Assembly (NCBI GenBank): GCA_019359435.1
Contig: JAHHHI010000061.1
Span: forward strand, 1 to 64,000
From: Kaiparowitsia implicata GSE-PSE-MK54-09C
GTDB lineage: Bacteria; Cyanobacteriota; Cyanobacteriia; Elainellales; Elainellaceae
Direction: 5' to 3'
Length of the DNA: 64,000 nucleotides
Shown here: positions 1 through 64,000 of the stretch, piece by piece
Layout: each line of letters opens with the position of its first letter
Numbering within the stretch: the stretch's first letter is position 1
Translations under genes and position numbers: made by a program
The notes under the pieces: generated by a model
What the model saw: the letters and a program-made list of their open reading frames with translations, nothing else
Told to the model about the DNA's origin: nothing
Database searches by the model: none

Positions 1-1
1 T

Positions 2-64
2 GTCGCCCTGGGCGCGGCCCTGATCGCCCGTCATCTCGAAAGCACTGCGCCCAGAACAACATAA
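2..64 (+). CDS. C-terminal tail of an unknown protein (5' end outside window)
   Basis: An open frame enters from the left edge and ends at TAA 62-64, giving the last 20 residues (VALGAALIARHLESTAPRTT). The following Nudix pseudogene starts only 16 bases later behind a GGGGGAG ribosome binding site, so the two were probably co-transcribed. The run LGAALIA is of the kind seen at the end of ROK-family sugar kinases and repressors, but twenty residues cannot identify a family. Confidence 0.4.
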   Translation, partial: VALGAALIARHLESTAPRTT

Positions 65-80
65 TCGGGGGAGTGCGCCC

Positions 81-368
81 ATGTGCGTCCAGTCCTCTGC
101 CCATCCTGTCGCATCGGTGCTTGGCGTGGTTGTTTTGACAACGACGTGCTTCTTGTTCGGCGGATCAATCCCCCTGATGCTGGAAAATGGGGCTATCCGG
201 GCGGGTGGATTGATCCAGGCGAGACCATGGCGCATGCGGATGTGAAGCTTTTCGAGGAAACAACAGTGCGGATAGAAGCTCGATCTGTTTTCAATGCGCT
301 GGAGGCATTACGATGACGAGTGTGCAATCCGGCCGCAATTCGTGATGGTCGCAGTGCGATACACCTAG
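81..368 (+). pseudogene. Nudix hydrolase pseudogene, two frameshifts and 3' truncation
   Basis: Three consecutive frames together give a Nudix protein. From ATG 81 the first frame reads through ...VASVLGVVV; near 134 the frame moves to FDNDVLLVRRINPPDAGKWG and the Nudix box GGWIDPGETMAHAD...EE; near 308 it moves again to YDDECAIRPQFVMVAVRYT before a stop at 366-368. Removing a T near 308 and restoring a T in the run near 134 would make one frame. The Nudix box itself has decayed, with the usual RE and G positions replaced. The C-terminal third is absent and the remnant ends where the IS110 remnant begins (about 370), so an insertion or deletion there probably ended the gene. A good ribosome binding site (about 67-72) shows it was once expressed. 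Confidence 0.75.
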
Positions 369-377
369 GTTTGGGAA

Positions 378-1254
378 CTACTTGGCCTGGCGGACCAGAG
401 AGGTCGCGCCGATCACCAGGAGCTTCCTCAGATACCGATCACCCATCTTGGTGATGCGACCGAGCCGGTCCTTGCCACCACTCGAGTTCTGCGAGGGTGT
501 AAGTCCCAGCCAGGCGGCGAACTCTCGACCTGAAACGGAACTGTCCCGGGTCGGCAACCGATGCCGCCAGTGCTGTAGCGCCAACAGGACCGATGCCAGG
601 AATGGTCGATAGTCGTCGTGCCACCGCGTTAGTTCTCTGCAGAGCAATGATCGCGCGGTCGATCGCCTGCAGACGGACATGGGTGTCTAGGATCTGAGCA
701 CATCGAAGATTGAGAATCTGCTTGGCTGCAGCGGGTACATCTGGTTCGCATTCGTTGTCCGCGATCTGGCGCGCCAGCCCAAGCGCCCGCTCTAAACCTA
801 CTGAGATGTCGATGCCGAACTCGGCCAAGAGGCCGCGGATCATGTTCACCAGCTGTGTGCGCCGTTTGACCAGAAGATCGCGTACCCGATGCAACGACAG
901 CGCTGCCTGTTGATCGGCCGACTTTATCGCCACGAACCGCATAGTCGGGCGTGTCACGGCTTCACAAATCGCTTCGGCGTCCACAGCATCGTTCTTGCTG
1001 CGCTTCACATAGGGCTTCACGTAGGCCGGCGACATGATACGGACCTCATGACCCAGCTTTGTCAGCTCTCGAGCCCAATGGTGGGATGTGCCGCACGCCT
1101 CAATGCCAATCAGACAGGGCGGTACCCTGGTGAAGAACGGCAGAACCTGCGATCGCCGGAGTGTTTTGCGCACAACAACATCTCCAGCCGCATCAACGGC
1201 ATGAACCTGAAAAACACTCTTGGCCAGATCTAGGCCCACGGTGGTAATCTGCAT
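378..1254 (-). pseudogene. IS110-family transposase, frameshifted and C-terminally truncated (element 1)
   Basis: Reading from ATG 1254 leftwards, the protein starts MQITTVGLDLAKSVF and has the DEDD RuvC-like domain of IS110 recombinases (Asp in GLDLAK, Glu in GIEACG, two Asp in KNDAVDAEAI), then the Tnp20 domain with the helix-hairpin-helix-like STIPGIGPVGATAL. Near 530-540 the frame shifts; the rest (REFAAWLGLTPSQNSSGGK...RITKMGDRYLRKLL) is read in another frame and includes the serine-containing SSGGK motif. A TAG at 378-380 stops it about 45 residues short of the family's usual end. The ribosome binding site AAGGAG lies 9 bases before the ATG. The element is inactive as it stands. It faces away from element 2. 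Confidence 0.85.
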
Positions 1255-1293
1255 GGCGGATGGCTCCTTTGCTTGGGTTGCCTGATAGCAAAC

Positions 1294-1420
1294 CCACTTT
1301 GGCACTGAGATGCCGGGAGCGGGAGCCATCCACCTCATCTGAAATGGGGGTCGGGAGCTGCCCCGCAGCACTGGGGGTGATGGGGTGGACGCCCCCGGCG
1401 GCATCGATGTGCCAAAGTGG
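1294..1420. repeat. Facing left ends of two IS110-type elements, 12-bp inverted repeat
   Basis: CCACTTTGGCAC at 1294-1305 and its exact complement GTGCCAAAGTGG at 1409-1420 lie 40 and 33 bases upstream of the two transposase start codons, in the same orientation relative to each gene. The match extends outwards: both read GGCATC, three variable bases, then the 12-mer. These are homologous left-end sequences of two related elements, abutting head to head with about 100 bp between the repeats. A short left end of this kind fits the IS1111 subgroup, which has subterminal inverted repeats. Confidence 0.7.
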
Positions 1421-1452
1421 AGGTGTTGAACACACCACTTGAGGAGGCGCCC

Positions 1453-2484
1453 ATGTCGGAAGTTACCACAATCGGTCTGGATATCGCGAAGAACGTTTTT
1501 CATGCGCATGGCGCAGATGCCAGCGGCAGGCCGCTGTTCAGTCGCAAGATCAGCCGGACCAAGTTGCTGGAGTTCTTCGCCAAACAGCCCCCTTGCCTGG
1601 TGGCGCTGGAGGCCTGCGGCGGTGCGCATCATTGGGCCCGGGAACTGGCGTTGCTGGGTCATCGGGTCAAGCTGATCCCACCCGCCTAAGTGAAGCCCTT
1701 CGTGAGGCGGAACAAGAACGATGCCGTCGATGCCGAGGCCATCTGCGAAGCAGCGCAGCGACCCAACATGCGATTTGTGGCGATCAAGAGCGAGGAGCAA
1801 CAGGCCTCGGCGCTGGTGTTTAGAACCCGCGATCTGCTGGTGCGGCAGCGGACCCAGTTGATCAACGCGATCCGCGGTCACCTGACCGAGTATGGATGGG
1901 TGGCACCCAAGGGTCCCTCGCACATAGCTGTGCTCGGTGACCTACTCGATGGCGAGATGGGCACGTCGCTTCCGGATGTGGCCACGCCCATGTTCCGCAC
2001 GATGCTCGATCTGCTTGAGGTGCTGAACAGCAAGATCGTCGAACTGGACAAGGAGATCGCTCGGCGCGCCCGAGAGGATGTGATTGCCAGGCGGCTCATG
2101 ACGATACCGGGCGTGGGTCCGATCACCGCTACGGCGATTGCCGCCCTCGCGCCACCAGCCGAGACGTTCACCAAAGGGCGGGACTTTGCGGCCTGGTTGG
2201 GTCTGGCGCCGCGTCAGCTCTCGAGCGGGGGCAAGCAGAAACTGGGATCGATCACCAAGATGGGCGAACGAACGCTGAGGCGTCTGCTCATCATCGGATG
2301 CAGCGCGGTCGTCCTGCAGGCGAGCAAACGTGGTGCGCCTGCAGGCTCTTGGCTTGAGCAGATGATGGCCAGAAAGCCGCGCATGCTGGTCACCGTCGCA
2401 CTGGCCAACAAGACGGCGCGCATCATCTGGGCGCTACTCATCAAGAAAGAGGAATACAAAGCTCCGGTTGCAGCCGCGGCATAG
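1453..2484 (+). pseudogene. IS110-family transposase with in-frame TAA (element 2)
   Basis: From ATG 1453 (GAGGAGG binding site 6 bases upstream) the frame is open for 343 codons except for TAA at 1687-1689. Element 1 reads PAYVKP at this point and element 2 reads PA-stop-VKP, so a tyrosine codon TAC/TAT has mutated to TAA. All catalytic features are otherwise intact: GLDIAKNVF, ALEACGG, KNDAVDAEAI in the RuvC-like part, TIPGVGPITATAI, and LSSGGKQKLG with the presumed catalytic serine in Tnp20, followed by a full C-terminus ending KKEEYKAPVAAAA. Length matches IS1111-type enzymes. Translation could restart at GTG 1690 to give the C-terminal 264 residues, but this would lack two RuvC acidic residues. 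One reversion would restore it. Confidence 0.9.
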
Positions 2485-2720
2485 GCCAAGGCGGACCAGA
2501 GGTCGTCGGAGACGCAGTCGGTCGAAGGAAGGTTGGCACAACAGTCGGTGAGACGGGATCGGAAAACCAGGGCTTCCCACTGTGCCTTGAGCACGCTGTG
2601 GGTGATATGGATCCGGTCCGCGAACTCCCATACGGGCCCGCAGCCTCTGGTGCTGCATCAGAGGCCGGACAGATGGCAGCATCCGACTACGGGCCAACCT
2701 TCAAAAACCGCTTGCGTCTT
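2485..2720 (+). mobile_element. Non-coding right end of IS110-type element 2, possible bridge-RNA region
   Basis: About 240 bases without a credible gene follow the transposase. They contain a near-perfect hairpin at 2643-2665 (GCCTCTGGTG, loop CTG, CATCAGAGGC, one G-U pair). IS1111-type members of the IS110 family carry their guide (bridge) RNA in the non-coding end downstream of the recombinase, so this is where one would be expected. The outer end of the element was not located. The RNA assignment is inference from position and one stem. Confidence 0.35.
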
Positions 2721-2783
2721 ACGGGGCGTCCACAGATGGGTAGGGGGCCACGGCGAAGGCCGTGACCCACACGCACGTGCAGT

Positions 2784-3293
2784 CTACTCGCCTGCCTTCT
2801 TGTCCTGGCCGGGCGCAGAGTCTTTACCCTGGCCTTGGCCATTTTCGGAGCCACCGTCACCCTGGCCTTGGCCACTTTCGGAGCCACCGTCGTCCGCCTT
2901 CTTGACCTGGCCGGGCGCGAAGTCCTTGGCGTCGCCGTCTTGTTGACCAGGCGCTGCTTCGTTGGCCGGCCCTTCCTGCTGGCCTGGCGCAAACTCCCTT
3001 GCGCTGTTGTCATTGCTGTCGTCCATCTCGTTGATAGCGGCAACCAGATCGTCGGTGGACACGGATGCCACGCAGGTGTCCGCAATGGTGTCCACTTCGA
3101 CCCCGCACACCTCTGCGGCCAACGCGGCCGGCAAGTCGATCGAGGACGGTAGGTCATCGACATCGATGCCAAGTTCCGCAGAAAGTTCTTCTGATATGCT
3201 GGACAGGTCGACGGCAACGGTTTCCGCCTGGGCAAATACGGCAGTCGAAATCGTCAAGGCAGCTGCCAAGGCGACCAGAGGGAGCTTACGCAT
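2784..3293 (-). CDS. Secreted low-complexity protein with APGQ repeats
   Basis: The protein (169 residues from ATG 3293) starts with a clear signal peptide, MRKLPLVALAAALTISTAVFA-QA. An acidic domain of about 90 residues follows, with two cysteines (VCGVEV and DTCVASV) that could form one disulfide. The C-terminal half is low complexity with four APGQ units and two SGQGQG-type units rich in Gly, Gln, Asp and Lys. No enzyme family is recognised. A GC-rich inverted repeat at 2750-2765 follows the stop. Two other small secreted proteins in the window (58159, 59735) have similar composition. Confidence 0.7.
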   Translation of the reverse strand: MRKLPLVALAAALTISTAVFAQAETVAVDLSSISEELSAELGIDVDDLPSSIDLPAALAAEVCGVEVDTIADTCVASVSTDDLVAAINEMDDSNDNSAREFAPGQQEGPANEAAPGQQDGDAKDFAPGQVKKADDGGSESGQGQGDGGSENGQGQGKDSAPGQDKKAGE

Positions 3294-3848
3294 GGTTGTT
3301 CTCCGTTTCAGAGCCGGTTCGCGGGGATGAACCGGTCGAGGCGTCACGCTACCAAACTCCCCATGAAACCTGCCTTATGCCGGATGTCAGCGATGCGTAA
3401 GGACAGATCCGACATCTTCAAACGGCTCCTCTGATCCCGGTCGACAGACCGCCCCCGCCTTCATTGGACGAGGCCCCAACCAGCCTTCCAGGCTTGCGCA
3501 CGATCCCCCAGGGGGGATAGTGATGCCGCATGACCGATGTAGAATTGCACCCGCACCGCCACATCAGCCATCCCCAGATCGTCTAGCGTCTCAAGCGGGC
3601 TGATGGACACCTCAATCCGTTATAGACATGATCGAAGGCGGGCGGCCCTGCCTCGACATTGCCCAGACCCTGCACGCTGGTTTGGCAGCAAGGCCGGTTT
3701 GCGGGCGTGCAATTACTCGCTCCCGAGGAAGCGGCTTTTCCATAAACGAAACGGGCCGAATAAACCGCACATGAAATAATGCTGGAGTGGCTGTTAGCCA
3801 TTTGTCAGGTAGAGGGTGTTAGAAGCACTCAAACACAAGGGTTGTTTG
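3294..3848. other. Gene-free stretch
   Basis: About 555 bases between the start of the secreted protein and the next small gene. Short frames on both strands lack ribosome binding sites and have arginine- and serine-rich, shadow-like composition. The promoter of the gene starting at 3293 must lie at its left end. Nothing else is recognised. Confidence 0.5.
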
Positions 3849-4043
3849 ATGGTCATCGTCAGTCTCACCAGTGCTGTAGGCCAAGGCCGTCCGGCAATTT
3901 ATATCAACGCCGCTCAGATCATATCGTTTGCGGACCAGTCCTCCGGCGGCTGCCAGATTAAGTTTTCCAACGGCAATGTCGTCGTCGTGGTCGAGAACGC
4001 CAATACTGTTTCGCAGTTGATAGCCGAGGCATCGCGAAGCTGA
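3849..4043 (+). CDS. Small FlbD-like protein
   Basis: From ATG 3849 (AAGGG about 8-11 bases upstream) a 64-residue protein begins MVIVSLTSAVGQGRPAIYIN. The pattern of an N-terminal strand, a YIN...I motif, then KFSNGNVVVVVENANTVSQLI resembles the FlbD/swarming-motility small protein family, which reads roughly LNG..F.LNP..I..I......I.L.NG....V.E....V. That resemblance is weak and only at the level of layout. A longer in-frame start exists at 3816. No flagellar genes are nearby, so a function cannot be assigned. Confidence 0.5.
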   Translation: MVIVSLTSAVGQGRPAIYINAAQIISFADQSSGGCQIKFSNGNVVVVVENANTVSQLIAEASRS

Positions 4044-4493
4044 CGTGCCAGGAGACTGCATCGATGCGGCCCAGTCCATCGCATTATCGACTGGTCTGGA
4101 CCGTCGTTGCGGTTTCGATCAGTGCGCCTTACTATCGGAGGCTGAAAAAACTGATCGATCGGTGAAGGTGGTCGCCATTCGGGTCCGGCGCATTCCCTGC
4201 AGGCCATTCCTACCTATAGGCTCAATGCGTGAGCGGCATCACGGCGGCGGCTTTCGGGATTTCGCCGTGTCGTGTTGAAGGTCCGAAATGGGGTCGGTTG
4301 CCGCCGTCGGTAACGCGTCCTATCCCAGCCGTTAAGACTGCCTCTCCAATTTCTTCAAAGCATGGGGTGATCGGGCTGCTCAGCACGAGGCGGATTACAG
4401 CCTGTCCAGGGCCATGCGATGCAATGGCTGTGATAGTCGCAATAGAGCGTAAAAACCGGCATGAAGGGCAATGTCCATAAGTTGCTCCGTGAG
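4044..4493. other. Gene-free stretch
   Basis: About 450 bases without a gene that can be defended. A 33-codon frame from ATG 4064 (MRPSPSHYRLVWTVVAVSIS..., one hydrophobic segment) and longer frames on both strands between 4222 and 4515 were considered, but none has a good start context or a recognisable family. Confidence 0.4.
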
Positions 4494-4754
4494 CTAGACG
4501 CGCAACATGCCCCAAGCCTCGTCCCAGGCCGCGCCATCCATTTGGATGAGAAACTGAAGGCCATTCTGCGAGGCAATCTCTTTGCCTCTTTCGAGGGCTT
4601 GAGGGACGCTCATGGGTTCCGAAATTGTATCAGTGCCCTCGGTGTCCGGCCCGCCGTTGTGCAGTTCCGCTTCAGGTTCCTGCGCGCCATTAAATATACG
4701 GGCCTTGATGTAGGATTCAGTTTCGTCCCCTTGAACGCGATCATAGATCTGCAT
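4494..4754 (-). CDS. Hypothetical protein, 86 residues
   Basis: The start at ATG 4754 (MQIYDRVQGDETESYIKARI) is preceded by GGGAGAGAAACC, a good ribosome binding site, and is preferred over the in-frame codon at 4784. The protein is soluble and acidic, without signal peptide or membrane segment, and ends with FLIQMDGAAWDEAWGMLRV. No family is recognised. It is followed by about 450 bases without genes and preceded by the isochorismatase gene on the same strand, 138 bases away, so it probably has its own promoter. Confidence 0.6.
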   Translation of the reverse strand: MQIYDRVQGDETESYIKARIFNGAQEPEAELHNGGPDTEGTDTISEPMSVPQALERGKEIASQNGLQFLIQMDGAAWDEAWGMLRV

Positions 4755-4892
4755 GGTTTCTCTCCCTTGGGTTGCCACGCGCAAGGCAACAACGCGCGGT
4801 TCGAAAATTAGTCGCCTACGGCAGCTTTTGGCAGATGATGGAGGTCCGCCGAACGGGGTCGGAGGCGTGGTATCCGATCAAGTCATGGGCGG

Positions 4893-5504
4893 CTAGGGCT
4901 TCCAATCCTCAAGTAGTTCCTGGGTGGTGCACGTTTCTAATTGGAGTGCGAAGCGACTCTGGAAGATCCGGAGCATCGCATCATGCGTCTCGTCCGCAGA
5001 GCCGAAGACCGCGTCGGTGGGGACCACGACACGTAGGCCGTGATCGATGGCGCCCATAACCGTCGCTGCTACGCAGACGTCCGTTTCGCCTCCAGTGACC
5101 ACAATAGTGTCGGTATTGGCTGCCCGGAGGCTCCTGATGAGGTCCGGCTGGAACCAGGGGGAATAGACTGTCTTGTCCACGATGGTGGCCGGCGGGATGT
5201 AACGTGCAAGAATAGGGACCAAGTCCAACAGCTCGGGAGCCATTTGTGATCGCGTCATCCCTGCCCATTTTTGGTAATAGTTTTTCCAGGCTCCAACCGC
5301 GTCGTCCTCCGAATAAGGTGGCAAGAAGCGCGTGAAAATCGTCCGCGCAGGACGAATGTCGACCAGTGCCTCAACGGCCGGAAGCACGCCAATTAGCCAG
5401 GGAGCGTGCCACGGCGTGGGCTCGGCGAACATGCGCTGCATATCGATACACACATGGACGGTTCTGTCTGTCGTCAGTTCACCCATCATCCTACTCGCAG
5501 ACAC
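4893..5504 (-). CDS. Isochorismatase-family cysteine hydrolase
   Basis: The 203-residue protein has the catalytic triad of the family: Asp21 in HVCIDMQ, Lys111 in IVDKTVYSPW and Cys144 in GGETDVCVAATV. Members hydrolyse isochorismate, nicotinamide or other amides and ureas in the cytosol; the sequence does not decide the substrate. GTG 5504 immediately follows the treZ stop codon, so translation is probably coupled; ATG 5489 or 5486 are alternative starts just before the conserved core. As the last gene of the DUF6766-treZ unit it may serve a stress or osmolyte function, but that is inference from position only. Confidence 0.85.
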   Translation of the reverse strand: MSASRMMGELTTDRTVHVCIDMQRMFAEPTPWHAPWLIGVLPAVEALVDIRPARTIFTRFLPPYSEDDAVGAWKNYYQKWAGMTRSQMAPELLDLVPILARYIPPATIVDKTVYSPWFQPDLIRSLRAANTDTIVVTGGETDVCVAATVMGAIDHGLRVVVPTDAVFGSADETHDAMLRIFQSRFALQLETCTTQELLEDWKP

Positions 5505-7364
5505 TCATACGGTTATCGTCCAGAGAACGGTCCACGGTCCCAGGCGCCCCTCCTCCGCAAATCCCTGAAGATAAATTGTGCGACCGATCAGGGGCGGCAG
5601 CTCTGTCTGTGCGTCGTTATCCAGATTGGCATAGAGGCGAAGCACGGACCCGTCGCCCATTTTCCAGCTCACCAGAACGGCTTTAGGCCCCAATACCTCG
5701 TAATGGGACGCGAAACCCTCCTGACCGAACAGCCTGGGTATGATTTCCATCTTCCGGACATCGAGCAGCGACCGATAGTGCCCGAGCCAGCGGGCATGTG
5801 GTTCTTGTTTGAGATGCTCCCAGTCCAATTTCGCCGACCTGAACGTCTTGACGCTGGTGGGATCGACCGCTTCTTCCACGCTGGGCTTGGTGGGGTCCTC
5901 GTGCTCGGGAGTGCTTTTCAGCTCCTCCTGACGCCCCTTGCGCACAACTTCGCGTAGTTCCGCCGGAACATGGGAGAAGAACGGGAAAGGTTTTCGGCTG
6001 GACCACTCCTCGCCCATGAATAGCATCGGTATCTGCGGCGACAGCAAATAAACGGCTGTCAGGGCTTTCACTGCGTCCTCGTTGGCCAGATTGGCGATGC
6101 GATCGCCCTTGACCCGATTTCCGATCTGGTCGTGATCCTGCATGTAAACGACGAATGATGTCGCCGGCAGGCCCACGCTGGGCTCGCCCCGCTTCATCCC
6201 TTCATGCGGCTTGACCTCACCCTGGTAGGCAAAGCCTTCCGCAAGGGCCCGGGCAAGCTTATCAGAACGCTCTTCCAGGTTGTCGAAGTCCGCATAATAG
6301 CCGGTGTTCTCGCCGGTCGCGGCAGCGTGAAGCAGATGGTGGACGTCGTCGTTCCACTGCGCCGTATAGTGGACGGGTTCTGCCCCGCTGTTCCGTCGAA
6401 GCCAGATTTCCTGGTTTTCCGAGTTTTCCACGATGAGGTGGGTGTGCCGGTGTGGCCTCGCGGCGCGAATGCGCGCCGCCAGAACTTCCAGGATATGCGT
6501 GGTGCTGTCGTCGGCAATGGCGTGTACTGCATCGAAGCGAAGACCATCAAAGTTGAACTCGGTAACCCAGTAGAGGGCACTTTCGATGACGTATTCCCGA
6601 ACTACAGCACCCCCAGGGCCGTCGAAGTTGATCGCCTCGCCCCAGGGACTCTTGTGCTTCTTGGTGAAGATCGGTGCGATTGCTGGGAGGTAATTCCCGT
6701 GCGGGCCGAAGTGGTTATAGACCACATCGAGGAAGACCATCAGCGACCGGCGATGGGCCGCGTCGATGAATGCCTTGAGGTCTTCGGGTCGGCCATAGCT
6801 GGAGTCAGGAGCGAACCACATGGCGCCGTCATAGCCCCAGTTGAACTTCCCGTAAAAGTCGGCCAGCGGCATGATCTGGATCGCCGTGATGCCGAGCGCA
6901 ACTAGATGGTCGAGCTTCGCCATGGCTGCCCGGAACGTCCCCTCTTCCGTGAACGTGCCGATGTGGAGTTCATAGATGATTGCCTCTTCCCAGGGGCGCC
7001 CCCGCCAATCCACATCGCTCCATGCGAAATCCATGGGCTCGATGACCTCGCTGAAGCCATGCACATCGTCCGGCTGGTGGCGCGACGAAGGGTCCGGTAT
7101 CTCCGAACCGTCCGGGAGCACGTACTTGTAAAGAGCGCCCGCCTTCACGCCATCGACGTCTAGCCGATGCCAACCTTCTCCTACGGCCTCAAGCTCCAGC
7201 AGGGTCCTACGTCCTTTGAGCTTCAGCCGAACGCTCTTGCATTTGGGCGCCCAGATTTTGAAGCGAGTCCCGCCGTTCCGCGGTTCGGCGCCAAAACGCA
7301 TCTTGTGACTGCGGGCAATGGTATTGGGCGATGGACGCAGCATGTCATAACACCTGGGGATCAA
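5505..7364 (-). CDS. treZ: Malto-oligosyltrehalose trehalohydrolase
   Basis: TreZ releases trehalose from maltooligosyl-trehalose made by TreY from glycogen-type glucans. The N-terminal carbohydrate-binding part (FGAEPRNGGTRFKIWAPK) is followed by the GH13 barrel with region I DVVYNHFG (213-220), nucleophile Asp278 in GLRFDAVHAI, acid Glu313 in LIVENSEN and Asp412 (or 410) in QDHDQIGNR; the C-terminal beta domain is present. Length (619) is normal. ATG 7364 overlaps the stop of the upstream DUF6766 gene (ATGA), favouring coupling, but ATG 7343 or 7301 (MRFGAEPR, the usual family start) are possible. TreY and other trehalose genes are not in the window, which is unusual because TreZ normally neighbours treY. 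Confidence 0.9.
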   Translation of the reverse strand: MIPRCYDMLRPSPNTIARSHKMRFGAEPRNGGTRFKIWAPKCKSVRLKLKGRRTLLELEAVGEGWHRLDVDGVKAGALYKYVLPDGSEIPDPSSRHQPDDVHGFSEVIEPMDFAWSDVDWRGRPWEEAIIYELHIGTFTEEGTFRAAMAKLDHLVALGITAIQIMPLADFYGKFNWGYDGAMWFAPDSSYGRPEDLKAFIDAAHRRSLMVFLDVVYNHFGPHGNYLPAIAPIFTKKHKSPWGEAINFDGPGGAVVREYVIESALYWVTEFNFDGLRFDAVHAIADDSTTHILEVLAARIRAARPHRHTHLIVENSENQEIWLRRNSGAEPVHYTAQWNDDVHHLLHAAATGENTGYYADFDNLEERSDKLARALAEGFAYQGEVKPHEGMKRGEPSVGLPATSFVVYMQDHDQIGNRVKGDRIANLANEDAVKALTAVYLLSPQIPMLFMGEEWSSRKPFPFFSHVPAELREVVRKGRQEELKSTPEHEDPTKPSVEEAVDPTSVKTFRSAKLDWEHLKQEPHARWLGHYRSLLDVRKMEIIPRLFGQEGFASHYEVLGPKAVLVSWKMGDGSVLRLYANLDNDAQTELPPLIGRTIYLQGFAEEGRLGPWTVLWTITV

Positions 7365-8032
7365 TGGCCAGTCTTGGAGTGGGGGTCGGCTACCGCTTTG
7401 GATTCCGGGGATCCGCGGTGCCTCAAAATGATCGAAAGCACCACCAGGACTGCAGTGGACAGGAATTCGGATTGCCAGTTCTGGAAGGATTCGAACCAGA
7501 GCTGGGGATCGAGGAGATACTCGAGGGGCGCTTGTGCCGCTCGGCCGTGCATGACGGCATCTTCCCCCGCGGCGGCCGCGCTCTGCAGCCAGTGCAGCAC
7601 AAAAGATGCGACGAATAGGAGCAAAAGAACAATGCCAAGCGAATACGAATAGAGCAGTGACCAGAGGCCTCCGGCCTTAACCGGCCACGGCGCTTGCTTA
7701 TTGCGGCGCTTGCCGTTTGGATCTTCGTCCTCGGGATTAGCTTTGTCAGGGTCCTTGGATTCTGAAGACCCGCGTTGGAACAGCATCGCCGTCATGATGA
7801 CGTAGGCCGACATCTGAAGGAATTCGCTCTCCCAGTTTTCGAAGAGTGCGGATTGGAAGCTGGCGCTGAAAAAGTAGTCCACCAATCCGATTGGTGGCTG
7901 GGTGTGTTCGAGCAGCATGGAATTCTCTTCCAGCCACCCCGACCAGAGCATGCCCATGAGACACAGGAAAAAGGCGGCCATCAGCGCGATGGTAAGGCCA
8001 TTGTCGCGAAAAAAGCGCGTTGTCTTTTCCAT
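7361..8032 (-). CDS. DUF6766 membrane protein
   Basis: The 223-residue protein from ATG 8032 (MEKTTRFFRDNGLTIALMAAF) has four predicted membrane segments in two similar halves. Each half carries a motif of the type SFQSALFENWESEFLQM or WFESFQNWQSEFLST, followed by a helix and a charged RGS-SESK loop. This is the layout of the DUF6766 family, known from many soil bacteria and of unknown function. A charged linker (about 100-120) joins the halves. The gene overlaps treZ by four bases and heads that operon. The internal repeat suggests an ancestral duplication. Confidence 0.8.
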   Translation of the reverse strand: MEKTTRFFRDNGLTIALMAAFFLCLMGMLWSGWLEENSMLLEHTQPPIGLVDYFFSASFQSALFENWESEFLQMSAYVIMTAMLFQRGSSESKDPDKANPEDEDPNGKRRNKQAPWPVKAGGLWSLLYSYSLGIVLLLLFVASFVLHWLQSAAAAGEDAVMHGRAAQAPLEYLLDPQLWFESFQNWQSEFLSTAVLVVLSIILRHRGSPESKAVADPHSKTGH

Positions 8033-8231
8033 AGATGCATCCACGTGGACCACCGGCCACCGACAGGCTGATCAATGGCCGGCGATCAAAACCGTTCCGC
8101 AGGGGCCCTATGGCAGGTCCAAATGCGGACTCGGTTTGGATCGTCGAGCGGATGCGCCGTTGATTGGCGGCGAACTATCGGCCTCGCATAAGTGTCAAGG
8201 CAATTTAACCGCCCGCATTGAGCCGGCGAGG

Positions 8232-9611
8232 TTAGTAGGGTGAGGACGGGATGACCGGCAATCGCAGAGACTGCCCAGGGTGAAGCTCGCCGGGGTTAGA
8301 AAGCTTGTTTATGTTGGCCTGGAAAATCGCTCCCGCCTTTGTGGGCGTTCCATAGACCTGCTCGGAAATGCGCTCAAGGGTATCGCCGGATTTGACAATG
8401 TAAATCAAAAAACCATCGGCCCCATGCTCCGGCGCCTCCACAATGCTTTCCGCTAGTGCGTCAAGCTCGACGCAAAGAGCCTGCAGGGTTGTCGGCCGAT
8501 AAGGGTGAGCTTCGGGCAAGTTGGAAGGGCGCTCTTTCCACCGTCTCCTTGCTATCGGGCTGACTTCGTGCAGGCGCGTCGGCCCCGGCCACCGGTCGGC
8601 AGTCGGCAATCTGTCGAGGACGAAGCGGACCGCGTTGAAACCCGGCTGCCTGTCCCGATTGGTGAGATTTTCCCGGTGCGACGAAGACAGCTTGCCCAGA
8701 TGCGACCGGGGCGAGACGTCGAGGTCCAGCCCGGCATGCCGCGCGCCGTCCCATACCCATTCGAGCGCCAGGTCGGAAAGGCCGCGTCGCTCTCCGCCCC
8801 CACCGACCGAGCCGTGGCCCCCGGGGAACCACATCTGCTGATAGGGTGCACCGGCGCTTTCAGGGTTGGCGCCCCGACCCTGGTTGAGCTCCTGGAGATT
8901 TTCCCAGAGCGTGGGCTCGAAATCGACCTTGTGCTCGTCGATGGCCACGGCGTGCCGTGCATGCTCGACGATTGGTGACAGGCTGACATCATGAAACTGG
9001 TGGATACGGTTGATAGTGTCGGCCAGGACGAAGTAGCGTGGAATGCCCAGGGCGCCCACCGTGTCCCAGACCCCTAGATATTTCAGCTTGAGCAGCGGAC
9101 TCGATCCGGGCAGATACTGAGCGACATGCTCCGCCCGCCAGGCATCCTCCTGCTCCGACACGCAGATATGGGGCGAGCACTCACTCCTGAAGCGCAGCAC
9201 CTCGTCCTGGAACAGGTCGGAATGGCGCCGTCGCTTGTAGAGAGCGACTGCCTCGTTGGCGCGGCGGGCGTGCTGCCGGTGCAGGATTCCACAGGTGCTC
9301 AGGAGCCCAACAAAGGACCGGGCGGTATAGGCCCCTCGCGAGAAGCCAAAAACATAGATTTCGTCGCCGGGCGAGTAGTTGAAGATCAGAAATCTGTAGC
9401 CGTCGCTCAGATTCTTGACCAGGCCGGCGCCAAACACACCGCCGACAAAAGCGTCTCCCTCCTCGCTGCCGACACCTTCGTCATAGAAGGTGACCTGCCC
9501 GACACCTTCGGCCATCGGGAGCACACTTTCAGCCGTGAGCAGGACATTGGTCGGGTACGGCGCGTCGAGCCTGTTCCAGCTGCCGTCGAAGCAGAACACC
9601 AATCGCTTCAC
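8232..9611 (-). CDS. DUF2235 alpha/beta hydrolase with C-terminal LysM domain
   Basis: The N-terminal 340 residues are a DUF2235 hydrolase: it opens MKRLVFCFDGSWN and has the nucleophile elbow GFSRGAY with Ser91. DUF2235 domains include the Tle1 phospholipase effectors of type VI secretion. Residues about 404-453 form a LysM domain (YIVKSGDTLERISEQVYG...NPGELHPGQSLRLP), which binds peptidoglycan-type glycans. No signal peptide is seen, and no VgrG, Hcp or immunity-type gene lies beside it. Possible roles are a secreted or envelope-acting esterase or an orphan antibacterial effector. The 36-base gap to the TPR gene start upstream suggests co-transcription with it. Confidence 0.85.
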   Translation of the reverse strand: MKRLVFCFDGSWNRLDAPYPTNVLLTAESVLPMAEGVGQVTFYDEGVGSEEGDAFVGGVFGAGLVKNLSDGYRFLIFNYSPGDEIYVFGFSRGAYTARSFVGLLSTCGILHRQHARRANEAVALYKRRRHSDLFQDEVLRFRSECSPHICVSEQEDAWRAEHVAQYLPGSSPLLKLKYLGVWDTVGALGIPRYFVLADTINRIHQFHDVSLSPIVEHARHAVAIDEHKVDFEPTLWENLQELNQGRGANPESAGAPYQQMWFPGGHGSVGGGGERRGLSDLALEWVWDGARHAGLDLDVSPRSHLGKLSSSHRENLTNRDRQPGFNAVRFVLDRLPTADRWPGPTRLHEVSPIARRRWKERPSNLPEAHPYRPTTLQALCVELDALAESIVEAPEHGADGFLIYIVKSGDTLERISEQVYGTPTKAGAIFQANINKLSNPGELHPGQSLRLPVIPSSPY

Positions 9612-9647
9612 TGCATTCCTCCGCTGGACCAGGCCGAAGGCCTCACG

Positions 9648-10802
9648 CTACTGTCCGAGCGCCGCCTTTATCGCCGCCAGATGGTCAGCGTAGACCACCT
9701 CGTCACCATCGAGTGCCACCGCCTGCTCGGCGAGGGGCAGCGCATCCTCATGCCGCCCGGACACGTGTAGCACCCAGGCAAGCGTATCAATCCGACCGGC
9801 CATCTCAGGACCAGCGTCCACCGCCTGACGCGCGAGTTGTTCGGCCTCGCCGAGCCTGATGTCTTCCACGGCGAACATCCAGGCCAGATCATTGCTGGCG
9901 TCACCTCTTACCTTCTCGTCGCCTTCGGCAATGGCAAGACGGAAATACTCTTCGGCTCTTGTCAGGTCCTTGGTCACGCCGGCGCCCTGGCTGTAGTGCC
10001 AGCCCAGGCTGAGAAAGGAGAGCGGCCAGTGCTGTTCCGCCGCGAGTTCGAAATACTTGATTGCCTCGACGTCGCTCTTCGCCAGGCCGCCGCGTCCCCT
10101 TGCATGCATGACCCCGATATTGTGCTGGGCGAAGGCCTCGCCACCATCGGCCGCGATCTGATAGAGCCGCGCTGCCTCAACCTCGTCTTTGGGCATGCCA
10201 AAGCCGTTTTCGGCGAGCCACCCGAGTGACCCGCTGGCATAGGGTGAGCCGGTTGCCGCCGCCTGGTTATATAGCTTGATCGCACGTCCATAGTCCTGCG
10301 ACACGCCGCGACCATCTTCATAGAGCTTGGCCAAATTCTCAATGGCGACAACAACCCCTTCCGCCGCGGCTTGCTCATAGAGCCGAGCGGCCTCTACCGG
10401 ATCGGCGTCAATGCCATAGCCGCCCTCATAGAGTGAACCCAGCGACGACAGCGCCAACGCGTAACCCTGGTCGGCCGCCTCCCGGTATTCGGCGATCGCC
10501 TTTTCGAACTGTTCGGCGGCATCATAGGACCGCGCCAGCTGAAAGCGCAGCTTGGCATCACCAGGATTGGCCGCGACGGCCGCCGCGCAGGCCGCGATGG
10601 CCGAGGCGGCATCGACGTCCTCAAACCGGACCCCATTGCCCATGGGCACGGCCGGATCGAGGGGGCTTGAAGCCAGTTGATCGCAGCTGGCTAGGGCTTT
10701 GTCCTTGGCCTCCTGGGCAAAGACAGGCGGCGTTGACAAGGCGAACCCCATCGCGACCAGTCCGACCAGACGTCTGATTTTCGAGCCCATAGCACCCTCC
10801 AT
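9648..10802 (-). CDS. Secreted Sel1/TPR repeat protein
   Basis: A signal peptide (GLVAMGFALSTPPVFA-QE) is followed by a TPR-like unit and at least five Sel1 repeats recognisable by A...LG.LYE.G.G...D...A..LY..AA..G (about residues 110-300), ending with ordinary TPRs. Such proteins are periplasmic scaffolds for envelope or signalling complexes. ATG 10802 is used; ATG 10790 (MGSKIRRL) is an alternative. The DUF2235-LysM gene follows in the same direction, and a second TPR protein is transcribed divergently, which suggests a shared promoter region at 10803-11210. Confidence 0.85.
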   Translation of the reverse strand: MEGAMGSKIRRLVGLVAMGFALSTPPVFAQEAKDKALASCDQLASSPLDPAVPMGNGVRFEDVDAASAIAACAAAVAANPGDAKLRFQLARSYDAAEQFEKAIAEYREAADQGYALALSSLGSLYEGGYGIDADPVEAARLYEQAAAEGVVVAIENLAKLYEDGRGVSQDYGRAIKLYNQAAATGSPYASGSLGWLAENGFGMPKDEVEAARLYQIAADGGEAFAQHNIGVMHARGRGGLAKSDVEAIKYFELAAEQHWPLSFLSLGWHYSQGAGVTKDLTRAEEYFRLAIAEGDEKVRGDASNDLAWMFAVEDIRLGEAEQLARQAVDAGPEMAGRIDTLAWVLHVSGRHEDALPLAEQAVALDGDEVVYADHLAAIKAALGQ

Positions 10803-11210
10803 GCCAGTTTTCGCTCTGGCTCACGAAGAGTGTCAGGCTGACCACCCTGCTTGGCAAGTCGAATTTCGGAAAGTGATGCGTCCAACATACCGGCGACGAG
10901 GAATTATTCATCGATGGCGCCCCACTGTTTCCGCACCCCCCCTCTTTTGAGGCGGCCAAAGTCGAAGCCGATGCGGCTCGCAATATCAATTGCCCTGCGT
11001 TACTTTCGTCCCAAGAGGGCATCAGGCCCGGGCACAGGCCCGCGATCTTGGGAGTAAGTGAGGATGGAGGGGCCGGCACCGATACCCGAGCCGAAAAAGG
11101 CGCCTGCGCGCATAAGGAAAAGCGCACCAGCGACCTCCGAAGCCATCATCTCGCCCATTCCCAGGCCACTGGTGCCGGTCATCGGGCCGACAAACAAGTC
11201 TTCCGACCTT

Positions 11211-12743
11211 ATGCCGAAAATCGCTAGTCTCACGTCGGATATCCGCACGCTCGTCTTCAATCTGTTTGTACTGCTGCTTGTCGGCCTTTTGGCGCCCGTG
11301 GTCCTGAGCCAGTTCTGGCGCAACGAAGTCGTGGTCGAGGCGATCACCGTACCGGCGCAATTGCAGACAATGGGCCTCACCCCCGAGGTCGCTTCCGCAC
11401 GGCTGGTCGACGCGTTGCGCGAGGTTGAACATGCGGGAGGCAGCGCCATCGAAGCGATCGATGTCGTCGCTTCCACCGACAGAGTGGACTTCTCCATCCC
11501 GGATTCCGGCCTTTCGGTGGACTCGCTCGTCTATTATGTCAGGCGCTTTTTCAACATCTCGGAGACCAGGATCGGCGGTGAGTTCCGGTGTGCTGATCCC
11601 GATTGCGCCACCCCAGGAGTCAGCCTCCGCCTGCGCGTGTTTTCTGGCCAATCGCACGTGCTGCAGATCCGGGAAGTGGGGAATTCCACCGAGTCCCAAT
11701 ATTTCTATGATGCAGCTTTGCGGGTGATGGAGGAGTATCGGCCGATTGTCGCGCTGGCGGCGATCCTCGACGATCAGCCGGTGCGAGCCGAGGTCATGGC
11801 TCGCAGCATCATCCGTTCGCGTGCGGCCGAGGCTCATTGGGCCCACAATCTGCTCGGCATCCTCAAGAACAACGCCAATCAGCCCAAGCTGGCCATCGGG
11901 GAATTTGAGGCGGCCCTCGTGCTGGTCCCCGATTTCTTGCCCGCCAAGGCTAATCTGGCGAACACGCTCCTGGCCGAGGGCGACGCGCAGCGGGCGCGCA
12001 CGCTGTTCGAAGAGATCCAGCGCGCCGATCCGAACAATGTACGGGCTGCCGAGGGCCTGGCAGACCTGGCCAGCGCCGATGGCCAGCTGGACCAGGCGGT
12101 CGTACTCTACCGGCGGGCCACCGAACTCGATCCGTCCGCCCCGCGCTATCTGATCAAGGCTGCCCTGATGCGGCTAGGCGCCGGCGACGAGCCGGGAGGG
12201 GTCGCCCTGCTCGAGGAGGCGCTCCAGATCAATCCAACTGATCCGGCAGCGCTTGGGCAGTTAGGATTGCTGAACTTTATGAAGAGCGATTACGCCGCTG
12301 CGGTCCCCTACTATCGCAATGCAGCGGACTTCGAACCTACGGATGCCGGACTGCAATACCAACTCGGTCTGAGCATGCTCATGTCCGACGACTATGAGGG
12401 TGCGGTGGAGCGGTTTGACATCACGGTCACGCTGGATCCGGGCAATGTCGACTACAGGCGGAGTCTCGCCGAAGCGCTGGACAAACTCGGGCGATATGGG
12501 GAGGCCCAGACCGTTCTGGCGGAGGTAGCGGCGATGGCCCCTGATGATCCCAGCCTGATCTATCAGCAAGCCATGAATTTCCAACACCTCGGTCGGAACG
12601 CCGACGCTATCGCCGCATACAAACGGGTGGTTGAACTCGATCCCGACAGCATGGATGCGATCATCGCCCAGCGCTTCATCGAGCTTCTAGAACAGGGGGA
12701 TACATTGGACAACCAGGCCAGTAGCAGCGACGGCGCGCTCTAA
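11211..12743 (+). CDS. Membrane-anchored TPR protein
   Basis: From ATG 11211 (MPKIASLTSDIRTLVFNLF) the protein has one N-terminal membrane helix (LVFNLFVLLLVGLLAPVVL), an alpha/beta domain of about 170 residues, and eight or more TPR units such as AEAHWAHNLLGILKNNANQ and PTDAGLQYQLGLSMLMSDDYEGAVERF. The upstream extension to 11058 is proline-rich and unlikely to be translated. It is predicted to be anchored in the inner membrane with the repeats in the periplasm or cytosol, a common layout for assembly scaffolds. It diverges from the secreted Sel1 protein. No specific partner can be named. Confidence 0.8.
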   Translation: MPKIASLTSDIRTLVFNLFVLLLVGLLAPVVLSQFWRNEVVVEAITVPAQLQTMGLTPEVASARLVDALREVEHAGGSAIEAIDVVASTDRVDFSIPDSGLSVDSLVYYVRRFFNISETRIGGEFRCADPDCATPGVSLRLRVFSGQSHVLQIREVGNSTESQYFYDAALRVMEEYRPIVALAAILDDQPVRAEVMARSIIRSRAAEAHWAHNLLGILKNNANQPKLAIGEFEAALVLVPDFLPAKANLANTLLAEGDAQRARTLFEEIQRADPNNVRAAEGLADLASADGQLDQAVVLYRRATELDPSAPRYLIKAALMRLGAGDEPGGVALLEEALQINPTDPAALGQLGLLNFMKSDYAAAVPYYRNAADFEPTDAGLQYQLGLSMLMSDDYEGAVERFDITVTLDPGNVDYRRSLAEALDKLGRYGEAQTVLAEVAAMAPDDPSLIYQQAMNFQHLGRNADAIAAYKRVVELDPDSMDAIIAQRFIELLEQGDTLDNQASSSDGAL

Positions 12744-12972
12744 GAGACAAAGGAAGGCATGAGCGTTGCCTGACACGCCTTTCGGCGGACCTGTCCATGA
12801 CGCCTGCGGTATGCCCAGAGCGTCGCTCGTCCCATTGTGACATACTGGCGGCATGCGATCTCGTTGGCGATGCCTTGGCATCACGAGTGCCCGCGCACGG
12901 TTATCTAGGCCTGGGCAGGTTTTACCGCAATGTCCTCTAGTGCTTCTTCACCAATAGCGGTTAGGCAAAAGG

Positions 12973-12995
12973 GCCCCGGCGGCCAGGAACGGGGC
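12973..12995 (-). terminator. Hairpin terminator after the receiver gene
   Basis: GCCCCG at 12973-12978 pairs with CGGGGC at 12990-12995, overlapping the stop codon of the receiver gene. On the minus strand the hairpin is followed by GGCCCTTTTGCC, a short T run, so it is a plausible but weak intrinsic terminator. Confidence 0.45.
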
Positions 12996-13372
12996 TAATG
13001 TAAGGGACTTCCTGTCATATGCCGGACAGTGGTAGCGATCTCGTCCGGCTCGTACGGCTTTGCAAAAAATCGGGCCTCGACGGGAAGATCTCCAAGGGCG
13101 AATCTTCTACGTCCGGAGGTGACGATTATGTTGATTGGCGGCCACCGGTCACGAACGGTCGCCGCAAACTCTAAGCCATCCACATCTCCTGGCATATCGA
13201 CGTCGGTAAACATGGCACAGATGCGAACCGTGGACTTCAGGATCCTGATAGCAGCGTCAGCGTTGTCCGCCTCGAACACCTCAAAGTGGTGGTCCTCAAG
13301 GAAATCGACGATTCCCATTCTAACGAGGGCTTCATCTTCAACGACAAGCACGGCAATCCGGGAATAAGCCAT
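12995..13372 (-). CDS. Single-domain response regulator
   Basis: The 125-residue protein is a lone receiver domain: acidic pair in LVVEDEALVRM, phospho-acceptor Asp57 in FTDVDMPGDVDG, TS switch in IIVTSGR, and conserved Lys105 in FFAKPYEPDEI. There is no output domain and no histidine kinase nearby. The closest known layout is the orphan receivers of Hyphomicrobiales paired with HWE/HisKA2 kinases. A second such protein is encoded at 24276. A likely terminator overlaps its stop codon. Confidence 0.9.
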   Translation of the reverse strand: MAYSRIAVLVVEDEALVRMGIVDFLEDHHFEVFEADNADAAIRILKSTVRICAMFTDVDMPGDVDGLEFAATVRDRWPPINIIVTSGRRRFALGDLPVEARFFAKPYEPDEIATTVRHMTGSPLH

Positions 13373-13562
13373 TCGAGTTCAAACCTGACTTGAAGTGGGA
13401 GCTGGGTTAGCTCCAGGCTTGACGCTACCGGCCGAGTGCGACCAGGATGCACACAACCCCTCGGGACCGTATTCGATCCCACCTTTGTCACCAAAGTCCG
13501 TTGACAGCAGACCGTCTGCCCTAGGCAGCGGTGAAGAAGGACCCCCGATCCAAACCACCACA

Positions 13563-14534
13563 TTAAACCTTCTTTTTTTGGGGACTGCGCGTCAGACTCG
13601 CTTGGAGCAGAATGACTGCAAGCAGAAAGAGGCCGCGGACTACCGATTGCCACGCAGCGGACAGGGTGATCCAGCCTTCGCCGTTCTCGAAGTTTAGCAC
13701 GTTGAACAGGATGCCGAGCAACAGCACGCCGGCCAACGTCGTGATGACCGAACCACTGCCGCCGGTCAGCAACGTGCCACCCACAACCACAGCCGCGATG
13801 GCAAAGAGCTCCCAGCCAACGCCCTCTGTGGGTTGACCGGCATAGCCAAGTGCCGCGAGCAAGACGCCTGCAAGGCCCGCCAGGGCACCACTTGTCAGAT
13901 AGACGAGAAAAATTACACGAGCCACGGGCAGGCCCATGAGTCGCGACGCATCCTCATTGCCTCCGATCGCCAGGACGGTCCGCCCGGTGGCCGTATAATT
14001 GAGCACCAGAGAGCCCAGTGCATAGGCGATAAGGGCCACGGCAGTCGGGATCGGAACGATCCAGAGCGCTCCCGTACCGATGGAGATGAACCCGCTGGTG
14101 GACGAGACTGGGACAGATGTCTGTCCAGAAAGCAGCAGCGCACTGCCACTCGCCGCCAGAAGCGTGCAAAGCGTGGCGACGAACGGCATGATGTTGGCCC
14201 TAGTGACCAGCAGGCCATTGATGGCGCCGACAAGAACACCCACGCCGATACCTGCGGCAATGCCCGGGATGATGCCGAAATGGCTGGAGAGCGCCGCTGC
14301 AACGCTCCCGAGTGCGGCGGTAGATCCAACGCTTAGGTCGATACCCCCGGTCATGATGACAAAGCACATGCCGAGCGCGACCAGCGCGAACATAGAATTG
14401 TATCGAACCACGGTCGTGACATTGAACGGGCTCAGAAAGTTTTCATAGCGCAGCCAGCCGAACAAGATCAGCGCAACCAGCGCGATGAGCACGCCATAGG
14501 TACCGACAAGACGGGCAAGGTGAGCGCGGTTCAT
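13563..14534 (-). CDS. yjfF: Sugar ABC transporter permease, YjfF type
   Basis: A CUT2-type permease of 323 residues with eight to ten membrane helices. The family core motif is clear: CFVIMTGGIDLSVGSTAALGSV near the N-terminus and IAAVVVGGTLLTGGSGSV near the C-terminus. Its ATG (14534) overlaps the stop of the preceding permease (ATGA). In E. coli the galactofuranose importer has two different permeases, YtfT and YjfF, in the order ytfQ-ytfR-ytfT-yjfF, which is exactly the order here. Import of a furanose-form sugar is inferred from that synteny, not shown. The C-terminal tail is basic (PQKKKV). Confidence 0.85.
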   Translation of the reverse strand: MNRAHLARLVGTYGVLIALVALILFGWLRYENFLSPFNVTTVVRYNSMFALVALGMCFVIMTGGIDLSVGSTAALGSVAAALSSHFGIIPGIAAGIGVGVLVGAINGLLVTRANIMPFVATLCTLLAASGSALLLSGQTSVPVSSTSGFISIGTGALWIVPIPTAVALIAYALGSLVLNYTATGRTVLAIGGNEDASRLMGLPVARVIFLVYLTSGALAGLAGVLLAALGYAGQPTEGVGWELFAIAAVVVGGTLLTGGSGSVITTLAGVLLLGILFNVLNFENGEGWITLSAAWQSVVRGLFLLAVILLQASLTRSPQKKKV

Positions 14535-15517
14535 ACGCGTCTCTGCTGTTGGAGCCATACCGCCACCGCGATAATGGCAGCCTTGACAATCATAGCCGCA
14601 GCATCGGGCACGCCGTTGGCTAGCAAGGTGTAGCGCACGAGCTGGATGGTTAAGGCCCCGGTCAGCGTGCCCATAATGGTTGCCCGTCCGCCCACGAGCA
14701 GCGTGCCGCCAACGGCGACGGCAGCGATCGCGTCGAGCTCCATGCCGAGGCCGACCAGATTGGCGTCGCTGGCTGAGTTGATGGCGATTACAACAAGGCC
14801 AGCGATGCCAGCGCAAAAGCCGGAAATGGCATAGACCGCGAGCTTGGTGCGCTTCACTGCAATGCCCGCCAGTTCGGCTGCGCGCTCATTGCCGCCAGTC
14901 GCCAGGACGGAACGCCCGAAGCGCGAACGACGCAGCAGCCAGGCAGTGACGACGACGAGCGTGACCATGAGGAGGACTTGCACGGGTAGGCCAAATGGTC
15001 GGCCAAGGCCAATCCACTGAAACTCCGGCACGCGAAAGACCTGAAGGTTAGAGTTGGTCATCGCCTGGGCAATGCCCCGGCCGGCGATAAACAGCACAAG
15101 GGTAGCAACGATGGGTTGGATGCGGAATTGTGCGACCAGCCAGCCGTTGAAGAGACCGCAAAGCGTGGCGGCGGAGATGGCAGCCACCATGGCAATAGCC
15201 ACGCCCAGTGCAATGTTGTCGCCAAATACTGGGCTAAGAAAAATAAGCGGTGCCAGGGCTCCTGAGATCGCCATGATCGAGCCAACCGAAAGGTCTATAC
15301 CGCCGGTGGCAATGACCAATGTCATGCCGGTTGCTACGATGACGATGGTACAAACCTGCGTCAGGTTGACGTTGAGGGTCTGCAACGTCGCAAAATTGCG
15401 TGTGAAAACAATGTTGAAGACGATGAGCAGACCGAGCGCAATCAGCGTTCCGTAGCGCGCCAAGAACTCCAGCACGTCAAAGCTGTCTAGGCGGCGGCCG
15501 GGGGCATTGACGGTCAT
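14531..15517 (-). CDS. ytfT: Sugar ABC transporter permease, YtfT type
   Basis: The second CUT2 permease, 328 residues, with the same core motifs (TLVIATGGIDLSVGSIMAISG and IAAVAVGGTLLVGGRATI). It overlaps the ATPase gene upstream and the YjfF-type permease downstream by four bases each, so the three are translated as a unit. The two permeases presumably form a heterodimeric channel with two copies or two halves of the ATPase. Assignment as YtfT rather than RbsC rests on the two-permease operon. Confidence 0.85.
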   Translation of the reverse strand: MTVNAPGRRLDSFDVLEFLARYGTLIALGLLIVFNIVFTRNFATLQTLNVNLTQVCTIVIVATGMTLVIATGGIDLSVGSIMAISGALAPLIFLSPVFGDNIALGVAIAMVAAISAATLCGLFNGWLVAQFRIQPIVATLVLFIAGRGIAQAMTNSNLQVFRVPEFQWIGLGRPFGLPVQVLLMVTLVVVTAWLLRRSRFGRSVLATGGNERAAELAGIAVKRTKLAVYAISGFCAGIAGLVVIAINSASDANLVGLGMELDAIAAVAVGGTLLVGGRATIMGTLTGALTIQLVRYTLLANGVPDAAAMIVKAAIIAVAVWLQQQRRV

Positions 15518-17049
15518 CGCGTGGGGTCCTCATGGGTAATATGCCCCTGCGCCATGGCCGCGAGAATGCGGTCTTCGCTAATCTCGTCGCCAGCGAACTC
15601 GGCGACCGTGCGCCCCTCACGAAGCACGAACACCCGGTCGGCGCCCTCCGCCACTTCCTCGAGTTCCGAGGAAATCATCAGTACGGTTAGCCCGCTATCG
15701 GCGAGCGAGCGGATCAGGCGCTGGATTTCGCCCTTGGCACCGACGTCGATGCCGCGGGTCGGCTCATCGAGGATGAGGAGTTTGGGGTCCATGGCGAGCC
15801 AGCGTGCTAGCAGCACCTTTTGCTGGTTCCCCCCGGACAGTTCGCGGATGCGCTGTCCGGGACCGGAACATTTGATGCCCAGTTCTTTTATGAAGTGATT
15901 GACCACTTCGCGTTGGCGCTTTTCGTCCACCACGCCATTGCGGCTGATGCGCGGCAACAGCGCCAGCGTCATGTTCTCGGCCACGCTCATTTCCGGCACG
16001 ATACCCTCAAGCTTGCGATCCTCGGAGACGAAGCCAAAGCCGGCTGCAATGGCATCGCGTGGATGGGCCGGCGTAAATCCCTTGCCATCAAGTGACAGGC
16101 CGCCGGCGCGCGGGTGATCGGCGCCGAAGATCAGCCGGGCCGTTTCAGTTCGTCCAGCGCCCAGAAGCCCGGCAAAGCTGGCAATTTCGCCGCGACGCAG
16201 CCGGAAACTGACATCATGGACCGATTGGCCAGCCGCGAGCGACCTGCCCTCTAAAACCACCTCGCCGTCGCTTGCCTGAGCCGGGCGGCTGAACGAGGTC
16301 GTCTGCCCCTCCGTCTTGGCGACGTCGCGTCCCAGCATCTGCGAAACCAGCTCGAGCTTGGAAATTTCCGTCATGCGGGCGGTGCGAACGGTGCGTCCGT
16401 CCCGCATGATGGTCACTCGGTCGCAGACTTCATAGAGCTCATCGAGCTTGTGCGAGACGAAGATGACCGACACGCCGTCGGCCCTGAGCTGACGGATGAC
16501 GTTGAAAAGAACCGCGACTTCCTGTTCGTCGAGAGAAGAAGTCGGTTCGTCCATGATCACCAGGCGTGCTGAGAACCCAATGGCGCGGGCGATCGCCACC
16601 ATCTGCTGGGTGGCGGTCGAAAAGTCCATAAGCGGCCGGCGGACATCCACCTTGACGCGGAAGCGACCAAGCAGGCGCTCGGCCTCGGCATGCATAGCAC
16701 GCCAGTCGAGCAGGCCCATTCGCCGCGTCTCCCGGCCCAGACAGATATTTTCGGTCACGCTGCGGAGCGGCACAAGGTTGATCTCTTGATAGATAGTGCT
16801 GATGCCGCCAGCCTGGGCCTGCTGGGGGGAGCTCACTTCAAATGGCTTGCCATCGAACGCCACGTCACCATCGTCCCGGCGATGATAGCCGGTTAAAACC
16901 TTGATCATCGTCGATTTGCCGGCGCCGTTTTGGCCGATGAGCGCGTGCACCTCTCCGGGTTCCACCTCGAGGGATGCATCGGTCAATGCGGGAATTCCGG
17001 CAAAGCGCTTGTCAATTCCGCGCATGGAAAGAAGCAGGCCATCGGCCAT
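15514..17049 (-). CDS. ytfR: Sugar ABC transporter ATPase, YtfR/MglA type
   Basis: A fused two-domain ATPase (about 511 residues from ATG 17049). The first domain has Walker A GQNGAGKST, Q-loop YQEINLVP, Walker B VIMDEPTSSLD and H-loop FVSHK. The second has the degenerate Walker A GLLGAGRTE, a good signature LSGGNQQKVLLARWL and Walker B LILDEPTRGIDVG. This one-normal, one-degenerate pattern is usual for CUT2 sugar importers. The start at 17049 has GGGGGACC just upstream and is preferred over the longer frame to 17085. It overlaps the following permease gene by four bases. Confidence 0.9.
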   Translation of the reverse strand: MADGLLLSMRGIDKRFAGIPALTDASLEVEPGEVHALIGQNGAGKSTMIKVLTGYHRRDDGDVAFDGKPFEVSSPQQAQAGGISTIYQEINLVPLRSVTENICLGRETRRMGLLDWRAMHAEAERLLGRFRVKVDVRRPLMDFSTATQQMVAIARAIGFSARLVIMDEPTSSLDEQEVAVLFNVIRQLRADGVSVIFVSHKLDELYEVCDRVTIMRDGRTVRTARMTEISKLELVSQMLGRDVAKTEGQTTSFSRPAQASDGEVVLEGRSLAAGQSVHDVSFRLRRGEIASFAGLLGAGRTETARLIFGADHPRAGGLSLDGKGFTPAHPRDAIAAGFGFVSEDRKLEGIVPEMSVAENMTLALLPRISRNGVVDEKRQREVVNHFIKELGIKCSGPGQRIRELSGGNQQKVLLARWLAMDPKLLILDEPTRGIDVGAKGEIQRLIRSLADSGLTVLMISSELEEVAEGADRVFVLREGRTVAEFAGDEISEDRILAAMAQGHITHEDPTR

Positions 17050-17115
17050 CGAGGTCCCCCGGGCAAGAGCGGGGCCGCCCACCATTGGCGGCAGACGGCC
17101 TGCAGGCTAGTGAGA

Positions 17116-18096
17116 TCAGTAGGCGGAAGGCAGAAGTTCGGCGGCGTTGTCTGGCGTGTACATTTCGTCCGGATTAATGATCACCGGCGGAATAGTCTCG
17201 CCATTGGCATAGGCCACTGCGGTATCGAACGCTTTTGGCCCGAAACGCGGATTGCACTCGACTACCGCCTCGACCTTCCCATCGACAACGAGCTGCACGA
17301 TTTCCTTGCCACCATCGATCGAAAACACCAGGCAGTCGCTACGACCGGCCGTCCGTCCAGCGGCCTCCAAAGCGGCAATGGCGCCGATCGCCATCTCGTC
17401 GTTATGGGCGTAGATTACGTTGGCATCAGGGTGAGCCTGCAGCAGGGTTTCTGCCACCTGACGGCCCTTGTCGCGGGCGAAGTCACCCGACTGGGACGCG
17501 ACGATGGTGTAGTCTGGATGCTGGGCGATGACGTCATCAAAGCCCTTCTTGCGATCATTGGCCGGGGACGAGCCGACCGTGCCCTCCAGCTCGATGATGG
17601 TCTTTTTGTCCCCACCCATGGCGACCAGATACTCGGCGATGCGCTGGCCCTCTTCGATGAAGTTGGAGCCGATGAAGGTTACGTAGTCTTCGCCTGGCTT
17701 TGCTAGATCCTGGGCAACATTGCGGTCGAGCAGGATCACGGGAATGTTGGCGCCCTTTGCCGCCATGATGGCGGGAATAAGCGGAACCTCTTCGCGGGGT
17801 GCCAGGAAGATGAGGTCCACCTGCTGGGCAATCATCGAATTGACGTCGGCAACTTGCTTGGCTGCAGAGCCGGCAGCGTCGGTATAGATCAGCTGCCAGC
17901 CGCGCTTGGCCGCTTCATCCTGCATGGACTGGGTCTGCGCCAAGCGCCACGGGTTATTGGACTCAGTCTGGGCAAAGCCGACCTTGTAAGTGTCCTTCTT
18001 GGGCAGTGGCGGCGCAGCCGCAAATGCGCGGCTTGCCATGGTTGCTGCGGCTGCCGCGGCAGCCGATGTGATGAGTAGTCTGCGTCGGGTAATCAT
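17116..18096 (-). CDS. ytfQ: Periplasmic sugar-binding protein, YtfQ type
   Basis: From ATG 18096, behind a strong GGGAGG site, the protein starts MITRRRLLITSAAAAAAATM, a signal peptide with a twin-arginine-like run. The mature part is a periplasmic-binding-protein type I fold: KVGFAQTESNNPWRLAQT, TDAAGSAAKQVADVNSMIAQ, YVTFIGSNF, IYAHNDEMAIGAI and FSIDGGKEIVQ. These fit the YtfQ subgroup that binds galactofuranose in E. coli. The ligand here is unknown. It is the first gene of the transporter set and lies 92 bases downstream of the GMC oxidoreductase gene, in the same direction. Confidence 0.85.
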   Translation of the reverse strand: MITRRRLLITSAAAAAAATMASRAFAAAPPLPKKDTYKVGFAQTESNNPWRLAQTQSMQDEAAKRGWQLIYTDAAGSAAKQVADVNSMIAQQVDLIFLAPREEVPLIPAIMAAKGANIPVILLDRNVAQDLAKPGEDYVTFIGSNFIEEGQRIAEYLVAMGGDKKTIIELEGTVGSSPANDRKKGFDDVIAQHPDYTIVASQSGDFARDKGRQVAETLLQAHPDANVIYAHNDEMAIGAIAALEAAGRTAGRSDCLVFSIDGGKEIVQLVVDGKVEAVVECNPRFGPKAFDTAVAYANGETIPPVIINPDEMYTPDNAAELLPSAY

Positions 18097-18188
18097 TATT
18101 GTATCCTCCCTATGGATTTTTTCTTGGGTAGGCACGTTTTAGGCAGTCGGTTTCCCCTCGCGGTTTTTATATGCTCGGAGCACGTGGA

Positions 18189-19832
18189 TCAGGCCACCTC
18201 GCGCGCTTCCGCGCTGTTCTCCTGAAGGATGAACCCGGCACAGCGATCACCCAGCATCATGGCGGGAGCGGCGGTGTTTCCGGCATTGATCGTGGGGCAC
18301 GCGGACATGTCTGCGACGCGCAGGTTGTCGATGCCGCGGACGCGCATAGCCGCATCGAGCACCGCCATCGGGTCGCCATCAGCGCCCATCCTCGCCGTTC
18401 CAGCGGGGTGATAGTTGGTCTTGACTAGGCGCTTGCAGTGGGCGGCCAGCGCATCATCGCTGAGGTCTGTCATGTTGGGCTTCATGACACTGGCGACGCG
18501 ATCGCCGAGCGGGCCGCTGCCAAAGGCGCGGAGGAAGAAGCGTTGACCAGCGATCATTGTCGTCATGTCGTCGGGGTGCTTGAGCAGATGCGGCGAAACG
18601 ATCGGCATGTCTGCCGGATCAGCCGAGCGCAGCTTCACGAAGCCACGCGACTTGGGTTTGGTCACCACTGTGGTGATGGTGACGCCGTGCGTCTTGTCCA
18701 CAGCGCCAAGCACATCACGATCGAGGTAAATATCGGGGACACAGAAGGCCTGGATGGAGGGCTCGCCCTCCGGCTCCAGAGGGTTGATGAAGGCGCCGGC
18801 CTCAACACCTGCGGAGAGAATTCGACCACCACCGAAGAGCTTGAAGTGGAGGCCGTTCTGGATCATGCGCCAGCCCTTGCCGTGCCCGTGATAACCGTAG
18901 GGTCCGCTGAGCGTAGCGATGAGCGGGACCTCGGGATGATCCACCAGGTTTTCGCCCACCCCGGGCAGATCCGCGACCACGCCAAGGCCATGGGAGCGCA
19001 GATCGTCGGCCGGCCCTATTCCCGAAAGCATCAGCAGTTTGGGCGAAACCAGGGCGCCGGATGCCAGCACTATATCGGATTGGGCCCGGGCCTCGTGTTC
19101 GGTGTTGCTAGCATCGCGATACAGGACGGCAACGGCTCGACCTTGCTCGACTACGATGCGGGAAACCGCGGCATTGAGCTTGACCACGAGGCGGCGATCA
19201 TCCCGTAGCGGCTCGATGAATGCATAAGCAGCGCTGGAGCGTCTGCCCTGTCTGTTCATGAACTGGTAGAAACCGACGCCGGTCTGGGCGGGCCCATTGA
19301 AGTCGTGCGTGAACGGTACGCCAAGTCCCTGCACCGACTGCACGAACCAGCGCGAGACGCTGTCAACATAGCCGGGATCGGAAACGAGTAATGGGCCATC
19401 GCTGTTGTGGCGCTCGTCATAGAGTCTATTGTTGCCTTCCATTGCGCGGAAATGCGGTAGCACGTTTTCCCAGTTCCAGCGCACGCCGGCATTGTTGCCG
19501 CGCAGCAGCTCGTCCCAGTGGTCATAATCCGACGGGCGGCCACGCATGTAGACTTGGGCGTTCACCGAAGTGCCGCCGCCAAGCACATTGCCTTGGCTGA
19601 TCTCGTGCACGCGCCCGTCAAGGTGATCCTGCGGCGTCGTGCGGTGGTATTTCATGAACTTGCTGCCGTTGATCATCTTGAAGATGCCTGGCGGCATATC
19701 GAGCAGCGGGTGATGGTGCGAATGACCCGCTTCGAGCAACAGCACGCGGCGACCGGCACGCACCAGCCTTGCTGCGGCAACACAGCCCGCGGCCCCGCCG
19801 CCGATGACGATGTGGTCGTATTCCTCAGCCAT
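18189..19832 (-). CDS. GMC-family FAD oxidoreductase (alcohol dehydrogenase)
   Basis: 547 residues from ATG 19832. The FAD-binding IVIGGGAAGCVAAARL lies at the N-terminus, the GMC signature 1 region at ISQGNVLGGGTSVNAQVYMRG, and the active-site pair at His475 (YHPAGTARMG) and Asn519 (INAGNTAAP), as in choline-dehydrogenase-like enzymes. Such enzymes oxidise primary or secondary alcohols, including sugars and polyols, to aldehydes or ketones. No signal peptide is present, so it is cytosolic. Its start overlaps the end of the FadR-type gene by eight bases, and the sugar-binding protein follows. An AldA-like dehydrogenase encoded divergently could take over the aldehyde product. Confidence 0.9.
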   Translation of the reverse strand: MAEEYDHIVIGGGAAGCVAAARLVRAGRRVLLLEAGHSHHHPLLDMPPGIFKMINGSKFMKYHRTTPQDHLDGRVHEISQGNVLGGGTSVNAQVYMRGRPSDYDHWDELLRGNNAGVRWNWENVLPHFRAMEGNNRLYDERHNSDGPLLVSDPGYVDSVSRWFVQSVQGLGVPFTHDFNGPAQTGVGFYQFMNRQGRRSSAAYAFIEPLRDDRRLVVKLNAAVSRIVVEQGRAVAVLYRDASNTEHEARAQSDIVLASGALVSPKLLMLSGIGPADDLRSHGLGVVADLPGVGENLVDHPEVPLIATLSGPYGYHGHGKGWRMIQNGLHFKLFGGGRILSAGVEAGAFINPLEPEGEPSIQAFCVPDIYLDRDVLGAVDKTHGVTITTVVTKPKSRGFVKLRSADPADMPIVSPHLLKHPDDMTTMIAGQRFFLRAFGSGPLGDRVASVMKPNMTDLSDDALAAHCKRLVKTNYHPAGTARMGADGDPMAVLDAAMRVRGIDNLRVADMSACPTINAGNTAAPAMMLGDRCAGFILQENSAEAREVA

Positions 19833-20586
19833 CGTTGGGGGGCGCCTCGCGCGCAGGTTCGAGGAAGGTGCCGCGGACATACTCCCAGGCAGCGCCCAGA
19901 TGACTTTGCAGGGCGCGTTCGGCGCCGTCGGGATCGCGATCGACGATACCGTCGAAAATCGCCCGGTGAGCCAAATAATTGATGCGATTGCGTTCCGGCG
20001 AGCGCAGCATGCGATCCCATTGCGGCGCCAGCCACGAGGTGAATGCCTTGTGTAGCGAGGGAAACACCGGATTGCGTGCAATGTCATAGAGCACGGCATG
20101 AAACGCGACGTCTGTTGCGTAAAAACTCTGCGAGTCCGGGACGGCCTTCTCGTTGGCTGCGAGCGCTTGACGCAGTGCCGTAATGTCGTCCTTGCGGGCA
20201 TGAAGGGCAGCGTTGCGGACTAGCGCAGCCTCGATGAACACCCGCATGTCGTAAAGGTTCTTGACCCCGCTAGCCTGGCTGAGAAGGTGGGAGACGACGC
20301 CTCCGACCGCAGACAAGGCAGCATCGTAACCCGGGCGACGGACGATAGGCCGGAACCTGTGACGTGCCTCGAGGAGCCCCCGGCTCGCCAGACGAGCGAC
20401 GGCCTCCCGAACCACGGTGCGGCTGATGCCGTATTCAAGCATCAATTCTCGTTCGGCCGGCAGAAAAGCGCCATCGGGCAACTCGCCCGACGAGATGCGC
20501 AACTCGATCTTTTTGACGACGGCATCGGCGGCCCGCGCTGCAGCGGGTGAGATGGCCCCGTCCTGCGGATTGACCACGTCGAGCAT
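19825..20586 (-). CDS. FadR/GntR-family transcriptional regulator
   Basis: The 253-residue protein from ATG 20586 (GGGAGG binding site) has the GntR winged helix (ELRISSGELPDGAFLPAERELMLEYGISRTVVREAVARLASRGLL) and a FadR-type helical FCD domain with metal-ligand candidates Asp and His in YATDVAFHAVLY, plus His in YLAHRAIFDGI and LQSHLGAAW. It is the first gene of the minus-strand unit and diverges from aldA. The 173-base gap between them holds GGTC-N-GACC-type palindromes of the sort FadR proteins bind, so it probably represses both directions until a pathway intermediate binds. Confidence 0.9.
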   Translation of the reverse strand: MLDVVNPQDGAISPAAARAADAVVKKIELRISSGELPDGAFLPAERELMLEYGISRTVVREAVARLASRGLLEARHRFRPIVRRPGYDAALSAVGGVVSHLLSQASGVKNLYDMRVFIEAALVRNAALHARKDDITALRQALAANEKAVPDSQSFYATDVAFHAVLYDIARNPVFPSLHKAFTSWLAPQWDRMLRSPERNRINYLAHRAIFDGIVDRDPDGAERALQSHLGAAWEYVRGTFLEPAREAPPNDG

Positions 20587-20654
20587 CGTTCCTCCCGTTT
20601 CGATAACACGCATTTGATCCGACAGATCGGACGAAAGCGCAAGACACTTTCGGT

Positions 20655-20669
20655 TTTAATCGGACCAAA
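20655..20669. promoter_or_regulatory. Candidate FadR-type operator (distal)
   Basis: TTTAATC-G-GACCAAA: the right half GACCAAA is identical to that of the site at 20731-20745 and the left half is a degenerate TTTGGTC. The centres of the two sites are 76 bp apart, close to seven helical turns, which would suit a looping or cooperative arrangement. Looser copies with GATC-type half sites lie at 20613-20636. Confidence 0.5.
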
Positions 20670-20730
20670 AATGCCATTTTTGAGCAGAAAACGTTGACGC
20701 ACGGTTCATATTGGCGTTCATTCCGCCAAG

Positions 20731-20745
20731 TTAGGTCAGACCAAA
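20731..20745. promoter_or_regulatory. Candidate FadR-type operator (proximal to aldA)
   Basis: TTAGGTC-A-GACCAAA is a 15-base palindrome with one mismatch pair and the GGTC-N-GACC core known from E. coli FadR operators. It lies 14 bases upstream of the GTG start of the aldehyde dehydrogenase gene and overlaps or abuts its ribosome binding site, so binding would block expression. Confidence 0.6.
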
Positions 20746-20759
20746 ATAGGGGTAATGTC

Positions 20760-22238
20760 GTGCTTGATCAGGTGCTCTCGCAGCTTGCGGGGTCTGCAGT
20801 CGGTAAGGAGATGATGTTTGTCGACGGGCAGTGGACCAAGGGTGCGTCGGTAGACCTGAGCGCGGTTGAGAACCCGGCAGATTCGACCATTGTCGCTTCG
20901 GTACCAGAAGGGACCGGCGACGACGCAATCGCGGCTCTCGAGGCCGCACGGCGGGCACACCCGTCCTGGGCTGCGCTCCCGGCAGTTGAGCGGGCCAAAT
21001 ACGTCTTTGCCCTCGCCGACGCCGTGCGCGCCAACGCCGATCAGCTTGCCCGCATTGTGGTCGCCGAGCAGGGCAAGCCGCTAAACCAGGCCCTTGGGGA
21101 GATTGGCGCGACCGAGACCTTCCTGCGCTATGCGGCCGAAAACGGGCGCCGCATCGAGGGCGACATTCTACCCTCTGATTCCCCAAATGAAGAGGTGTGG
21201 ATACGCCGTGTGCCGTTCGGCGTGGTGGTTGGGCTGACGGCCTGGAACTATCCATCCGCCCTGGCGGCGCGCAAAGCCGGCCCGGCGCTGGTTGCGGGCA
21301 ACACCTTTGTTCTCAAGGCACACGAGTTCACGCCGCTCTCCGGCCTGGCGCTCGCTGCCTTGGCGCAGAAAGTTGGCTTTCCCAAGGGCGTCTTCAATGT
21401 GGTGACGGGGATTGGTCGCGTGGTCGGGGAGGTGCTGGTCGCGAGCCCCCTCTCGGACCTCGTCACAATGACGGGCAGCACGCGCGCAGGCAAGGAAATC
21501 TATCGTGCAGGTGCTGATCTCATCAAGGTGATCCGACTCGAGCTGGGCGGCAAGGCGCCGTTCATCGTCATGGACGACGCCGATATCGACGCGGCAGTCG
21601 ACAGTGCGGTCACGGCCCGCTTCACCAATTGCGGACAGATCTGCACCTGCAACGAACGGATGTACCTGCACCACAAGATTGCGGACGAGTTCCTCGACAA
21701 GTTCGTCGCCCGCAGCCGGTCCTTGCGGATCGGCGACCCGCTGACCAACCCCGACATTGGACCCAAGATCAGTGGCCCTGAAGTCGACAAGGTCGAGGCC
21801 ATCGTTCGGGAAACGATCGCCGGCGGCGCCGAAGTGCTGCTGGAAGGCGGGCCGCTGCGCCAGGGCACGTTCTCACGCGGCCATTGGTATGCGCCCACCG
21901 TACTGAAATTGAAGGACAACAACGCGCCGGCCATGCGCCAGGAAATCTTTGGTCCGGTAGTCCCCGCCCTGACCGTGGGCAGCTTCGAGGAAGCTCTCAG
22001 CTTCGCAAATGACAGTGATTTCGGCCTGTCTGCCTACGTCTATACCCGTGACCTCAAGCGCCTCATGCGGCTCGTCGATGGGTTGGAGTTTGGCGAAATC
22101 TACTTCAACCGCACCAATGGCGAACTAATTCAGGGCTTTCACACCGGCTGGAAGCAGTCCGGTCTTGGCGGCGAGGACGGGAAGTACGGCTTCGACGGCT
22201 ATCTGCGCAAGAAAACCATGTATGTGAACTGGCAATAG
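20760..22238 (+). CDS. aldA: NAD-dependent aldehyde dehydrogenase, AldA-like
   Basis: The closest known relative is E. coli lactaldehyde/glycolaldehyde dehydrogenase AldA, judged from long shared motifs: PSWAALPAVERAKYVFAL, LGVTTG-like FGVVVGLTAWNYPSA, catalytic Glu262 in LELGGKAP and catalytic Cys295 in CGQICTCNERMY, and the C-terminal GFHTGWKQSGLGGEDGKYG. GTG 20760 with AGGGG 7 bases upstream is chosen; ATG 20811/20814 have AAGGAG too close. Role: oxidation of a hydroxy-aldehyde to the acid, presumably after the GMC enzyme. It is the first gene of a three-gene plus-strand operon. Confidence 0.9.
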   Translation: MLDQVLSQLAGSAVGKEMMFVDGQWTKGASVDLSAVENPADSTIVASVPEGTGDDAIAALEAARRAHPSWAALPAVERAKYVFALADAVRANADQLARIVVAEQGKPLNQALGEIGATETFLRYAAENGRRIEGDILPSDSPNEEVWIRRVPFGVVVGLTAWNYPSALAARKAGPALVAGNTFVLKAHEFTPLSGLALAALAQKVGFPKGVFNVVTGIGRVVGEVLVASPLSDLVTMTGSTRAGKEIYRAGADLIKVIRLELGGKAPFIVMDDADIDAAVDSAVTARFTNCGQICTCNERMYLHHKIADEFLDKFVARSRSLRIGDPLTNPDIGPKISGPEVDKVEAIVRETIAGGAEVLLEGGPLRQGTFSRGHWYAPTVLKLKDNNAPAMRQEIFGPVVPALTVGSFEEALSFANDSDFGLSAYVYTRDLKRLMRLVDGLEFGEIYFNRTNGELIQGFHTGWKQSGLGGEDGKYGFDGYLRKKTMYVNWQ

Positions 22239-22247
22239 GGGTCGGCG

Positions 22248-23342
22248 GTGAATATGAAAATCGTCGATGTCCGGACCAGTCTCTTTCGCGTACCGCTGCG
22301 CGAAGCCATGAGCGACGCGCGCCACGGCGCCCATACCCACTTCGAGCTGGTCACCGTTACCATCGCGGTCGCGGATGGCAGCACAGGTACCGGCTATACC
22401 TATACGGGTGGCAAGGGTGGCCACGCGATCTACGCCATAGTGGAACACGAGATGGCCCCTTTTCTGATCGGCAGGGACGCGGCTGATATCGATGGCATCT
22501 ATGACGACCTATGGTGGCACATTCACTATGTTGGGCGGGGAGGTATCACGGCCTTTGCCACCTCCGCCGTCGATATCGCACTTTGGGACCTCAAAGGCAG
22601 GCGCGAGGGCAAAGCGCTTTGGCAGTTGGCCGGCGGAGCCTCGAAGACAGCGCGGGCCTACCGTGGCGGCATCGACCTCAACTTTCCGCTTCCCCAACTT
22701 CTCGCCAATGTTGAAGGCTATCTCGCGGCTGGATTTAACGCCGTAAAGATCAAGGTTGGGCAGCCAACGCTCGCGCAAGACGTGGAGCGTGTGAGAGCCG
22801 TTCGCGAGCTCGTCGGCCCCGATGTTACCTTCATGGTCGATGCAAACTACGGTTTCGACGTGCCCCGGGCGATCGCCGCGGCCCAGGCGTTCACACCCTT
22901 TGACATTCACTGGTTTGAGGAACCCATCGAGCCCGACGATTATTTGGGACATGCAGAAATTGCACACGCTACGGGCGTACCGCTCGCCATGGGCGAGAAC
23001 CTTCACACGCTGCACGAGTTTGGCTACGCCTTGGCGCAGGCCGAACTCTCCTTTATCCAGCCCGATGCCAGCAATTGTGGTGGCATCACCGGTTGGTTGC
23101 GCGCTGCTAAGCTATTTGGGCCTTCGGGCATTCCGGTCTGCAGTCACGGAATGCAGGAACTGCATGTCAGCCTCGTCGCTGGCTTTCCGAGCGACGGTTG
23201 GGTGGAGGCCCACAGTTTCGACATCGATCAGTATACAACGCGTCCGCTGGTGCTGGAAAACGCTTATGCCGTTGCTCCAGGTGAACCCGGAACAGGCGTC
23301 ACGTTTGACTGGATACGGCTCGAACCACATCGGGTAAGCTGA
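22248..23342 (+). CDS. Mandelate racemase/muconate lactonizing-type sugar-acid dehydratase
   Basis: An enolase-superfamily enzyme (364 residues). Catalytic elements of the mandelate racemase subgroup are present: Lys167-x-Lys169 (KIKV), metal ligands Asp198 (VDAN), Glu224 (FEEP) and Glu250 (MGEN), and His300 in CSHGMQE with Asp273 as likely dyad partner. Enzymes of this kind dehydrate aldonic or aldaric acids to 2-keto-3-deoxy acids, or racemise or cycloisomerise them. Which acid is used cannot be read from the sequence. The start may be GTG 22248 or ATG 22254. It follows aldA by 9 bases, which fits use of the acid made by AldA. Confidence 0.85.
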
Positions 23343-23368
23343 CCGGGAACTATTCCAGGAGGTGATGT

Positions 23369-24094
23369 GTGAGCTTTGATGGTAAGTCGGTTATGGTTAC
23401 CGGCGCTGGCAAAGGCATCGGACGCGAGACCGCGCGATTGCTGGCGTCACAAGGCGCGTCGATCGTAGCGCTGTCCCGGACCCCGGACGATCTCGACAGC
23501 CTTCGAGATGAAATTGGCGGAACGATGATTGTCGTTGACCTGGCCGATGCTGAAGCGACCCGCGCAGCTGCCAAACAAGGATTGCCGACAGACCTTCTGG
23601 TAAATTGCGCTGGTATCAATGTTTTGCAGTCTTTCGTCGATGTAACGGTTGAAGCATTCGACCTCGTTCATGCCGTCAATACCCGCGCGGCCATGATCGT
23701 GGCGCAGGAATACGCACGGGCCCGCATTGCCGCCGGCGGTGGTGGCGCCATCGTCAACGTTTCGAGCATTTCCTCGTCTATCGGCTTTGACGAACATGCG
23801 GCCTATTGTGCCTCCAAAGGTGCGCTGGATGCCATGAGCCGCGTGATGGCGAATGAGCTAGGCAGGCACGGCATTCGTGTGAACTGCATCAATCCGATCG
23901 TGACGATGACCGAACTGGCAGCGCGTGCCTGGAGCGACCCAGCCAAATCCGGACCGGTGCTCTCCCGTATCCCGGCTAACCGCTTTGCCGAGACAATTGA
24001 CATCTCCCATGTCATTTCATTCCTTCTCAGTGACAAGGCAAGCATGCTGAGCGGCCTAGCCATGCCAATAGACGGTGGATTCTTAGTCCGCTGA
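23369..24094 (+). CDS. Short-chain dehydrogenase, L-xylulose reductase (DCXR)-like
   Basis: 241 residues from GTG 23369, preceded by AGGAGGTGAT, an almost ideal ribosome binding site. Cofactor motif TGAGKGIG (11-18), NCAG, catalytic Ser133, Tyr146 and Lys150 (YCASK), and a C-terminal IDGGF. Many stretches match animal and bacterial dicarbonyl/L-xylulose reductases: VTGAGKGIGRETA, DLLVNCAG, VNVSS, WSDP.K....L.RIP..FAE. The family reduces ketoses to polyols or runs in reverse. In this operon it could interconvert the imported sugar and its polyol, or oxidise a keto-deoxy acid. The 26-base gap to the dehydratase indicates one transcript. Confidence 0.85.
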   Translation: MSFDGKSVMVTGAGKGIGRETARLLASQGASIVALSRTPDDLDSLRDEIGGTMIVVDLADAEATRAAAKQGLPTDLLVNCAGINVLQSFVDVTVEAFDLVHAVNTRAAMIVAQEYARARIAAGGGGAIVNVSSISSSIGFDEHAAYCASKGALDAMSRVMANELGRHGIRVNCINPIVTMTELAARAWSDPAKSGPVLSRIPANRFAETIDISHVISFLLSDKASMLSGLAMPIDGGFLVR

Positions 24095-24275
24095 TTGCCC
24101 GTTGGCTTCGGCTACAGTCAACTCAATGGCTCTATGTAGACGCAATTAGCCCCAGCTACCGCCCGAGGGCCCCCGGTTCGGCGGTTGAGCGGACGCTCCA
24201 TCAACGCGCAGAAAGACAATCGCCTTATTGGCCGAGGCCCACGATCCGTCGTGGCACCACCCCTGCCCCGCTGGT

Positions 24276-24656
24276 CTAACTGGGAAGCGATTCCGATACT
24301 GATATCAATCCACGCTGGAGGGCGGTGGCCAACTCCTCGAGAGAAAACGGCTTGGACAGAACAGGTGCATCCCCGCACTCTGGCGGGACATCGCCAGCCA
24401 TGTAGCCAGTGGTAAATACCACCGGTATGCGCCGGCTGCGACAGACCTCCGCTACGACTAAGCTTGTTTGCTGGCCTAGATTGATATCAAGAATCGCAAG
24501 GGTTGGGGTGCAATGCTCAAGAACATGTAGCGCAGCGGCCTCCGTCTGAGCGGTGGCCGCGATCTGCCAACCCAGCTCCGATACCATGTCTTCAATAAGC
24601 ATGGTTACAAGCGGTTCATCTTCGACAACGATGACACTGCGAGTGGCTTCCGACAT
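24276..24656 (-). CDS. Single-domain response regulator
   Basis: ATG 24656 has GGAG seven bases upstream and is preferred over GTG 24668. The 126-residue receiver has VVEDEPLVTML, phospho-acceptor Asp57 in ILDINLG, TTGY in FTTGYMAG and Lys102 in VLSKPFSLEEL. No output domain and no kinase nearby. It resembles the other orphan receiver at 12995 only in the family core. Confidence 0.9.
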   Translation of the reverse strand: MSEATRSVIVVEDEPLVTMLIEDMVSELGWQIAATAQTEAAALHVLEHCTPTLAILDINLGQQTSLVVAEVCRSRRIPVVFTTGYMAGDVPPECGDAPVLSKPFSLEELATALQRGLISVSESLPS

Positions 24657-24732
24657 TGCGATCTCCACTAGCCCCCGATGATTCTAGTCCTTCCATCTTC
24701 AGTCGGCATTTAACTATGTTAAGTTCAGTTCC

Positions 24733-24918
24733 CTATTTTGAAGCGTGTGCAGGCTTCCCCTTCTGCTTGGTCGACGCCATGTCGTGAAGCTCCTGCTCGC
24801 TCATCGACTTGTACATCGATTTCGACGCTCCCTTGAGGTCACCGACTTTTTTGTCTCCGTGCTTTGCGGATAAGGCGGCGCCTGCCGCCATCTGCTGTGC
24901 CTTGGATTTTGCTGGCAT
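24733..24918 (-). CDS. DUF3008 family protein
   Basis: 61 residues from ATG 24918 with AGGAGAACGGAG upstream. The sequence MPAKSKAQQMAAGAALSAKH...LKGASKSMYKSMSEQELHDMASTK matches the small basic DUF3008 family, common in Alphaproteobacteria and of unknown function. It is lysine-rich and probably disordered. It stands alone; the perfect short palindrome TTAACTATGTTAA lies downstream at about 24713-24725. Confidence 0.85.
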   Translation of the reverse strand: MPAKSKAQQMAAGAALSAKHGDKKVGDLKGASKSMYKSMSEQELHDMASTKQKGKPAHASK

Positions 24919-25274
24919 CTCCGTTCTCCTGACCAAGTAAAGACTCTCGTGCTTCCTGCTGTCACCCAGGTTGTGATCGATTGATCATTCAAACGGTACA
25001 TTCCCAAGGAGACGGGTTTGGACCGCAGGGGCTTGCGAGCCCCAAGCTCAGGCAGAAACGCTCATGAGGTGAGGTAACGCGGCACCAAATTTTCAGTTTC
25101 CTCATATGTATCTGCCTCCTGGAAAAGCCTCCTGAGGTTGATCGGGAAAACGCTGCGATGAGACGTCCAGCTCACTAAATAAGGCATGTGCGGAATTAGG
25201 CTCGATCAGCAAACCCGCCGGGGTGAATGAGGACACTCTCAATATTCGGACGCGCTTGGCTCCAACATGCAACC
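24919..25274. other. Gene-free stretch
   Basis: About 355 bases with a GC-rich hairpin at 25028-25043 (GGGGCT, loop TGCG, AGCCCC). A 67-codon minus-strand frame at 25102-25305 has a plausible composition towards its end but no good start, and it overlaps the next gene, so it is not called. The promoter of the DUF3008 gene is expected at the left end. Confidence 0.4.
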
Positions 25275-25541
25275 TCAAGCGCCCGGTTCCTCGTGGTATA
25301 GCCATCGCGACGACAGCCAGCGTCTGGCTTGGTTCGTGACCCGACGTCGTTGGGTCAGGTGCTCGGTCAGCAACGCCCTCACGGTATCGGCCGCTGGTAC
25401 ATTGCCGAGTGGGCTTAAAAGGTTACGGTGGTCAATCCGGGCGTGGATGACGCAATTTTCGACGTAGAAGGCTGCGCGATGGAATTCACTGCCATGCGTG
25501 ACTTCAACGGTTTGGACTAAGCACTCCTGCTCCTGTTCCAT
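25275..25541 (-). CDS. Hypothetical protein, 88 residues
   Basis: ATG 25541 (MEQEQECLVQTVEVTHGSEF) has GGAGGAGAG directly upstream, which makes translation likely. The protein is soluble and looks like a small two-layer fold: HRAAFYVENCVIHARIDHRN followed by PLGNVPAADTVRALLTEHL. Similar short proteins seem widespread in Hyphomicrobiales, but no named family can be given. The C-terminus is arginine-rich. Confidence 0.6.
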   Translation of the reverse strand: MEQEQECLVQTVEVTHGSEFHRAAFYVENCVIHARIDHRNLLSPLGNVPAADTVRALLTEHLTQRRRVTNQARRWLSSRWLYHEEPGA

Positions 25542-25983
25542 CTCTCTCCTCCATCGCGACATTGGACCTAGGCGTCAGCGGGTTCAAGGCAGCGTTATTG
25601 ACGTTTGGTCGGAATTCAGATGCTCACTGCGGGCCGAACCCGTCCATCCACCACACCACATCCGGTCGATTTCCTGCAATTGTGGCCAACATCGCACCAT
25701 GCCTAGAATCCCAAAGGGGAATTCGTAGAGACTGTACGCTTCTCCACTGCTGCCGAGGTCAACGCCGAGGTTCGGCACGCCGGCCTGATCTGAGATCGGC
25801 GATTGTTTGCTTATCGAACTGTCCTGGACAGACAGTGGCCACCCCTCTGGTTGCTTGCTCTGGGGCAAGCTCCAACACTTTCGGTTCCATCCGCAGCATT
25901 TTGCTAATCTTTCTGAGCCAGTCTGCCCCTGGAGTTTCGGCAGCCACATCGCCTTTTTGAGTGGCAAGGGCCCTGGTTTGAGT
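25542..25983. other. Gene-free stretch before the GGDEF-EAL gene
   Basis: About 440 bases. Frames on both strands (for example 25759-25989 on the minus strand, starting in the ATGCAT that also holds the next gene's start) are open but lack convincing start signals. The promoters of the divergent genes at 25541 and 25984 must lie here. Confidence 0.4.
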
Positions 25984-28203
25984 ATGCATCTCCCCGGCAA
26001 CCATCACAGCCGCCTTAGCGCAACTGTCATACTCGCGTCAGGCATGCTTTCGATCGCGCTGGCGATCCTGGGTTGGTGGGCCGCAGTTAAGATAGATGAC
26101 AGATCCATTGCCCGCGAGACCAAGGCTGTTCGAACGGGCCTTAGTGAATTGCTCGACCGCATCCCTCATGAGCAGGACAGCTCCGCCATCTGGACGGAAG
26201 CTGTCGTCAATGTCCGAGCCGGCAATGACGAGTGGATCGCGGAAAATCTAGCCGAATGGTTGAGCGAGTACTTTGGTCACGACCGCGTTTATCTCATCGA
26301 TCCCGATGGTGAGCCTATCCGAGCGGTAGAGCGTGGGGTGCGCGTCTCTCTCCTCGCGTATGAGCGTGACCGCGCAGCTATTGACCCGATGATCGCTACG
26401 CTCCGTCAGCAAATGGCGGTCGCCTCGGCGGAAGATGCCGACGCAACAGATGCCCTCGTCGGCATAGGCATGGAAGATGTTCGTACCCTCTCCCCCAGTT
26501 CGACGGGCATTGTGAGTGTTCGGCCCATTTTGCCCAGCGACGATACGTTGGTTCAGCGGGTCGGAGAGGTATTTCTGCATGTATCAGTGGTTGAGCTTGA
26601 TCAGGATACCGCGGCAGCCATCGGTCAAAAATTTGACGTTGAGGATCTTCGCTTTGCACAACAAAGCGCCGATTTGGACTCTGATCGGATTGCAAATCCC
26701 GTCCTGGACAGCGCCGGTCGGATCGTCGGCTTCTTCCATTGGTTGCCCGATGAGCCCGCATACCAGCTCATCCAGGAGACGGCGCCTCTCCTGGCCGGCA
26801 CCGCCTTGTTTCTGGTCTTGGCGGGCACTTTGCTATTCCTGCGTTTGCAGAGCACTACCGAACGGCTTGAAACGACGCAGGCACAGGCAACTTTTCTCGC
26901 CTATCATGATAGCCTGACACGATTGCCGAACCGCGCCATGTTCGAGCACAAGCTGTCCCAGGCGCTGGGCGATGCCAGGCGGAACAACACGCAAGTGGTG
27001 CTCCACTGTATCGACCTCGACCGTTTCAAGTCGGTAAACGATACCTTTGGGCACGCCGCCGGCGATGCACTGCTGTTGCAGGTATCGCATCGACTGGGCA
27101 GCCTAGTGGGCGAGAGCGACCTCGTTGCGCGTCTGGGAGGGGACGAATTTGCGATCATACAGCCCAACGTGTCCGACATGCGCGATGCTCTGGGCCTCGC
27201 CCAACGAGTGGTCAGTGCCTTAGAACAATCCTTTGACCTCGAGGGGCACGAGATCGAGGTCAGCGCGAGCGTGGGATTGATGTCTTCGGATGGCCACATC
27301 GAGATGGAGGACCTTCTTCGCCAGGCCGACCTAGCACTTTACGAGGCCAAAGCGGGCGGCCGCAATCGCTATATGCTCTATGCCGGAGAGCTCGGCACGC
27401 TTCTGAGGGACCGGCTCGACCTGGAATCCGAGTTGCGCGATGCTCTGAGGAGCCGTCAAGGCCTGGAGCTGGTGTACCAGCCGATCTACTGCACCCGCGA
27501 GAACAAGATACTTGGTGCTGAAGCCCTTGTCCGCTGGGAGCACCCCAAACGAGGTCGCTTGTCACCTGACGTGTTCATCAGACTGGCGGAAGAACGGGGT
27601 CTTATCAATCAGCTAGGTCACTGGGTGATGCACGAGGCCTGTCGGTTTGCGGTAAATTCCCAACTACCCTGGGTCGCTGTCAACGTGTCCCCGATTCAGT
27701 TCCGCGACGAGCGGTTCACCGAACGCGTTTTCGGCACATTAGAAGCCACTGGACTGGACCCGGCACGGCTCGAGATTGAGGTAACCGAGGGCTTACTGCT
27801 GCAAAACTCGCCTGAGGTCCAGCAGACACTCCGGGCTCTGCGCGGACGCGGCATACGCGTTGCGCTGGATGACTTTGGAACAGGCTATTCATCAATCAGC
27901 TACTTGCGCACGTATGGGGTAGACAAGCTCAAGATTGATCAGTCCTTCACTGCTCAACTGGGGCAGGACGGGGAGATTGACAGCATTGTCCGCTCCATCA
28001 TTGACCTGGGCCGGGCGATGAAAATGAAGCTGACCGCTGAGGGGGTCGAGACCGAAAGCCAGCGATCAATTCTGATTGGGATGGGTTGCGACCAACTTCA
28101 GGGGTATCTCCTCTCGAGACCGGTCTCAGCCCAAGTCATGCTGGATCTGATCAGTGCACAATCCTATAAGCGAAATATCGTCCTGGGCCGCCAGGCGGTC
28201 TAA
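25984..28203 (+). CDS. CHASE4-type sensor GGDEF-EAL protein
   Basis: 739 residues. Two membrane helices (about 11-34 and 270-287) enclose a periplasmic domain with the CHASE4-like layout. Then a GGDEF domain with intact GGDEF (385-389, RLGGDEFAI) and an EAL domain with EAL (513-515), VTEGL, DDFGTGYSS, KIDQSF and AEGVET, all key residues present. The inhibitory RxxD site before GGDEF is absent (GESD). The protein could make and degrade c-di-GMP in response to a periplasmic signal. It is a paralogue of the protein at 38768. ATG 25984 directly precedes the first membrane helix; upstream in-frame starts give an unlikely Cys- and His-rich extension. Confidence 0.85.
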   Translation: MHLPGNHHSRLSATVILASGMLSIALAILGWWAAVKIDDRSIARETKAVRTGLSELLDRIPHEQDSSAIWTEAVVNVRAGNDEWIAENLAEWLSEYFGHDRVYLIDPDGEPIRAVERGVRVSLLAYERDRAAIDPMIATLRQQMAVASAEDADATDALVGIGMEDVRTLSPSSTGIVSVRPILPSDDTLVQRVGEVFLHVSVVELDQDTAAAIGQKFDVEDLRFAQQSADLDSDRIANPVLDSAGRIVGFFHWLPDEPAYQLIQETAPLLAGTALFLVLAGTLLFLRLQSTTERLETTQAQATFLAYHDSLTRLPNRAMFEHKLSQALGDARRNNTQVVLHCIDLDRFKSVNDTFGHAAGDALLLQVSHRLGSLVGESDLVARLGGDEFAIIQPNVSDMRDALGLAQRVVSALEQSFDLEGHEIEVSASVGLMSSDGHIEMEDLLRQADLALYEAKAGGRNRYMLYAGELGTLLRDRLDLESELRDALRSRQGLELVYQPIYCTRENKILGAEALVRWEHPKRGRLSPDVFIRLAEERGLINQLGHWVMHEACRFAVNSQLPWVAVNVSPIQFRDERFTERVFGTLEATGLDPARLEIEVTEGLLLQNSPEVQQTLRALRGRGIRVALDDFGTGYSSISYLRTYGVDKLKIDQSFTAQLGQDGEIDSIVRSIIDLGRAMKMKLTAEGVETESQRSILIGMGCDQLQGYLLSRPVSAQVMLDLISAQSYKRNIVLGRQAV

Positions 28204-28477
28204 ACCTCAAGTCAGATACGCCGAAGACCTCTGAGCAGCAAGCACACACCGCTGTTAGGACGCCCAGCGTCCCAACGAGGTGGAGCGCGCCAGCAAGCCA
28301 TCCAAGCCGGATCCTTACTGAGCCGACCAATGGCAATAGCCAGTGAAAACAGCGTTGAGCCGCTATTGTTCCCGGGGGGCTGTAGGTGGCGTCCTACCTT
28401 CGTTCCAATGCGATACGCTCTTCGGTCTCCGCGTCCTGCGGCGCGAGGAGGCGGCACCTTCGCTTCCGACGGCTCGC

Positions 28478-29239
28478 CTACGCCTTCAGCCTATAACCGG
28501 TGCGAAATATCCAGGCGACGATGACAAGGCAGGCTAAGAGAAATGCAATTGTCATGCCCAGGCTGACGGCGACATTGACGTCTGCAATACCGTAGAAGCT
28601 CCAGCGAAAACCGCTGATTAGGTAGACCACCGGGTTGAAAAGCGAGACCGCATGCCAGAACGGCGGCAACACGCTGAGCGAATAGAACGTGCCACCTAGG
28701 AAGGTGAGTGGCGTGATGATCAACAGCGGCACCGTTTGCAACTGCTCCATACCCTTTGCCAAGATGCCAATGATAAACCCGACAAGACTAAAGGTAACGG
28801 CGGTCAGCACGAGAAACAGCAGCATCCACACCGGATGATCGACGCGTAACGGCACGAAGAACCCGGCTGTAGCAAGGACCAGCACGCCCAGGATCAGCGA
28901 CTTGGTCGCGGCCGCGCCGACATAGCCGATGATAATCTCCAAATAGGAAACCGGCGCCGACAGCAGTTCATAGATGGTCCCCAAAAACTTGGGAAAGAAA
29001 ATCCCGAACGAGCCGTTGGAAACGCTCTGCGTCAGGATCATCAGCATGATCAGCCCGGGTACAATGAAGGCGCCATAGCTGACGCCTTCGATCTCAGTGA
29101 TGCGCGAACCGATGGCAGCGCCGAAGACGATGAAATAGAGCGAGGTCGAGATCACCGGAGAAATTATCGACTGCAATGGCGTGCGGAAGGTGCGTGCCAT
29201 TTCAAACCTGTAGATGGCCTTAATCGCCTCGAAATTCAT
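28478..29239 (-). CDS. yadH: ABC-2 type exporter permease, YadH-like
   Basis: 253 residues with six membrane helices and the ABC-2 family motifs: [21 protein letters not shown] at the N-terminus, [37 protein letters not shown] and [19 protein letters not shown]. This matches E. coli YadH in length and order. The substrate is unknown. Its start overlaps the ATPase stop by four bases. About 270 bases between its stop and the end of the convergent GGDEF-EAL gene show no clear gene. Confidence 0.85.
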
Positions 29240-30162
29240 TGCCCGTCCCTCACCAGATCCACGAATATCTCTTCGAGCGAACTCTGCGTGGTCTGCAGGT
29301 CCTTGAACTGAATGCCTGACCTAGCCAAGTCCTGAAGCAGGGCGCTGATGCCCGTCCGCTCGCCCTGCGCGTCATAAGTATAGGTCATGGCGGTCCCATC
29401 CCCCGACAGCGACAGCTGGTAGGCGGCAAGATCGGCGGGAATCGCGTCCAGCCGGTCAGGCAATTCCAGGATCAGCTGCTTGCTGCCAAGCTTGCGCATT
29501 AATTCGGCCTTCTCCTCCACCAGAACCAGCTCGCCCTTGTGGATCACCCCGATGCGGTCGGCCATTTCTTCGGCCTCGGCAATGTAGTGGGTGGTGAGAA
29601 TGATGGTGACGCCCGAGCTGCGCAGGCGCCGCACCATGGCCCACATGTCCTTGCGTAGTTCGACGTCCACACCCGCCGTCGGCTCGTCCAGGAACAGGAT
29701 TTGCGGTTCATGGCTGAGCGCCTTGGCAATCATCACGCGCCGCTTCATACCGCCAGAAAGCTGCATGATCTTACTGTCTCGCTTGTCCCAGAGCGTCAGG
29801 TCCCTGAGGACCTTCTCAATATGGGCCGGGTTAGGCCTCAGGCCAAACAGTCCGCGACTATGGGAAACCGTCGCCCAGACCGTTTCGAAGGCATCGGTGG
29901 TTAGCTCCTGTGGCACAAGGCCGATCATGGAGCGGGCGGCACGGTAGTCCGAGATGATGTCGTGACCATCGACTGTGACGGTGCCCGAGGACGGATTGAC
30001 GATGCCGCAGACAATGCTGATCAGCGTAGTTTTACCGGCGCCGTTCGGACCCAGCAATGCCAAGATCTCGCCGCGCCTAATCTCAAGGTCCAGGTGTCTA
30101 AGTGCGACGAAATCGGGGCTGTAGGTCTTGGACAAGCCGGAAATGGAAATGATCGGCTGCAT
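29236..30162 (-). CDS. yadG: ABC exporter ATPase, YadG-like
   Basis: 308 residues from ATG 30162, which has GGGAGAG upstream and opens [21 protein letters not shown]; the frame continues to 30468 but without family similarity. Walker [11 protein letters not shown]-loop [13 protein letters not shown], signature LSGGMKRR, Walker [12 protein letters not shown] and H-loop [14 protein letters not shown] are all canonical. The length equals that of YadG. It works with the overlapping permease as an exporter of unknown substrate. Confidence 0.9.
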
Positions 30163-30815
30163 CAAGCACTCTCCCGCGCCGTTTCTACATGCGTCGGTTC
30201 TGATCACCGCGCTGTGATCATGTGAGGTGCCAGTCTTGAAAAACAAGGCGCCGGGGCGTGCGAATTTGACTCCAGGCGGCTCGGACAACGGGCGCCTCCA
30301 GGGCGCATGCGGCCATTCTATGGTCGCCTCGCTCATGCTCGAGCCGATCGGATTAGAAAGGGTCGGCAAGCATAGCCATTGTCGGCTGGGTCTCGAAGGC
30401 ATGCTGCAGCGCATCAAGCGAGAAACCGTGCGAGGGTTGATGGGCATCTCCAGAGCTCGAAGATGCACGTTTTCAAGTATTTCAAGAAAAAGCGAGAAGC
30501 GTCGGCGATCTCAGAGCAACGGTGTCGCTTGGTTTCGAACCTCCTGCAGGCACCTGGGTCGTTCGGATCCAGCTGGCGCCCCATGCGAACCGCGTGCCTG
30601 ACCCGGTCCGTACTATCCTGCCAGGGCCGCGGATGTATGCGTTTGCACTATCGGTTCGCCTGAGTTCCTGGCCAACGCGGCGGAGATGCGACCTCGAATA
30701 AACGGCTAGCCAAAGACACTACTCTTAAAGGCTTGCATTGGACGACGCCATGGCCGCCAACGCGATATGTCCATGGCAATCCCCGCGAGTCAGAGGTGCG
30801 GAGTAACAAAAATGA
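30163..30815. other. Gene-free stretch
   Basis: About 650 bases upstream of the exporter operon and downstream of the glycerol operon. Several frames of 80-125 codons exist on both strands but are arginine- or serine-rich shadows without binding sites. The exporter promoter should be near 30170-30250. No tRNA or repeat was recognised. Confidence 0.45.
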
Positions 30816-30842
30816 AAAGCGCTGGGACGTTCCCAGCGCTTT
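30816..30842 (-). terminator. Intrinsic terminator of the glycerol operon
   Basis: AAAGCGCTGGGA (30816-30827), loop CGT, TCCCAGCGCTTT (30831-30842): a perfect 12-bp stem. On the minus strand it is followed by TTTTCATTTTTG, a good T tract, 19 bases after the glpV stop. It closes the seven-gene glp operon. Confidence 0.9.
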
Positions 30843-30861
30843 CCTTGGTCGGCGACTGCGA

Positions 30862-32607
30862 CTAGTTGGCAGCCGCGTTCGCGTCGGCCCAGCTCTTCAC
30901 CAGCTCGTCGTAGTTGATGGTGATCGGCTGTTCCTTCTCGTTTTCGATCTGCAGTTGCGGGGCAAGGTTGCCCTTGGCGACGGCGTCGGCGTTCCAGTAG
31001 GCCAGATCATGCTCTTCGGCGAGCTTGGGTCCGATATCGCCTTGGACACCGGCGCGTTCCAGACGCTCCATCACGCTTTCCTGCTCGGCGCACAGCGAGT
31101 CCATGGCTTCCTGCGCCGATTTTGCGCCCGAAGACGCGTCGCCGATTGCCTGCCACCACAGCTGGGCCAGCTTAGGATAATCTGGAACGTTGGTGCCGGT
31201 AGGCGACCACTGTACGCGAGCCGGCGAGCGATAGAACTCGATCAGGCCGCCCAATTGGGGAGCGCGGTCGGTGAAGCTCTGATGCCGGATCGTCGATTCA
31301 CGAGCAAAGGTAAGACCAACATGGGACTTCTTGACGTCGACCGTCATCGAAGTCACGAACTGCGCGTAGAGCCAGGCCGCCTGGGCGCGGTCGACCGGGG
31401 TCGACTTCAGCAGCGTCCAGCTGCCCACGTCCTGATAGCCGAGCTTCATGCCTTCCTGCCAGTAGACGCCATGCGGCGAGGGGGCCATGCGCCACTTCGG
31501 CGTGCCGTCGTCGTTCATGACCGGCAGACCTTCCTTGACCATGTCGGCCGTGAAGGCGGTGTACCAGAAGATCTGCTGGGCAACCGCGCCCTGGGCTGGC
31601 ACAGGACCGGATTCAGAGAAGGTCATGCCGGCAGCTTCCGGTGGTGCATAGTCCTTCAGCCAGTCGATGGCCTTCTGGATCGCATAAACCGAAGCTGGGC
31701 CGTTGGTGTCGCCACCACGTGCCACACAAGAGCCGACCGGACGGGAATTTTCGTCCACCTTGATGCCCCACTCGTCGACCGGCAGGCCGTTGGGGATACC
31801 CTTGTCGCCGTTGCCAGCCATGGAAAGCCACGCGTCGGTGAAGCGCCAGCCCAGTGACGGGTCCTTCTTGCCGTAGTCCATGTGGCCATAAACGGCCTGC
31901 CCATCGATCTCGCGACCGGTGAAGAACTTGGCGATGTCTTCGTATGCACTCCAGTTGACTGGCACGCCAAGGTCGTAGCCATACTCGGCCTTGAAGTCTT
32001 CCTGGTTTTTAGGGTCGTTGAACCAGTCATAGCGGAACCAGTAGAGGTTCGCGAACTGCTGATCGGGCAGCTGGTAGAGTTCGCCATCCGGTGCCGTGGT
32101 GAAGGAGGTGCCGATAAAGTCATCAAGGCCCAGATTCGGGTTGGTGACTGCGGCGCCTTCGCCGGCCATCCAGTCCGTCAGGCTGCGCGCCTGCTGGTAG
32201 CGCCAGTGCGTGCCGATCAAATCGGAGTCATTGATATAGGCGTCATAGATGTTCTCGCCCGACTGCATTTGCGTCTGCAGCTTTTCGACCACATCGCCTT
32301 CCCCGATGAGGTCATGAGTGACGTTGATGCCGGTGAGAGCGGTAAAGGCAGGAGCCAGCACCTTGGATTCGTATTCATGAGTGGTGATGGTTTCGGAGAC
32401 CACCTTGATGTCCATGCCCACATAAGGGGCGGCCGCTTCCATGAACCACTGAAGCTCGGCTTCCTGGTCCGCGCGCGACAGCGCCGACAACTCCCCAATT
32501 TCCGCGTCGAGGAATTTGATACCTTCATCCATACTCTGCGCCCATGCCGGGCTTGCGGCGAGTAGCAAGACACATGCTGTCGTCGAAGTTAGTAGGTGCC
32601 GTCGCAT
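30862..32607 (-). CDS. glpV: Glycerol ABC transporter substrate-binding protein
   Basis: 581 residues with a signal peptide (LLTSTTACVLLLAASPAWA-QS). The mature protein is a large extracellular solute-binding protein of the group encoded last in the glpDSTPQUV operon of Rhizobium leguminosarum, which imports glycerol. Tryptophan-rich stretches (NLYWFRYDWFNDPKNQ, WQAIGDASSGAKSAQEAMDSLC) are typical. It binds substrate in the periplasm and delivers it to GlpP/GlpQ. It is the last gene before the terminator. The functional assignment rests on the full seven-gene synteny. Confidence 0.9.
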   Translation of the reverse strand: MRRHLLTSTTACVLLLAASPAWAQSMDEGIKFLDAEIGELSALSRADQEAELQWFMEAAAPYVGMDIKVVSETITTHEYESKVLAPAFTALTGINVTHDLIGEGDVVEKLQTQMQSGENIYDAYINDSDLIGTHWRYQQARSLTDWMAGEGAAVTNPNLGLDDFIGTSFTTAPDGELYQLPDQQFANLYWFRYDWFNDPKNQEDFKAEYGYDLGVPVNWSAYEDIAKFFTGREIDGQAVYGHMDYGKKDPSLGWRFTDAWLSMAGNGDKGIPNGLPVDEWGIKVDENSRPVGSCVARGGDTNGPASVYAIQKAIDWLKDYAPPEAAGMTFSESGPVPAQGAVAQQIFWYTAFTADMVKEGLPVMNDDGTPKWRMAPSPHGVYWQEGMKLGYQDVGSWTLLKSTPVDRAQAAWLYAQFVTSMTVDVKKSHVGLTFARESTIRHQSFTDRAPQLGGLIEFYRSPARVQWSPTGTNVPDYPKLAQLWWQAIGDASSGAKSAQEAMDSLCAEQESVMERLERAGVQGDIGPKLAEEHDLAYWNADAVAKGNLAPQLQIENEKEQPITINYDELVKSWADANAAAN

Positions 32608-32683
32608 ATAAATCCTCCCTGGATTGTCGTTTGCAATTTGAGAGCAGTCGCTTATCTCGCGGCCGCTCTCAGCCTAACCTCCC

Positions 32684-32965
32684 CTAGACAAAGCGGAATA
32701 CGCACACTGCGTAGACCACCGATAGGGCGAGACTCCACCAGAGCTCGGGACCAACAAGGCCGAGCCAGGCAAGATTGATGAACGCGCTGCCCAGCAGCGA
32801 AATGAACAGCCGGTCTCCGCGCGTTGTTTCAAAGCGTAGGATGCCCACCCGCGGGCTGCCCCCCGGTACGCGATATTCCCAGACCGCCATGCCACACAGC
32901 AGGGCAAGGATGACGCCAAAGAACGTCGCCGTTGGCCATGTCCAGGCCATCCAAGAAAAATCCAT
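32684..32965 (-). CDS. glpU: Small membrane protein of the glycerol transporter, DUF2160
   Basis: 93 residues with two or three membrane segments: MDFSWMAWTWPTATFFGVI..., a middle loop WEYRVPGGSPRVGILRFETT and a C-terminal pair LGSAFINLAWLGLVG and ALSVVYAVCVFRFV. This is the DUF2160/GlpU family found only inside rhizobial-type glycerol operons, needed for an unknown step of transport. It lies 9 bases after glpQ and 76 bases before glpV. Confidence 0.9.
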   Translation of the reverse strand: MDFSWMAWTWPTATFFGVILALLCGMAVWEYRVPGGSPRVGILRFETTRGDRLFISLLGSAFINLAWLGLVGPELWWSLALSVVYAVCVFRFV

Positions 32966-32974
32966 GACCGCCTC

Positions 32975-33858
32975 CTAAACTCGCCCAAGGGCAAAGCCCT
33001 TGGCGATGTAGTTGCGCACGAAGTAGATCACCAGCGCGCCCGGTATAATGGTGAGCACCCCCGCTGCGGCCAGCACGCCCCAGTCCATTCCTGAAGCGGA
33101 CACTGTCCTCGTCATAATCGCCGAAATTGGCTTGGCGGCGGTGGTGGTGAGCGTCCGGGCCAGCAGTAATTCGACCCAGGAGAACATGAAGCAGAAGAAG
33201 GCGGCCACGCCGATGCCCGAGGCGATCAGCGGCATGAAGATCTTCACGAAAAATCGCGGGAACGAGTAACCGTCGATATAGGCGGTCTCGTCGATCTCCT
33301 TGGGCACGCCGCTCATGAAGCCCTCAAGGATCCACACCGCCAGCGGCACATTAAACAGACAGTGCGCCAACGCTACGGCGATGTGAGTATCGATAAGCCC
33401 AAAGGCCGAATAGAGCTGGAAAAAGGGTAGCGCGAACACTGCCGGCGGCGCCATACGGTTGGTCAGCAGCCAGAAGAACAAGTGCTTGTCGCCCACGAAA
33501 CGGTAGCGCGAGAAGGCATAGGCAGCCGGCAGCGCCACGGCCAGTGAGATCACCGTGTTGAGTGCTACATAGATGATCGAGTTGATGTAACCCGAATACC
33601 AGGATGGATCGGTGAAGATTACCGCGTAGTTGCGCAAGGTAAAATCGGTCGGCCACAAGGTGAAGGTGGAGGTGATCTCCTGGTTGGTCTTGAAGCTCAT
33701 ATTGACGAGCCAATAAATGGGCAGGAGCAAGAACAGAATGTAGATCGTCGGCACCAGCCAGCCCAGCCGCAATGGGCGGCGGCTATTGATTGTGCCGACC
33801 CTGGCCGGGCTGGCGGCAGCGGCGTCAGGGAGGCCGCTGGCCGAAAGTTCGCGGTCGG

Positions 33859-33862
<4 letters not shown>
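32975..33862 (-). CDS. glpQ: Glycerol ABC transporter permease
   Basis: 295 residues, MalG-type permease with six membrane helices. The cytosolic EAA loop reads EIDETAYIDGYSFPRFFVKIFMPL and contacts the ATPases. The N-terminal 30 residues are a soluble Ala/Ser-rich tail. Its ATG overlaps the glpP stop by four bases. Together with GlpP it forms the channel. Confidence 0.9.
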
Positions 33863-34731
<869 letters not shown>

Positions 34732-34733
34732 GA

Positions 34734-35804
<1,071 letters not shown>

Positions 35805-35813
35805 GCTTGCCTC

Positions 35814-36896
35814 CTATGCCGCCAGCCGCGTCGCGGCGGTCACGGCCCGGCCCTGGCCGTCGAATACGAGCAGCAGCGTTGGATCGAGAAACACCTCAAT
35901 CTGCTGATCGACTACAAAGCTCTGTATGCCGGGTGTAAGCATCACCCAGTTTGCATCGGCGTAGCGAAGGTGAACAAAGCTCTCTGACCCCGTGATTTCC
36001 ATGGCGGTCACGCTCGCACGTAGGGCGACCGAGTCGGCGCTGGTGCGGGCCAGGCTCAGGTGGTGAGGCTGGAACCCGATGGTGTAAGCCGCGTCTACTA
36101 TCTCGCCCAGATTGGCCGGTACCGGGAAAAGCAGCCCGTCATCGAGCAGGAACTGCCCGCCGGCCTTACGCATCACGATAGTGTTGAGCGGTGGATCAGA
36201 AAATGTTTGCGCGGTAATGAGGTCATCTGGGCGACGAAATACCTCGATGGTCTTGCCGAACTGGGTGACTCTCCCCTGCGAAAGCGTCGCCGTATTGCCA
36301 CCCAGCAGCAACGCTTCAGAGGGCTCGGTGGTGGCATAGACGAAGATGGTGCCGGTTGCCGCGAAGATGCGCGGCAGTTCGGCGCGAAGTTCTTCGCGCA
36401 GCTTGTAGTCGAGATTGGCAAGGGGCTCGTCGAGCAGAACAAGACCTGCATTCTTGACGATGGCGCGGGCCAGGGCGCAGCGTTGCTGCTGGCCACCCGA
36501 CAAGTTAAGTGGCGTACGCTCGAGATAGGGCGTGAGCTTCATAAGGGCCGCCGCCCTTTGTACCGCCGCATCGACGTCCTGGCGATTTGCCCCTGCTACG
36601 CGCATGGGGGAGGCGATATTCTCGTAAACCGTCATGGTGGGGTAGTTGATGAACTGCTGGAACACCATGGCGACATCACGTTTCTGAGGCGGTACGCCGG
36701 TGACCTCTACGCCGTCGAATAGCAAACTGCCGCTGGTTGGCCTGTCGAGACCGGCCATCAGGCGCATCAGGCTGGTTTTCCCGGACAGCGTCGGCCCCAG
36801 CAGTACGTTGAGGGTGCCGCGCTCCAGCCGCAGCGAAACATTGTCGATGTGCGTCTCGGCCCCGACAGTCCGCGTAATGTTCCTCAGTTCCAGCAC
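35814..36896 (-). CDS. glpS: Glycerol ABC transporter ATPase GlpS, lacks switch histidine
   Basis: 360 residues. The signature LSGGQQQRCALARA and Walker B LVLLDEPLANLD are canonical. Walker A is GPTLSGKTS, which keeps GxxxxGKT but with unusual middle residues. The H-loop reads VYATTEPSEALLLGG, with threonine in place of the catalytic switch histidine of the usual VTHD. A TOBE-type domain follows. The gene sits 15 bases after glpD and 9 before glpT. With GlpT it should form a heterodimer driving GlpPQ. Confidence 0.9.
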   Translation of the reverse strand: MLELRNITRTVGAETHIDNVSLRLERGTLNVLLGPTLSGKTSLMRLMAGLDRPTSGSLLFDGVEVTGVPPQKRDVAMVFQQFINYPTMTVYENIASPMRVAGANRQDVDAAVQRAAALMKLTPYLERTPLNLSGGQQQRCALARAIVKNAGLVLLDEPLANLDYKLREELRAELPRIFAATGTIFVYATTEPSEALLLGGNTATLSQGRVTQFGKTIEVFRRPDDLITAQTFSDPPLNTIVMRKAGGQFLLDDGLLFPVPANLGEIVDAAYTIGFQPHHLSLARTSADSVALRASVTAMEITGSESFVHLRYADANWVMLTPGIQSFVVDQQIEVFLDPTLLLVFDGQGRAVTAATRLAA

Positions 36897-36911
36897 AGTC
36901 TTGGTTCCTTC

Positions 36912-38438
36912 CTAGCCTGCCAGCGCGGCGGGTCTTGCTTCCAGCCCCGATAGAAATGCGTCCAGCTCCGCCACATTAATAGCATCGCCCAGCAGCCCTC
37001 GCTTGGTCCGCCGCCACAGAATATCATCACTGGTCGCTGCCCATTCCTGATCGACCAGATAGCGAATCTCGGCTTCGTAGAGATCGGAACCGAAATGGCG
37101 CCCGAGATCGGCATAGCCGCGCGCTACGCCCAGAATTACGCTGGCGCGGGTACCGTAGAGCCGCACGAGCCGGCGTGCGTGGGTGTGGTCGAGAAAGGGA
37201 TACTGGTGTTTGAGTGCGGTTACAGCAGCGGCAAAACCCTCCGTGGGGAAGTTGCCGCCGGGTAAGTGGCTGCCGCGTGTCCAGGGTTTACCCTTGGCGC
37301 CGATCATCGTTTCAATTTTGGCGAGCGTCGCTTCGGCGAGACGGCGGAAGGTGGTCAATTTGCCGCCGATCACATTGATCAGCGGCGCCTCGTTGGCGCC
37401 GCCTGATGTCTTGAGCACATAGTCCCGGGTGGCGTCCTGCGCCTTGCTGGCGCCGTCCGCATAAAGCGGGCGCACCCCGGAATAGCTCCAGACTATGTCA
37501 TTGCGGGTCACTGGTTGGGTAAAATAGGCGCTAGCCGCGGTGGTCAGGTAGTCGATTTCGCCCTCAGTGATGCGCACCGAACGCGGGTCACCCTCGTAAT
37601 CCTGATCGGTGGTGCCGATCAGGGTGAAATCGGTTTCGTAGGGGATGGCGAAAATAATGCGGCCATCCGTGTTCTGGAACATATAGCAGCGGTCGTGGTC
37701 GTAGAGCTTGGGCACCACGATGTGGCTGCCCTGCACCAGCCGGACGTTGCCCGCACTGCTGGCACCCAGCGTGCCGGTTAGTACCTGGTCGACCCAGGGG
37801 CCGGCCGCATTTACCAACAAGCGCGTGCTGACCGTCTCGACCTTGTCGTTCAGGGTGTCGCGCAGAGTGACTTCCCATACCTGTCCAACTTGCCGGGCCG
37901 AAACTACAGCGGTGCGGGTGCGGATCGTCGCGCCGCGGTCGGCGGCGTCCCGCGCGGCCAGCACCACCATGCGGGCATCGTCAGCCCAGCAGTCAGAATA
38001 TTCGAATGCTTTCGTGAAGAGCGCCTGAAGTGGCGCGCCAGACGGGTCGGAGCGCATGTCGAGTGTCCGCGTCGCGGGTAAGAGCTTGCGAGCGCCAAGG
38101 TGATCATAAATGAACAGGCCCAGGCGCATCAGCCATGCCGGCCGCAGACCATTGTGATGCGGCAGCACTAGCCTCAGGGGCCAGATAATGTGTGGCGCCG
38201 ACGCCCACAGCACCTCACGCTCGGCTAGCGCCTCCCGTACCAGGCGGAACTCATAGTGCTCAAGATAGCGTAGGCCGCCATGGATCAGCTTGGTGGCCGC
38301 CGACGACGTGCCGCTGGCAAGATCGTCCATTTCGGCAAGCAGGACGTCATAGCCGCGCCCTGCCGCATCACGGGCAATACCGCAACCATTGATGCCACCG
38401 CCGATGATGACAATGTCACGAAGCCGTGCCGAAACCAC
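36912..38438 (-). CDS. glpD: Glycerol-3-phosphate dehydrogenase, FAD-dependent
   Basis: 508 residues. FAD-binding IVIIGGGINGCGIARDAAGRG at the N-terminus, GlpD motifs GTSSAATKLIHGGLRYLE, LVNAAGPWVDQV, GSHIVVPKLYDHDRCYMFQ, IPYETDFTLIGTTDQDYEGDP and IGGKLTTFRRLAE. It oxidises sn-glycerol-3-phosphate to dihydroxyacetone phosphate at the membrane, feeding electrons to quinone. The start is GTG 38438, with GGAGG 8 bases upstream; no in-frame ATG fits. It is the first gene of the glycerol operon. A glycerol kinase gene is not in the window and must lie elsewhere. Confidence 0.95.
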   Translation of the reverse strand: MVSARLRDIVIIGGGINGCGIARDAAGRGYDVLLAEMDDLASGTSSAATKLIHGGLRYLEHYEFRLVREALAEREVLWASAPHIIWPLRLVLPHHNGLRPAWLMRLGLFIYDHLGARKLLPATRTLDMRSDPSGAPLQALFTKAFEYSDCWADDARMVVLAARDAADRGATIRTRTAVVSARQVGQVWEVTLRDTLNDKVETVSTRLLVNAAGPWVDQVLTGTLGASSAGNVRLVQGSHIVVPKLYDHDRCYMFQNTDGRIIFAIPYETDFTLIGTTDQDYEGDPRSVRITEGEIDYLTTAASAYFTQPVTRNDIVWSYSGVRPLYADGASKAQDATRDYVLKTSGGANEAPLINVIGGKLTTFRRLAEATLAKIETMIGAKGKPWTRGSHLPGGNFPTEGFAAAVTALKHQYPFLDHTHARRLVRLYGTRASVILGVARGYADLGRHFGSDLYEAEIRYLVDQEWAATSDDILWRRTKRGLLGDAINVAELDAFLSGLEARPAALAG

Positions 38439-38767
38439 GCATATGCCCTCCGCCCGTTCCGTCGCTGGTTATCCAGGCATGTGGAACCCTCAAAACGTAA
38501 GGCGAAACTAAAGCGAATGTCAATCGAAAGAATTTCACGCCAAAACGCCGAGAAAACGAAAGCGCGGACCCTAAATCGCGAGTCGGAGCGACGCACGCCC
38601 GGAGTTGTCAGGACCCCGGGGATGAAAACTGGAGGCAAGGGCTAGGTTTGCGTCGAAAAAACGAACGGTCCAGTCTGTTGAACGCAGTAACCTGTTCCTA
38701 ACCACCCTTGGGTTTTTGAGCTTGCACATAAGGCCTGCGGTGAAATTGGTGATGTGCCGACGGTATA
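38439..38767. promoter_or_regulatory. Divergent promoter region glpD / GGDEF-EAL
   Basis: About 330 bases without a gene. CGAAA-type half sites occur at about 38503-38507, 38514-38518 (CGAAT), 38525-38529 and 38557-38561. DeoR-family repressors such as GlpR bind repeated CGAAA/TTTCG elements, so these could be the glycerol regulator's sites; no regulator gene is nearby. Everything else here is unassigned. Confidence 0.35.
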
Positions 38768-40957
38768 ATGGCAGAGATGGAAAGCGATCCCTACACACAC
38801 CGGCGCGCACTCAATCCACTGGTTTGGTTGTCGCTCGTTTTTGTTGTCGCGGTGCTCATTGCAGCCGCCGTCGGAACACACTGGGCGGTTGACCAGGTCG
38901 ACCGCCGCGCCGTCATTGCGGAGCGTCGCACCATCGCTGCGGCATTGGCTCTGGAACGGGAAAGCGTTGTTGCGGGAGAGCTCCGTTCAATCTGGGAAGC
39001 AGCACGCCAGACCAACGACGAGCCCGGGTCCGCGGCAATTCTCGCCGACGTCGTACGGGAAACACACGACCTCGCTCGTGTCTATATCCTCACGCCTGAA
39101 GGTGATCTTCCCCTCGCTGTCGGAGGGCCGCAGCACCCAGAGAAAATGATTGACCCCAATGACAGAGCTGCTGTGCAGTTGCTGCTTGAACAGTTTGGGC
39201 AAATGGAAGGGGCGGATGAAGGCCCTGACTTTTCAACAACAGAGGCAAAACACCCTAGCCTGACGGACACCGTTCGCCTCGCGGATGGACAGATGGCTTT
39301 TGTCGGCCTCAGTCTGATTGCCCCAGACGGTGGTGGCGTTGATGAGGCCCCCGCTACCAGGTTCCTTCTCGTATCAATCAAGCCAATTTCGGCCCAGATG
39401 CTTGCCTCCCTGGCCGATCATTTTGGACTTGAGGGGCTGCACTTCGCGGCGCCTCGGCCGAACCACGCGACCCTGCCCATCCTCAATAATGCTGGAAGGG
39501 TGATCGGCTTCGTTGCATGGCAGCCAAACCGCCCTGCCCTTTCGCTATTATGGGAAGGGGCTCCTGGGACGGTGAGCTTCCTTTTCCTCGCAGCGATGGG
39601 TCTCGCCTTCCTTCTGGCATGGGTGCGTCGGACCACTGTCCAGTTGGCGGCAACGCAGACGCAAACCACGTACCTGGCCTTGCATGATCCGCTGACAGGC
39701 GCGGCCAATCGTGTGCTCTTCGAAAAACGGCTGTTGGAGTCAATGGCCTACCCCTATCTGGCAAGAACAACGGTTGCGCTGGTCGCGATCGATCTGGATG
39801 GTTTTAAGGATGTGAACGATACCTATGGCCACGCGGCAGGTGACCAAATCATCAAGCAAGTGGCCACGCGCCTTTCGTTTGCTTTGCCTGAAGAGGCGAC
39901 TCTCGCACGATTAGGAGGAGATGAATTCGCTCTGGTGCAGCCCGGAGTCTTGAACGAAGGACAGGCCAAATGGATCTGCCAGAATCTCATGCGTGTATTC
40001 GACACCCCTTTCGTATTGAGCGACGCATCCGTTGAGATCAGGGCAAGCTTCGGCGTCGCCCTCGAGGAAGGAAATGCTGTCTCCGCCACGGAGATGCGTC
40101 GGCGTGCTGATGTTGCCCTCTACGCATCGAAGGCCGCAGGACGCAACCAGCTTAAAGTTTACGATCCAGCAATGGACAAATCGCGACGTGAGAGGCGGAG
40201 CCTTGAAGTTGAGCTCCGCAATGCGCTGCTGACCGGCCAAGGTCTGTTCCTGCTCTACCAGCCCATCTTCGACGCCAACAGCGGTGCCGTCGCTGGCGCG
40301 GAGGCGCTGGTTCGCTGGGACCACCCCGAACGTGGCAACCTGGCGCCTGACATGTTTATCGACATGGCCGAGGAAACAGGCTTGATCAACCAGCTCGGCG
40401 CCTGGGTCCTGGAGGAGGCAGCCCGCTTCGCCGTCACCTCAGAACTGCCTTGGGTGGCCGTAAATGTCTCACCGCTGCAGTTCCGAAATCTAGACTTTGC
40501 CGACGGCGTGCTCCGTACCTTGTCTGCCCGTGGTCTACCCGCAGAGCGACTCCAGCTAGAAATCACCGAGGGGGTGTTGCTGCAGAATTCGCGATCTATC
40601 CAGGCTATGCTTGCGCGACTGCGGACTGCAGGCATCCAAATCGCACTTGATGACTTTGGCACCGGATACTCGTCGATCGGCCACTTGCGGGCGCACAGTC
40701 TGGACAAGCTGAAAATCGACCAATCATTCACGCGGTCCATCGTTCGTGATCCCGCGACGCTCAGCATCGTACGGTCCGTGATTGATCTGGCACGGGCACT
40801 CGACATGAGCGTGACTGCCGAAGGGATCGAGGAAGAAGCCCAACGCAGATTGCTCAAAGAATTGGGCTGCACCGAATTGCAGGGGTTCCTGCTCTCCAGG
40901 CCCCTTACCGCGCAACGCCTCGTGGGCTTGCTCGCAGAGCGGAGATCTGTGGCATAG
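38768..40957 (+). CDS. CHASE4-type sensor GGDEF-EAL protein (paralogue)
   Basis: 729 residues. Membrane helices at about 18-37 and 265-285 enclose a periplasmic sensor, followed by GGDEF (383-387 in RLGGDEFAL) and EAL (512-514 in AEALVRWDH) domains with ITEGVLLQNS, DDFGTGYSS, KIDQSF and AEGIEEE. Both active sites look intact; there is no RxxD inhibitory site before GGDEF. Domain order, length and many blocks (PWVAVNVSP.QFR, EI/VTEG.LLQNS) match the protein at 25984, so the two are duplicates with diverged sensors. ATG 38768 or 38777 could be the start. It is transcribed away from glpD. Confidence 0.85.
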   Translation: MAEMESDPYTHRRALNPLVWLSLVFVVAVLIAAAVGTHWAVDQVDRRAVIAERRTIAAALALERESVVAGELRSIWEAARQTNDEPGSAAILADVVRETHDLARVYILTPEGDLPLAVGGPQHPEKMIDPNDRAAVQLLLEQFGQMEGADEGPDFSTTEAKHPSLTDTVRLADGQMAFVGLSLIAPDGGGVDEAPATRFLLVSIKPISAQMLASLADHFGLEGLHFAAPRPNHATLPILNNAGRVIGFVAWQPNRPALSLLWEGAPGTVSFLFLAAMGLAFLLAWVRRTTVQLAATQTQTTYLALHDPLTGAANRVLFEKRLLESMAYPYLARTTVALVAIDLDGFKDVNDTYGHAAGDQIIKQVATRLSFALPEEATLARLGGDEFALVQPGVLNEGQAKWICQNLMRVFDTPFVLSDASVEIRASFGVALEEGNAVSATEMRRRADVALYASKAAGRNQLKVYDPAMDKSRRERRSLEVELRNALLTGQGLFLLYQPIFDANSGAVAGAEALVRWDHPERGNLAPDMFIDMAEETGLINQLGAWVLEEAARFAVTSELPWVAVNVSPLQFRNLDFADGVLRTLSARGLPAERLQLEITEGVLLQNSRSIQAMLARLRTAGIQIALDDFGTGYSSIGHLRAHSLDKLKIDQSFTRSIVRDPATLSIVRSVIDLARALDMSVTAEGIEEEAQRRLLKELGCTELQGFLLSRPLTAQRLVGLLAERRSVA

Positions 40958-41279
40958 TCATGCCCACGATCAGGAAGATCCTGTCGCCTCAGTAAGTTCG
41001 CCAACCTTATTCGCTCTCAATCGTGATATTGCCGCCGCAGATGGACGTTGCACCGCCGGAGGTTAGCAAGGATTCAAGCGATAGCGGGTTAAGCAAGGAA
41101 CAGCCTAGCCAGGGCTGGCCCTTGCTCGGAGGCCCCACTTTACGGGAACGCAGGGGTGCCGGTTGTCCCGGCCGCCTTTGCGGCAGAGATGAATTGACGA
41201 GGGAACAGGGATTCTAGCAGCAGGGGCTCCACTCCCGCCCAAACGACATTGATCGCACATTCCAACTTGTCGCCGTACG
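40958..41279. other. Gene-free stretch
   Basis: About 320 bases between two convergent genes. A 64-codon plus-strand frame at 41023 is low quality. No hairpin with a T tract was found. Confidence 0.45.
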
Positions 41280-41702
41280 TTAGTATACCAGGATCACGTC
41301 GGCTGCCGCTGCAAGTTCCACCAGTTTCGCCGGCATCGCAAACTGGGCTGACTTACCCTCGAGATCGGCTTCGGTGATCTTGCGGGCCTCTGCCGACTTG
41401 CCCGAGATGTAGATAGTCGCGGTGCCTTCTATAAGAGTGTCGAAATGGTCGCGTAGCTGTCCCGTTCCCACCCCTTGAACGGTGGATAGGGCATCCTCGG
41501 TTATCAACGAGGCACCATCGCCGGCCAGGAACAGATCAACGTCATGCCCCTCGTCCAAAGCCGTGGCCGCAACCAAAAAGCCCAATGCGGCCTTGGTGGG
41601 GTTGTCCGGCCCGCTGTGGATATGCACTAGAAAATTGTCTGCAAGCGCCGGGGCGCAGGTTGAAGCAAGCAATACGAGGGCAAGTATAGCTCGACTGGGC
41701 AT
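41280..41702 (-). CDS. Exported DsrE-family protein
   Basis: 140 residues from ATG 41702 with a signal peptide (AILALVLLASTCAPALA-DN). The mature part has the DsrE/DsrF-like fold: FLVHIHSGPDNPTKAALGFLVAATAL, HDVDLFLAGDGASLI, ATIYISGKSAEAR and AADVILVY at the C-terminus. Cytosolic relatives act in sulfur relay through a conserved cysteine; no such cysteine is visible in the mature protein, so sulfur transfer is doubtful. It lies in the same direction as the DUF4242 gene. Confidence 0.8.
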   Translation of the reverse strand: MPSRAILALVLLASTCAPALADNFLVHIHSGPDNPTKAALGFLVAATALDEGHDVDLFLAGDGASLITEDALSTVQGVGTGQLRDHFDTLIEGTATIYISGKSAEARKITEADLEGKSAQFAMPAKLVELAAAADVILVY

Positions 41703-41757
41703 CTGCTGTGTCTCCAAAGGTTGAGTTGAAGGGGTACCTGCGTACCCGCAGGTGGTT

Positions 41758-42021
41758 TCAGGGCATAAGGTCAAAAGCAGGCACTACGCGGTAGTAGGGC
41801 AGGCCTGCCGTGTCGTTGAGCCGACGAACCACCGTTTCGTCAGCAGCTTCAAACAGGCAAAGGCATCGCCCGTCCTCCGGGGCGAAGGTGCTACGGATGT
41901 AACGAATGGCCGTGCCGTGCTCGCGCATGGCGGCGGCTGTGACCTTGGCTGCCGTCTGGGCAGCAGCTAGATCCGGCATGCTGATGCCCTTGAGGTTTCG
42001 TTCCACCATGTACACACTCAT
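41758..42021 (-). CDS. DUF4242 (SCO4226-like nickel-binding) protein
   Basis: 87 residues with the ferredoxin-like DUF4242 layout: MSVYMVERNLKGISMPDLAAAQTAA, IRYIRSTFAPEDGRCLCLFEAADETVVRRLNDTAGLPYYRVV. The founding member, Streptomyces SCO4226, binds nickel; the ligands cannot be confirmed here. It lies 55 bases upstream of the DsrE-like gene and diverges from a LysR gene, which probably regulates both. Confidence 0.75.
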   Translation of the reverse strand: MSVYMVERNLKGISMPDLAAAQTAAKVTAAAMREHGTAIRYIRSTFAPEDGRCLCLFEAADETVVRRLNDTAGLPYYRVVPAFDLMP

Positions 42022-42158
42022 CGCTCCGCTCCCCGCTGTTGTCTGGTCGAGAATAGGGCGGCGTGACCATTACAGGCCAATATCGATTAGCCATCGACGC
42101 ATTCCTGCGGGTTATCGGCAAAAGTGCTATGATCAGGTCGGAATGGGGAGGACGCCCA

Positions 42159-43037
42159 ATGGAAATGCACCAGGTCCGATACACGCTGGCGGTAGCCCGC
42201 GCTTTGAACTTCACCAAGGGGGCCGAGAGCTGCCACGCCTCCCAACCGGCCCTTTCCAAGGCCATCAAGAGCCTAGAGGCGGAACTGGGGGCGGCGCTTT
42301 TCCTCCGAGAGGGCAAGCAGGTCATCATCACCGAGTTCGGGCATAGTATGATCCCGCACCTGCAGCGCATAGCCGATGAAGCGGAAATGGCGGCGATGCT
42401 CGCCACAAACTTCAAGCTCCTGCACAAGGTTCCCATCCGGCTGGGCGTGCTGTGTACCATAGGGCCGATGCGGCTCTCGCGCTTCCTGGCTTCGGTCCAG
42501 CAACAGTATCCAGGGATCGAGCTCGCCGTGCGCGAGAGCACTGTGAGTGGCTTGATGGAAGACCTCGATGCTGGGGAACTGGATTTCGCCGTGCTCGGCT
42601 CAGCGGGGGACCCGCCCCGCGAACTGAGCCACATCCCCCTCTATGACGAACGCTATGTCGTCGTCTTTCCGCCCGACCACCGGTTGTCATCGTCCAATGC
42701 GATCCCGCTCCATGATCTGTCTGGGGAGCCTTATGTCGACCGGCTGTCCTGCGAGATGCGGGAGATGGTGATGGCCGTTTGCCAGGAGCGAGCGATTGAG
42801 GTTTACGCCACATTTCGCTCGGAGCGGGAGGACTGGGTGCAGTCCATGGTCATGGCGCGAATGGGATTTGCATTCATGCCGGAATATTCTGTGACGCTGC
42901 CTGGTCTTTTACAGCGACCACTGGTCGACCCTGAGGTGAAGCGGCGGGTTTCGCTCGTGCACAAGCCCGGGCGACAGTTCAGTCCCGCAGCCTCGGCATT
43001 TGCACTGGCGGCGAGATCATTCGATTGGCCGGGCTGA
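42159..43037 (+). CDS. LysR-family transcriptional regulator
   Basis: 292 residues from ATG 42159, preceded by GGGGAGG; the frame extends to 42063 without good context. N-terminal helix-turn-helix (YTLAVARALNFTKGAESCHASQPALSKAIKSLEAELG.ALF.REG) and an effector-binding domain resembling the OxyR/CysB-type type 2 periplasmic fold (IRLGVLCTIGPMRLSRFL, LDFAVLGS, YDERYVVVFPPDHRL). It is divergent from the DUF4242-DsrE pair across 137 bases, the classic arrangement for control of the neighbour. The inducer is unknown. Confidence 0.9.
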   Translation: MEMHQVRYTLAVARALNFTKGAESCHASQPALSKAIKSLEAELGAALFLREGKQVIITEFGHSMIPHLQRIADEAEMAAMLATNFKLLHKVPIRLGVLCTIGPMRLSRFLASVQQQYPGIELAVRESTVSGLMEDLDAGELDFAVLGSAGDPPRELSHIPLYDERYVVVFPPDHRLSSSNAIPLHDLSGEPYVDRLSCEMREMVMAVCQERAIEVYATFRSEREDWVQSMVMARMGFAFMPEYSVTLPGLLQRPLVDPEVKRRVSLVHKPGRQFSPAASAFALAARSFDWPG

Positions 43038-43307
43038 ATTCCAGGGCTCGAGTTGAACCTCAGGCAAAGGCCATGCGTCGGCCCCCGCCGCAGCTTACAG
43101 AGATTACCAAAGTAGCAGTCCTGCCGCTGCAGTCGAGAGATGCGCTAACGGGGAGGGAAAAGTCGCGCGTTGCGTGGCAAGAAGTTGCCTGCACTTCCGG
43201 ACACAGACTGCGTTTCCACACGTCGGACAAGGTGCGATCCCAACTGACGAGCCACAGCGTTTCTCGGACCAAGCTCACCCGCGTTAACGTTCTACATTTG
43301 GCTTGTA

Positions 43308-45647
43308 TTAGGCCGCCGAGGTCATCTGCGGCACCAGCCCCAGTGATAGAGGCGTGGCCGGCCGGCCAAAAAGATACCCTTGACCGACCTGACATCCCAA
43401 CGCAGCGAGATAGTCACGCTGCTCGGGGGTCTCGACACCCTCCGCGATCAGAACCTTGTTCAGCCGGTGCGCCATTAGCACGATCGTTTCCACGATAGCC
43501 TCGTTGTTGGCGTCCGGTAGCGACCGAATGAAGGACTGATCGATCTTGATGATGTCCAGTGGTAGCCGCGACAAGGCGCTCAGCGATGAATATCCGGTGC
43601 CAAAGTCATCGAGAGCGATGCCGACACCCATTTGCCGCAACTCGTTTAACGTTTGGAGGATGGCCGCATCGATATCGATGAAAAGACTTTCAGTAAGCTC
43701 GATGTCCAGCCGATGCGCGGGAAATCCTGACTTTTCGAGTGCGGCCCGCACGGTGGCTACCATGTCACTGGTACGGAACTGCACCGAGGAGACATTCACC
43801 GACAGTCGCCCCTCCCAGCTCCATTGAGCGGCACTGCTGCATGCCTCATTGAGGATCCATTCGCCAAGCGCGACAATCAGCCCGGTTTCTTCGGCCAGTG
43901 GAATGAAGGCCGCCGGGGAGACCAGCCCGAGGTTACTGCTTTGCCACCTCACCAGCGCCTCCACACCGACAGTATTGCCGGTGCTCAGGTCGATCTGCGG
44001 TTGATAAACCAGAAAGAACTCCCGCTGTTCCAGTGCCTGACGAAGCGCGATGTCCTGCAGGCGGCGTTGCTTAATACGCTCGCTGTGGTCAGGGTCATAG
44101 ACGGCCGATTTCGTGTTGTCGCCACGCGCCTTGGCCAAGGCAACTTCAGCCTGCCGAAGCAGCTCCCCGCTGACATCTCCAACATGGCCCGAACTGGAAC
44201 CAAACCTTGTATCAAGAATGATGCTGTGACCGTCGACGGCATATGGCTGATCCAATGTGATCGCCACTGAGTGACACAATAGCGTTTGTCGCTCAGTGCT
44301 CAGCTCCTCTGGAACGGACCAGGCGAAGACGTCGTTGGCAATTCTAGCCGGCTCGTGGCCCAATTGCGCTTGGAGGCGCCGTGCCACCTGGACGGCAACG
44401 TCGTCACCGACCTCGTGCCCCAAGGCCGCGATCGTATTGTCCAGCCCTCCCAGCTGAATCAGGCAGACACTCGCAGCACCCGATTGAAGATGCATCGCAA
44501 CCTGATCGATGAGGGCCTGACGAGATAGTGCATCCGTGACGGCGTCGTGTTTGGCAAGATAGGCGAGACGGGCCTGCTGGCGAAAGATCTGGCGCCAGTG
44601 CGACGCTCGCTCCTGCAGCAGGTTGGTCGTCAACATCAGTATTGCGAACGCGTGAAAGGCGGCGGTATCGAGGCTGATATGGAGGTCGCGCAAGGCCAGC
44701 CAGGCAGATGCCTCCACCAGAAGCATCCCACCCAGCGACAGGCAGGCGAGACGAGCCATGGACAGGGTTCTGTGCCCCAAGCCAAGAAGCCCGACAGCCA
44801 CCATGGCCATGGACAAGACAGGGGCGAAACCACGATGCGAAAGCGGTCTTCCGGCCTTGAGCGTCTCGACTGCCGCCAACTGGACCAGCGGGCCAGGAAT
44901 GACACCAAATCGGGGAACGCGAAAGAAGTCGCGCAATTCCACAGCGCTAGCGCCCACCACGACCTGCTTGTTCAAAAACTGGTCCGGATCCGGGTTGCCG
45001 ATCAGGAGTTGCGCGACAGATATACGCGCAATGGACGTCAGGTCGATGCCGTAGTCGATGGCGATGGTTTGATCGGCTATCGGAGCGTCGGGGACGAGAG
45101 CGACTGCAACGGACTTAATCCCCGCCGGAGGAAGACCTGTGGGAACAGACCGCAGCAGGTCGGTGCCATCCCCAGTCACATTGACCAACACCGGTTCGCT
45201 ATGTGCCGCAAATCGTTCAAGTGGGACATTCAGCGCGACCGTGCCGTCGGCCATAATCTGCTGAAAGGCCGCTAGAAAGGCGTATCCGCCGGCACGTTCG
45301 AGTGCCTGTTCGAGAGCCAAATCCCCTTCGGGCACCGAGGCGGTACTAAAGTCGATATCGTAGACGACTTCCGCGGCGCCCAGTTGCATTAAGCGATCCA
45401 GCAAGCGAGCGTGGATTTGCCGGGGCCACGGCCACACGCCCACAGCCGCAAGACTTTCAGCGTCAATTTCGACAAACACCGTCTCGCCTGAAGGCGCTCG
45501 ATCCGTAGCCGCAAAGCGAAAATTTTGCAGCGCTTGATCGAGAGGGGCGAGCATGCCAACCCAGGCCATAGCGAAAGCCAGCACGAGCGCTGCAAAGGCC
45601 CCCGCCATGCAGGCAAACGGATTAACCTTGTTGCCGGTCGAGAGCAT
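43308..45647 (-). CDS. CHASE2-GGDEF(degenerate)-EAL protein
   Basis: 779 residues. After an N-terminal helix (about 15-34) comes an extracellular CHASE2 domain (APLDQALQNFRF, VVFVEIDAESLAAVGVWPWPR, VYDIDFS, VVVGASAVELRDFF), then three membrane helices (about 275-345). The GGDEF domain is dead for synthesis: the motif is ANDVF (437-441). The EAL domain is complete (EAL 563-565, ELTESLF, DDFGTGYSSL, KIDQSF, AEGVETPEQ), so the protein should be a membrane phosphodiesterase. Its ATG overlaps, as TAATG, the stop codon of the alternative frame of the FecR-like gene just upstream, indicating that the two were translationally coupled. Confidence 0.9.
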   Translation of the reverse strand: MLSTGNKVNPFACMAGAFAALVLAFAMAWVGMLAPLDQALQNFRFAATDRAPSGETVFVEIDAESLAAVGVWPWPRQIHARLLDRLMQLGAAEVVYDIDFSTASVPEGDLALEQALERAGGYAFLAAFQQIMADGTVALNVPLERFAAHSEPVLVNVTGDGTDLLRSVPTGLPPAGIKSVAVALVPDAPIADQTIAIDYGIDLTSIARISVAQLLIGNPDPDQFLNKQVVVGASAVELRDFFRVPRFGVIPGPLVQLAAVETLKAGRPLSHRGFAPVLSMAMVAVGLLGLGHRTLSMARLACLSLGGMLLVEASAWLALRDLHISLDTAAFHAFAILMLTTNLLQERASHWRQIFRQQARLAYLAKHDAVTDALSRQALIDQVAMHLQSGAASVCLIQLGGLDNTIAALGHEVGDDVAVQVARRLQAQLGHEPARIANDVFAWSVPEELSTERQTLLCHSVAITLDQPYAVDGHSIILDTRFGSSSGHVGDVSGELLRQAEVALAKARGDNTKSAVYDPDHSERIKQRRLQDIALRQALEQREFFLVYQPQIDLSTGNTVGVEALVRWQSSNLGLVSPAAFIPLAEETGLIVALGEWILNEACSSAAQWSWEGRLSVNVSSVQFRTSDMVATVRAALEKSGFPAHRLDIELTESLFIDIDAAILQTLNELRQMGVGIALDDFGTGYSSLSALSRLPLDIIKIDQSFIRSLPDANNEAIVETIVLMAHRLNKVLIAEGVETPEQRDYLAALGCQVGQGYLFGRPATPLSLGLVPQMTSAA

Positions 45648-46079
45648 TAGCTCTTCCCGTTACCGTTACCGTTACCGTTACTGCCATTTCCCGCCGCCGC
45701 TGTTACCACCGTTGCCAGCATTGTCATTCGCGCTGTTCTTGCCGCCACCGGAACTTCCGGTCCCGCCGGAATTCGCGTTCCCACCGCCGTCGCCGGAGTT
45801 TCCATTCCCGCCGCTGTTACCGTTCCCAGAGTTGGCCTTGTCATCGCCCCTGCCGTGGCCCAGACCCTCATTCCGGCCCCGCACCAGGTCCACTCTGCCG
45901 TCCGCGCCTGTTCTCACTTTCTGTCCGTCCAGCACGGATGCGCCGCGGACGAGGGCAATCCACTGCCCATGCACAAGTTGCTCAGCCGTACCGCGCAACC
46001 GGTTGGCCATCCAATCATCGGCGACTGCGGGAAGGGTCCCAATTATAAGAATGGAAAGGTAAAGCGCAATTCTGAGCAT
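45647..46079 (-). pseudogene. FecR-like secreted protein, apparently frameshifted in its Gly/Asn-rich tail
   Basis: From ATG 46079 the protein begins with a signal peptide (MLRIALYLSILIIGTLPAVA-DD), then a short FecR-type segment (QWIALVRGASVLDGQKVRTGADGRVDLVRG) and a tail rich in Gly, Asn and Ser. The open frame ends at 45678 with GGGKWQ-stop after 133 residues. In the neighbouring frame the tail continues in the same style (GNGSNGNGNGNGKS) to TAA 45649-45647, which overlaps the next gene's ATG. Losing one C from the CCC at 45690-45692 joins the frames into 144 codons. FecR-domain genes often sit beside CHASE2 genes. Either the gene is broken, or frameshifting or a sequencing error is involved. 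Confidence 0.65.
45657..45680. repeat. Four tandem copies of CCGTTA
   Basis: Perfect 6-bp tandem repeat. On the minus strand it encodes Asn-Gly dipeptides in the alternative frame of the FecR-like gene, and the TAA stop of the current frame falls inside it. Changes in copy number would keep the frame. Confidence 0.85.
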
Positions 46080-46373
46080 GGTATCCTCCGCATTCTGCGT
46101 GCGTGAACGATCGGCCCAGTGATCTTGCGGAAGTGTTACGCGAACCGGATATAGTCTCTGCGTCGCCTTCACGAAAGCGAGCAGGGTGAAGAGACGGTTA
46201 GAACCAGGTTCAGATTTGCCTCGTTAGGCTTATCGAGCGGCCTGCCGATAGCGCAGCATTTGGCTCGCCGCCTAAAGCAGTCAGGCGCCTCGGTAGTTTG
46301 CCATCAGGGAGCGCGCCGATTGGCTGCCACACCTGGGACTTGCCAGACCCTGCAGTGTCGCCAAGATGAGGTC

Positions 46374-47279
46374 ATGATGCCCATTGTCCGCATATTGCTG
46401 TTGGCCTGGCTGGTGCTGTTCCAGTCGCCTGCTTGTTTCTCTGAGGAACCGGCCGACAAGAGCTGCTACGATTTGGCAGGACAGGATGTCTGCATCGCGG
46501 AACAGAGCTATCGCGCCGATATATGCACCGCAATCAAGACTTACGCCTCCCATTGGAACCTTCCGGCAGGCTATCTGGCCCGGCTCATCTGGCAGGAAAG
46601 TCGGTTCGATCCGGCTGCCTTGAGTCCCGCCGGCGCGCAGGGCATCGCCCAGTTCATGCCGACAACTGCTAGCCTGCGCGGCCTGCGTGATCCGTTCGAC
46701 CCAGCCGAGGCTATGGCCCGGTCAGCCGAATATCTGCGCTTCCTCGAACAGAAATTTGGCAATCTCGGCCTCGCTGCTGCGGCATACAATGCCGGCGAGG
46801 GGCGGACCGGCCGCTATATCGCCAGTAACGGCGGAACGCTTCCAGCCGAGACGCGCAATTATGTCCAGATTGTCACAGGCCATTCCGTCGAACAGTGGCT
46901 CGCCGGGACCGTGGGCGAGGTCAACTATGCCTTGGCCGGAGACAACGACTTTGTGGCTGCCTGTATCGACATGGCGCGGTCCGTACGCGTTCCCGATCTC
47001 ACCATTAGTCCAGCGCAATGGCAGCCCTGGGGCGTGCTTATCGCACAGAATGGCTCGGCCGAGCTCGCTCGAACCCGGTTTGCCGCGGTCCAGACCGCGC
47101 ACAAGACAATCCTGGGCACCGAGCAGCTGATGCTTATCGGGGTCCGCAATCCCAGTTTTGGAAATCGCCTGCGCTTTTCAGCCATGGTGGGCCGGCAAAG
47201 CCGGCAGGAGGCGGAAGCCCTGTGCCAGAGTCTCCTGGCTGCGGGCGGCAACTGCATAGTTCTCAAGAACACGCCGTAA
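46374..47279 (+). CDS. Lytic transglycosylase with SPOR-like C-terminus
   Basis: 301 residues from ATG 46374 (GAGG just upstream; ATG 46377 possible), starting with a signal peptide (ILLLAWLVLFQSPACFS). The SLT domain has catalytic Glu75 in LIWQESRFDPAALSPAGAQGIAQFMP and the downstream YNAGEGR motif. The C-terminal LRFSAMVGRQSRQEAEALCQSLLAAGG looks like a SPOR-type peptidoglycan-binding repeat. It cleaves peptidoglycan glycan strands in the periplasm, perhaps at septal sites. It is divergent from the FecR-CHASE2 pair. Alternative: a conjugation- or secretion-associated transglycosylase, but no such system is nearby. Confidence 0.85.
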   Translation: MMPIVRILLLAWLVLFQSPACFSEEPADKSCYDLAGQDVCIAEQSYRADICTAIKTYASHWNLPAGYLARLIWQESRFDPAALSPAGAQGIAQFMPTTASLRGLRDPFDPAEAMARSAEYLRFLEQKFGNLGLAAAAYNAGEGRTGRYIASNGGTLPAETRNYVQIVTGHSVEQWLAGTVGEVNYALAGDNDFVAACIDMARSVRVPDLTISPAQWQPWGVLIAQNGSAELARTRFAAVQTAHKTILGTEQLMLIGVRNPSFGNRLRFSAMVGRQSRQEAEALCQSLLAAGGNCIVLKNTP

Positions 47280-47419
47280 TGTGACCGCCGCGGCACTTGG
47301 GGTGAAGGCGCCAGAACGGTGGAACTTGGCCTGGCCTAGCGAGCCTTCAGACACTCTTGATCTTTTGCGCTCAAACTGGAGCAAGCTAACAGTGGGGAGC
47401 GACGTCTCGGGAGGGACTG

Positions 47420-48361
47420 ATGCGCGCAATCAATAGCGCGGGAGGTTTGGCGGTTGCTGTTATTGACGCGTTGACGTCGCATATCTGCGTCCTAGACGAG
47501 GGCGGTACGATCATTGCCGTGAACCGTGCATGGCGGGAGTATGGCGAGGGTGCGAATAAGGCACGGCCCTCCGATATCGGCCTCAACTATTTGGACGTGT
47601 GCCACGGCGCTGTTGGAAATGGAGCCAGCGAGGCGTTAGCGTTCTACGAGGGCATACGCTCGGTGCTTGATGGGAAGCTCGCCTACTTCCAGCTCGAATA
47701 CCCCTGCCACTCTCCAACCGAAGAGCGCTGGTACCTCGCTCGGGTGAGTCCCCTCTTCCTCGATCAGGATCAGAGGGACGTTGGCGCCCTCTCGCTCAGT
47801 GGCGCGGTCGTTTCCCATGCCAACATTACCGAGCAAAAAGCCCTGGAGAGCAAGCTCGCCAAGATGGCTGCAACGGACGGGCTGACGGGTCTGTTGAACC
47901 GACGAGCCTTTGTCGAGGCAGCCGGTGCTACCATGGCAGACTTGCACATTACTAGCCGACCGGCGGCCCTCCTGATGTTCGACGTTGACCATTTCAAACT
48001 CATCAACGACACCTATGGCCACCAGGCGGGAGACCAAGCGCTGCAGGCCATCGCAGCAACATGTCGGTCTGTCTTGAGGGCGAGCGACCTGGTCGCCCGA
48101 ATTGGGGGCGAGGAGTTTGCCTGCTTCATGCCTGATACCGACACGGTGAATGCCGCGATGCTGGCGGAACGGCTGCGGCAGAAGGTTGCGGCTTTGGCGA
48201 TACCGCCCATGGCGTCCAGAGTTACCATCAGCGTTGGCATCGCCAACATGCCGGCAAGCGGGGTAACACTGGACAATTTGCTGACAAGCGCCGATCGCGC
48301 GATGTACCTGGCAAAGCGGGACGGCCGAAACCGCGTCAGGCCGGACACTTTGGGCGGGTAG
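47420..48361 (+). CDS. PAS-GGDEF diguanylate cyclase
   Basis: 313 residues with GGGAGGGACTG before the ATG. An N-terminal PAS-like domain (ICVLDEGGTIIAVNRAWREYG ... YHLARVSP-like, ending ANITEQK) is followed by a GGDEF domain with GGEEF at 229-233 (RIGGEEFACF) and a complete inhibitory site Arg220-Ala-Ser-Asp223. No membrane helices, so it is a cytosolic c-di-GMP synthase with product inhibition. It has no EAL domain, unlike the other GGDEF proteins of the window. Confidence 0.9.
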   Translation: MRAINSAGGLAVAVIDALTSHICVLDEGGTIIAVNRAWREYGEGANKARPSDIGLNYLDVCHGAVGNGASEALAFYEGIRSVLDGKLAYFQLEYPCHSPTEERWYLARVSPLFLDQDQRDVGALSLSGAVVSHANITEQKALESKLAKMAATDGLTGLLNRRAFVEAAGATMADLHITSRPAALLMFDVDHFKLINDTYGHQAGDQALQAIAATCRSVLRASDLVARIGGEEFACFMPDTDTVNAAMLAERLRQKVAALAIPPMASRVTISVGIANMPASGVTLDNLLTSADRAMYLAKRDGRNRVRPDTLGG

Positions 48362-48905
48362 GCGGAACGCGCCAAGGCCTAGAGTGGGCTGTGCAGCCTA
48401 ACCCTTGCGCCAGGTCGGTAATCAGGGGCAACAGCTTAACTGTCCGAGACAATTGGTGGCCCCGGCGACGCTCCGCATTGCAAGTTGCCCCCTTCCTTAC
48501 CGCTGCTCCACTGCGGTGATCCACCATTCCATGGCGTCGGTCCGCGTCAACGGGGTGGAAGGCGACTGTGCGGTGGCGCCGCAGCCATGCCAAATCGCCG
48601 TTGGCCTTGCCCTGCCCCTCAAACGACCCGGAGGCGGACGGCAATCCGCCCGCTGAATTCGGCACGCGATCATACCTGCGCCGGATAGGGCGCGGCGCCG
48701 GACGCGGTGAAATTTGCGATTGCGACGTTGTCCGCCCTGGCCGTGGTCGATCCGCCGCAAGGCCGCCGCTCTGACGCCTGATGCGTAGGCGGGCCCCGAG
48801 GCGCGCTTGATCCGCAACAATGTCGCCAGTATCGGGCGGTTCCGGCCCGGCAGGGCATGGACTTTTTTCCCGCCTTCGGATCACATTGCCCAGTCAGGGG
48901 AGATC
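48362..48905. other. Stretch without a recognisable gene
   Basis: About 545 bases. Several minus-strand frames overlap here (48336-48884), some with locally protein-like segments (for example ADNVAIANFTASGAAPYPAQ near 48670-48740), but they change frame and no start or family is evident. It may contain a decayed gene. Confidence 0.35.
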
Positions 48906-49133
48906 ATGATGATGTTCCATGGGTGGGCGTTGGCCTATGCCGACGGGGTCGAGGCGGGTCGCGTTGCCGTAAAAATTACTGACGGTCACGGCTATGTCTA
49001 TGGCTTTGCTGACCTTGACCTCGCCTTTGCTGCTAAAGAACTCTATCTCGTCGACGAAGAGATGGGGCAGCGCATTCCCATTACCCTGGTGACAATCGAC
49101 TGCGAGTGCCGCCTCCAGGTTACCAGTCCCTAG
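48906..49133 (+). CDS. Hypothetical protein, 75 residues
   Basis: Three successive ATGs begin at 48906, preceded by AGGGGAGATC, a good ribosome binding site. The protein (MMMFHGWALAYADGVEAGRV...) looks like a small beta-rich fold with VAVKITDGHGYVYGFADLDLAFAAKELYLVDEE. No family is recognised and the neighbours do not help. Confidence 0.6.
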   Translation: MMMFHGWALAYADGVEAGRVAVKITDGHGYVYGFADLDLAFAAKELYLVDEEMGQRIPITLVTIDCECRLQVTSP

Positions 49134-49440
49134 CTCCTTACAAAAGGGAACGTTAAAACCCAGCTCATCTTTAGCCGCCTGCTCCTACTGACAATGGCCC
49201 CTCCTCAACCGCCAATTGCGGGCATTGCAGTCGTTGGTTGATCAGCGGGCGTTGGCGGAAGGGGCGGCAAGTGCGCCTATCTCAGCTTCAAAGCCGGTCG
49301 TTGAGAGGTAAGCAAGGTGTCGTGGAAGTTGAAAAAAGCGCTGGACGTTTCGCCGGATATGCTAGGGGTCTCCTAAACAAGGGCCCGGCACAGCTGGCCA
49401 CTAGACCGGTGGCTAGGTCCTACCAAAGAAAGCCCTACCT
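49134..49440. other. Upstream region of the MucR-type gene
   Basis: About 305 bases, no gene. A weak frame at 49238 is discarded. MucR/Ros regulators commonly repress their own AT-rich promoters; no clear operator was identified. Confidence 0.4.
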
Positions 49441-49908
49441 ATGAATGACACTACTGAGCCTAGCATGACCGACGCCATCCGCTTGGAGCAGGTTGCCGAG
49501 ATCGTCTCCGCCTATGTTGCCAACAACGCAGTATCCACCGCGGACTTGCCAGCACTGATCGCCAGCACGCATAGGGCAATGGCTTCACTGTCAGCGGCCT
49601 CAGTCGACGAGCAGGCGGAAGAACTCAAGCCTGCGGTACCAATCAGGAAGTCAGTGACGCCCGATTTCATCATCTGCCTAGACGACGGGAAGAAGTTCAA
49701 ATCGCTCAAGCGGCACCTGAGCGTCCTGGGCATGACGCCCACTCAATACCGCGCAAAGTGGAAACTGCCATCTGACTACCCCATGGTGGCCTCCAACTAC
49801 GCTGCGATCCGGTCTGCGCTGGCGAAGTCAAATGGCCTGGGCCGGGCGCCCGCAGCAGAACCCGTTTTGCCCACAAAGCGCGGCCGGAAGCCCAGAGCCG
49901 AAGCGTAG
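49441..49908 (+). CDS. Ros/MucR-family regulator with incomplete zinc site
   Basis: 155 residues. The C-terminal DNA-binding region reads SVTPDFIICLDDGKKFKSLKRHL then MTPTQYRAKWKLPSDYPMVASNYA, the hallmark of the family, which controls exopolysaccharide, motility and virulence genes in rhizobia. Of the zinc ligands of Agrobacterium Ros, only Cys79 and His92 remain; the second Cys is Asp82 and the last His is Gly97. Zinc-free family members are known from Mesorhizobium. The basic tail TKRGRKPRAEA is AT-hook-like. A GTG or second Met at residue 9 could be alternative starts. Confidence 0.9.
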   Translation: MNDTTEPSMTDAIRLEQVAEIVSAYVANNAVSTADLPALIASTHRAMASLSAASVDEQAEELKPAVPIRKSVTPDFIICLDDGKKFKSLKRHLSVLGMTPTQYRAKWKLPSDYPMVASNYAAIRSALAKSNGLGRAPAAEPVLPTKRGRKPRAEA

Positions 49909-50017
49909 TGCCTACGCGCGCCTACGCCCAGCCTCCCCTGGCGGCACAGGCAGCGTTGAGCGAATGACAACGCCCATGACGGAGTCCGGGCGTTTCATCA
50001 GTGAAGGGACTAGCCCT

Positions 50018-50284
50018 TTAGGCTTTAATCTCACCTTTCCAGATCAGCCGGATCTTGCCTGCGTCGTCGCGAGACCAGACTTCCGCTGGGCGTGTCGGGT
50101 CGCCAAATACCTCAATCAGGTGAAAGGCGCCGCTTTCCGCTTCGTCTCTCGTTGCATAGGGCCCCAGCGACTTTCCTTCCCTGTCCACCCACCACGCTCC
50201 ACGACTTTGCAGCACGATGTAGAGGCACGTCGAGGCGCGCTTGGGTTTTGGATTAAAGAAATTCATATCTTCGTTCCCAGGCAT
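50018..50284 (-). CDS. Hypothetical protein, 88 residues
   Basis: Starts at ATG 50284 (or ATG 50266, MNFFNPKPKRAS). A basic N-terminus is followed by a compact domain: YIVLQSRGAWWVDREGKSLGPYATRDEAESGAFHLIEVFGDP...VWSRDDAGKIRLIWKGE. This pattern (WWV...G.S.GPY.TR.EA...A) is seen in small unnamed proteins of Hyphomicrobiales. Soluble and cytosolic; function unknown. Confidence 0.65.
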   Translation of the reverse strand: MPGNEDMNFFNPKPKRASTCLYIVLQSRGAWWVDREGKSLGPYATRDEAESGAFHLIEVFGDPTRPAEVWSRDDAGKIRLIWKGEIKA

Positions 50285-50444
50285 CGGAATGTCCCGCGAC
50301 TTATCCCAATGATGGTCCGCAACGATTGGTTGCAGGAGAGACCATGCGCTCGTGCGCGGTCCCCGTGAAGCTGTCCTTGCAAGGGTTCATTAGACGACCC
50401 AGGTTACGCGCCTTGCCGATATCCGGGCTGAGTTCTGGCGAAGG

Positions 50445-50830
50445 TCAGTTCAGCTTGCCGCACACATTGGCCTCGAATGCCGTCCACCACGTCACCAGTT
50501 CGAGTACCTGCATACCTTTGGCGGGGTATGTTTCGGCGATGGCTTCGAGAAGGCAAATCTCCTCGTGTATCAAAGGAAGATCGGCGATGGGGTAGACCCC
50601 GGTCTGCTGGACGCCTTGAATGTAGGCAGCGAGGGCCTCTCGACTGACGATGATACGCTTATCGCTTCATCTGGGGTAATCCAGTATGAGGCCGGCATAT
50701 TTCTCCAGGCGTCAACGGGAGGCGCGCAGGGCGCACCAGACCGACCTGTCATCGTCATCAGCCCGCATCAGATAGTTCTGGAATTTGACGGCCAGTGCGT
50801 CTTGCCGACAAGTCCGTCGAGGGAATGGTC
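50445..50830 (-). pseudogene. Decayed gene with two in-frame stops
   Basis: One minus-strand frame reads as protein over about 125 codons but is interrupted by TGA at 50667-50669 and TGA at 50712-50714. Its last 73 residues include RIIVSREALAAYIQGVQQTG, LPLIHEEICLLEAIAETYPA and VLELVTWWTAFEANVCGKLN, ending at TGA 50445-50447. Upstream it reads LAVKFQNYLMRADDDDRSVW. The composition is that of a helical globular protein and unlike the other frames. No start codon serves the last segment. The family is not recognised. Confidence 0.6.
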
Positions 50831-50960
50831 GTCCGCCCGCTGACTTTTCGATCTCCTGAAGCGGCAATACAGTCGGCGCGTTGGCCCATAGCCATGGGTA
50901 AAGGGCGGAACAAGCCCCTTGGCAATGACGGACCTTGCTATGGCCCGCAGAGGATCTGCG

Positions 50961-52253
50961 TCACTTGGGGGCGTACGCGCTTCGGGGCATATCCTGGGCC
51001 AAAGGTGACGTGGCGGTGCTCAGCCGCTCAACCAAAGCCAAGGCGTCGCCGGGGCGCATCGGCCTGCCGAGGAAGTATCCCTGCGCTGTCCCCACCCCCA
51101 GCTTGCGCAGGGCCTCGAGTTCGACCGCTGTCTCCACCCCTTCCGCCAAGATTTGACTCTTGGTCTCGCGACCGAAATGCACCAGCGCGGCCGCCAGGGC
51201 GTTACGGGCCAGATCGTCCTGGATGTTGTGAGTGAGACTTATGTCCAGCTTAATAATGTCCGGTTGCAGCGCCAGGATGTGACGCAAACTCGCATAGCCG
51301 GCGCCTGCGTCGTCCACGGCGAGCCGAACGCCATTGACGCGAAGGTCGTTCAGGGCGCTACAGAGCGCTCCGTAATCGTCGACGCTGGCATGTTCGGTGA
51401 TTTCGACGACGACCCGCTTTGCATGTCTTCTTGCAATGGCCTGGGCGAGAGCGCCGGAGGTTATAGTGTCCGGGGCGACATTAAAGGTCAGGTAGAGATC
51501 TCGGGGGAACTGGTCCAGGAGCACCAAGCCCTTTTGAACTGCTCTCATCTCGAGTTCCAGGCCCAGTCCAACGGATGCAGCCATCTTGAACCAGATGTCT
51601 GGCGTCCAATCTTCAGGTCCGGCAAAGCGCGAGAGGCACTCAAAGCCGAGCAGGCGATGATCGGCAATTCGAATGATCGGCTGCACCACGATCGAGAGCT
51701 CGTCCTGATCCAGAACGTTCTGGATGCGCTCCAGATTTCCTCGATGCTCGGTCGTGGCGTCGATTTCACGTCCGATCAGAACGGCTGTAAGCTCGGCGAC
51801 GGCACGCATCATCTTGAGGTCGCGCATGTTGAGCGACGGCTGCGGCTCGGTGCTGATGCAGCAGAACATCCCGTAGGTTCGCCCATCGTTCAGCTTGATG
51901 GGAACGCTCATATGCGCGCGGATCCCCATGTCCGTGGTGAAAGGCATGCTGGCCGCGAACGGTTCGTTCAGAACGTCCGGCATCAGCTCCGGCAGGCGGC
52001 CTTCGAGGATGTGTTGGCAATAGACATAGTCGAGCGGCATTGAATCGCCGGGCTTGACTACATGCTCAAGACCAGGCGCATCGACTTCGCGGAAATAGGT
52101 GCGGTCTTCCACAAATTCCGAGACATAAGCCACCTGCATTCCCAGATGAACTCGGACTGCTTCGAGAGCCCGTCGCAAGGAATAGTCCGCCTTGTCGTCC
52201 AGAGCGGTCGCAAGACCTTTAAGGTCGAACACGTTTAGCTCGTCTGCGCCCAT
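50961..52253 (-). CDS. GAF-EAL c-di-GMP phosphodiesterase
   Basis: 430 residues from ATG 52253; the frame also allows TTG 52259. An N-terminal GAF domain (about 25-165, with AHMSVPIKLNDGRTYGMFCCIS) is followed by an EAL domain in which EAL reads ECL (205-207, FECLSRF) and the loop 6 motif reads VDDAGAGYAS instead of DDFGTGYSS. The metal and catalytic residues are kept: Glu205, Asn258, Glu284, Asp314-Asp315, Lys335 and Glu371, so activity is likely. It is cytosolic. A double CtrA-type box lies upstream, about 220 bases from its start, in the region shared with the divergent reductase-like gene. Confidence 0.85.
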   Translation of the reverse strand: MGADELNVFDLKGLATALDDKADYSLRRALEAVRVHLGMQVAYVSEFVEDRTYFREVDAPGLEHVVKPGDSMPLDYVYCQHILEGRLPELMPDVLNEPFAASMPFTTDMGIRAHMSVPIKLNDGRTYGMFCCISTEPQPSLNMRDLKMMRAVAELTAVLIGREIDATTEHRGNLERIQNVLDQDELSIVVQPIIRIADHRLLGFECLSRFAGPEDWTPDIWFKMAASVGLGLELEMRAVQKGLVLLDQFPRDLYLTFNVAPDTITSGALAQAIARRHAKRVVVEITEHASVDDYGALCSALNDLRVNGVRLAVDDAGAGYASLRHILALQPDIIKLDISLTHNIQDDLARNALAAALVHFGRETKSQILAEGVETAVELEALRKLGVGTAQGYFLGRPMRPGDALALVERLSTATSPLAQDMPRSAYAPK

Positions 52254-52475
52254 GGACAACCCTGCCTCGAACCCGCTGCGGCGCCCAGATGTTCAAGCGA
52301 GGGGGGTCGGAGAGTCCCGGCCTGCGGCCACCGACTTGAGCGAGGCGCTGAGAAAATACCCTAGCACAGTACCATAGAAGATAAGACTTAAGCCTTTGTT
52401 GCCATGCGCTTGCGCATTTGAACCGGACGCAAAGATCGGCGGTCAATAGGGATCAGCGTCACTTACGATCCAGCA

Positions 52476-52511
52476 TTAACCAAGTCTTAATCTGTGTTAA
52501 GATTTGGTTAA
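52476..52511. promoter_or_regulatory. Inverted pair of CtrA-type boxes
   Basis: TTAACCAAGTCTTAA (52476-52490) and TTAAGATTTGGTTAA (52497-52511) are each TTAA-N7-TTAA, the consensus of the alphaproteobacterial cell-cycle regulator CtrA. They form a palindrome with 14 of 15 pairs matching around TCTGTG. The position, 75 bases before the start at 52587 and about 220 before the divergent GAF-EAL gene, suits a promoter control site. It could also fold as an RNA hairpin, but it is AT-rich and has no T tract. Confidence 0.7.
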
Positions 52512-52586
52512 ATTGTAATAAAATTTGTGCTAACACCCTTCCTGCGGCGTCGACCTGTAGCGGCGCAACCACAGGCGGGGTTGGTT

Positions 52587-53675
52587 ATGCAGTCTGATTT
52601 TGCGTTCTTGGTACATCCCAGAAATACGCTGCGTTCAGATATGGGTATTCTGTTCGGACGGCCGTTCGCCCTGGTGCCTGAAGTGGTCTGGCGGACCGCC
52701 TTGAAGCATCTGCCGGTGCCGCCCATGGTCACCGGCAAAATGTCTCGCGTCGACCTGCCGGGGAAAGTCATGGGCAGGATCATTACTGTCCCGCTCACGC
52801 CAACCCAATTGCTGACACTGCCGCGCACGAAAGTGCAGGCGCGCATCTCGGCGGCGATCGACATGGCGCGTGATCTCGGAGCATCCGTGGTTGGCTTGGG
52901 AGCCCTCACCGCTCCTGCCTCGGTCGGCGGCAAGGCCTTCGCCAAACGCAAGGACATCGGCGTCACCAATGGCAACGCTTTTACGGCGGCCATGACTCTG
53001 CAGGCGATGGAGAAGCTGACAGCATCGCTGGGCCGCGATCCGCTGATCGCTATCGTCGGCGCGACGGGTAGCGTCGGCTCATGCCTGACCCGGCTCTACG
53101 CCCGCAAGCATGCCGGCCGGCTCTTGTTGGTGGCGCGCAACGAGCAGCGTCTTCTCGCGCTGGCTGCCGACGTGCGCCGCGACGGTGTCGAGGCCAGCGT
53201 CAGCACTGACATGGCTGACGTGTCCCGGGCCGATCTTGTCGTGCTGCTTACCTCATCTCCCGACGCGCTACTGCGCAGCGAACACCTCAAACGGGGCGCG
53301 ATAGTCCTCGACGATACGGTCCCCCGCAATACCGACGAAAAACTGCTGGTGGAGCGCCCGGATGTGCTGATCGTCGATGGGGGTCTGGTTGAAATCCCCG
53401 GCTTTGACCTGCGCGGCTCCATCGCACTCGCGCCCAAACTTGCCTATGCGTGTCTCGCCGAGACCATGCTTCTGGCGCTTTCCGGGCATCAGGGCCACTT
53501 CTGCATGGGGGAAGCCCAGGTGGATCAGGCCGAGCATATTCTAGAGCTCTCCATCAAGCACCAGCATCTGGGCTTTCAGCTGGCACCTTTCCGCTCATTC
53601 GGAAAGCTGATCCTCGACGCCCCGACGCGGACTGTTGCAGCACCGGTAGAGGAGCTGGTCTCATGCGCCGCGTAG
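52587..53675 (+). CDS. Acyl-ACP-reductase-like NAD(P)-binding protein lacking the catalytic Cys
   Basis: 362 residues from ATG 52587; the GTG at 52527 has no binding site. The central part, GNAFTAAMTLQAMEKL then LIAIVGATGSVGSCLTRLYARK.AGRLLLVARNEQRL, aligns well by eye with cyanobacterial long-chain acyl-ACP reductase (AAR), including the GATGxxGS cofactor loop. In AAR a catalytic cysteine precedes the LIDGGYPKN segment; here that segment reads GAIVLDDTVPRN, with alanine where Cys is expected, so the reductase chemistry may differ or be absent. The end overlaps the next gene by 13 bases. A shikimate-dehydrogenase-like role is an alternative. Confidence 0.7.
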   Translation: MQSDFAFLVHPRNTLRSDMGILFGRPFALVPEVVWRTALKHLPVPPMVTGKMSRVDLPGKVMGRIITVPLTPTQLLTLPRTKVQARISAAIDMARDLGASVVGLGALTAPASVGGKAFAKRKDIGVTNGNAFTAAMTLQAMEKLTASLGRDPLIAIVGATGSVGSCLTRLYARKHAGRLLLVARNEQRLLALAADVRRDGVEASVSTDMADVSRADLVVLLTSSPDALLRSEHLKRGAIVLDDTVPRNTDEKLLVERPDVLIVDGGLVEIPGFDLRGSIALAPKLAYACLAETMLLALSGHQGHFCMGEAQVDQAEHILELSIKHQHLGFQLAPFRSFGKLILDAPTRTVAAPVEELVSCAA

Positions 53676-54946
53676 TCATATTGGGCGGCGGCTATGCCGG
53701 CCTGCACGCCTTTTCCGCACTGCAGTCCCGACTACGCGCCCTTGTCGCACGTGGTGACGTGGATGTAATCCTGGTCTCGCGGGATGGGCATCACACTTAT
53801 CACGGCTGGACCGGAGAGGTGCTGGCTGGCGATTTGTCAGTGGCTAGCACACTGACCGCACTTGCGCCGCTGCTGGGCCGCAATTTCATGCAAGGCGAAG
53901 TGGTTTCAGCGGACCTTGGCGGCAGAACCCTCACGGTCAAGACCGCAGAAGGTCAACAGGACCTCCGCTTCGATCACCTGGTGATTGCCGCGGGATCCGT
54001 GGATCCGTTCGACCGAATTCCAGGGCTCGCCGAGCACGGCTGGTGCGTCAAGGATTGTAGGGACATGCAGAGTCTGGTTGGGCAGCTTGACGGCTGGACT
54101 GCAACTGCGGCCAGGACGCGCAACGTCGTCGTGGTCGGCGGAGGCCTCGCCGGCGTCGAAACGGCCTCTGCGCTCGCCGCCCGCTTCGGCCGGACCCGGG
54201 CAGGAAAGGTAAATATCCATCTTGTCTCCTCAAGCGAGCAGCTGCTGCCGACCCTGCGTCCCGACTTCAACCATATAGCCGAGACAGCAACGCGCACCCT
54301 TGTTGAACAGGGCGTGCAGCTCCATCAGGGCAAGCGCGTGGCGCGGATCGGAGAGGACCAGGTGGAACTTGCCGATGGCAGGACCCTGGCTTCCGATCTT
54401 TCGGTCGTCGCGGCCGGGGTGAGTTTCCGCGTCCTGCCGGGCACAGAATCCTTGCCGCGCAACGCGGCAGGGCAGGTCATCGTCAATGACGATCTGCGTG
54501 TGCGGGGGAGCTACAATATCTGGGCCGCTGGCGACATTGCGGCCGTCCCGCATCCCGATACTGGCGAGCCCTGCCCTGCCAATGCCCTGTGGGCCATGAA
54601 GCAGGGCGATTGTGTCGGGCGCAACATTGCCCGCTCGATCAAGGGCCAATCCGTCAGAGGTTTCAATTTCCGGGGCCTCGGACAAGCGGCCGGACTGGCT
54701 GGCCAGCGCGGTATCACCGAACTCTATCGGCTCCAGTTTACTGGCCGGCTTGCCTGGGTAATCCGCGTGCTTTTCTTTGCCTGGTACATGCCTTCGCGCC
54801 GCGGCGCCCTGTCGGTCGTTGCGCAGCTGTCCCGGCACTCCTGGAGCGCGATGATCGGCGCTGTCTCGCGAGGCGGCCATGCCGCTTCCGGCCAGACAAC
54901 CGAGGTTCAGGCACCGATAGCAAATCTGTCGAGCCGCCCGCGATAA
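53663..54946 (+). CDS. NDH-2-type FAD-dependent NADH dehydrogenase-like protein
   Basis: 427 residues from ATG 53663, GGAG 8 bases upstream. Two Rossmann motifs, VVILGGGYAGLHAF and VVVVGGGLAGVETASALAARF, and the FAD end motif NIWAAGDIAAVPHPDTGEPCPANALWAMKQG are those of type II NADH dehydrogenases and related ferredoxin- or quinone-reducing flavoproteins. The C-terminal amphipathic part (LQFTGRLAWVIRVLFFAWYM) would bind the membrane. The 13-base overlap with the reductase-like gene suggests that both act on the same redox process. The electron acceptor is not known. Confidence 0.85.
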   Translation: MRRVVILGGGYAGLHAFSALQSRLRALVARGDVDVILVSRDGHHTYHGWTGEVLAGDLSVASTLTALAPLLGRNFMQGEVVSADLGGRTLTVKTAEGQQDLRFDHLVIAAGSVDPFDRIPGLAEHGWCVKDCRDMQSLVGQLDGWTATAARTRNVVVVGGGLAGVETASALAARFGRTRAGKVNIHLVSSSEQLLPTLRPDFNHIAETATRTLVEQGVQLHQGKRVARIGEDQVELADGRTLASDLSVVAAGVSFRVLPGTESLPRNAAGQVIVNDDLRVRGSYNIWAAGDIAAVPHPDTGEPCPANALWAMKQGDCVGRNIARSIKGQSVRGFNFRGLGQAAGLAGQRGITELYRLQFTGRLAWVIRVLFFAWYMPSRRGALSVVAQLSRHSWSAMIGAVSRGGHAASGQTTEVQAPIANLSSRPR

Positions 54947-55754
54947 GGTCGATGTGCGTGTTGCCCCGCTAGCCCCTTGGGCTACCCGCGCCTTTGGCGG
55001 ACTCGGCCGGGGGAACCCACATGCCCGTGGCGATCCCGGCTGGGCGTATCGAGGGCGCATGAGCGTGACAGCCGAGGCTGCTCCGGGAGGTTCGCCTTAC
55101 CGGCCTTTGGCAGATTTGCCGGCAAGCAGTGATCGACCAATTCCCGCGGTCCCAGGTTACCGTGATGGAATGGCAGCGCGGGCTATTACGACGCGTTCCA
55201 CTGCTGAAGCAGCCCCTCGGCGCAACCATCAAGTGAGCCACGCCGGCGACATTGTCGAGCAAGGTTACGATGGCTGCTACCGGGCTCTATTTTTGCGCCA
55301 GCGGTCACCGCGGGCCCGGTCAAGACAAGGGACCTCCCCGGGTACCGCAGTCATAAGTTTCCCTGCAGGTATCGGACTATGTCCGCGCCCCGGGCGAAAG
55401 CAGTTCTGGACGGTATGACCACGCTGTTCGACCTCGTCTGGAAGAGCCGTAACCATCCCTGCGTGCCGTTACGGGCCACTGCCGGTTTAACTACATCCAC
55501 CTGTACCCCTGGGCCATCGTGCGCGCCTTGAGGACTGGGCGGCGTATAGGGATGTTTTGGACGAGGCCAGCATTCGCGGCAATTTGATCCTTTCGCCACG
55601 CTGAACTAGCCGCCGCAAAGCGCCCATTCTTACCGTTCAGCCGACCCGAGTCTCCTGAAGGGCCGTCCGTCAGTACAGGTCTCCGCAATGTCGATTACGG
55701 GGTGGACCGCTGCCAGTCCGTTTTTGAGGGTTGAGATCCCGAAAGCGGACTTCT
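54947..55754. other. Stretch without an intact gene; short coding relic at its right side
   Basis: About 800 bases. Long frames on both strands (for example 54954-55418) have shadow-like composition. At 55515-55604 a plus-strand frame reads HRARLEDWAAYRDVLDEASI then RGNLILSPR-stop, which looks like the C-terminus of a real protein without its upstream part; the preceding bases change frame (FNYIHLYPWA in another frame at about 55488). This may be the remains of a gene removed by deletion. Confidence 0.35.
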
Positions 55755-56816
55755 TCACCGCATCGGCAGCAGCCTCGGATAGTCGACGTAACCCTCAGGG
55801 CCCTCGCCGTAGAACGTGTCCTTGTTTGGCGTGTTTAGTGGCAGGCCCTGTATGAGTCGTTCGGCTAGGTCTGGGTTGGCGATATAGTCCCGACCGAATG
55901 CAAGGGCGTCAGCATGCCCGGCTTCGAGAAACCGCTCGCCATCTTCCTTGGACATGAGTTCATTGGCGATGACCGGACCGACGAACCGGCGCTTGATCTC
56001 ACCAAGCAGGCTGTCTTCGGCTTCAATCTCGCGGACGAAGATGAAGGCAATCTTCCGCTTGCCTAGTTCGTCGGCAACATAACCGAATATCTCTTTGGGA
56101 CTGCTGTCTCCCATCTCATGCTCCTCGCCCCGGGGTCGGAGATGCACGCCAACACGATCAGCTCCCCAAACGCTAATTACCGCATCGACGATTTCGAGGA
56201 GAAACCTGGCGCGGTTCTGAACTGAGCCGCCATAACGATCGGTACGCTTGTTGGTCTTGTCCTGGAGGAACTGGTCAATGAGATAGCCATTGGCGGCATG
56301 AAGCTCGACACCGTCAAAACCTGCGGCTTTTGCCCGCTCCGCACCGCGTCGAAAGTCCTCAACGATACTTGGTATTTCCGCTGTCTCCAAAGCCCGTGGA
56401 ACAGGATGCGGGCGTTTGGGCCGCAATTCGGAGACATGACCGGCTGCGGCGATTGCGCTTGGCGCTACGGGGAGCCTGCCATCGAGCAACTCGGGGTCCG
56501 AGATGCGGCCAACGTGCCAGAGCTGCAGGAACATGCGACCGCCGGCTTCGTGGACCTCCCGCGTGACGCGTTGCCACCCTTCGACTTGGGCATCGTTCCA
56601 AATACCGGGTGTCCCCCTATAGCCGACGCCTTGAGGGGACACAGAGGTCGCCTCGCTCAAGATCAATCCTGCACCGGCCCGTTGCCGATAGTACTCGGCC
56701 ATCATGGCATTGGGCACGCGCTCGACACCGGCGCGCTTGCGCGTGAGCGGGGCCATAATGATGCGGTTCGGCAGCTCAAGGGCACCAATCTGCAGCGGAT
56801 CGAACAAGCGGGACAT
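55755..56816 (-). CDS. nemA: Old Yellow Enzyme-family ene-reductase
   Basis: 353 residues from ATG 56816 with AGGAG upstream. A TIM-barrel FMN enzyme: LPNRIIMAPLTRKRA, LQLWHVGRISDP, GFDGVELHAANGYLIDQFLQDKTNKRTDRYGG (substrate-binding His-x-x-Asn is HAAN), and a C-terminal FGRDYIANPDLAERL. Its relatives NemA and OYE reduce activated alkenes, nitrate esters and N-ethylmaleimide with NAD(P)H. Loop segment LRPRGEEHEMGDSSP is normal for the group. A LysR gene is divergent and probably controls it in response to electrophiles. Confidence 0.9.
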   Translation of the reverse strand: MSRLFDPLQIGALELPNRIIMAPLTRKRAGVERVPNAMMAEYYRQRAGAGLILSEATSVSPQGVGYRGTPGIWNDAQVEGWQRVTREVHEAGGRMFLQLWHVGRISDPELLDGRLPVAPSAIAAAGHVSELRPKRPHPVPRALETAEIPSIVEDFRRGAERAKAAGFDGVELHAANGYLIDQFLQDKTNKRTDRYGGSVQNRARFLLEIVDAVISVWGADRVGVHLRPRGEEHEMGDSSPKEIFGYVADELGKRKIAFIFVREIEAEDSLLGEIKRRFVGPVIANELMSKEDGERFLEAGHADALAFGRDYIANPDLAERLIQGLPLNTPNKDTFYGEGPEGYVDYPRLLPMR

Positions 56817-56862
56817 GTGTATCTCCTGGGACAGCACAGATATGGCCCCGCACCGGCCAGTG

Positions 56863-56884
56863 GACAATTGCAGTTTTAGTTGTC
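56863..56884. promoter_or_regulatory. Inverted repeat in the OYE/LysR intergenic region
   Basis: GACAA (56863-56867) and TTGTC (56880-56884) face each other across 12 bases, with another TTGTCAATTG at about 56901-56910. LysR proteins bind interrupted dyads in such divergent regions. The motif is short and the assignment is tentative. Confidence 0.3.
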
Positions 56885-56924
56885 AGATCGTACACTTCAG
56901 GTTGTCAATTGGAGCTTGAGTTCA

Positions 56925-57833
56925 ATGGCATTCACCAACGCCTTCGCCGGCGTCGAGATCTTTATCACCGTGGTGAAAGCCGGATCATTCAGCGCGGCTG
57001 CGGCTCGGTTGGGCATCACTAAGTCTGCAGTTGCCAAGTCGGTGGGACAACTGGAAGGTCGGCTTGGCGTCAGGCTGCTGCATCGGACAACACGTAGGCT
57101 GTCATTGACGCCTGAGGGCATGGCGTACCTCGATCAAGCCGAGGCCGCACTTGATCAACTCCGGCTGGCAGAAGACTTCGCCCGGTCGAAGGCCAGCACG
57201 GTCCGGGGGATTCTGCGCGTGGACATGCCGGCGGCTTTCGGCCGGCGGATCGCCATGCCGATCCTCTTGGACATCCTCAGGGCACACCCCGACCTCCGCT
57301 TGGCCGCAAGCTTCTCGGATCGGATCATCGACCCGGTCGAGGAAGGAGTGGATCTCTGTCTTCGGTTCGGTGAACTGCCGGGCCGAACTGACATCGCTGC
57401 CCGACCGCTCGGGTCACAACGGCTCGTTCTCTGTGCGGCGCCGCGCTATCTCCAGGAAGCCGGGGAACCAATGAACCTAAGCGATTTGCAAAATCATGCG
57501 TGCATTCTGGGGAGCAGACCGGGCAGACCTGCCGCCTGGCGATTCCTGGATGACGAAGGGCGCCTTAAGTCCATTGATCCAGCCGCAACACACCTGGTGA
57601 GCGATGGGGAGGTGGTCATCGACATGGCACTTGCCGGTTTCGGCTTATGCCAAATGCCGCAGTCTCTCGTACAACGCTACATCGATCGAAAGGACTTGGT
57701 CGTGGTTCTGCCAGACCGGTGCCAAGTGCGATCGTCTTTCAACGCTGTTTGGCCTGCGGCCCGTACGATGCTCCCGAGGGTGCGCATCGTTGTGGATGAA
57801 TTCGTTCGACGGGCCGATGCTCAAGCGCTCTAG
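56925..57833 (+). CDS. LysR-family transcriptional regulator
   Basis: 302 residues from ATG 56925. N-terminal helix-turn-helix FITVVKAGSFSAAAARLGITKSAVAKSVGQLEGRLGVRLLHRTTRRLSLT and a substrate domain with RGILRVDMPAAFGRRIAMPILLDILRAHPDLRL, as in the large CrgA/AaeR-type subgroup. It is divergent from the Old Yellow Enzyme gene (108 bases between starts), and relatives in this arrangement sense quinones or electrophiles. Autoregulation and control of the reductase are inferred from position. Confidence 0.9.
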   Translation: MAFTNAFAGVEIFITVVKAGSFSAAAARLGITKSAVAKSVGQLEGRLGVRLLHRTTRRLSLTPEGMAYLDQAEAALDQLRLAEDFARSKASTVRGILRVDMPAAFGRRIAMPILLDILRAHPDLRLAASFSDRIIDPVEEGVDLCLRFGELPGRTDIAARPLGSQRLVLCAAPRYLQEAGEPMNLSDLQNHACILGSRPGRPAAWRFLDDEGRLKSIDPAATHLVSDGEVVIDMALAGFGLCQMPQSLVQRYIDRKDLVVVLPDRCQVRSSFNAVWPAARTMLPRVRIVVDEFVRRADAQAL

Positions 57834-58158
57834 AGGCAACCACACACGGCCTGTTGATGTTCGCTTCTAGGTCAGGGCGCACCAAGGCTGAACGACCGAA
57901 TTGGGGTCGACAGCGGCCCTTTTGACCCCAAGACGATTGCCGGTCAGGCAGGTAGCTGCGGCTTGGATAGAACAGCCATGCCGCTGCGCCGGTATAGCGT
58001 TCCATGACATCCATCCGTAACCGATATTCCCCGCCGATCAAAGTGGGCGGGCGTCACTGACGGGGACACTTGTCGAGCGTCGCGGCCAATTTTATCAAAG
58101 CAGGTATGTGGAAATTTAGGCGGGCCCCTTATTGGTAGTGAGAACGCGACTGGAGAAA
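57834..58158. other. Gene-free stretch
   Basis: About 325 bases between the LysR stop and the next small secreted protein. A minus-strand frame over 57739-58041 overlaps the LysR gene and is discarded. No hairpin terminator is obvious. Confidence 0.45.
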
Positions 58159-58533
58159 ATGCATATGACCCGCCTGCCTCTTACGCTGCTTGCCATTGGC
58201 CTTTTGGTGGTGCCTGCCTATTGCCAGGAAGAGCCAATCATCGACGAATGCGCGCCCACCACCTTGTTTCAGGCTTTTGGCTTAGAAGACATCGAGGGTT
58301 GCACAACCGCGGACGTCTCCGGCGATCCCGCCGAAGGCGACGTCGATAGCCTTGAAATTAATAGGGTTTCTGAATCGGCAAAACTGCCTGGGAATAATCG
58401 TGAGGCAGCGTTGGCACATGCGAATGATCGCAGCAATGGTGCGGTTAATGCCGCTCACGGTCCGAGCGACGGAGAGACGCGAGGCAATTCCGGCAACAGC
58501 AATGCCGGCGGAAACGGAGGCGGTCGTCCTTAG
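58159..58533 (+). CDS. Small secreted protein with Asn/Gly-rich tail
   Basis: 124 residues from ATG 58159 (GGAG four bases upstream; ATG 58165 possible). Signal peptide MTRLPLTLLAIGLLVVPAYC-QE, then an acidic segment with two cysteines (IDECAPTT, IEGCTTADV) and a hydrophilic tail ending GNSGNSNAGGNGGGRP. No domain is recognised. The plan of signal peptide, Cys pair and low-complexity tail is shared with the protein at 2784. The leader of the VUT gene follows directly. Confidence 0.65.
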   Translation: MHMTRLPLTLLAIGLLVVPAYCQEEPIIDECAPTTLFQAFGLEDIEGCTTADVSGDPAEGDVDSLEINRVSESAKLPGNNREAALAHANDRSNGAVNAAHGPSDGETRGNSGNSNAGGNGGGRP

Positions 58534-58540
58534 GCCCCAT

Positions 58541-58642
58541 CTGAGCAGACGGGAATGAGATTGCGGACCCTTGCGCGGGACCACCAATTCCCCCAATGAG
58601 AGTCCTGCTCAGGTCTGTGTTGCCTGAAAGCAGGAGAAAACC
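58541..58642 (+). ncRNA. Candidate translational riboswitch before the VUT-queF operon
   Basis: The 5' leader can form two exclusive structures. In one, CTGAGCAG (58541-58548) pairs with CTGCTCAG (58605-58612), closing a folded domain with GGGAAT/ATTCCC (58551-58556/58587-58592) and CCC/GGG (58568-58570/58577-58579) inside. In the other, TCCTGCTCAGG (58603-58613) pairs with CCTGA-AA-GCAGGA (58623-58635), burying the ribosome binding site AGGAG (58632-58636) of the VUT gene. This is how translation-type riboswitches work. Genes for preQ1 transport and synthesis follow. It does not match the consensus I know for preQ1-I. No ligand test or covariation is available. Confidence 0.45.
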
Positions 58643-59221
58643 ATGTCAAATACGCCTGGCCTTCTTTGGAAGGTCGAGGGCATAGCTCTCATTATCGCAT
58701 TCACCCTTACCGTGCCTTTGGCCAACTGGATGATTGGGAATGTCGGAACAGTGTGCGTTCCGGGAGGTCCTTGTCTTGTTCCCGTGGCGCCCGGCCTCAT
58801 GGCTCCCAGCGGTGTGCTGGTGGCCGGTCTCGCATTTGTTCTTAGGGACTTCGTTCAACAGCGCCTGGGCGCCATTTGGGCCTTTGGCGCCATCCTCGCC
58901 GGCGCCATCATTTCGGCGGCAGTGGTGCCACCGGCTCTCGTGGTCGCCTCAACCGTCGCCTTTTTGCTATCGGAACTTGCGGACATGGCGGTATTCACGC
59001 CGCTCCAGCGTCGCGGGCTACTTATGGCGGTGTTCGCATCAAGCGTCATTGGGCTCTTTGTAGACACCCTGATCTTCTTGCAACTGGCTTTTGGAAACGT
59101 AGACCTGCTGTGGGGACAGGTCGTAGGCAAGGGCTGGATGGTGCTCCTGGCGTTGCCACTTGTTCATGTGCTGCGGGCGCGCCGCAATGGGCCAACCGGC
59201 CTGCTGGAGGCGAAGGTATGA
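58643..59221 (+). CDS. VUT-family (queuosine precursor) transporter
   Basis: 192 residues, six membrane helices. The VUT/YhhQ-like pattern is visible: LANWMIGN near the start, [48 protein letters not shown] and [16 protein letters not shown]. YhhQ imports queuosine precursors in E. coli. The ATGA overlap with queF makes a role with preQ0 or preQ1 very likely. Its ribosome binding site lies in the sequestering hairpin of the leader. Confidence 0.85.
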
Positions 59222-59679
59222 GCGATCAACATTTGCATTTGAGCCAGCTTGGCCACGACATCCGGGCACCCGCGGACCCACAAGCCGCAGTTTTGGAAAG
59301 GGTGCCCAATCCGCATGAAGATACAGACTATTTAACCCGGTTCACCGCGCCCGAATTCACATCCATTTGCCCGGTCACCGGCCAGCCCGATTTCGCGCAC
59401 CTGGTCATGGACTATGTCCCCGCCAAATGGCTGGTGGAATCTAAGTCTCTCAAGCTCTATTTGACCTCCTTCAGAAATCATGGCGCCTTCCATGAAGACT
59501 GCACGGTTGGAATAGGCCGAAGGTTGGTTGAATTGCTCGAGCCCCGCTGGCTGAGGATCGCTGGCTACTGGTATCCACGCGGTGGCATCCCAATCGACGT
59601 ATTCTGGCAGTCCGGACAACCTTTGGAGAACGTCTGGCTTCCCGAAACCGGCGTTCCTAGCTATCGCGGACGCGGCTAG
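59218..59679 (+). CDS. queF: NADPH-dependent 7-cyano-7-deazaguanine reductase
   Basis: 153 residues, the single-domain (type I) QueF. Catalytic Cys51 and Asp58 in [13 protein letters not shown], the QueF motif [22 protein letters not shown] with Glu74, and [10 protein letters not shown] near the end. It reduces preQ0 to preQ1 in queuosine tRNA modification. Its ATG overlaps the transporter stop by four bases, so import and reduction are expressed together. Other queuosine genes (queC, queD, queE, tgt) are not in the window. Confidence 0.95.
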
Positions 59680-59699
59680 ACAAAGCGACAGGGGCAAAA

Positions 59700-59724
59700 G
59701 GAGACGGGGCGCGGTCCCGTCTCC
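59700..59724 (-). terminator. Terminator between queF and the secreted-protein gene
   Basis: GGAGACGGG (59700-59708), loop GCGCGGT, CCCGTCTCC (59716-59724). On the minus strand it is followed by TTTTGCC and ends transcription of the gene at 59735; it may also stop plus-strand transcription from queF. Confidence 0.8.
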
Positions 59725-59734
59725 TCAATATTGG

Positions 59735-60016
59735 CTAGTAAACGGCTGCTTCACCGTCATCAATCGGTCCCACTGGCTCTTCGATCGGGTCGGAGAGTGG
59801 GGGGCCGCCGGCATTGCCAACCAGCCGGTCATTGCCCTGGTTTCCATCAAAGCCGGAAATTCCGCTATCGTTCGTGTGACTTTGTCCCGGCCCCGCCATG
59901 TCAATGGTGTCAACCGGGGACGGGACATCCCCGCTTTCTATAGCTACCGCGGGCGTTGCAAGGGCTCCCAGCATAGCTAGAGGCAAAAGGCAGGCGAGGA
60001 AGGTCCGTTTGGTCAC
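59735..60016 (-). CDS. Small secreted protein
   Basis: 93 residues from GTG 60016, with GGAGACCAAC upstream. Signal peptide KRTFLACLLPLAMLGALATPAVA, then a short acidic chain (SPVDTIDMAGPGQSHTND, GFDGNQGNDRLVGNAGG, ending DDGEAAVY). The GNDRLVGNAGG stretch faintly recalls RTX calcium repeats but is a single copy. It is one of three short exported low-complexity proteins in the window. Function unknown. Confidence 0.65.
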   Translation of the reverse strand: MTKRTFLACLLPLAMLGALATPAVAIESGDVPSPVDTIDMAGPGQSHTNDSGISGFDGNQGNDRLVGNAGGPPLSDPIEEPVGPIDDGEAAVY

Positions 60017-60215
60017 GTTGGTCTCCACAACACGGCAGGATGGAACTAGGCCGCTTCCGGTCATTGTCTCCACCAGACCTTGCGGGACGTTTCTTTGGTT
60101 CCGTCGCCTTTGTGCAAAAGTGTACATGCTACAACCAGTGCCTGTCGGTCACACAGCTGTGCCCCCTTGTCTCGAGCTGTCCATGCTCCTACACATGTAA
60201 CAGCAGGCTTGCCTG

Positions 60216-60364
60216 CGAGAGTTCTCAGGGCGGGGTGAAACTCCCCACCGGCGGTAATTGTGCTTTCGAGCACATCAGCCCGCGAGCGCCCATCCGTTCG
60301 GATGGGGTCAGCAGATCCGGTGTGATTCCGGGGCCGACGGTATAGTCCGGATGGAAGAGAACCG
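60216..60364 (+). ncRNA. FMN riboswitch (RFN element)
   Basis: All conserved blocks are present in order: TTCTCAGGGCGGGGTGAAA at 60222, CCCCACCGGCGGTAAT, AGCCCGCGAGCG, GGTCAGCAGATCCGGTG, TTCCGGGGCCGACGGT, and TAGTCCGGATGGAAGAGAA at the end. It lies about 80 bases before the ribD start and senses FMN to shut off the riboflavin operon. Confidence 0.97.
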
Positions 60365-60444
60365 ATGATCGTGCACGCGCGCATTCCGGCCACCGGACTG
60401 CGGGTGTTCGTTGTCATTTGCCCTGGGATTCGTCAGTTGCGACG

Positions 60445-61521
60445 ATGGAACAGGGCATGGACGAAACCGATACCAAAGACATAGTCGGGCCTGCACCGAG
60501 GCGCATTGCGCAGGCATTTGCACGTGCTTTGGAGCTTGCGCGCGTCCACGAGGGCGCCACCGCACCAAATCCGCCGGTGGGCTGCGTACTCCTCGACGCC
60601 GCCGGCACCGAGCTGGCCGCGGGGGCACATCGCCGGGCCGGCACAGCCCATGCGGAGGCCATGGCAATCGCGACGGCGCGGCAAGCCGGCCTGGTCGAAC
60701 ACATCCATACCGCGATCGTGACGCTGGAGCCCTGCAACCACCATGGGCGCACCCCGCCCTGTGCTGAGGCGCTTCTGGCCACGCCGGCCAGGCAGATCTG
60801 GATCGCCTGCCGCGACCCCAACCCGAAGGTCGGCGGCGGCGGTATGGAAAGGCTCATGGCCGCAGGGCGGCGCGTCAGCATGCTGGCCGACCTGCCCCAC
60901 CCTGATGCACTGAACCTCGCCGAGGATGCGGAAAGGCTGATTGCCCCATTCCGCAAGCACACCCTCACTGGTCTGCCCTTTGTCACTGTCAAACAGGCAG
61001 TGTCGGAAACGGGCAGCATGATCCCGCCGCCGGGCCGAAAGACCTTTACCGCGCATGCCTCGCTGGTGCTTGCCCATTCGCTGCGCCGCCGGGCCGACGC
61101 CATCCTCACCGGATCGGGCACGGTGCTGGCAGACGACCCGCATTTCACCATTCGTTTCGTTGCGGATCATCCGGACAAGCAGCGCCAGCTTGTGATCCTG
61201 GATCGGCGGCGACAGGTGTCACCCGATTATATGGCTGCGGCACGCCAACGCGGCTTTGTTGCTCACTTGCAGGATGACTTGCCTGCCGCACTGGCGATGA
61301 TCGGGGCTGCGGGCGGCATGGAAGTGCTTATCGAGGCCGGGCCCGCCCTGACCGAAAGCGTGCTGGAATCAGGGCTTTGGGACGAGCATGTCCTGATTGA
61401 ACAGGCTGGCGGCCCCGGCGGCATCGACCGCGTGACCATTCGCCGTCCCCAGACCGCCGACCTTCACCCACACACAGGATACCCATGTTTTCCGGCATCA
61501 TTGAACGACTGGCGCGCGTGA
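60445..61521 (+). CDS. ribD: Bifunctional riboflavin deaminase/reductase
   Basis: 358 residues from ATG 60445; TTG 60418 and ATG 60457 are alternatives. The N-terminal deaminase has the zinc motifs His69-Ala-Glu71 and Pro-Cys97...Pro-Cys106 (LEPCNHHGRTPPCAEAL). The C-terminal reductase has PFVTVKQAVSETG, RRRADAILTGSGTVLADDP and MEVLIEAGPALTESVL. It carries out the second and third steps of riboflavin synthesis. The end overlaps ribE by 37 bases. Confidence 0.95.
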   Translation: MEQGMDETDTKDIVGPAPRRIAQAFARALELARVHEGATAPNPPVGCVLLDAAGTELAAGAHRRAGTAHAEAMAIATARQAGLVEHIHTAIVTLEPCNHHGRTPPCAEALLATPARQIWIACRDPNPKVGGGGMERLMAAGRRVSMLADLPHPDALNLAEDAERLIAPFRKHTLTGLPFVTVKQAVSETGSMIPPPGRKTFTAHASLVLAHSLRRRADAILTGSGTVLADDPHFTIRFVADHPDKQRQLVILDRRRQVSPDYMAAARQRGFVAHLQDDLPAALAMIGAAGGMEVLIEAGPALTESVLESGLWDEHVLIEQAGGPGGIDRVTIRRPQTADLHPHTGYPCFPASLNDWRA

Positions 61522-62093
61522 CGCTAACGATGCCCAAGGGCGGATCGCTCGAGATTGAAGTCGAAAGCGGCTTTCCCGACCTTTCGCTTGGCGAGAGCAT
61601 TGCTGTTAACGGCGTCTGCTTGACGGTGACCCGGTTTGACGAAACCGGGCGGGCAGCGTTCTTCATGAGTCCGGAAACCATTGCCCGCACCAATCTGGGA
61701 CTGCTGGGCGTGGACGATTGTGTCAACCTCGAGCGCGCGGTCACCCTCGATACGCGGCTTTCTGGCCATCTGGTGCAGGGACCTGTCGACGGACTTGCCC
61801 GGCTGGTTGAGCGGGTTGAGGCCGAAGGCGCCTGGCGGCACAGCTTTCTGCTGCCCGCAGAGCTGGGCCGCTACTGCGTTGAGAAGGGCTCCATCGCCCT
61901 TAACGGTATTAGCCTGACGATCAACGGCGTGGATCAGGGCGATGATGGCGTGACGGTACTGGTGACCATCATCCCCCACTCCTGGAACCACACCAATCTG
62001 CACGCCCTCGCCATCGGTGACGACCTCAATGTCGAAGTCGATGTCATGGCCAAATATGTGGAGCGCCTATGTCTGCCCTATCTCAAGCCCTGA
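61485..62093 (+). CDS. ribE: Riboflavin synthase, alpha chain
   Basis: 202 residues starting MFSGIIERLARV, the universal N-terminus. Two lumazine-binding repeats each contain the pattern SIAVNGVCLTVT or SIALNGISLTIN and a following G.....N.E...... stretch. It converts two 6,7-dimethyl-8-ribityllumazines to riboflavin. It overlaps ribD by 37 and ribBA by 25 bases, so the operon is tightly coupled. Confidence 0.95.
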   Translation: MFSGIIERLARVTLTMPKGGSLEIEVESGFPDLSLGESIAVNGVCLTVTRFDETGRAAFFMSPETIARTNLGLLGVDDCVNLERAVTLDTRLSGHLVQGPVDGLARLVERVEAEGAWRHSFLLPAELGRYCVEKGSIALNGISLTINGVDQGDDGVTVLVTIIPHSWNHTNLHALAIGDDLNVEVDVMAKYVERLCLPYLKP

Positions 62094-63286
62094 CCCAACT
62101 CCGCAATGGCGGCATGGTGGTTCTCGTCGATGACGAGGATCGCGAAAATGAAGGCGACCTCGTGCTGGCCGCTGAATTCGCCACGCCCGAGGCCATCAAC
62201 TTCATGGCCCGCTATGGTCGCGGCCTCATCTGCCTGGCACTCACCGGCGAGCAGGTGGATCGGCTCGGCCTGCCTCCCATGGTGGCCAACAACCGGGCGC
62301 GCCGCTCGACGGCGTTTACTGTTTCCATTGAAGCGCGCGAGGGCATCACCACCGGCATATCGGCGCACGACCGGGCCACGACCATCCAGATCGCGGCCAA
62401 CCCGGGAGTGGCAACGGCCGATATCTGCTCGCCAGGGCATGTATTTCCGCTGCGGGCCGCCGAGGGTGGCGTGCTGGTGCGTGACGGTCATACCGAGGGC
62501 GCCGTGGATCTGATGCGTCTGGCCGGTCTGGGCCCGGCCGGCGTCATCTGCGAAGTCATGCGCGAGGACGGGCAAATGGCCCGGCGTCCAGATCTCGAAA
62601 CGTTCGCCAGCGAGCATGGCCTGCCGATCCTGACCATAAGGGACATTGTCGCCCATCGTGTGGCGAACGAGACGCTGGTGGACGAAGTGGCGCGATCAGA
62701 GTTGCCAACCCAATACTCTCCCGTACCGCTGGAGGTTCGGGCCTTCCGGAGCCGTCTGGATGGAACAGAACATCTAGCGTTGATCCGCAGTCCGCTTACT
62801 GGCACACCGCTGGTCCGTCTGCATTCAGAATGCTTAACCGGCGACGCGCTGGGATCGCTGCGTTGCGATTGCGGCCCGCAATTGCAGGAGGCGCTCCGAC
62901 AAATCGCCACCGGCGATGGCGGTGCACTGATTTATCTGCGCGGCCAGGAAGGGCGGGGCATTGGTCTCGCCAATAAGATCCGCGCCTATGCCCTGCAGGA
63001 CCAGGGCCATGACACGGTGGAGGCCAATACCGCTTTGGGGTTTGCGCCGGACGCCCGCGACTATGGCATTGCCGGGCAGATCCTGCGGGCGCTGGGCATC
63101 AGCCGCCTGCGGCTCTTGTCAAACAATCCAGGCAAGGCTGAGGCCCTTGAGCACCAGGGCATTGCCGTCATCGACCGTGTGCCGCTCGAAATTCCTGCCA
63201 ATCCTCACAACTGGCGCTATCTCGCAACCAAGCGGGACAAATTCGGCCATACATTCACCCACCAGGAACTAAACCAAAATGCCTGA
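62069..63286 (+). CDS. ribBA: Bifunctional DHBP synthase / GTP cyclohydrolase II
   Basis: 405 residues. N-terminal 3,4-dihydroxy-2-butanone-4-phosphate synthase with VDDEDRENEGD (20-30) and HTEGAVDLMRLAG. The C-terminal GTP cyclohydrolase II is complete: zinc cysteines 255, 266 and 268 in HSECLTGDALGSLRCDCG, and YLRGQEGRGIGL. Some alphaproteobacterial RibBA proteins have a decayed cyclohydrolase half, but this one keeps the metal site. It supplies both precursors to the pathway. Confidence 0.95.
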   Translation: MSALSQALTQLRNGGMVVLVDDEDRENEGDLVLAAEFATPEAINFMARYGRGLICLALTGEQVDRLGLPPMVANNRARRSTAFTVSIEAREGITTGISAHDRATTIQIAANPGVATADICSPGHVFPLRAAEGGVLVRDGHTEGAVDLMRLAGLGPAGVICEVMREDGQMARRPDLETFASEHGLPILTIRDIVAHRVANETLVDEVARSELPTQYSPVPLEVRAFRSRLDGTEHLALIRSPLTGTPLVRLHSECLTGDALGSLRCDCGPQLQEALRQIATGDGGALIYLRGQEGRGIGLANKIRAYALQDQGHDTVEANTALGFAPDARDYGIAGQILRALGISRLRLLSNNPGKAEALEHQGIAVIDRVPLEIPANPHNWRYLATKRDKFGHTFTHQELNQNA

Positions 63287-63731
63287 AACCCCGCCCCGCC
63301 TAGCCATCGTCGTCAGCCAGTTCAACCCGGATGTTACCCATGGCCTGCGCGACGGTGCCTTGGCCTATCTCGCCGAAAATGGCGTGATGCTTTCCTCTCG
63401 TGATGTCTTCTCCGCTCCCGGCGCATTCGAAACGCCCCTCATCGCCAAGCGCTTGGCCGAAAGCGGCTATGAAGGCGTGATCTGCCTGGGCTGTGTCATC
63501 AAGGGCGATACGGCCCACTTCGAGTATATCAGTGAGGCGACGGCGCATGGGCTGATGCAGGTCGGGCTCGAGACCGGCAAGCCGGTGACCTTCGGCATCC
63601 TCACCGTCTATACGGATGGGCAAGCCGTCGCCCGAAGCCGAAACGATGAGCACAACAAAGGCCGCGAAGCGGCCGCCGCGTGCCTAGAGGCGCTAAAGAC
63701 ACTTGCAAACTGCGTGCAAGAGCTGCGCTGA
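63279..63731 (+). CDS. ribH: 6,7-dimethyl-8-ribityllumazine synthase
   Basis: 150 residues; IVVSQFNPDVT at the N-terminus, APGAFETPL and GCVIKGDTAHFEYISEATAHGL with the catalytic His90, then TFGILTVYTDGQA. It makes the substrate of RibE and typically assembles into pentamers or capsids. It overlaps ribBA by eight bases and ends the operon. Confidence 0.95.
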   Translation: MPETPPRLAIVVSQFNPDVTHGLRDGALAYLAENGVMLSSRDVFSAPGAFETPLIAKRLAESGYEGVICLGCVIKGDTAHFEYISEATAHGLMQVGLETGKPVTFGILTVYTDGQAVARSRNDEHNKGREAAAACLEALKTLANCVQELR

Positions 63732-63797
63732 CCTTCCGAGCACGGCGGGGAACAACAATTCGCGGTAAAATGTACGCAACTCGAAGAGAATATCACC

Positions 63798-64000
63798 TTG
63801 TCAGAAAAAAACGATAGACGACGTGAGGCAAGGTATCGGCAGCGGCTGCCTGGTATAATCGTCCTTCAAGATGACATCACGCGATTTCCCGTTGTTCTTG
63901 TGAACAGATCGGGGTCCGGATTGACAATTCAATTGTCCGAATATGTCGACCTGCCGGTATCCTTTAGAATTCTGTTTGATCGGACCATCGAGCCCTGCAC
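63798..64000 (+). CDS. PilZ-domain protein (3' end outside window)
   Basis: A frame starting at TTG 63798 runs off the right edge after 67 residues: SEKNDRRREARYRQRLPGII, VLVNRSGSGLTIQLSEYVDLPVSF. The RRREARYR motif and the N.S.SG pattern after it are the two c-di-GMP-binding elements of PilZ domains. The start codon is uncertain. It would be a receptor for the c-di-GMP made by the enzymes in this window, although nothing ties it to any one of them. It follows ribH by 66 bases. Confidence 0.7.
   Translation, partial: MSEKNDRRREARYRQRLPGIIVLQDDITRFPVVLVNRSGSGLTIQLSEYVDLPVSFRILFDRTIEPC

Follow-up and report, generated by a model that had tools for sequence, protein, structure and literature searches.

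Known RNA control of the queuosine pathway consists of three classes of preQ1 riboswitch. The mRNA of thrS carries hairpins that mimic an anticodon arm. The tRNA-guanine transglycosylase (TGT) reads U33-G34-U35 and ignores N36; it should not exchange an A at position 34, and Q-tRNAs carry a purine at position 37. In the parts of the published reports available to us, the preQ1-I riboswitch is described as an H-type pseudoknot that pairs its loop with the Shine-Dalgarno sequence and in which a conserved C, directly 5' of the 3' strand of the stem, reads preQ1 (PMC10622847, PMC11625349). Hairpins H1 and H2 of the thrS mRNA are read by ThrRS (PMC3858243), and yeast HisRS binds a putative anticodon mimic (PMC6542539). 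Isolated anticodon hairpins are substrates of TGT, and the TGT dimer binds more strongly to hairpins in tandem; a 2026 cryo-EM study of the E. coli enzyme reports two bound anticodon arms and a preference for tandem hairpins (PMC13416341). The same source gives the RNA-TAG hairpin and, in a title, virF mRNA as TGT recognition hairpins, and a title in its reference list names U-G-U recognition by the enzyme (PMC13416341).

The locus described here lies in a window of 64,000 nucleotides, the whole stretch of DNA that was analysed. A gene for a VUT family queuosine-precursor transporter occupies 58643-59221 on the + strand (Pfam PF02592, Vut_1, above cut-off) and is followed on the same strand by queF at 59218-59679 (QueF-II, preQ1 synthase; TIGR03139 above cut-off), the queF start and the VUT stop sharing ATGA. 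Against TIGR00697 of NCBIfam the transporter product (P0001) scores 32.9 bits, below the cut-off of 50.95. The earlier note had taken the operon to encode a queuosine-precursor transporter and QueF, and the Vut_1 and QueF-II matches, with the sub-cut-off TIGR00697 match, bear this out. The Shine-Dalgarno sequence AGGAG (58632-58636, + strand) lies 6 nt 5' of the ATG at 58643. Touching it, at 58601-58636, is what is almost certainly a conserved RNA element of about 36 nt, composed of a helix P1, a 1x3 internal loop, a 5-bp helix P2 and a 7-nt loop of the form Y-U-R-U-N-Y-N. All of its parts are on the + strand. The 5' strand of P1, CCTGC (58604-58608), is complementary to part of the Shine-Dalgarno sequence and covaries with the 3' strand, GCAGG (58630-58634), the two being matched by folding and pairing statistics. 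P2 joins CAGGT (58610-58614) to GCCTG (58622-58626), as seen in alignment and pairing statistics, and the internal loop comprises 58609 on the 5' side and AAA (58627-58629) on the 3' side. In the loop CUGUGUU (58615-58621), U58616-G58617-U58618 match U33-G34-U35 of the Q-tRNA anticodon loops and 58619 matches N36. Since the 3' strand of P1 in the window overlaps AGGAG, this anticodon-like arm adjoins the ribosome binding site; across 13 hairpin-bearing VUT leaders the 3' end of P2 is 16-21 nt from the start codon.

The hairpin resembles the type III preQ1-I riboswitch of the E. coli yhhQ leader in being a small element at the Shine-Dalgarno sequence of the same kind of transporter gene. In contrast to that riboswitch, it is built of two stacked helices joined by a 1x3 internal loop, lacks the preQ1-reading C and has no plausible Rfam match at its site. 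At the equivalent position, before the 3' strand of P2, 24 leaders carry T (20), C (3) or A (1), so that the preQ1-I hallmark is absent. At E up to 10, nothing in 58300-58900 matched the preQ1-I, preQ1-II and preQ1-III models (RF00522, RF01054 and RF02680), nor did the whole window or 10 relatives yield a match to them at gathering score. This agrees with the remark in the earlier note that the site does not follow the preQ1-I pattern. The only gathering-score match to Rfam in the whole window was an FMN riboswitch. Matches at E up to 10 within 58300-58900 to mir-8229, HOTAIRM1_3 and ASpks look like chance; that of HOTAIRM1_3, at 58612-58632, scored 14.7 bits where the gathering score is 37.

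The shared hairpin was first found in 13 of 80 VUT relatives whose upstream DNA was read, and covariance models built from 11 (R1) and 19 (R2) sequences were run on whole genomes in sets that overlap. A match was counted as a member when VUT or QueF also matched in its locus. By this measure 27 genomes of Alphaproteobacteria and Alcaligenaceae carry the hairpin, at 29 loci in total and always 5' of VUT-queF or of queF; the loci include a Pelagibacterium plasmid (L227) and one, L128, with a short VUT and a QueF that runs off the contig. With R1, 15 of 20 chosen genomes had a match at E up to 1, and the 14 matches above 36 bits all lay 5' of VUT. The same model matched in 13 of 136 genomes of the family of Devosia marina (G147), all members, and in 4/87 (3 members), 5/200 (3) and 4/198 (1) genomes of the families of G159, G156 and G158, respectively. 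An Alphaproteobacteria sample returned the seed genome alone (1 of 385), a count that may miss members as 16 candidates per genome were scored. R2 matched in 26 of 199 genomes of the order of G151 (6 members), 20 of 151 of the family of G155 (3 members) and 1 of 20 of the family of G151. R1 matches of at least 28 bits were all members; with R2, L170 (30.1 bits) and L171 (28.3 bits) were not, and L144 (27.3 bits) was. Loci L132 and L134-L138 and weaker matches, including L170 and L171, were set aside, as these loci of about 3 kb held no VUT or QueF match. By record title or taxonomy line the members fall in Devosiaceae, Cohaesibacteraceae, Rhodobacteraceae, Hyphomicrobiaceae and Alcaligenaceae; we take Pseudovibrio to belong to Stappiaceae and Mesopusillimonas to Alcaligenaceae.

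Presence of the hairpin follows queF. Every VUT locus with queF at most 100 nt downstream carries it (13 of 13, at least 35 bits), and it was found in none of the other 67 of the 80 (best score 18.2 bits). The 13 are not independent, since L020/L021 and L023/L024/L093 share their motifs; among the 67, the contigs of L055 and L092 stop no more than 80 nt from VUT, which leaves room for a queF just beyond them. Eleven of the 67 have queF elsewhere, ten of them 2.1-2.6 kb downstream and one (L087) upstream, and lack the hairpin. In five loci (L123-L127) the hairpin stands directly before queF with no VUT between, which identifies queF as the gene shared by all loci. No hairpin was found at ten plasmid queF loci that lack a VUT match (L228-L237). 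The sole adjacent VUT-queF pair without the motif is L018, a second pair in the source assembly (G000, contig 67, 3355-4330), whose VUT is broken over several frames. Spread by phage was considered and set aside: nine viral contigs hold the 17-nt core with no VUT or QueF in the DNA examined, and the hairpin is missing from 22 viral VUT loci. In the literature, as represented by titles and the opening parts of abstracts (for three papers, by term), no description of the hairpin was found, in work on TGT and on mRNA mimics included, which is not proof of absence.

Alignment A3 contains 24 leaders in 21 distinct rows. It leaves out L021 (motif identical to L020), L024, L093 and L129 (motif identical to L023) and L128, which is one nucleotide shorter. 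Positions C10, G12, U16, U18, G22, G26 and G30 are invariant in A3, C10 and G12 belonging to the 5' strand of P2. The internal loop varies on its 5' side and in the sequence of its 3' side, which measures 3 nt in the 24 aligned leaders and, by eye, 2 nt in L128. Over the 21 distinct rows, the ten pairs are standard in 92.4% of cells as against 85.2% in shuffles, and pairing drops to 21-40% when the partner is slid along A3. P2 is paired in 100% of cells. P1 varies: columns 5-33 are CG in 9, GC in 6, AU in 2, GU in 1 and other in 3 rows, and in 10 of the 21 rows its middle pair (columns 6-32) does not form. Four of five covariation measures exceeded all 500 shuffles of A3; the fifth, further pair types, showed no excess over them (305/500). 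RNAalifold, with no structure supplied, recovers nine pairs, all but 6-32. On a QueF tree (FastTree) every one of the 9 double changes in the ten pairs was compensatory, which gives 0.9 compensatory changes per pair where 518 other column pairs average 0.04 and slid registers total 0 or 1; there were also 14 one-sided changes that keep a pair and 6 that break one.

Support from folding of single sequences is equivocal. The energies of L023, L123, L081 and L131 are not clearly below those of shuffles (z 0.29 to -0.88). When the transcript starts at column 1 of A3, L123, L124, L125, L126 and L142 favour other best folds; when it starts at column 6, the probability of P2 falls to 0.09 in the window and to 0.05 in L019 and L122, and many other leaders retain P2. 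A putative promoter at 58571-58599 was drawn by eye from conservation, with a possible -35 at 58571-58576 (TTGCGC, + strand) and -10 at 58594-58599 (CAATGA, + strand). By eye, TTGC recurs at the -35 in six of seven Devosiaceae VUT leaders, L227 having TTGG. The -10 is a weak match to consensus whose register is common to the CAATGA, CTATCG or CTAACG of relatives. The spacer, counted by eye, is 17 nt in these seven leaders except for L227, where it is 16 nt. A generic promoter scan returned no promoter for this site. Transcription would begin at or just inside P1, give or take several nucleotides and, the promoter having been placed by eye, the extent of P1 depends on where transcription truly starts. 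In the queF leaders of L123, L126 and L127, just before position 1501, and on the other strand in L124 and L125, we noted by eye an inverted repeat and T run resembling a terminator. It stops at most about 30 nt from the hairpin, so these leaders must be very short.

The earlier note had proposed a riboswitch in which 58605-58612 alternates between pairing with 58541-58548, which frees the ribosome binding site, and with 58623-58635, which buries it. Both pairings can be drawn, and a conserved structured RNA at a likely site of translational control stands; the exclusive switch between them does not, because the upstream arm is unconserved and probably not transcribed. The far pairing is exact over its 8 bp, but as a regulatory pairing it fails in the relatives: within the upstream 120 nt in seven of them no exact complement of the same core exceeds 6 nt, so the far arm is absent, and by eye the corresponding region of L019, L020 and L122 is unrelated sequence. 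Furthermore, 5% of shuffles equal it, a Watson-Crick helix of at least 8 bp arising in 50 of 1000 mononucleotide shuffles of 58534-58642, and the arm is located 5' of the putative promoter. Folded by itself, 58538-58617 does adopt the far pairing, slightly better than shuffles (-27.4 kcal/mol, z -1.74, 11 of 200 as good); extending the segment to 58534-58660, so that both arms are included, removes the advantage over shuffles (z 0.34), and the best fold then omits that pairing. We give the alternating riboswitch almost no credence. The near pairing fared well. The hairpin pairs AGGA of AGGAG and is conserved and covarying in relatives, and 58600-58645 forms a single 12-bp hairpin with an AA bulge at -16.7 kcal/mol (z -2.84; one shuffle in 200 did as well). 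Covariation in related leaders, which the earlier note had named as a check, is present for this pairing as compensatory changes.

P2, at about 5 bp, and its loop of 7 nt have the shape of a TGT substrate in all 24 aligned leaders by comparative structure, single-sequence folds being less clear. The 33- and 35-equivalents, U16 and U18, are each present in 24 of 24 leaders. Position 17, the 34-equivalent, is G in 19 and A in 5 (L029, L036, L081, L130 and L131), with three changes between A and G by parsimony. Position 19, the 36-equivalent, is open to G (11), U (12) and A (1), with C in the excluded L128, and the 37-equivalent is a pyrimidine throughout (24/24). The element is like the known TGT recognition hairpins (the tRNA-Tyr anticodon stem-loop, RNA-TAG and virF mRNA) in its 5-bp stem, its 7-nt loop and, in 19 of 24 leaders, a central U-G-U, and unlike them in the A-bearing loops, the pyrimidine at 37 and a stem whose sequence is conserved. 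TGT was found over cut-off in 26 of 26 motif genomes, a set without the Pelagibacterium of L227. As all 14 control genomes have TGT too (10 over cut-off), its presence says little; additionally, the single TGT of the source assembly may belong to another organism than the window contig.

Six leaders carry tandem hairpins. In L029, L041, L130, L131 and L133 a strictly defined second hairpin lies upstream, with the same stem and 1x3 internal loop and a loop of 4-6 nt, and L081 has a weaker one (18.1 bits). The strict copies, 5 in 24 leaders against 0.01 expected from shuffles, keep CAGG/CCUG and have no UGU in the loop. Retention of the stem without UGU counts against the loop as the only thing read.

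Taken together, the results make control at the RNA level by some protein or ligand very probable, and from the place of the hairpin we infer that it acts on translation of the operon. Because the loop sets U-G-U where TGT reads U33-G34-U35, we favour a protein of the queuosine pathway, TGT foremost, as the reader. That the hairpin is a translational operator read by TGT is a tentative proposal from computation, which we consider quite possible without regarding it as probable; we likewise infer the start of the transcript, TGT as reader and the direction of control. The VUT-queF leader would then consist of a single short hairpin that runs up to the Shine-Dalgarno sequence and serves as a translational operator for queuosine-precursor salvage, with P2 and its loop mimicking the anticodon arm of a GUN tRNA (U33-G34-U35-N36). 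When GUN tRNAs are fully modified they would not compete for TGT, which would sit on the hairpin and block the ribosome; when queuosine is short, unmodified tRNAs would draw TGT away, and VUT and QueF would be made. Such an operator would be like those of thrS and yeast HisRS in that a tRNA-binding enzyme is predicted to read an mRNA hairpin. It would be unlike them in that the presumed reader, whose binding is a prediction, modifies tRNA and is encoded outside the operon. An extended form, in which TGT governs its own substrate supply through the anticodon-arm mimic and perhaps inserts preQ1 at G58617, so that modification of an mRNA base would report preQ1 supply, seems to us unlikely.

The association with queF, the covariation, the invariant loop uridines, the purine at the 34-equivalent and the free 36-equivalent all favour TGT, as do the precedents of thrS and yeast HisRS and, given the preference of the TGT dimer, the six leaders with tandem hairpins. 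Against it stand chiefly the five A34 loops, the upstream copies that keep the stem alone and the equivocal folding, and also the pyrimidine at 37, the hairpin-less L018, the covariation measure without excess, the six pair-breaking changes and a conservation of CAGG/CCUG in P2 that exceeds the known needs of the enzyme. We rank TGT first among possible readers, followed by a new small riboswitch and by another RNA-binding protein. In a very small riboswitch, the loop and P2 would bind preQ1, preQ0 or queuine and the ligand would stabilize P1, keeping the Shine-Dalgarno sequence hidden. P1 does pair Shine-Dalgarno bases in the Devosiaceae leaders, and preQ1 riboswitches reportedly control queCDEF, queT and yhhQ (PMC11625349), the last through type III preQ1-I (PMC10622847). 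Furthermore, no more than 8 of 26 motif genomes have QueC above cut-off (long sub-cut-off matches occur in G1204 and G235, and some genomes are partial), so that an imported precursor is probably the relevant signal; dependence on import is likely in the remaining motif genomes. We hold this reading fairly doubtful: the few conserved unpaired bases all fall in one 7-nt loop, the internal loop varies, no conserved tail or pseudoknot partner was seen in the leaders, and no plausible Rfam match was found at the site. As the conserved unpaired bases are confined to an anticodon-like loop, a protein such as TGT is at least as likely to be the reader as a small molecule.

The conserved stem could instead be what is recognized, with QueF on its own mRNA, or a dimeric regulator, reading CAGG/CCUG and the 1x3 loop, which some leaders would offer twice. 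Only QueF is present at all 29 loci, and the upstream hairpins, the strict ones and that of L081, fit a stem reader, but such a reader would leave the conserved U-R-U of the proximal loop to be explained separately, and we know of no RNA-binding activity of QueF. We regard this alternative as doubtful. The position of the hairpin, at what would be the 5' end of the mRNA and in contact with the Shine-Dalgarno sequence, would also suit a passive hairpin that protects the mRNA or fixes a low rate of translation and senses nothing; neither invariant loop bases nor restriction to queF operons would be required of such a hairpin, which makes this reading improbable. Finally, P2 is a near-perfect inverted repeat near the presumed start of transcription, as a DNA palindrome for a transcription factor just 3' of the promoter would be. 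The covariation of P1 through several pair types, the asymmetric 1x3 joint and the unequal spacing of the half-sites (7 nt in the main hairpin, 4 or 6 nt in the upstream copies) speak against a DNA operator, and we consider it very improbable.

With the hairpin the queuosine pathway gains a candidate regulatory RNA that is small and sharply defined and that ties salvage of a base to the use of that base in tRNA. If TGT reads it, an enzyme of tRNA base modification would govern a natural operon by anticodon mimicry, for which we know of no earlier case. As to its surroundings, the operon is flanked by two short frames on opposite strands, 58159-58533 and 59735-60127, which look secreted by eye and matched no Pfam family in the stretches scanned. 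VUT and QueF of the window are 82-88% identical to those of Devosia, and VUT matches in other genomes of the family of the source assembly reach 30-36%; judged by these sequences, the window contig, contig 63 of G000, may have entered that assembly as contamination from Devosiaceae. The FMN riboswitch of the window lies at 60217-60366 (116.9 bits), upstream of riboflavin-gene frames from about 60418, and FMN riboswitches are also found 3' of VUT-queF in L019 and L020.
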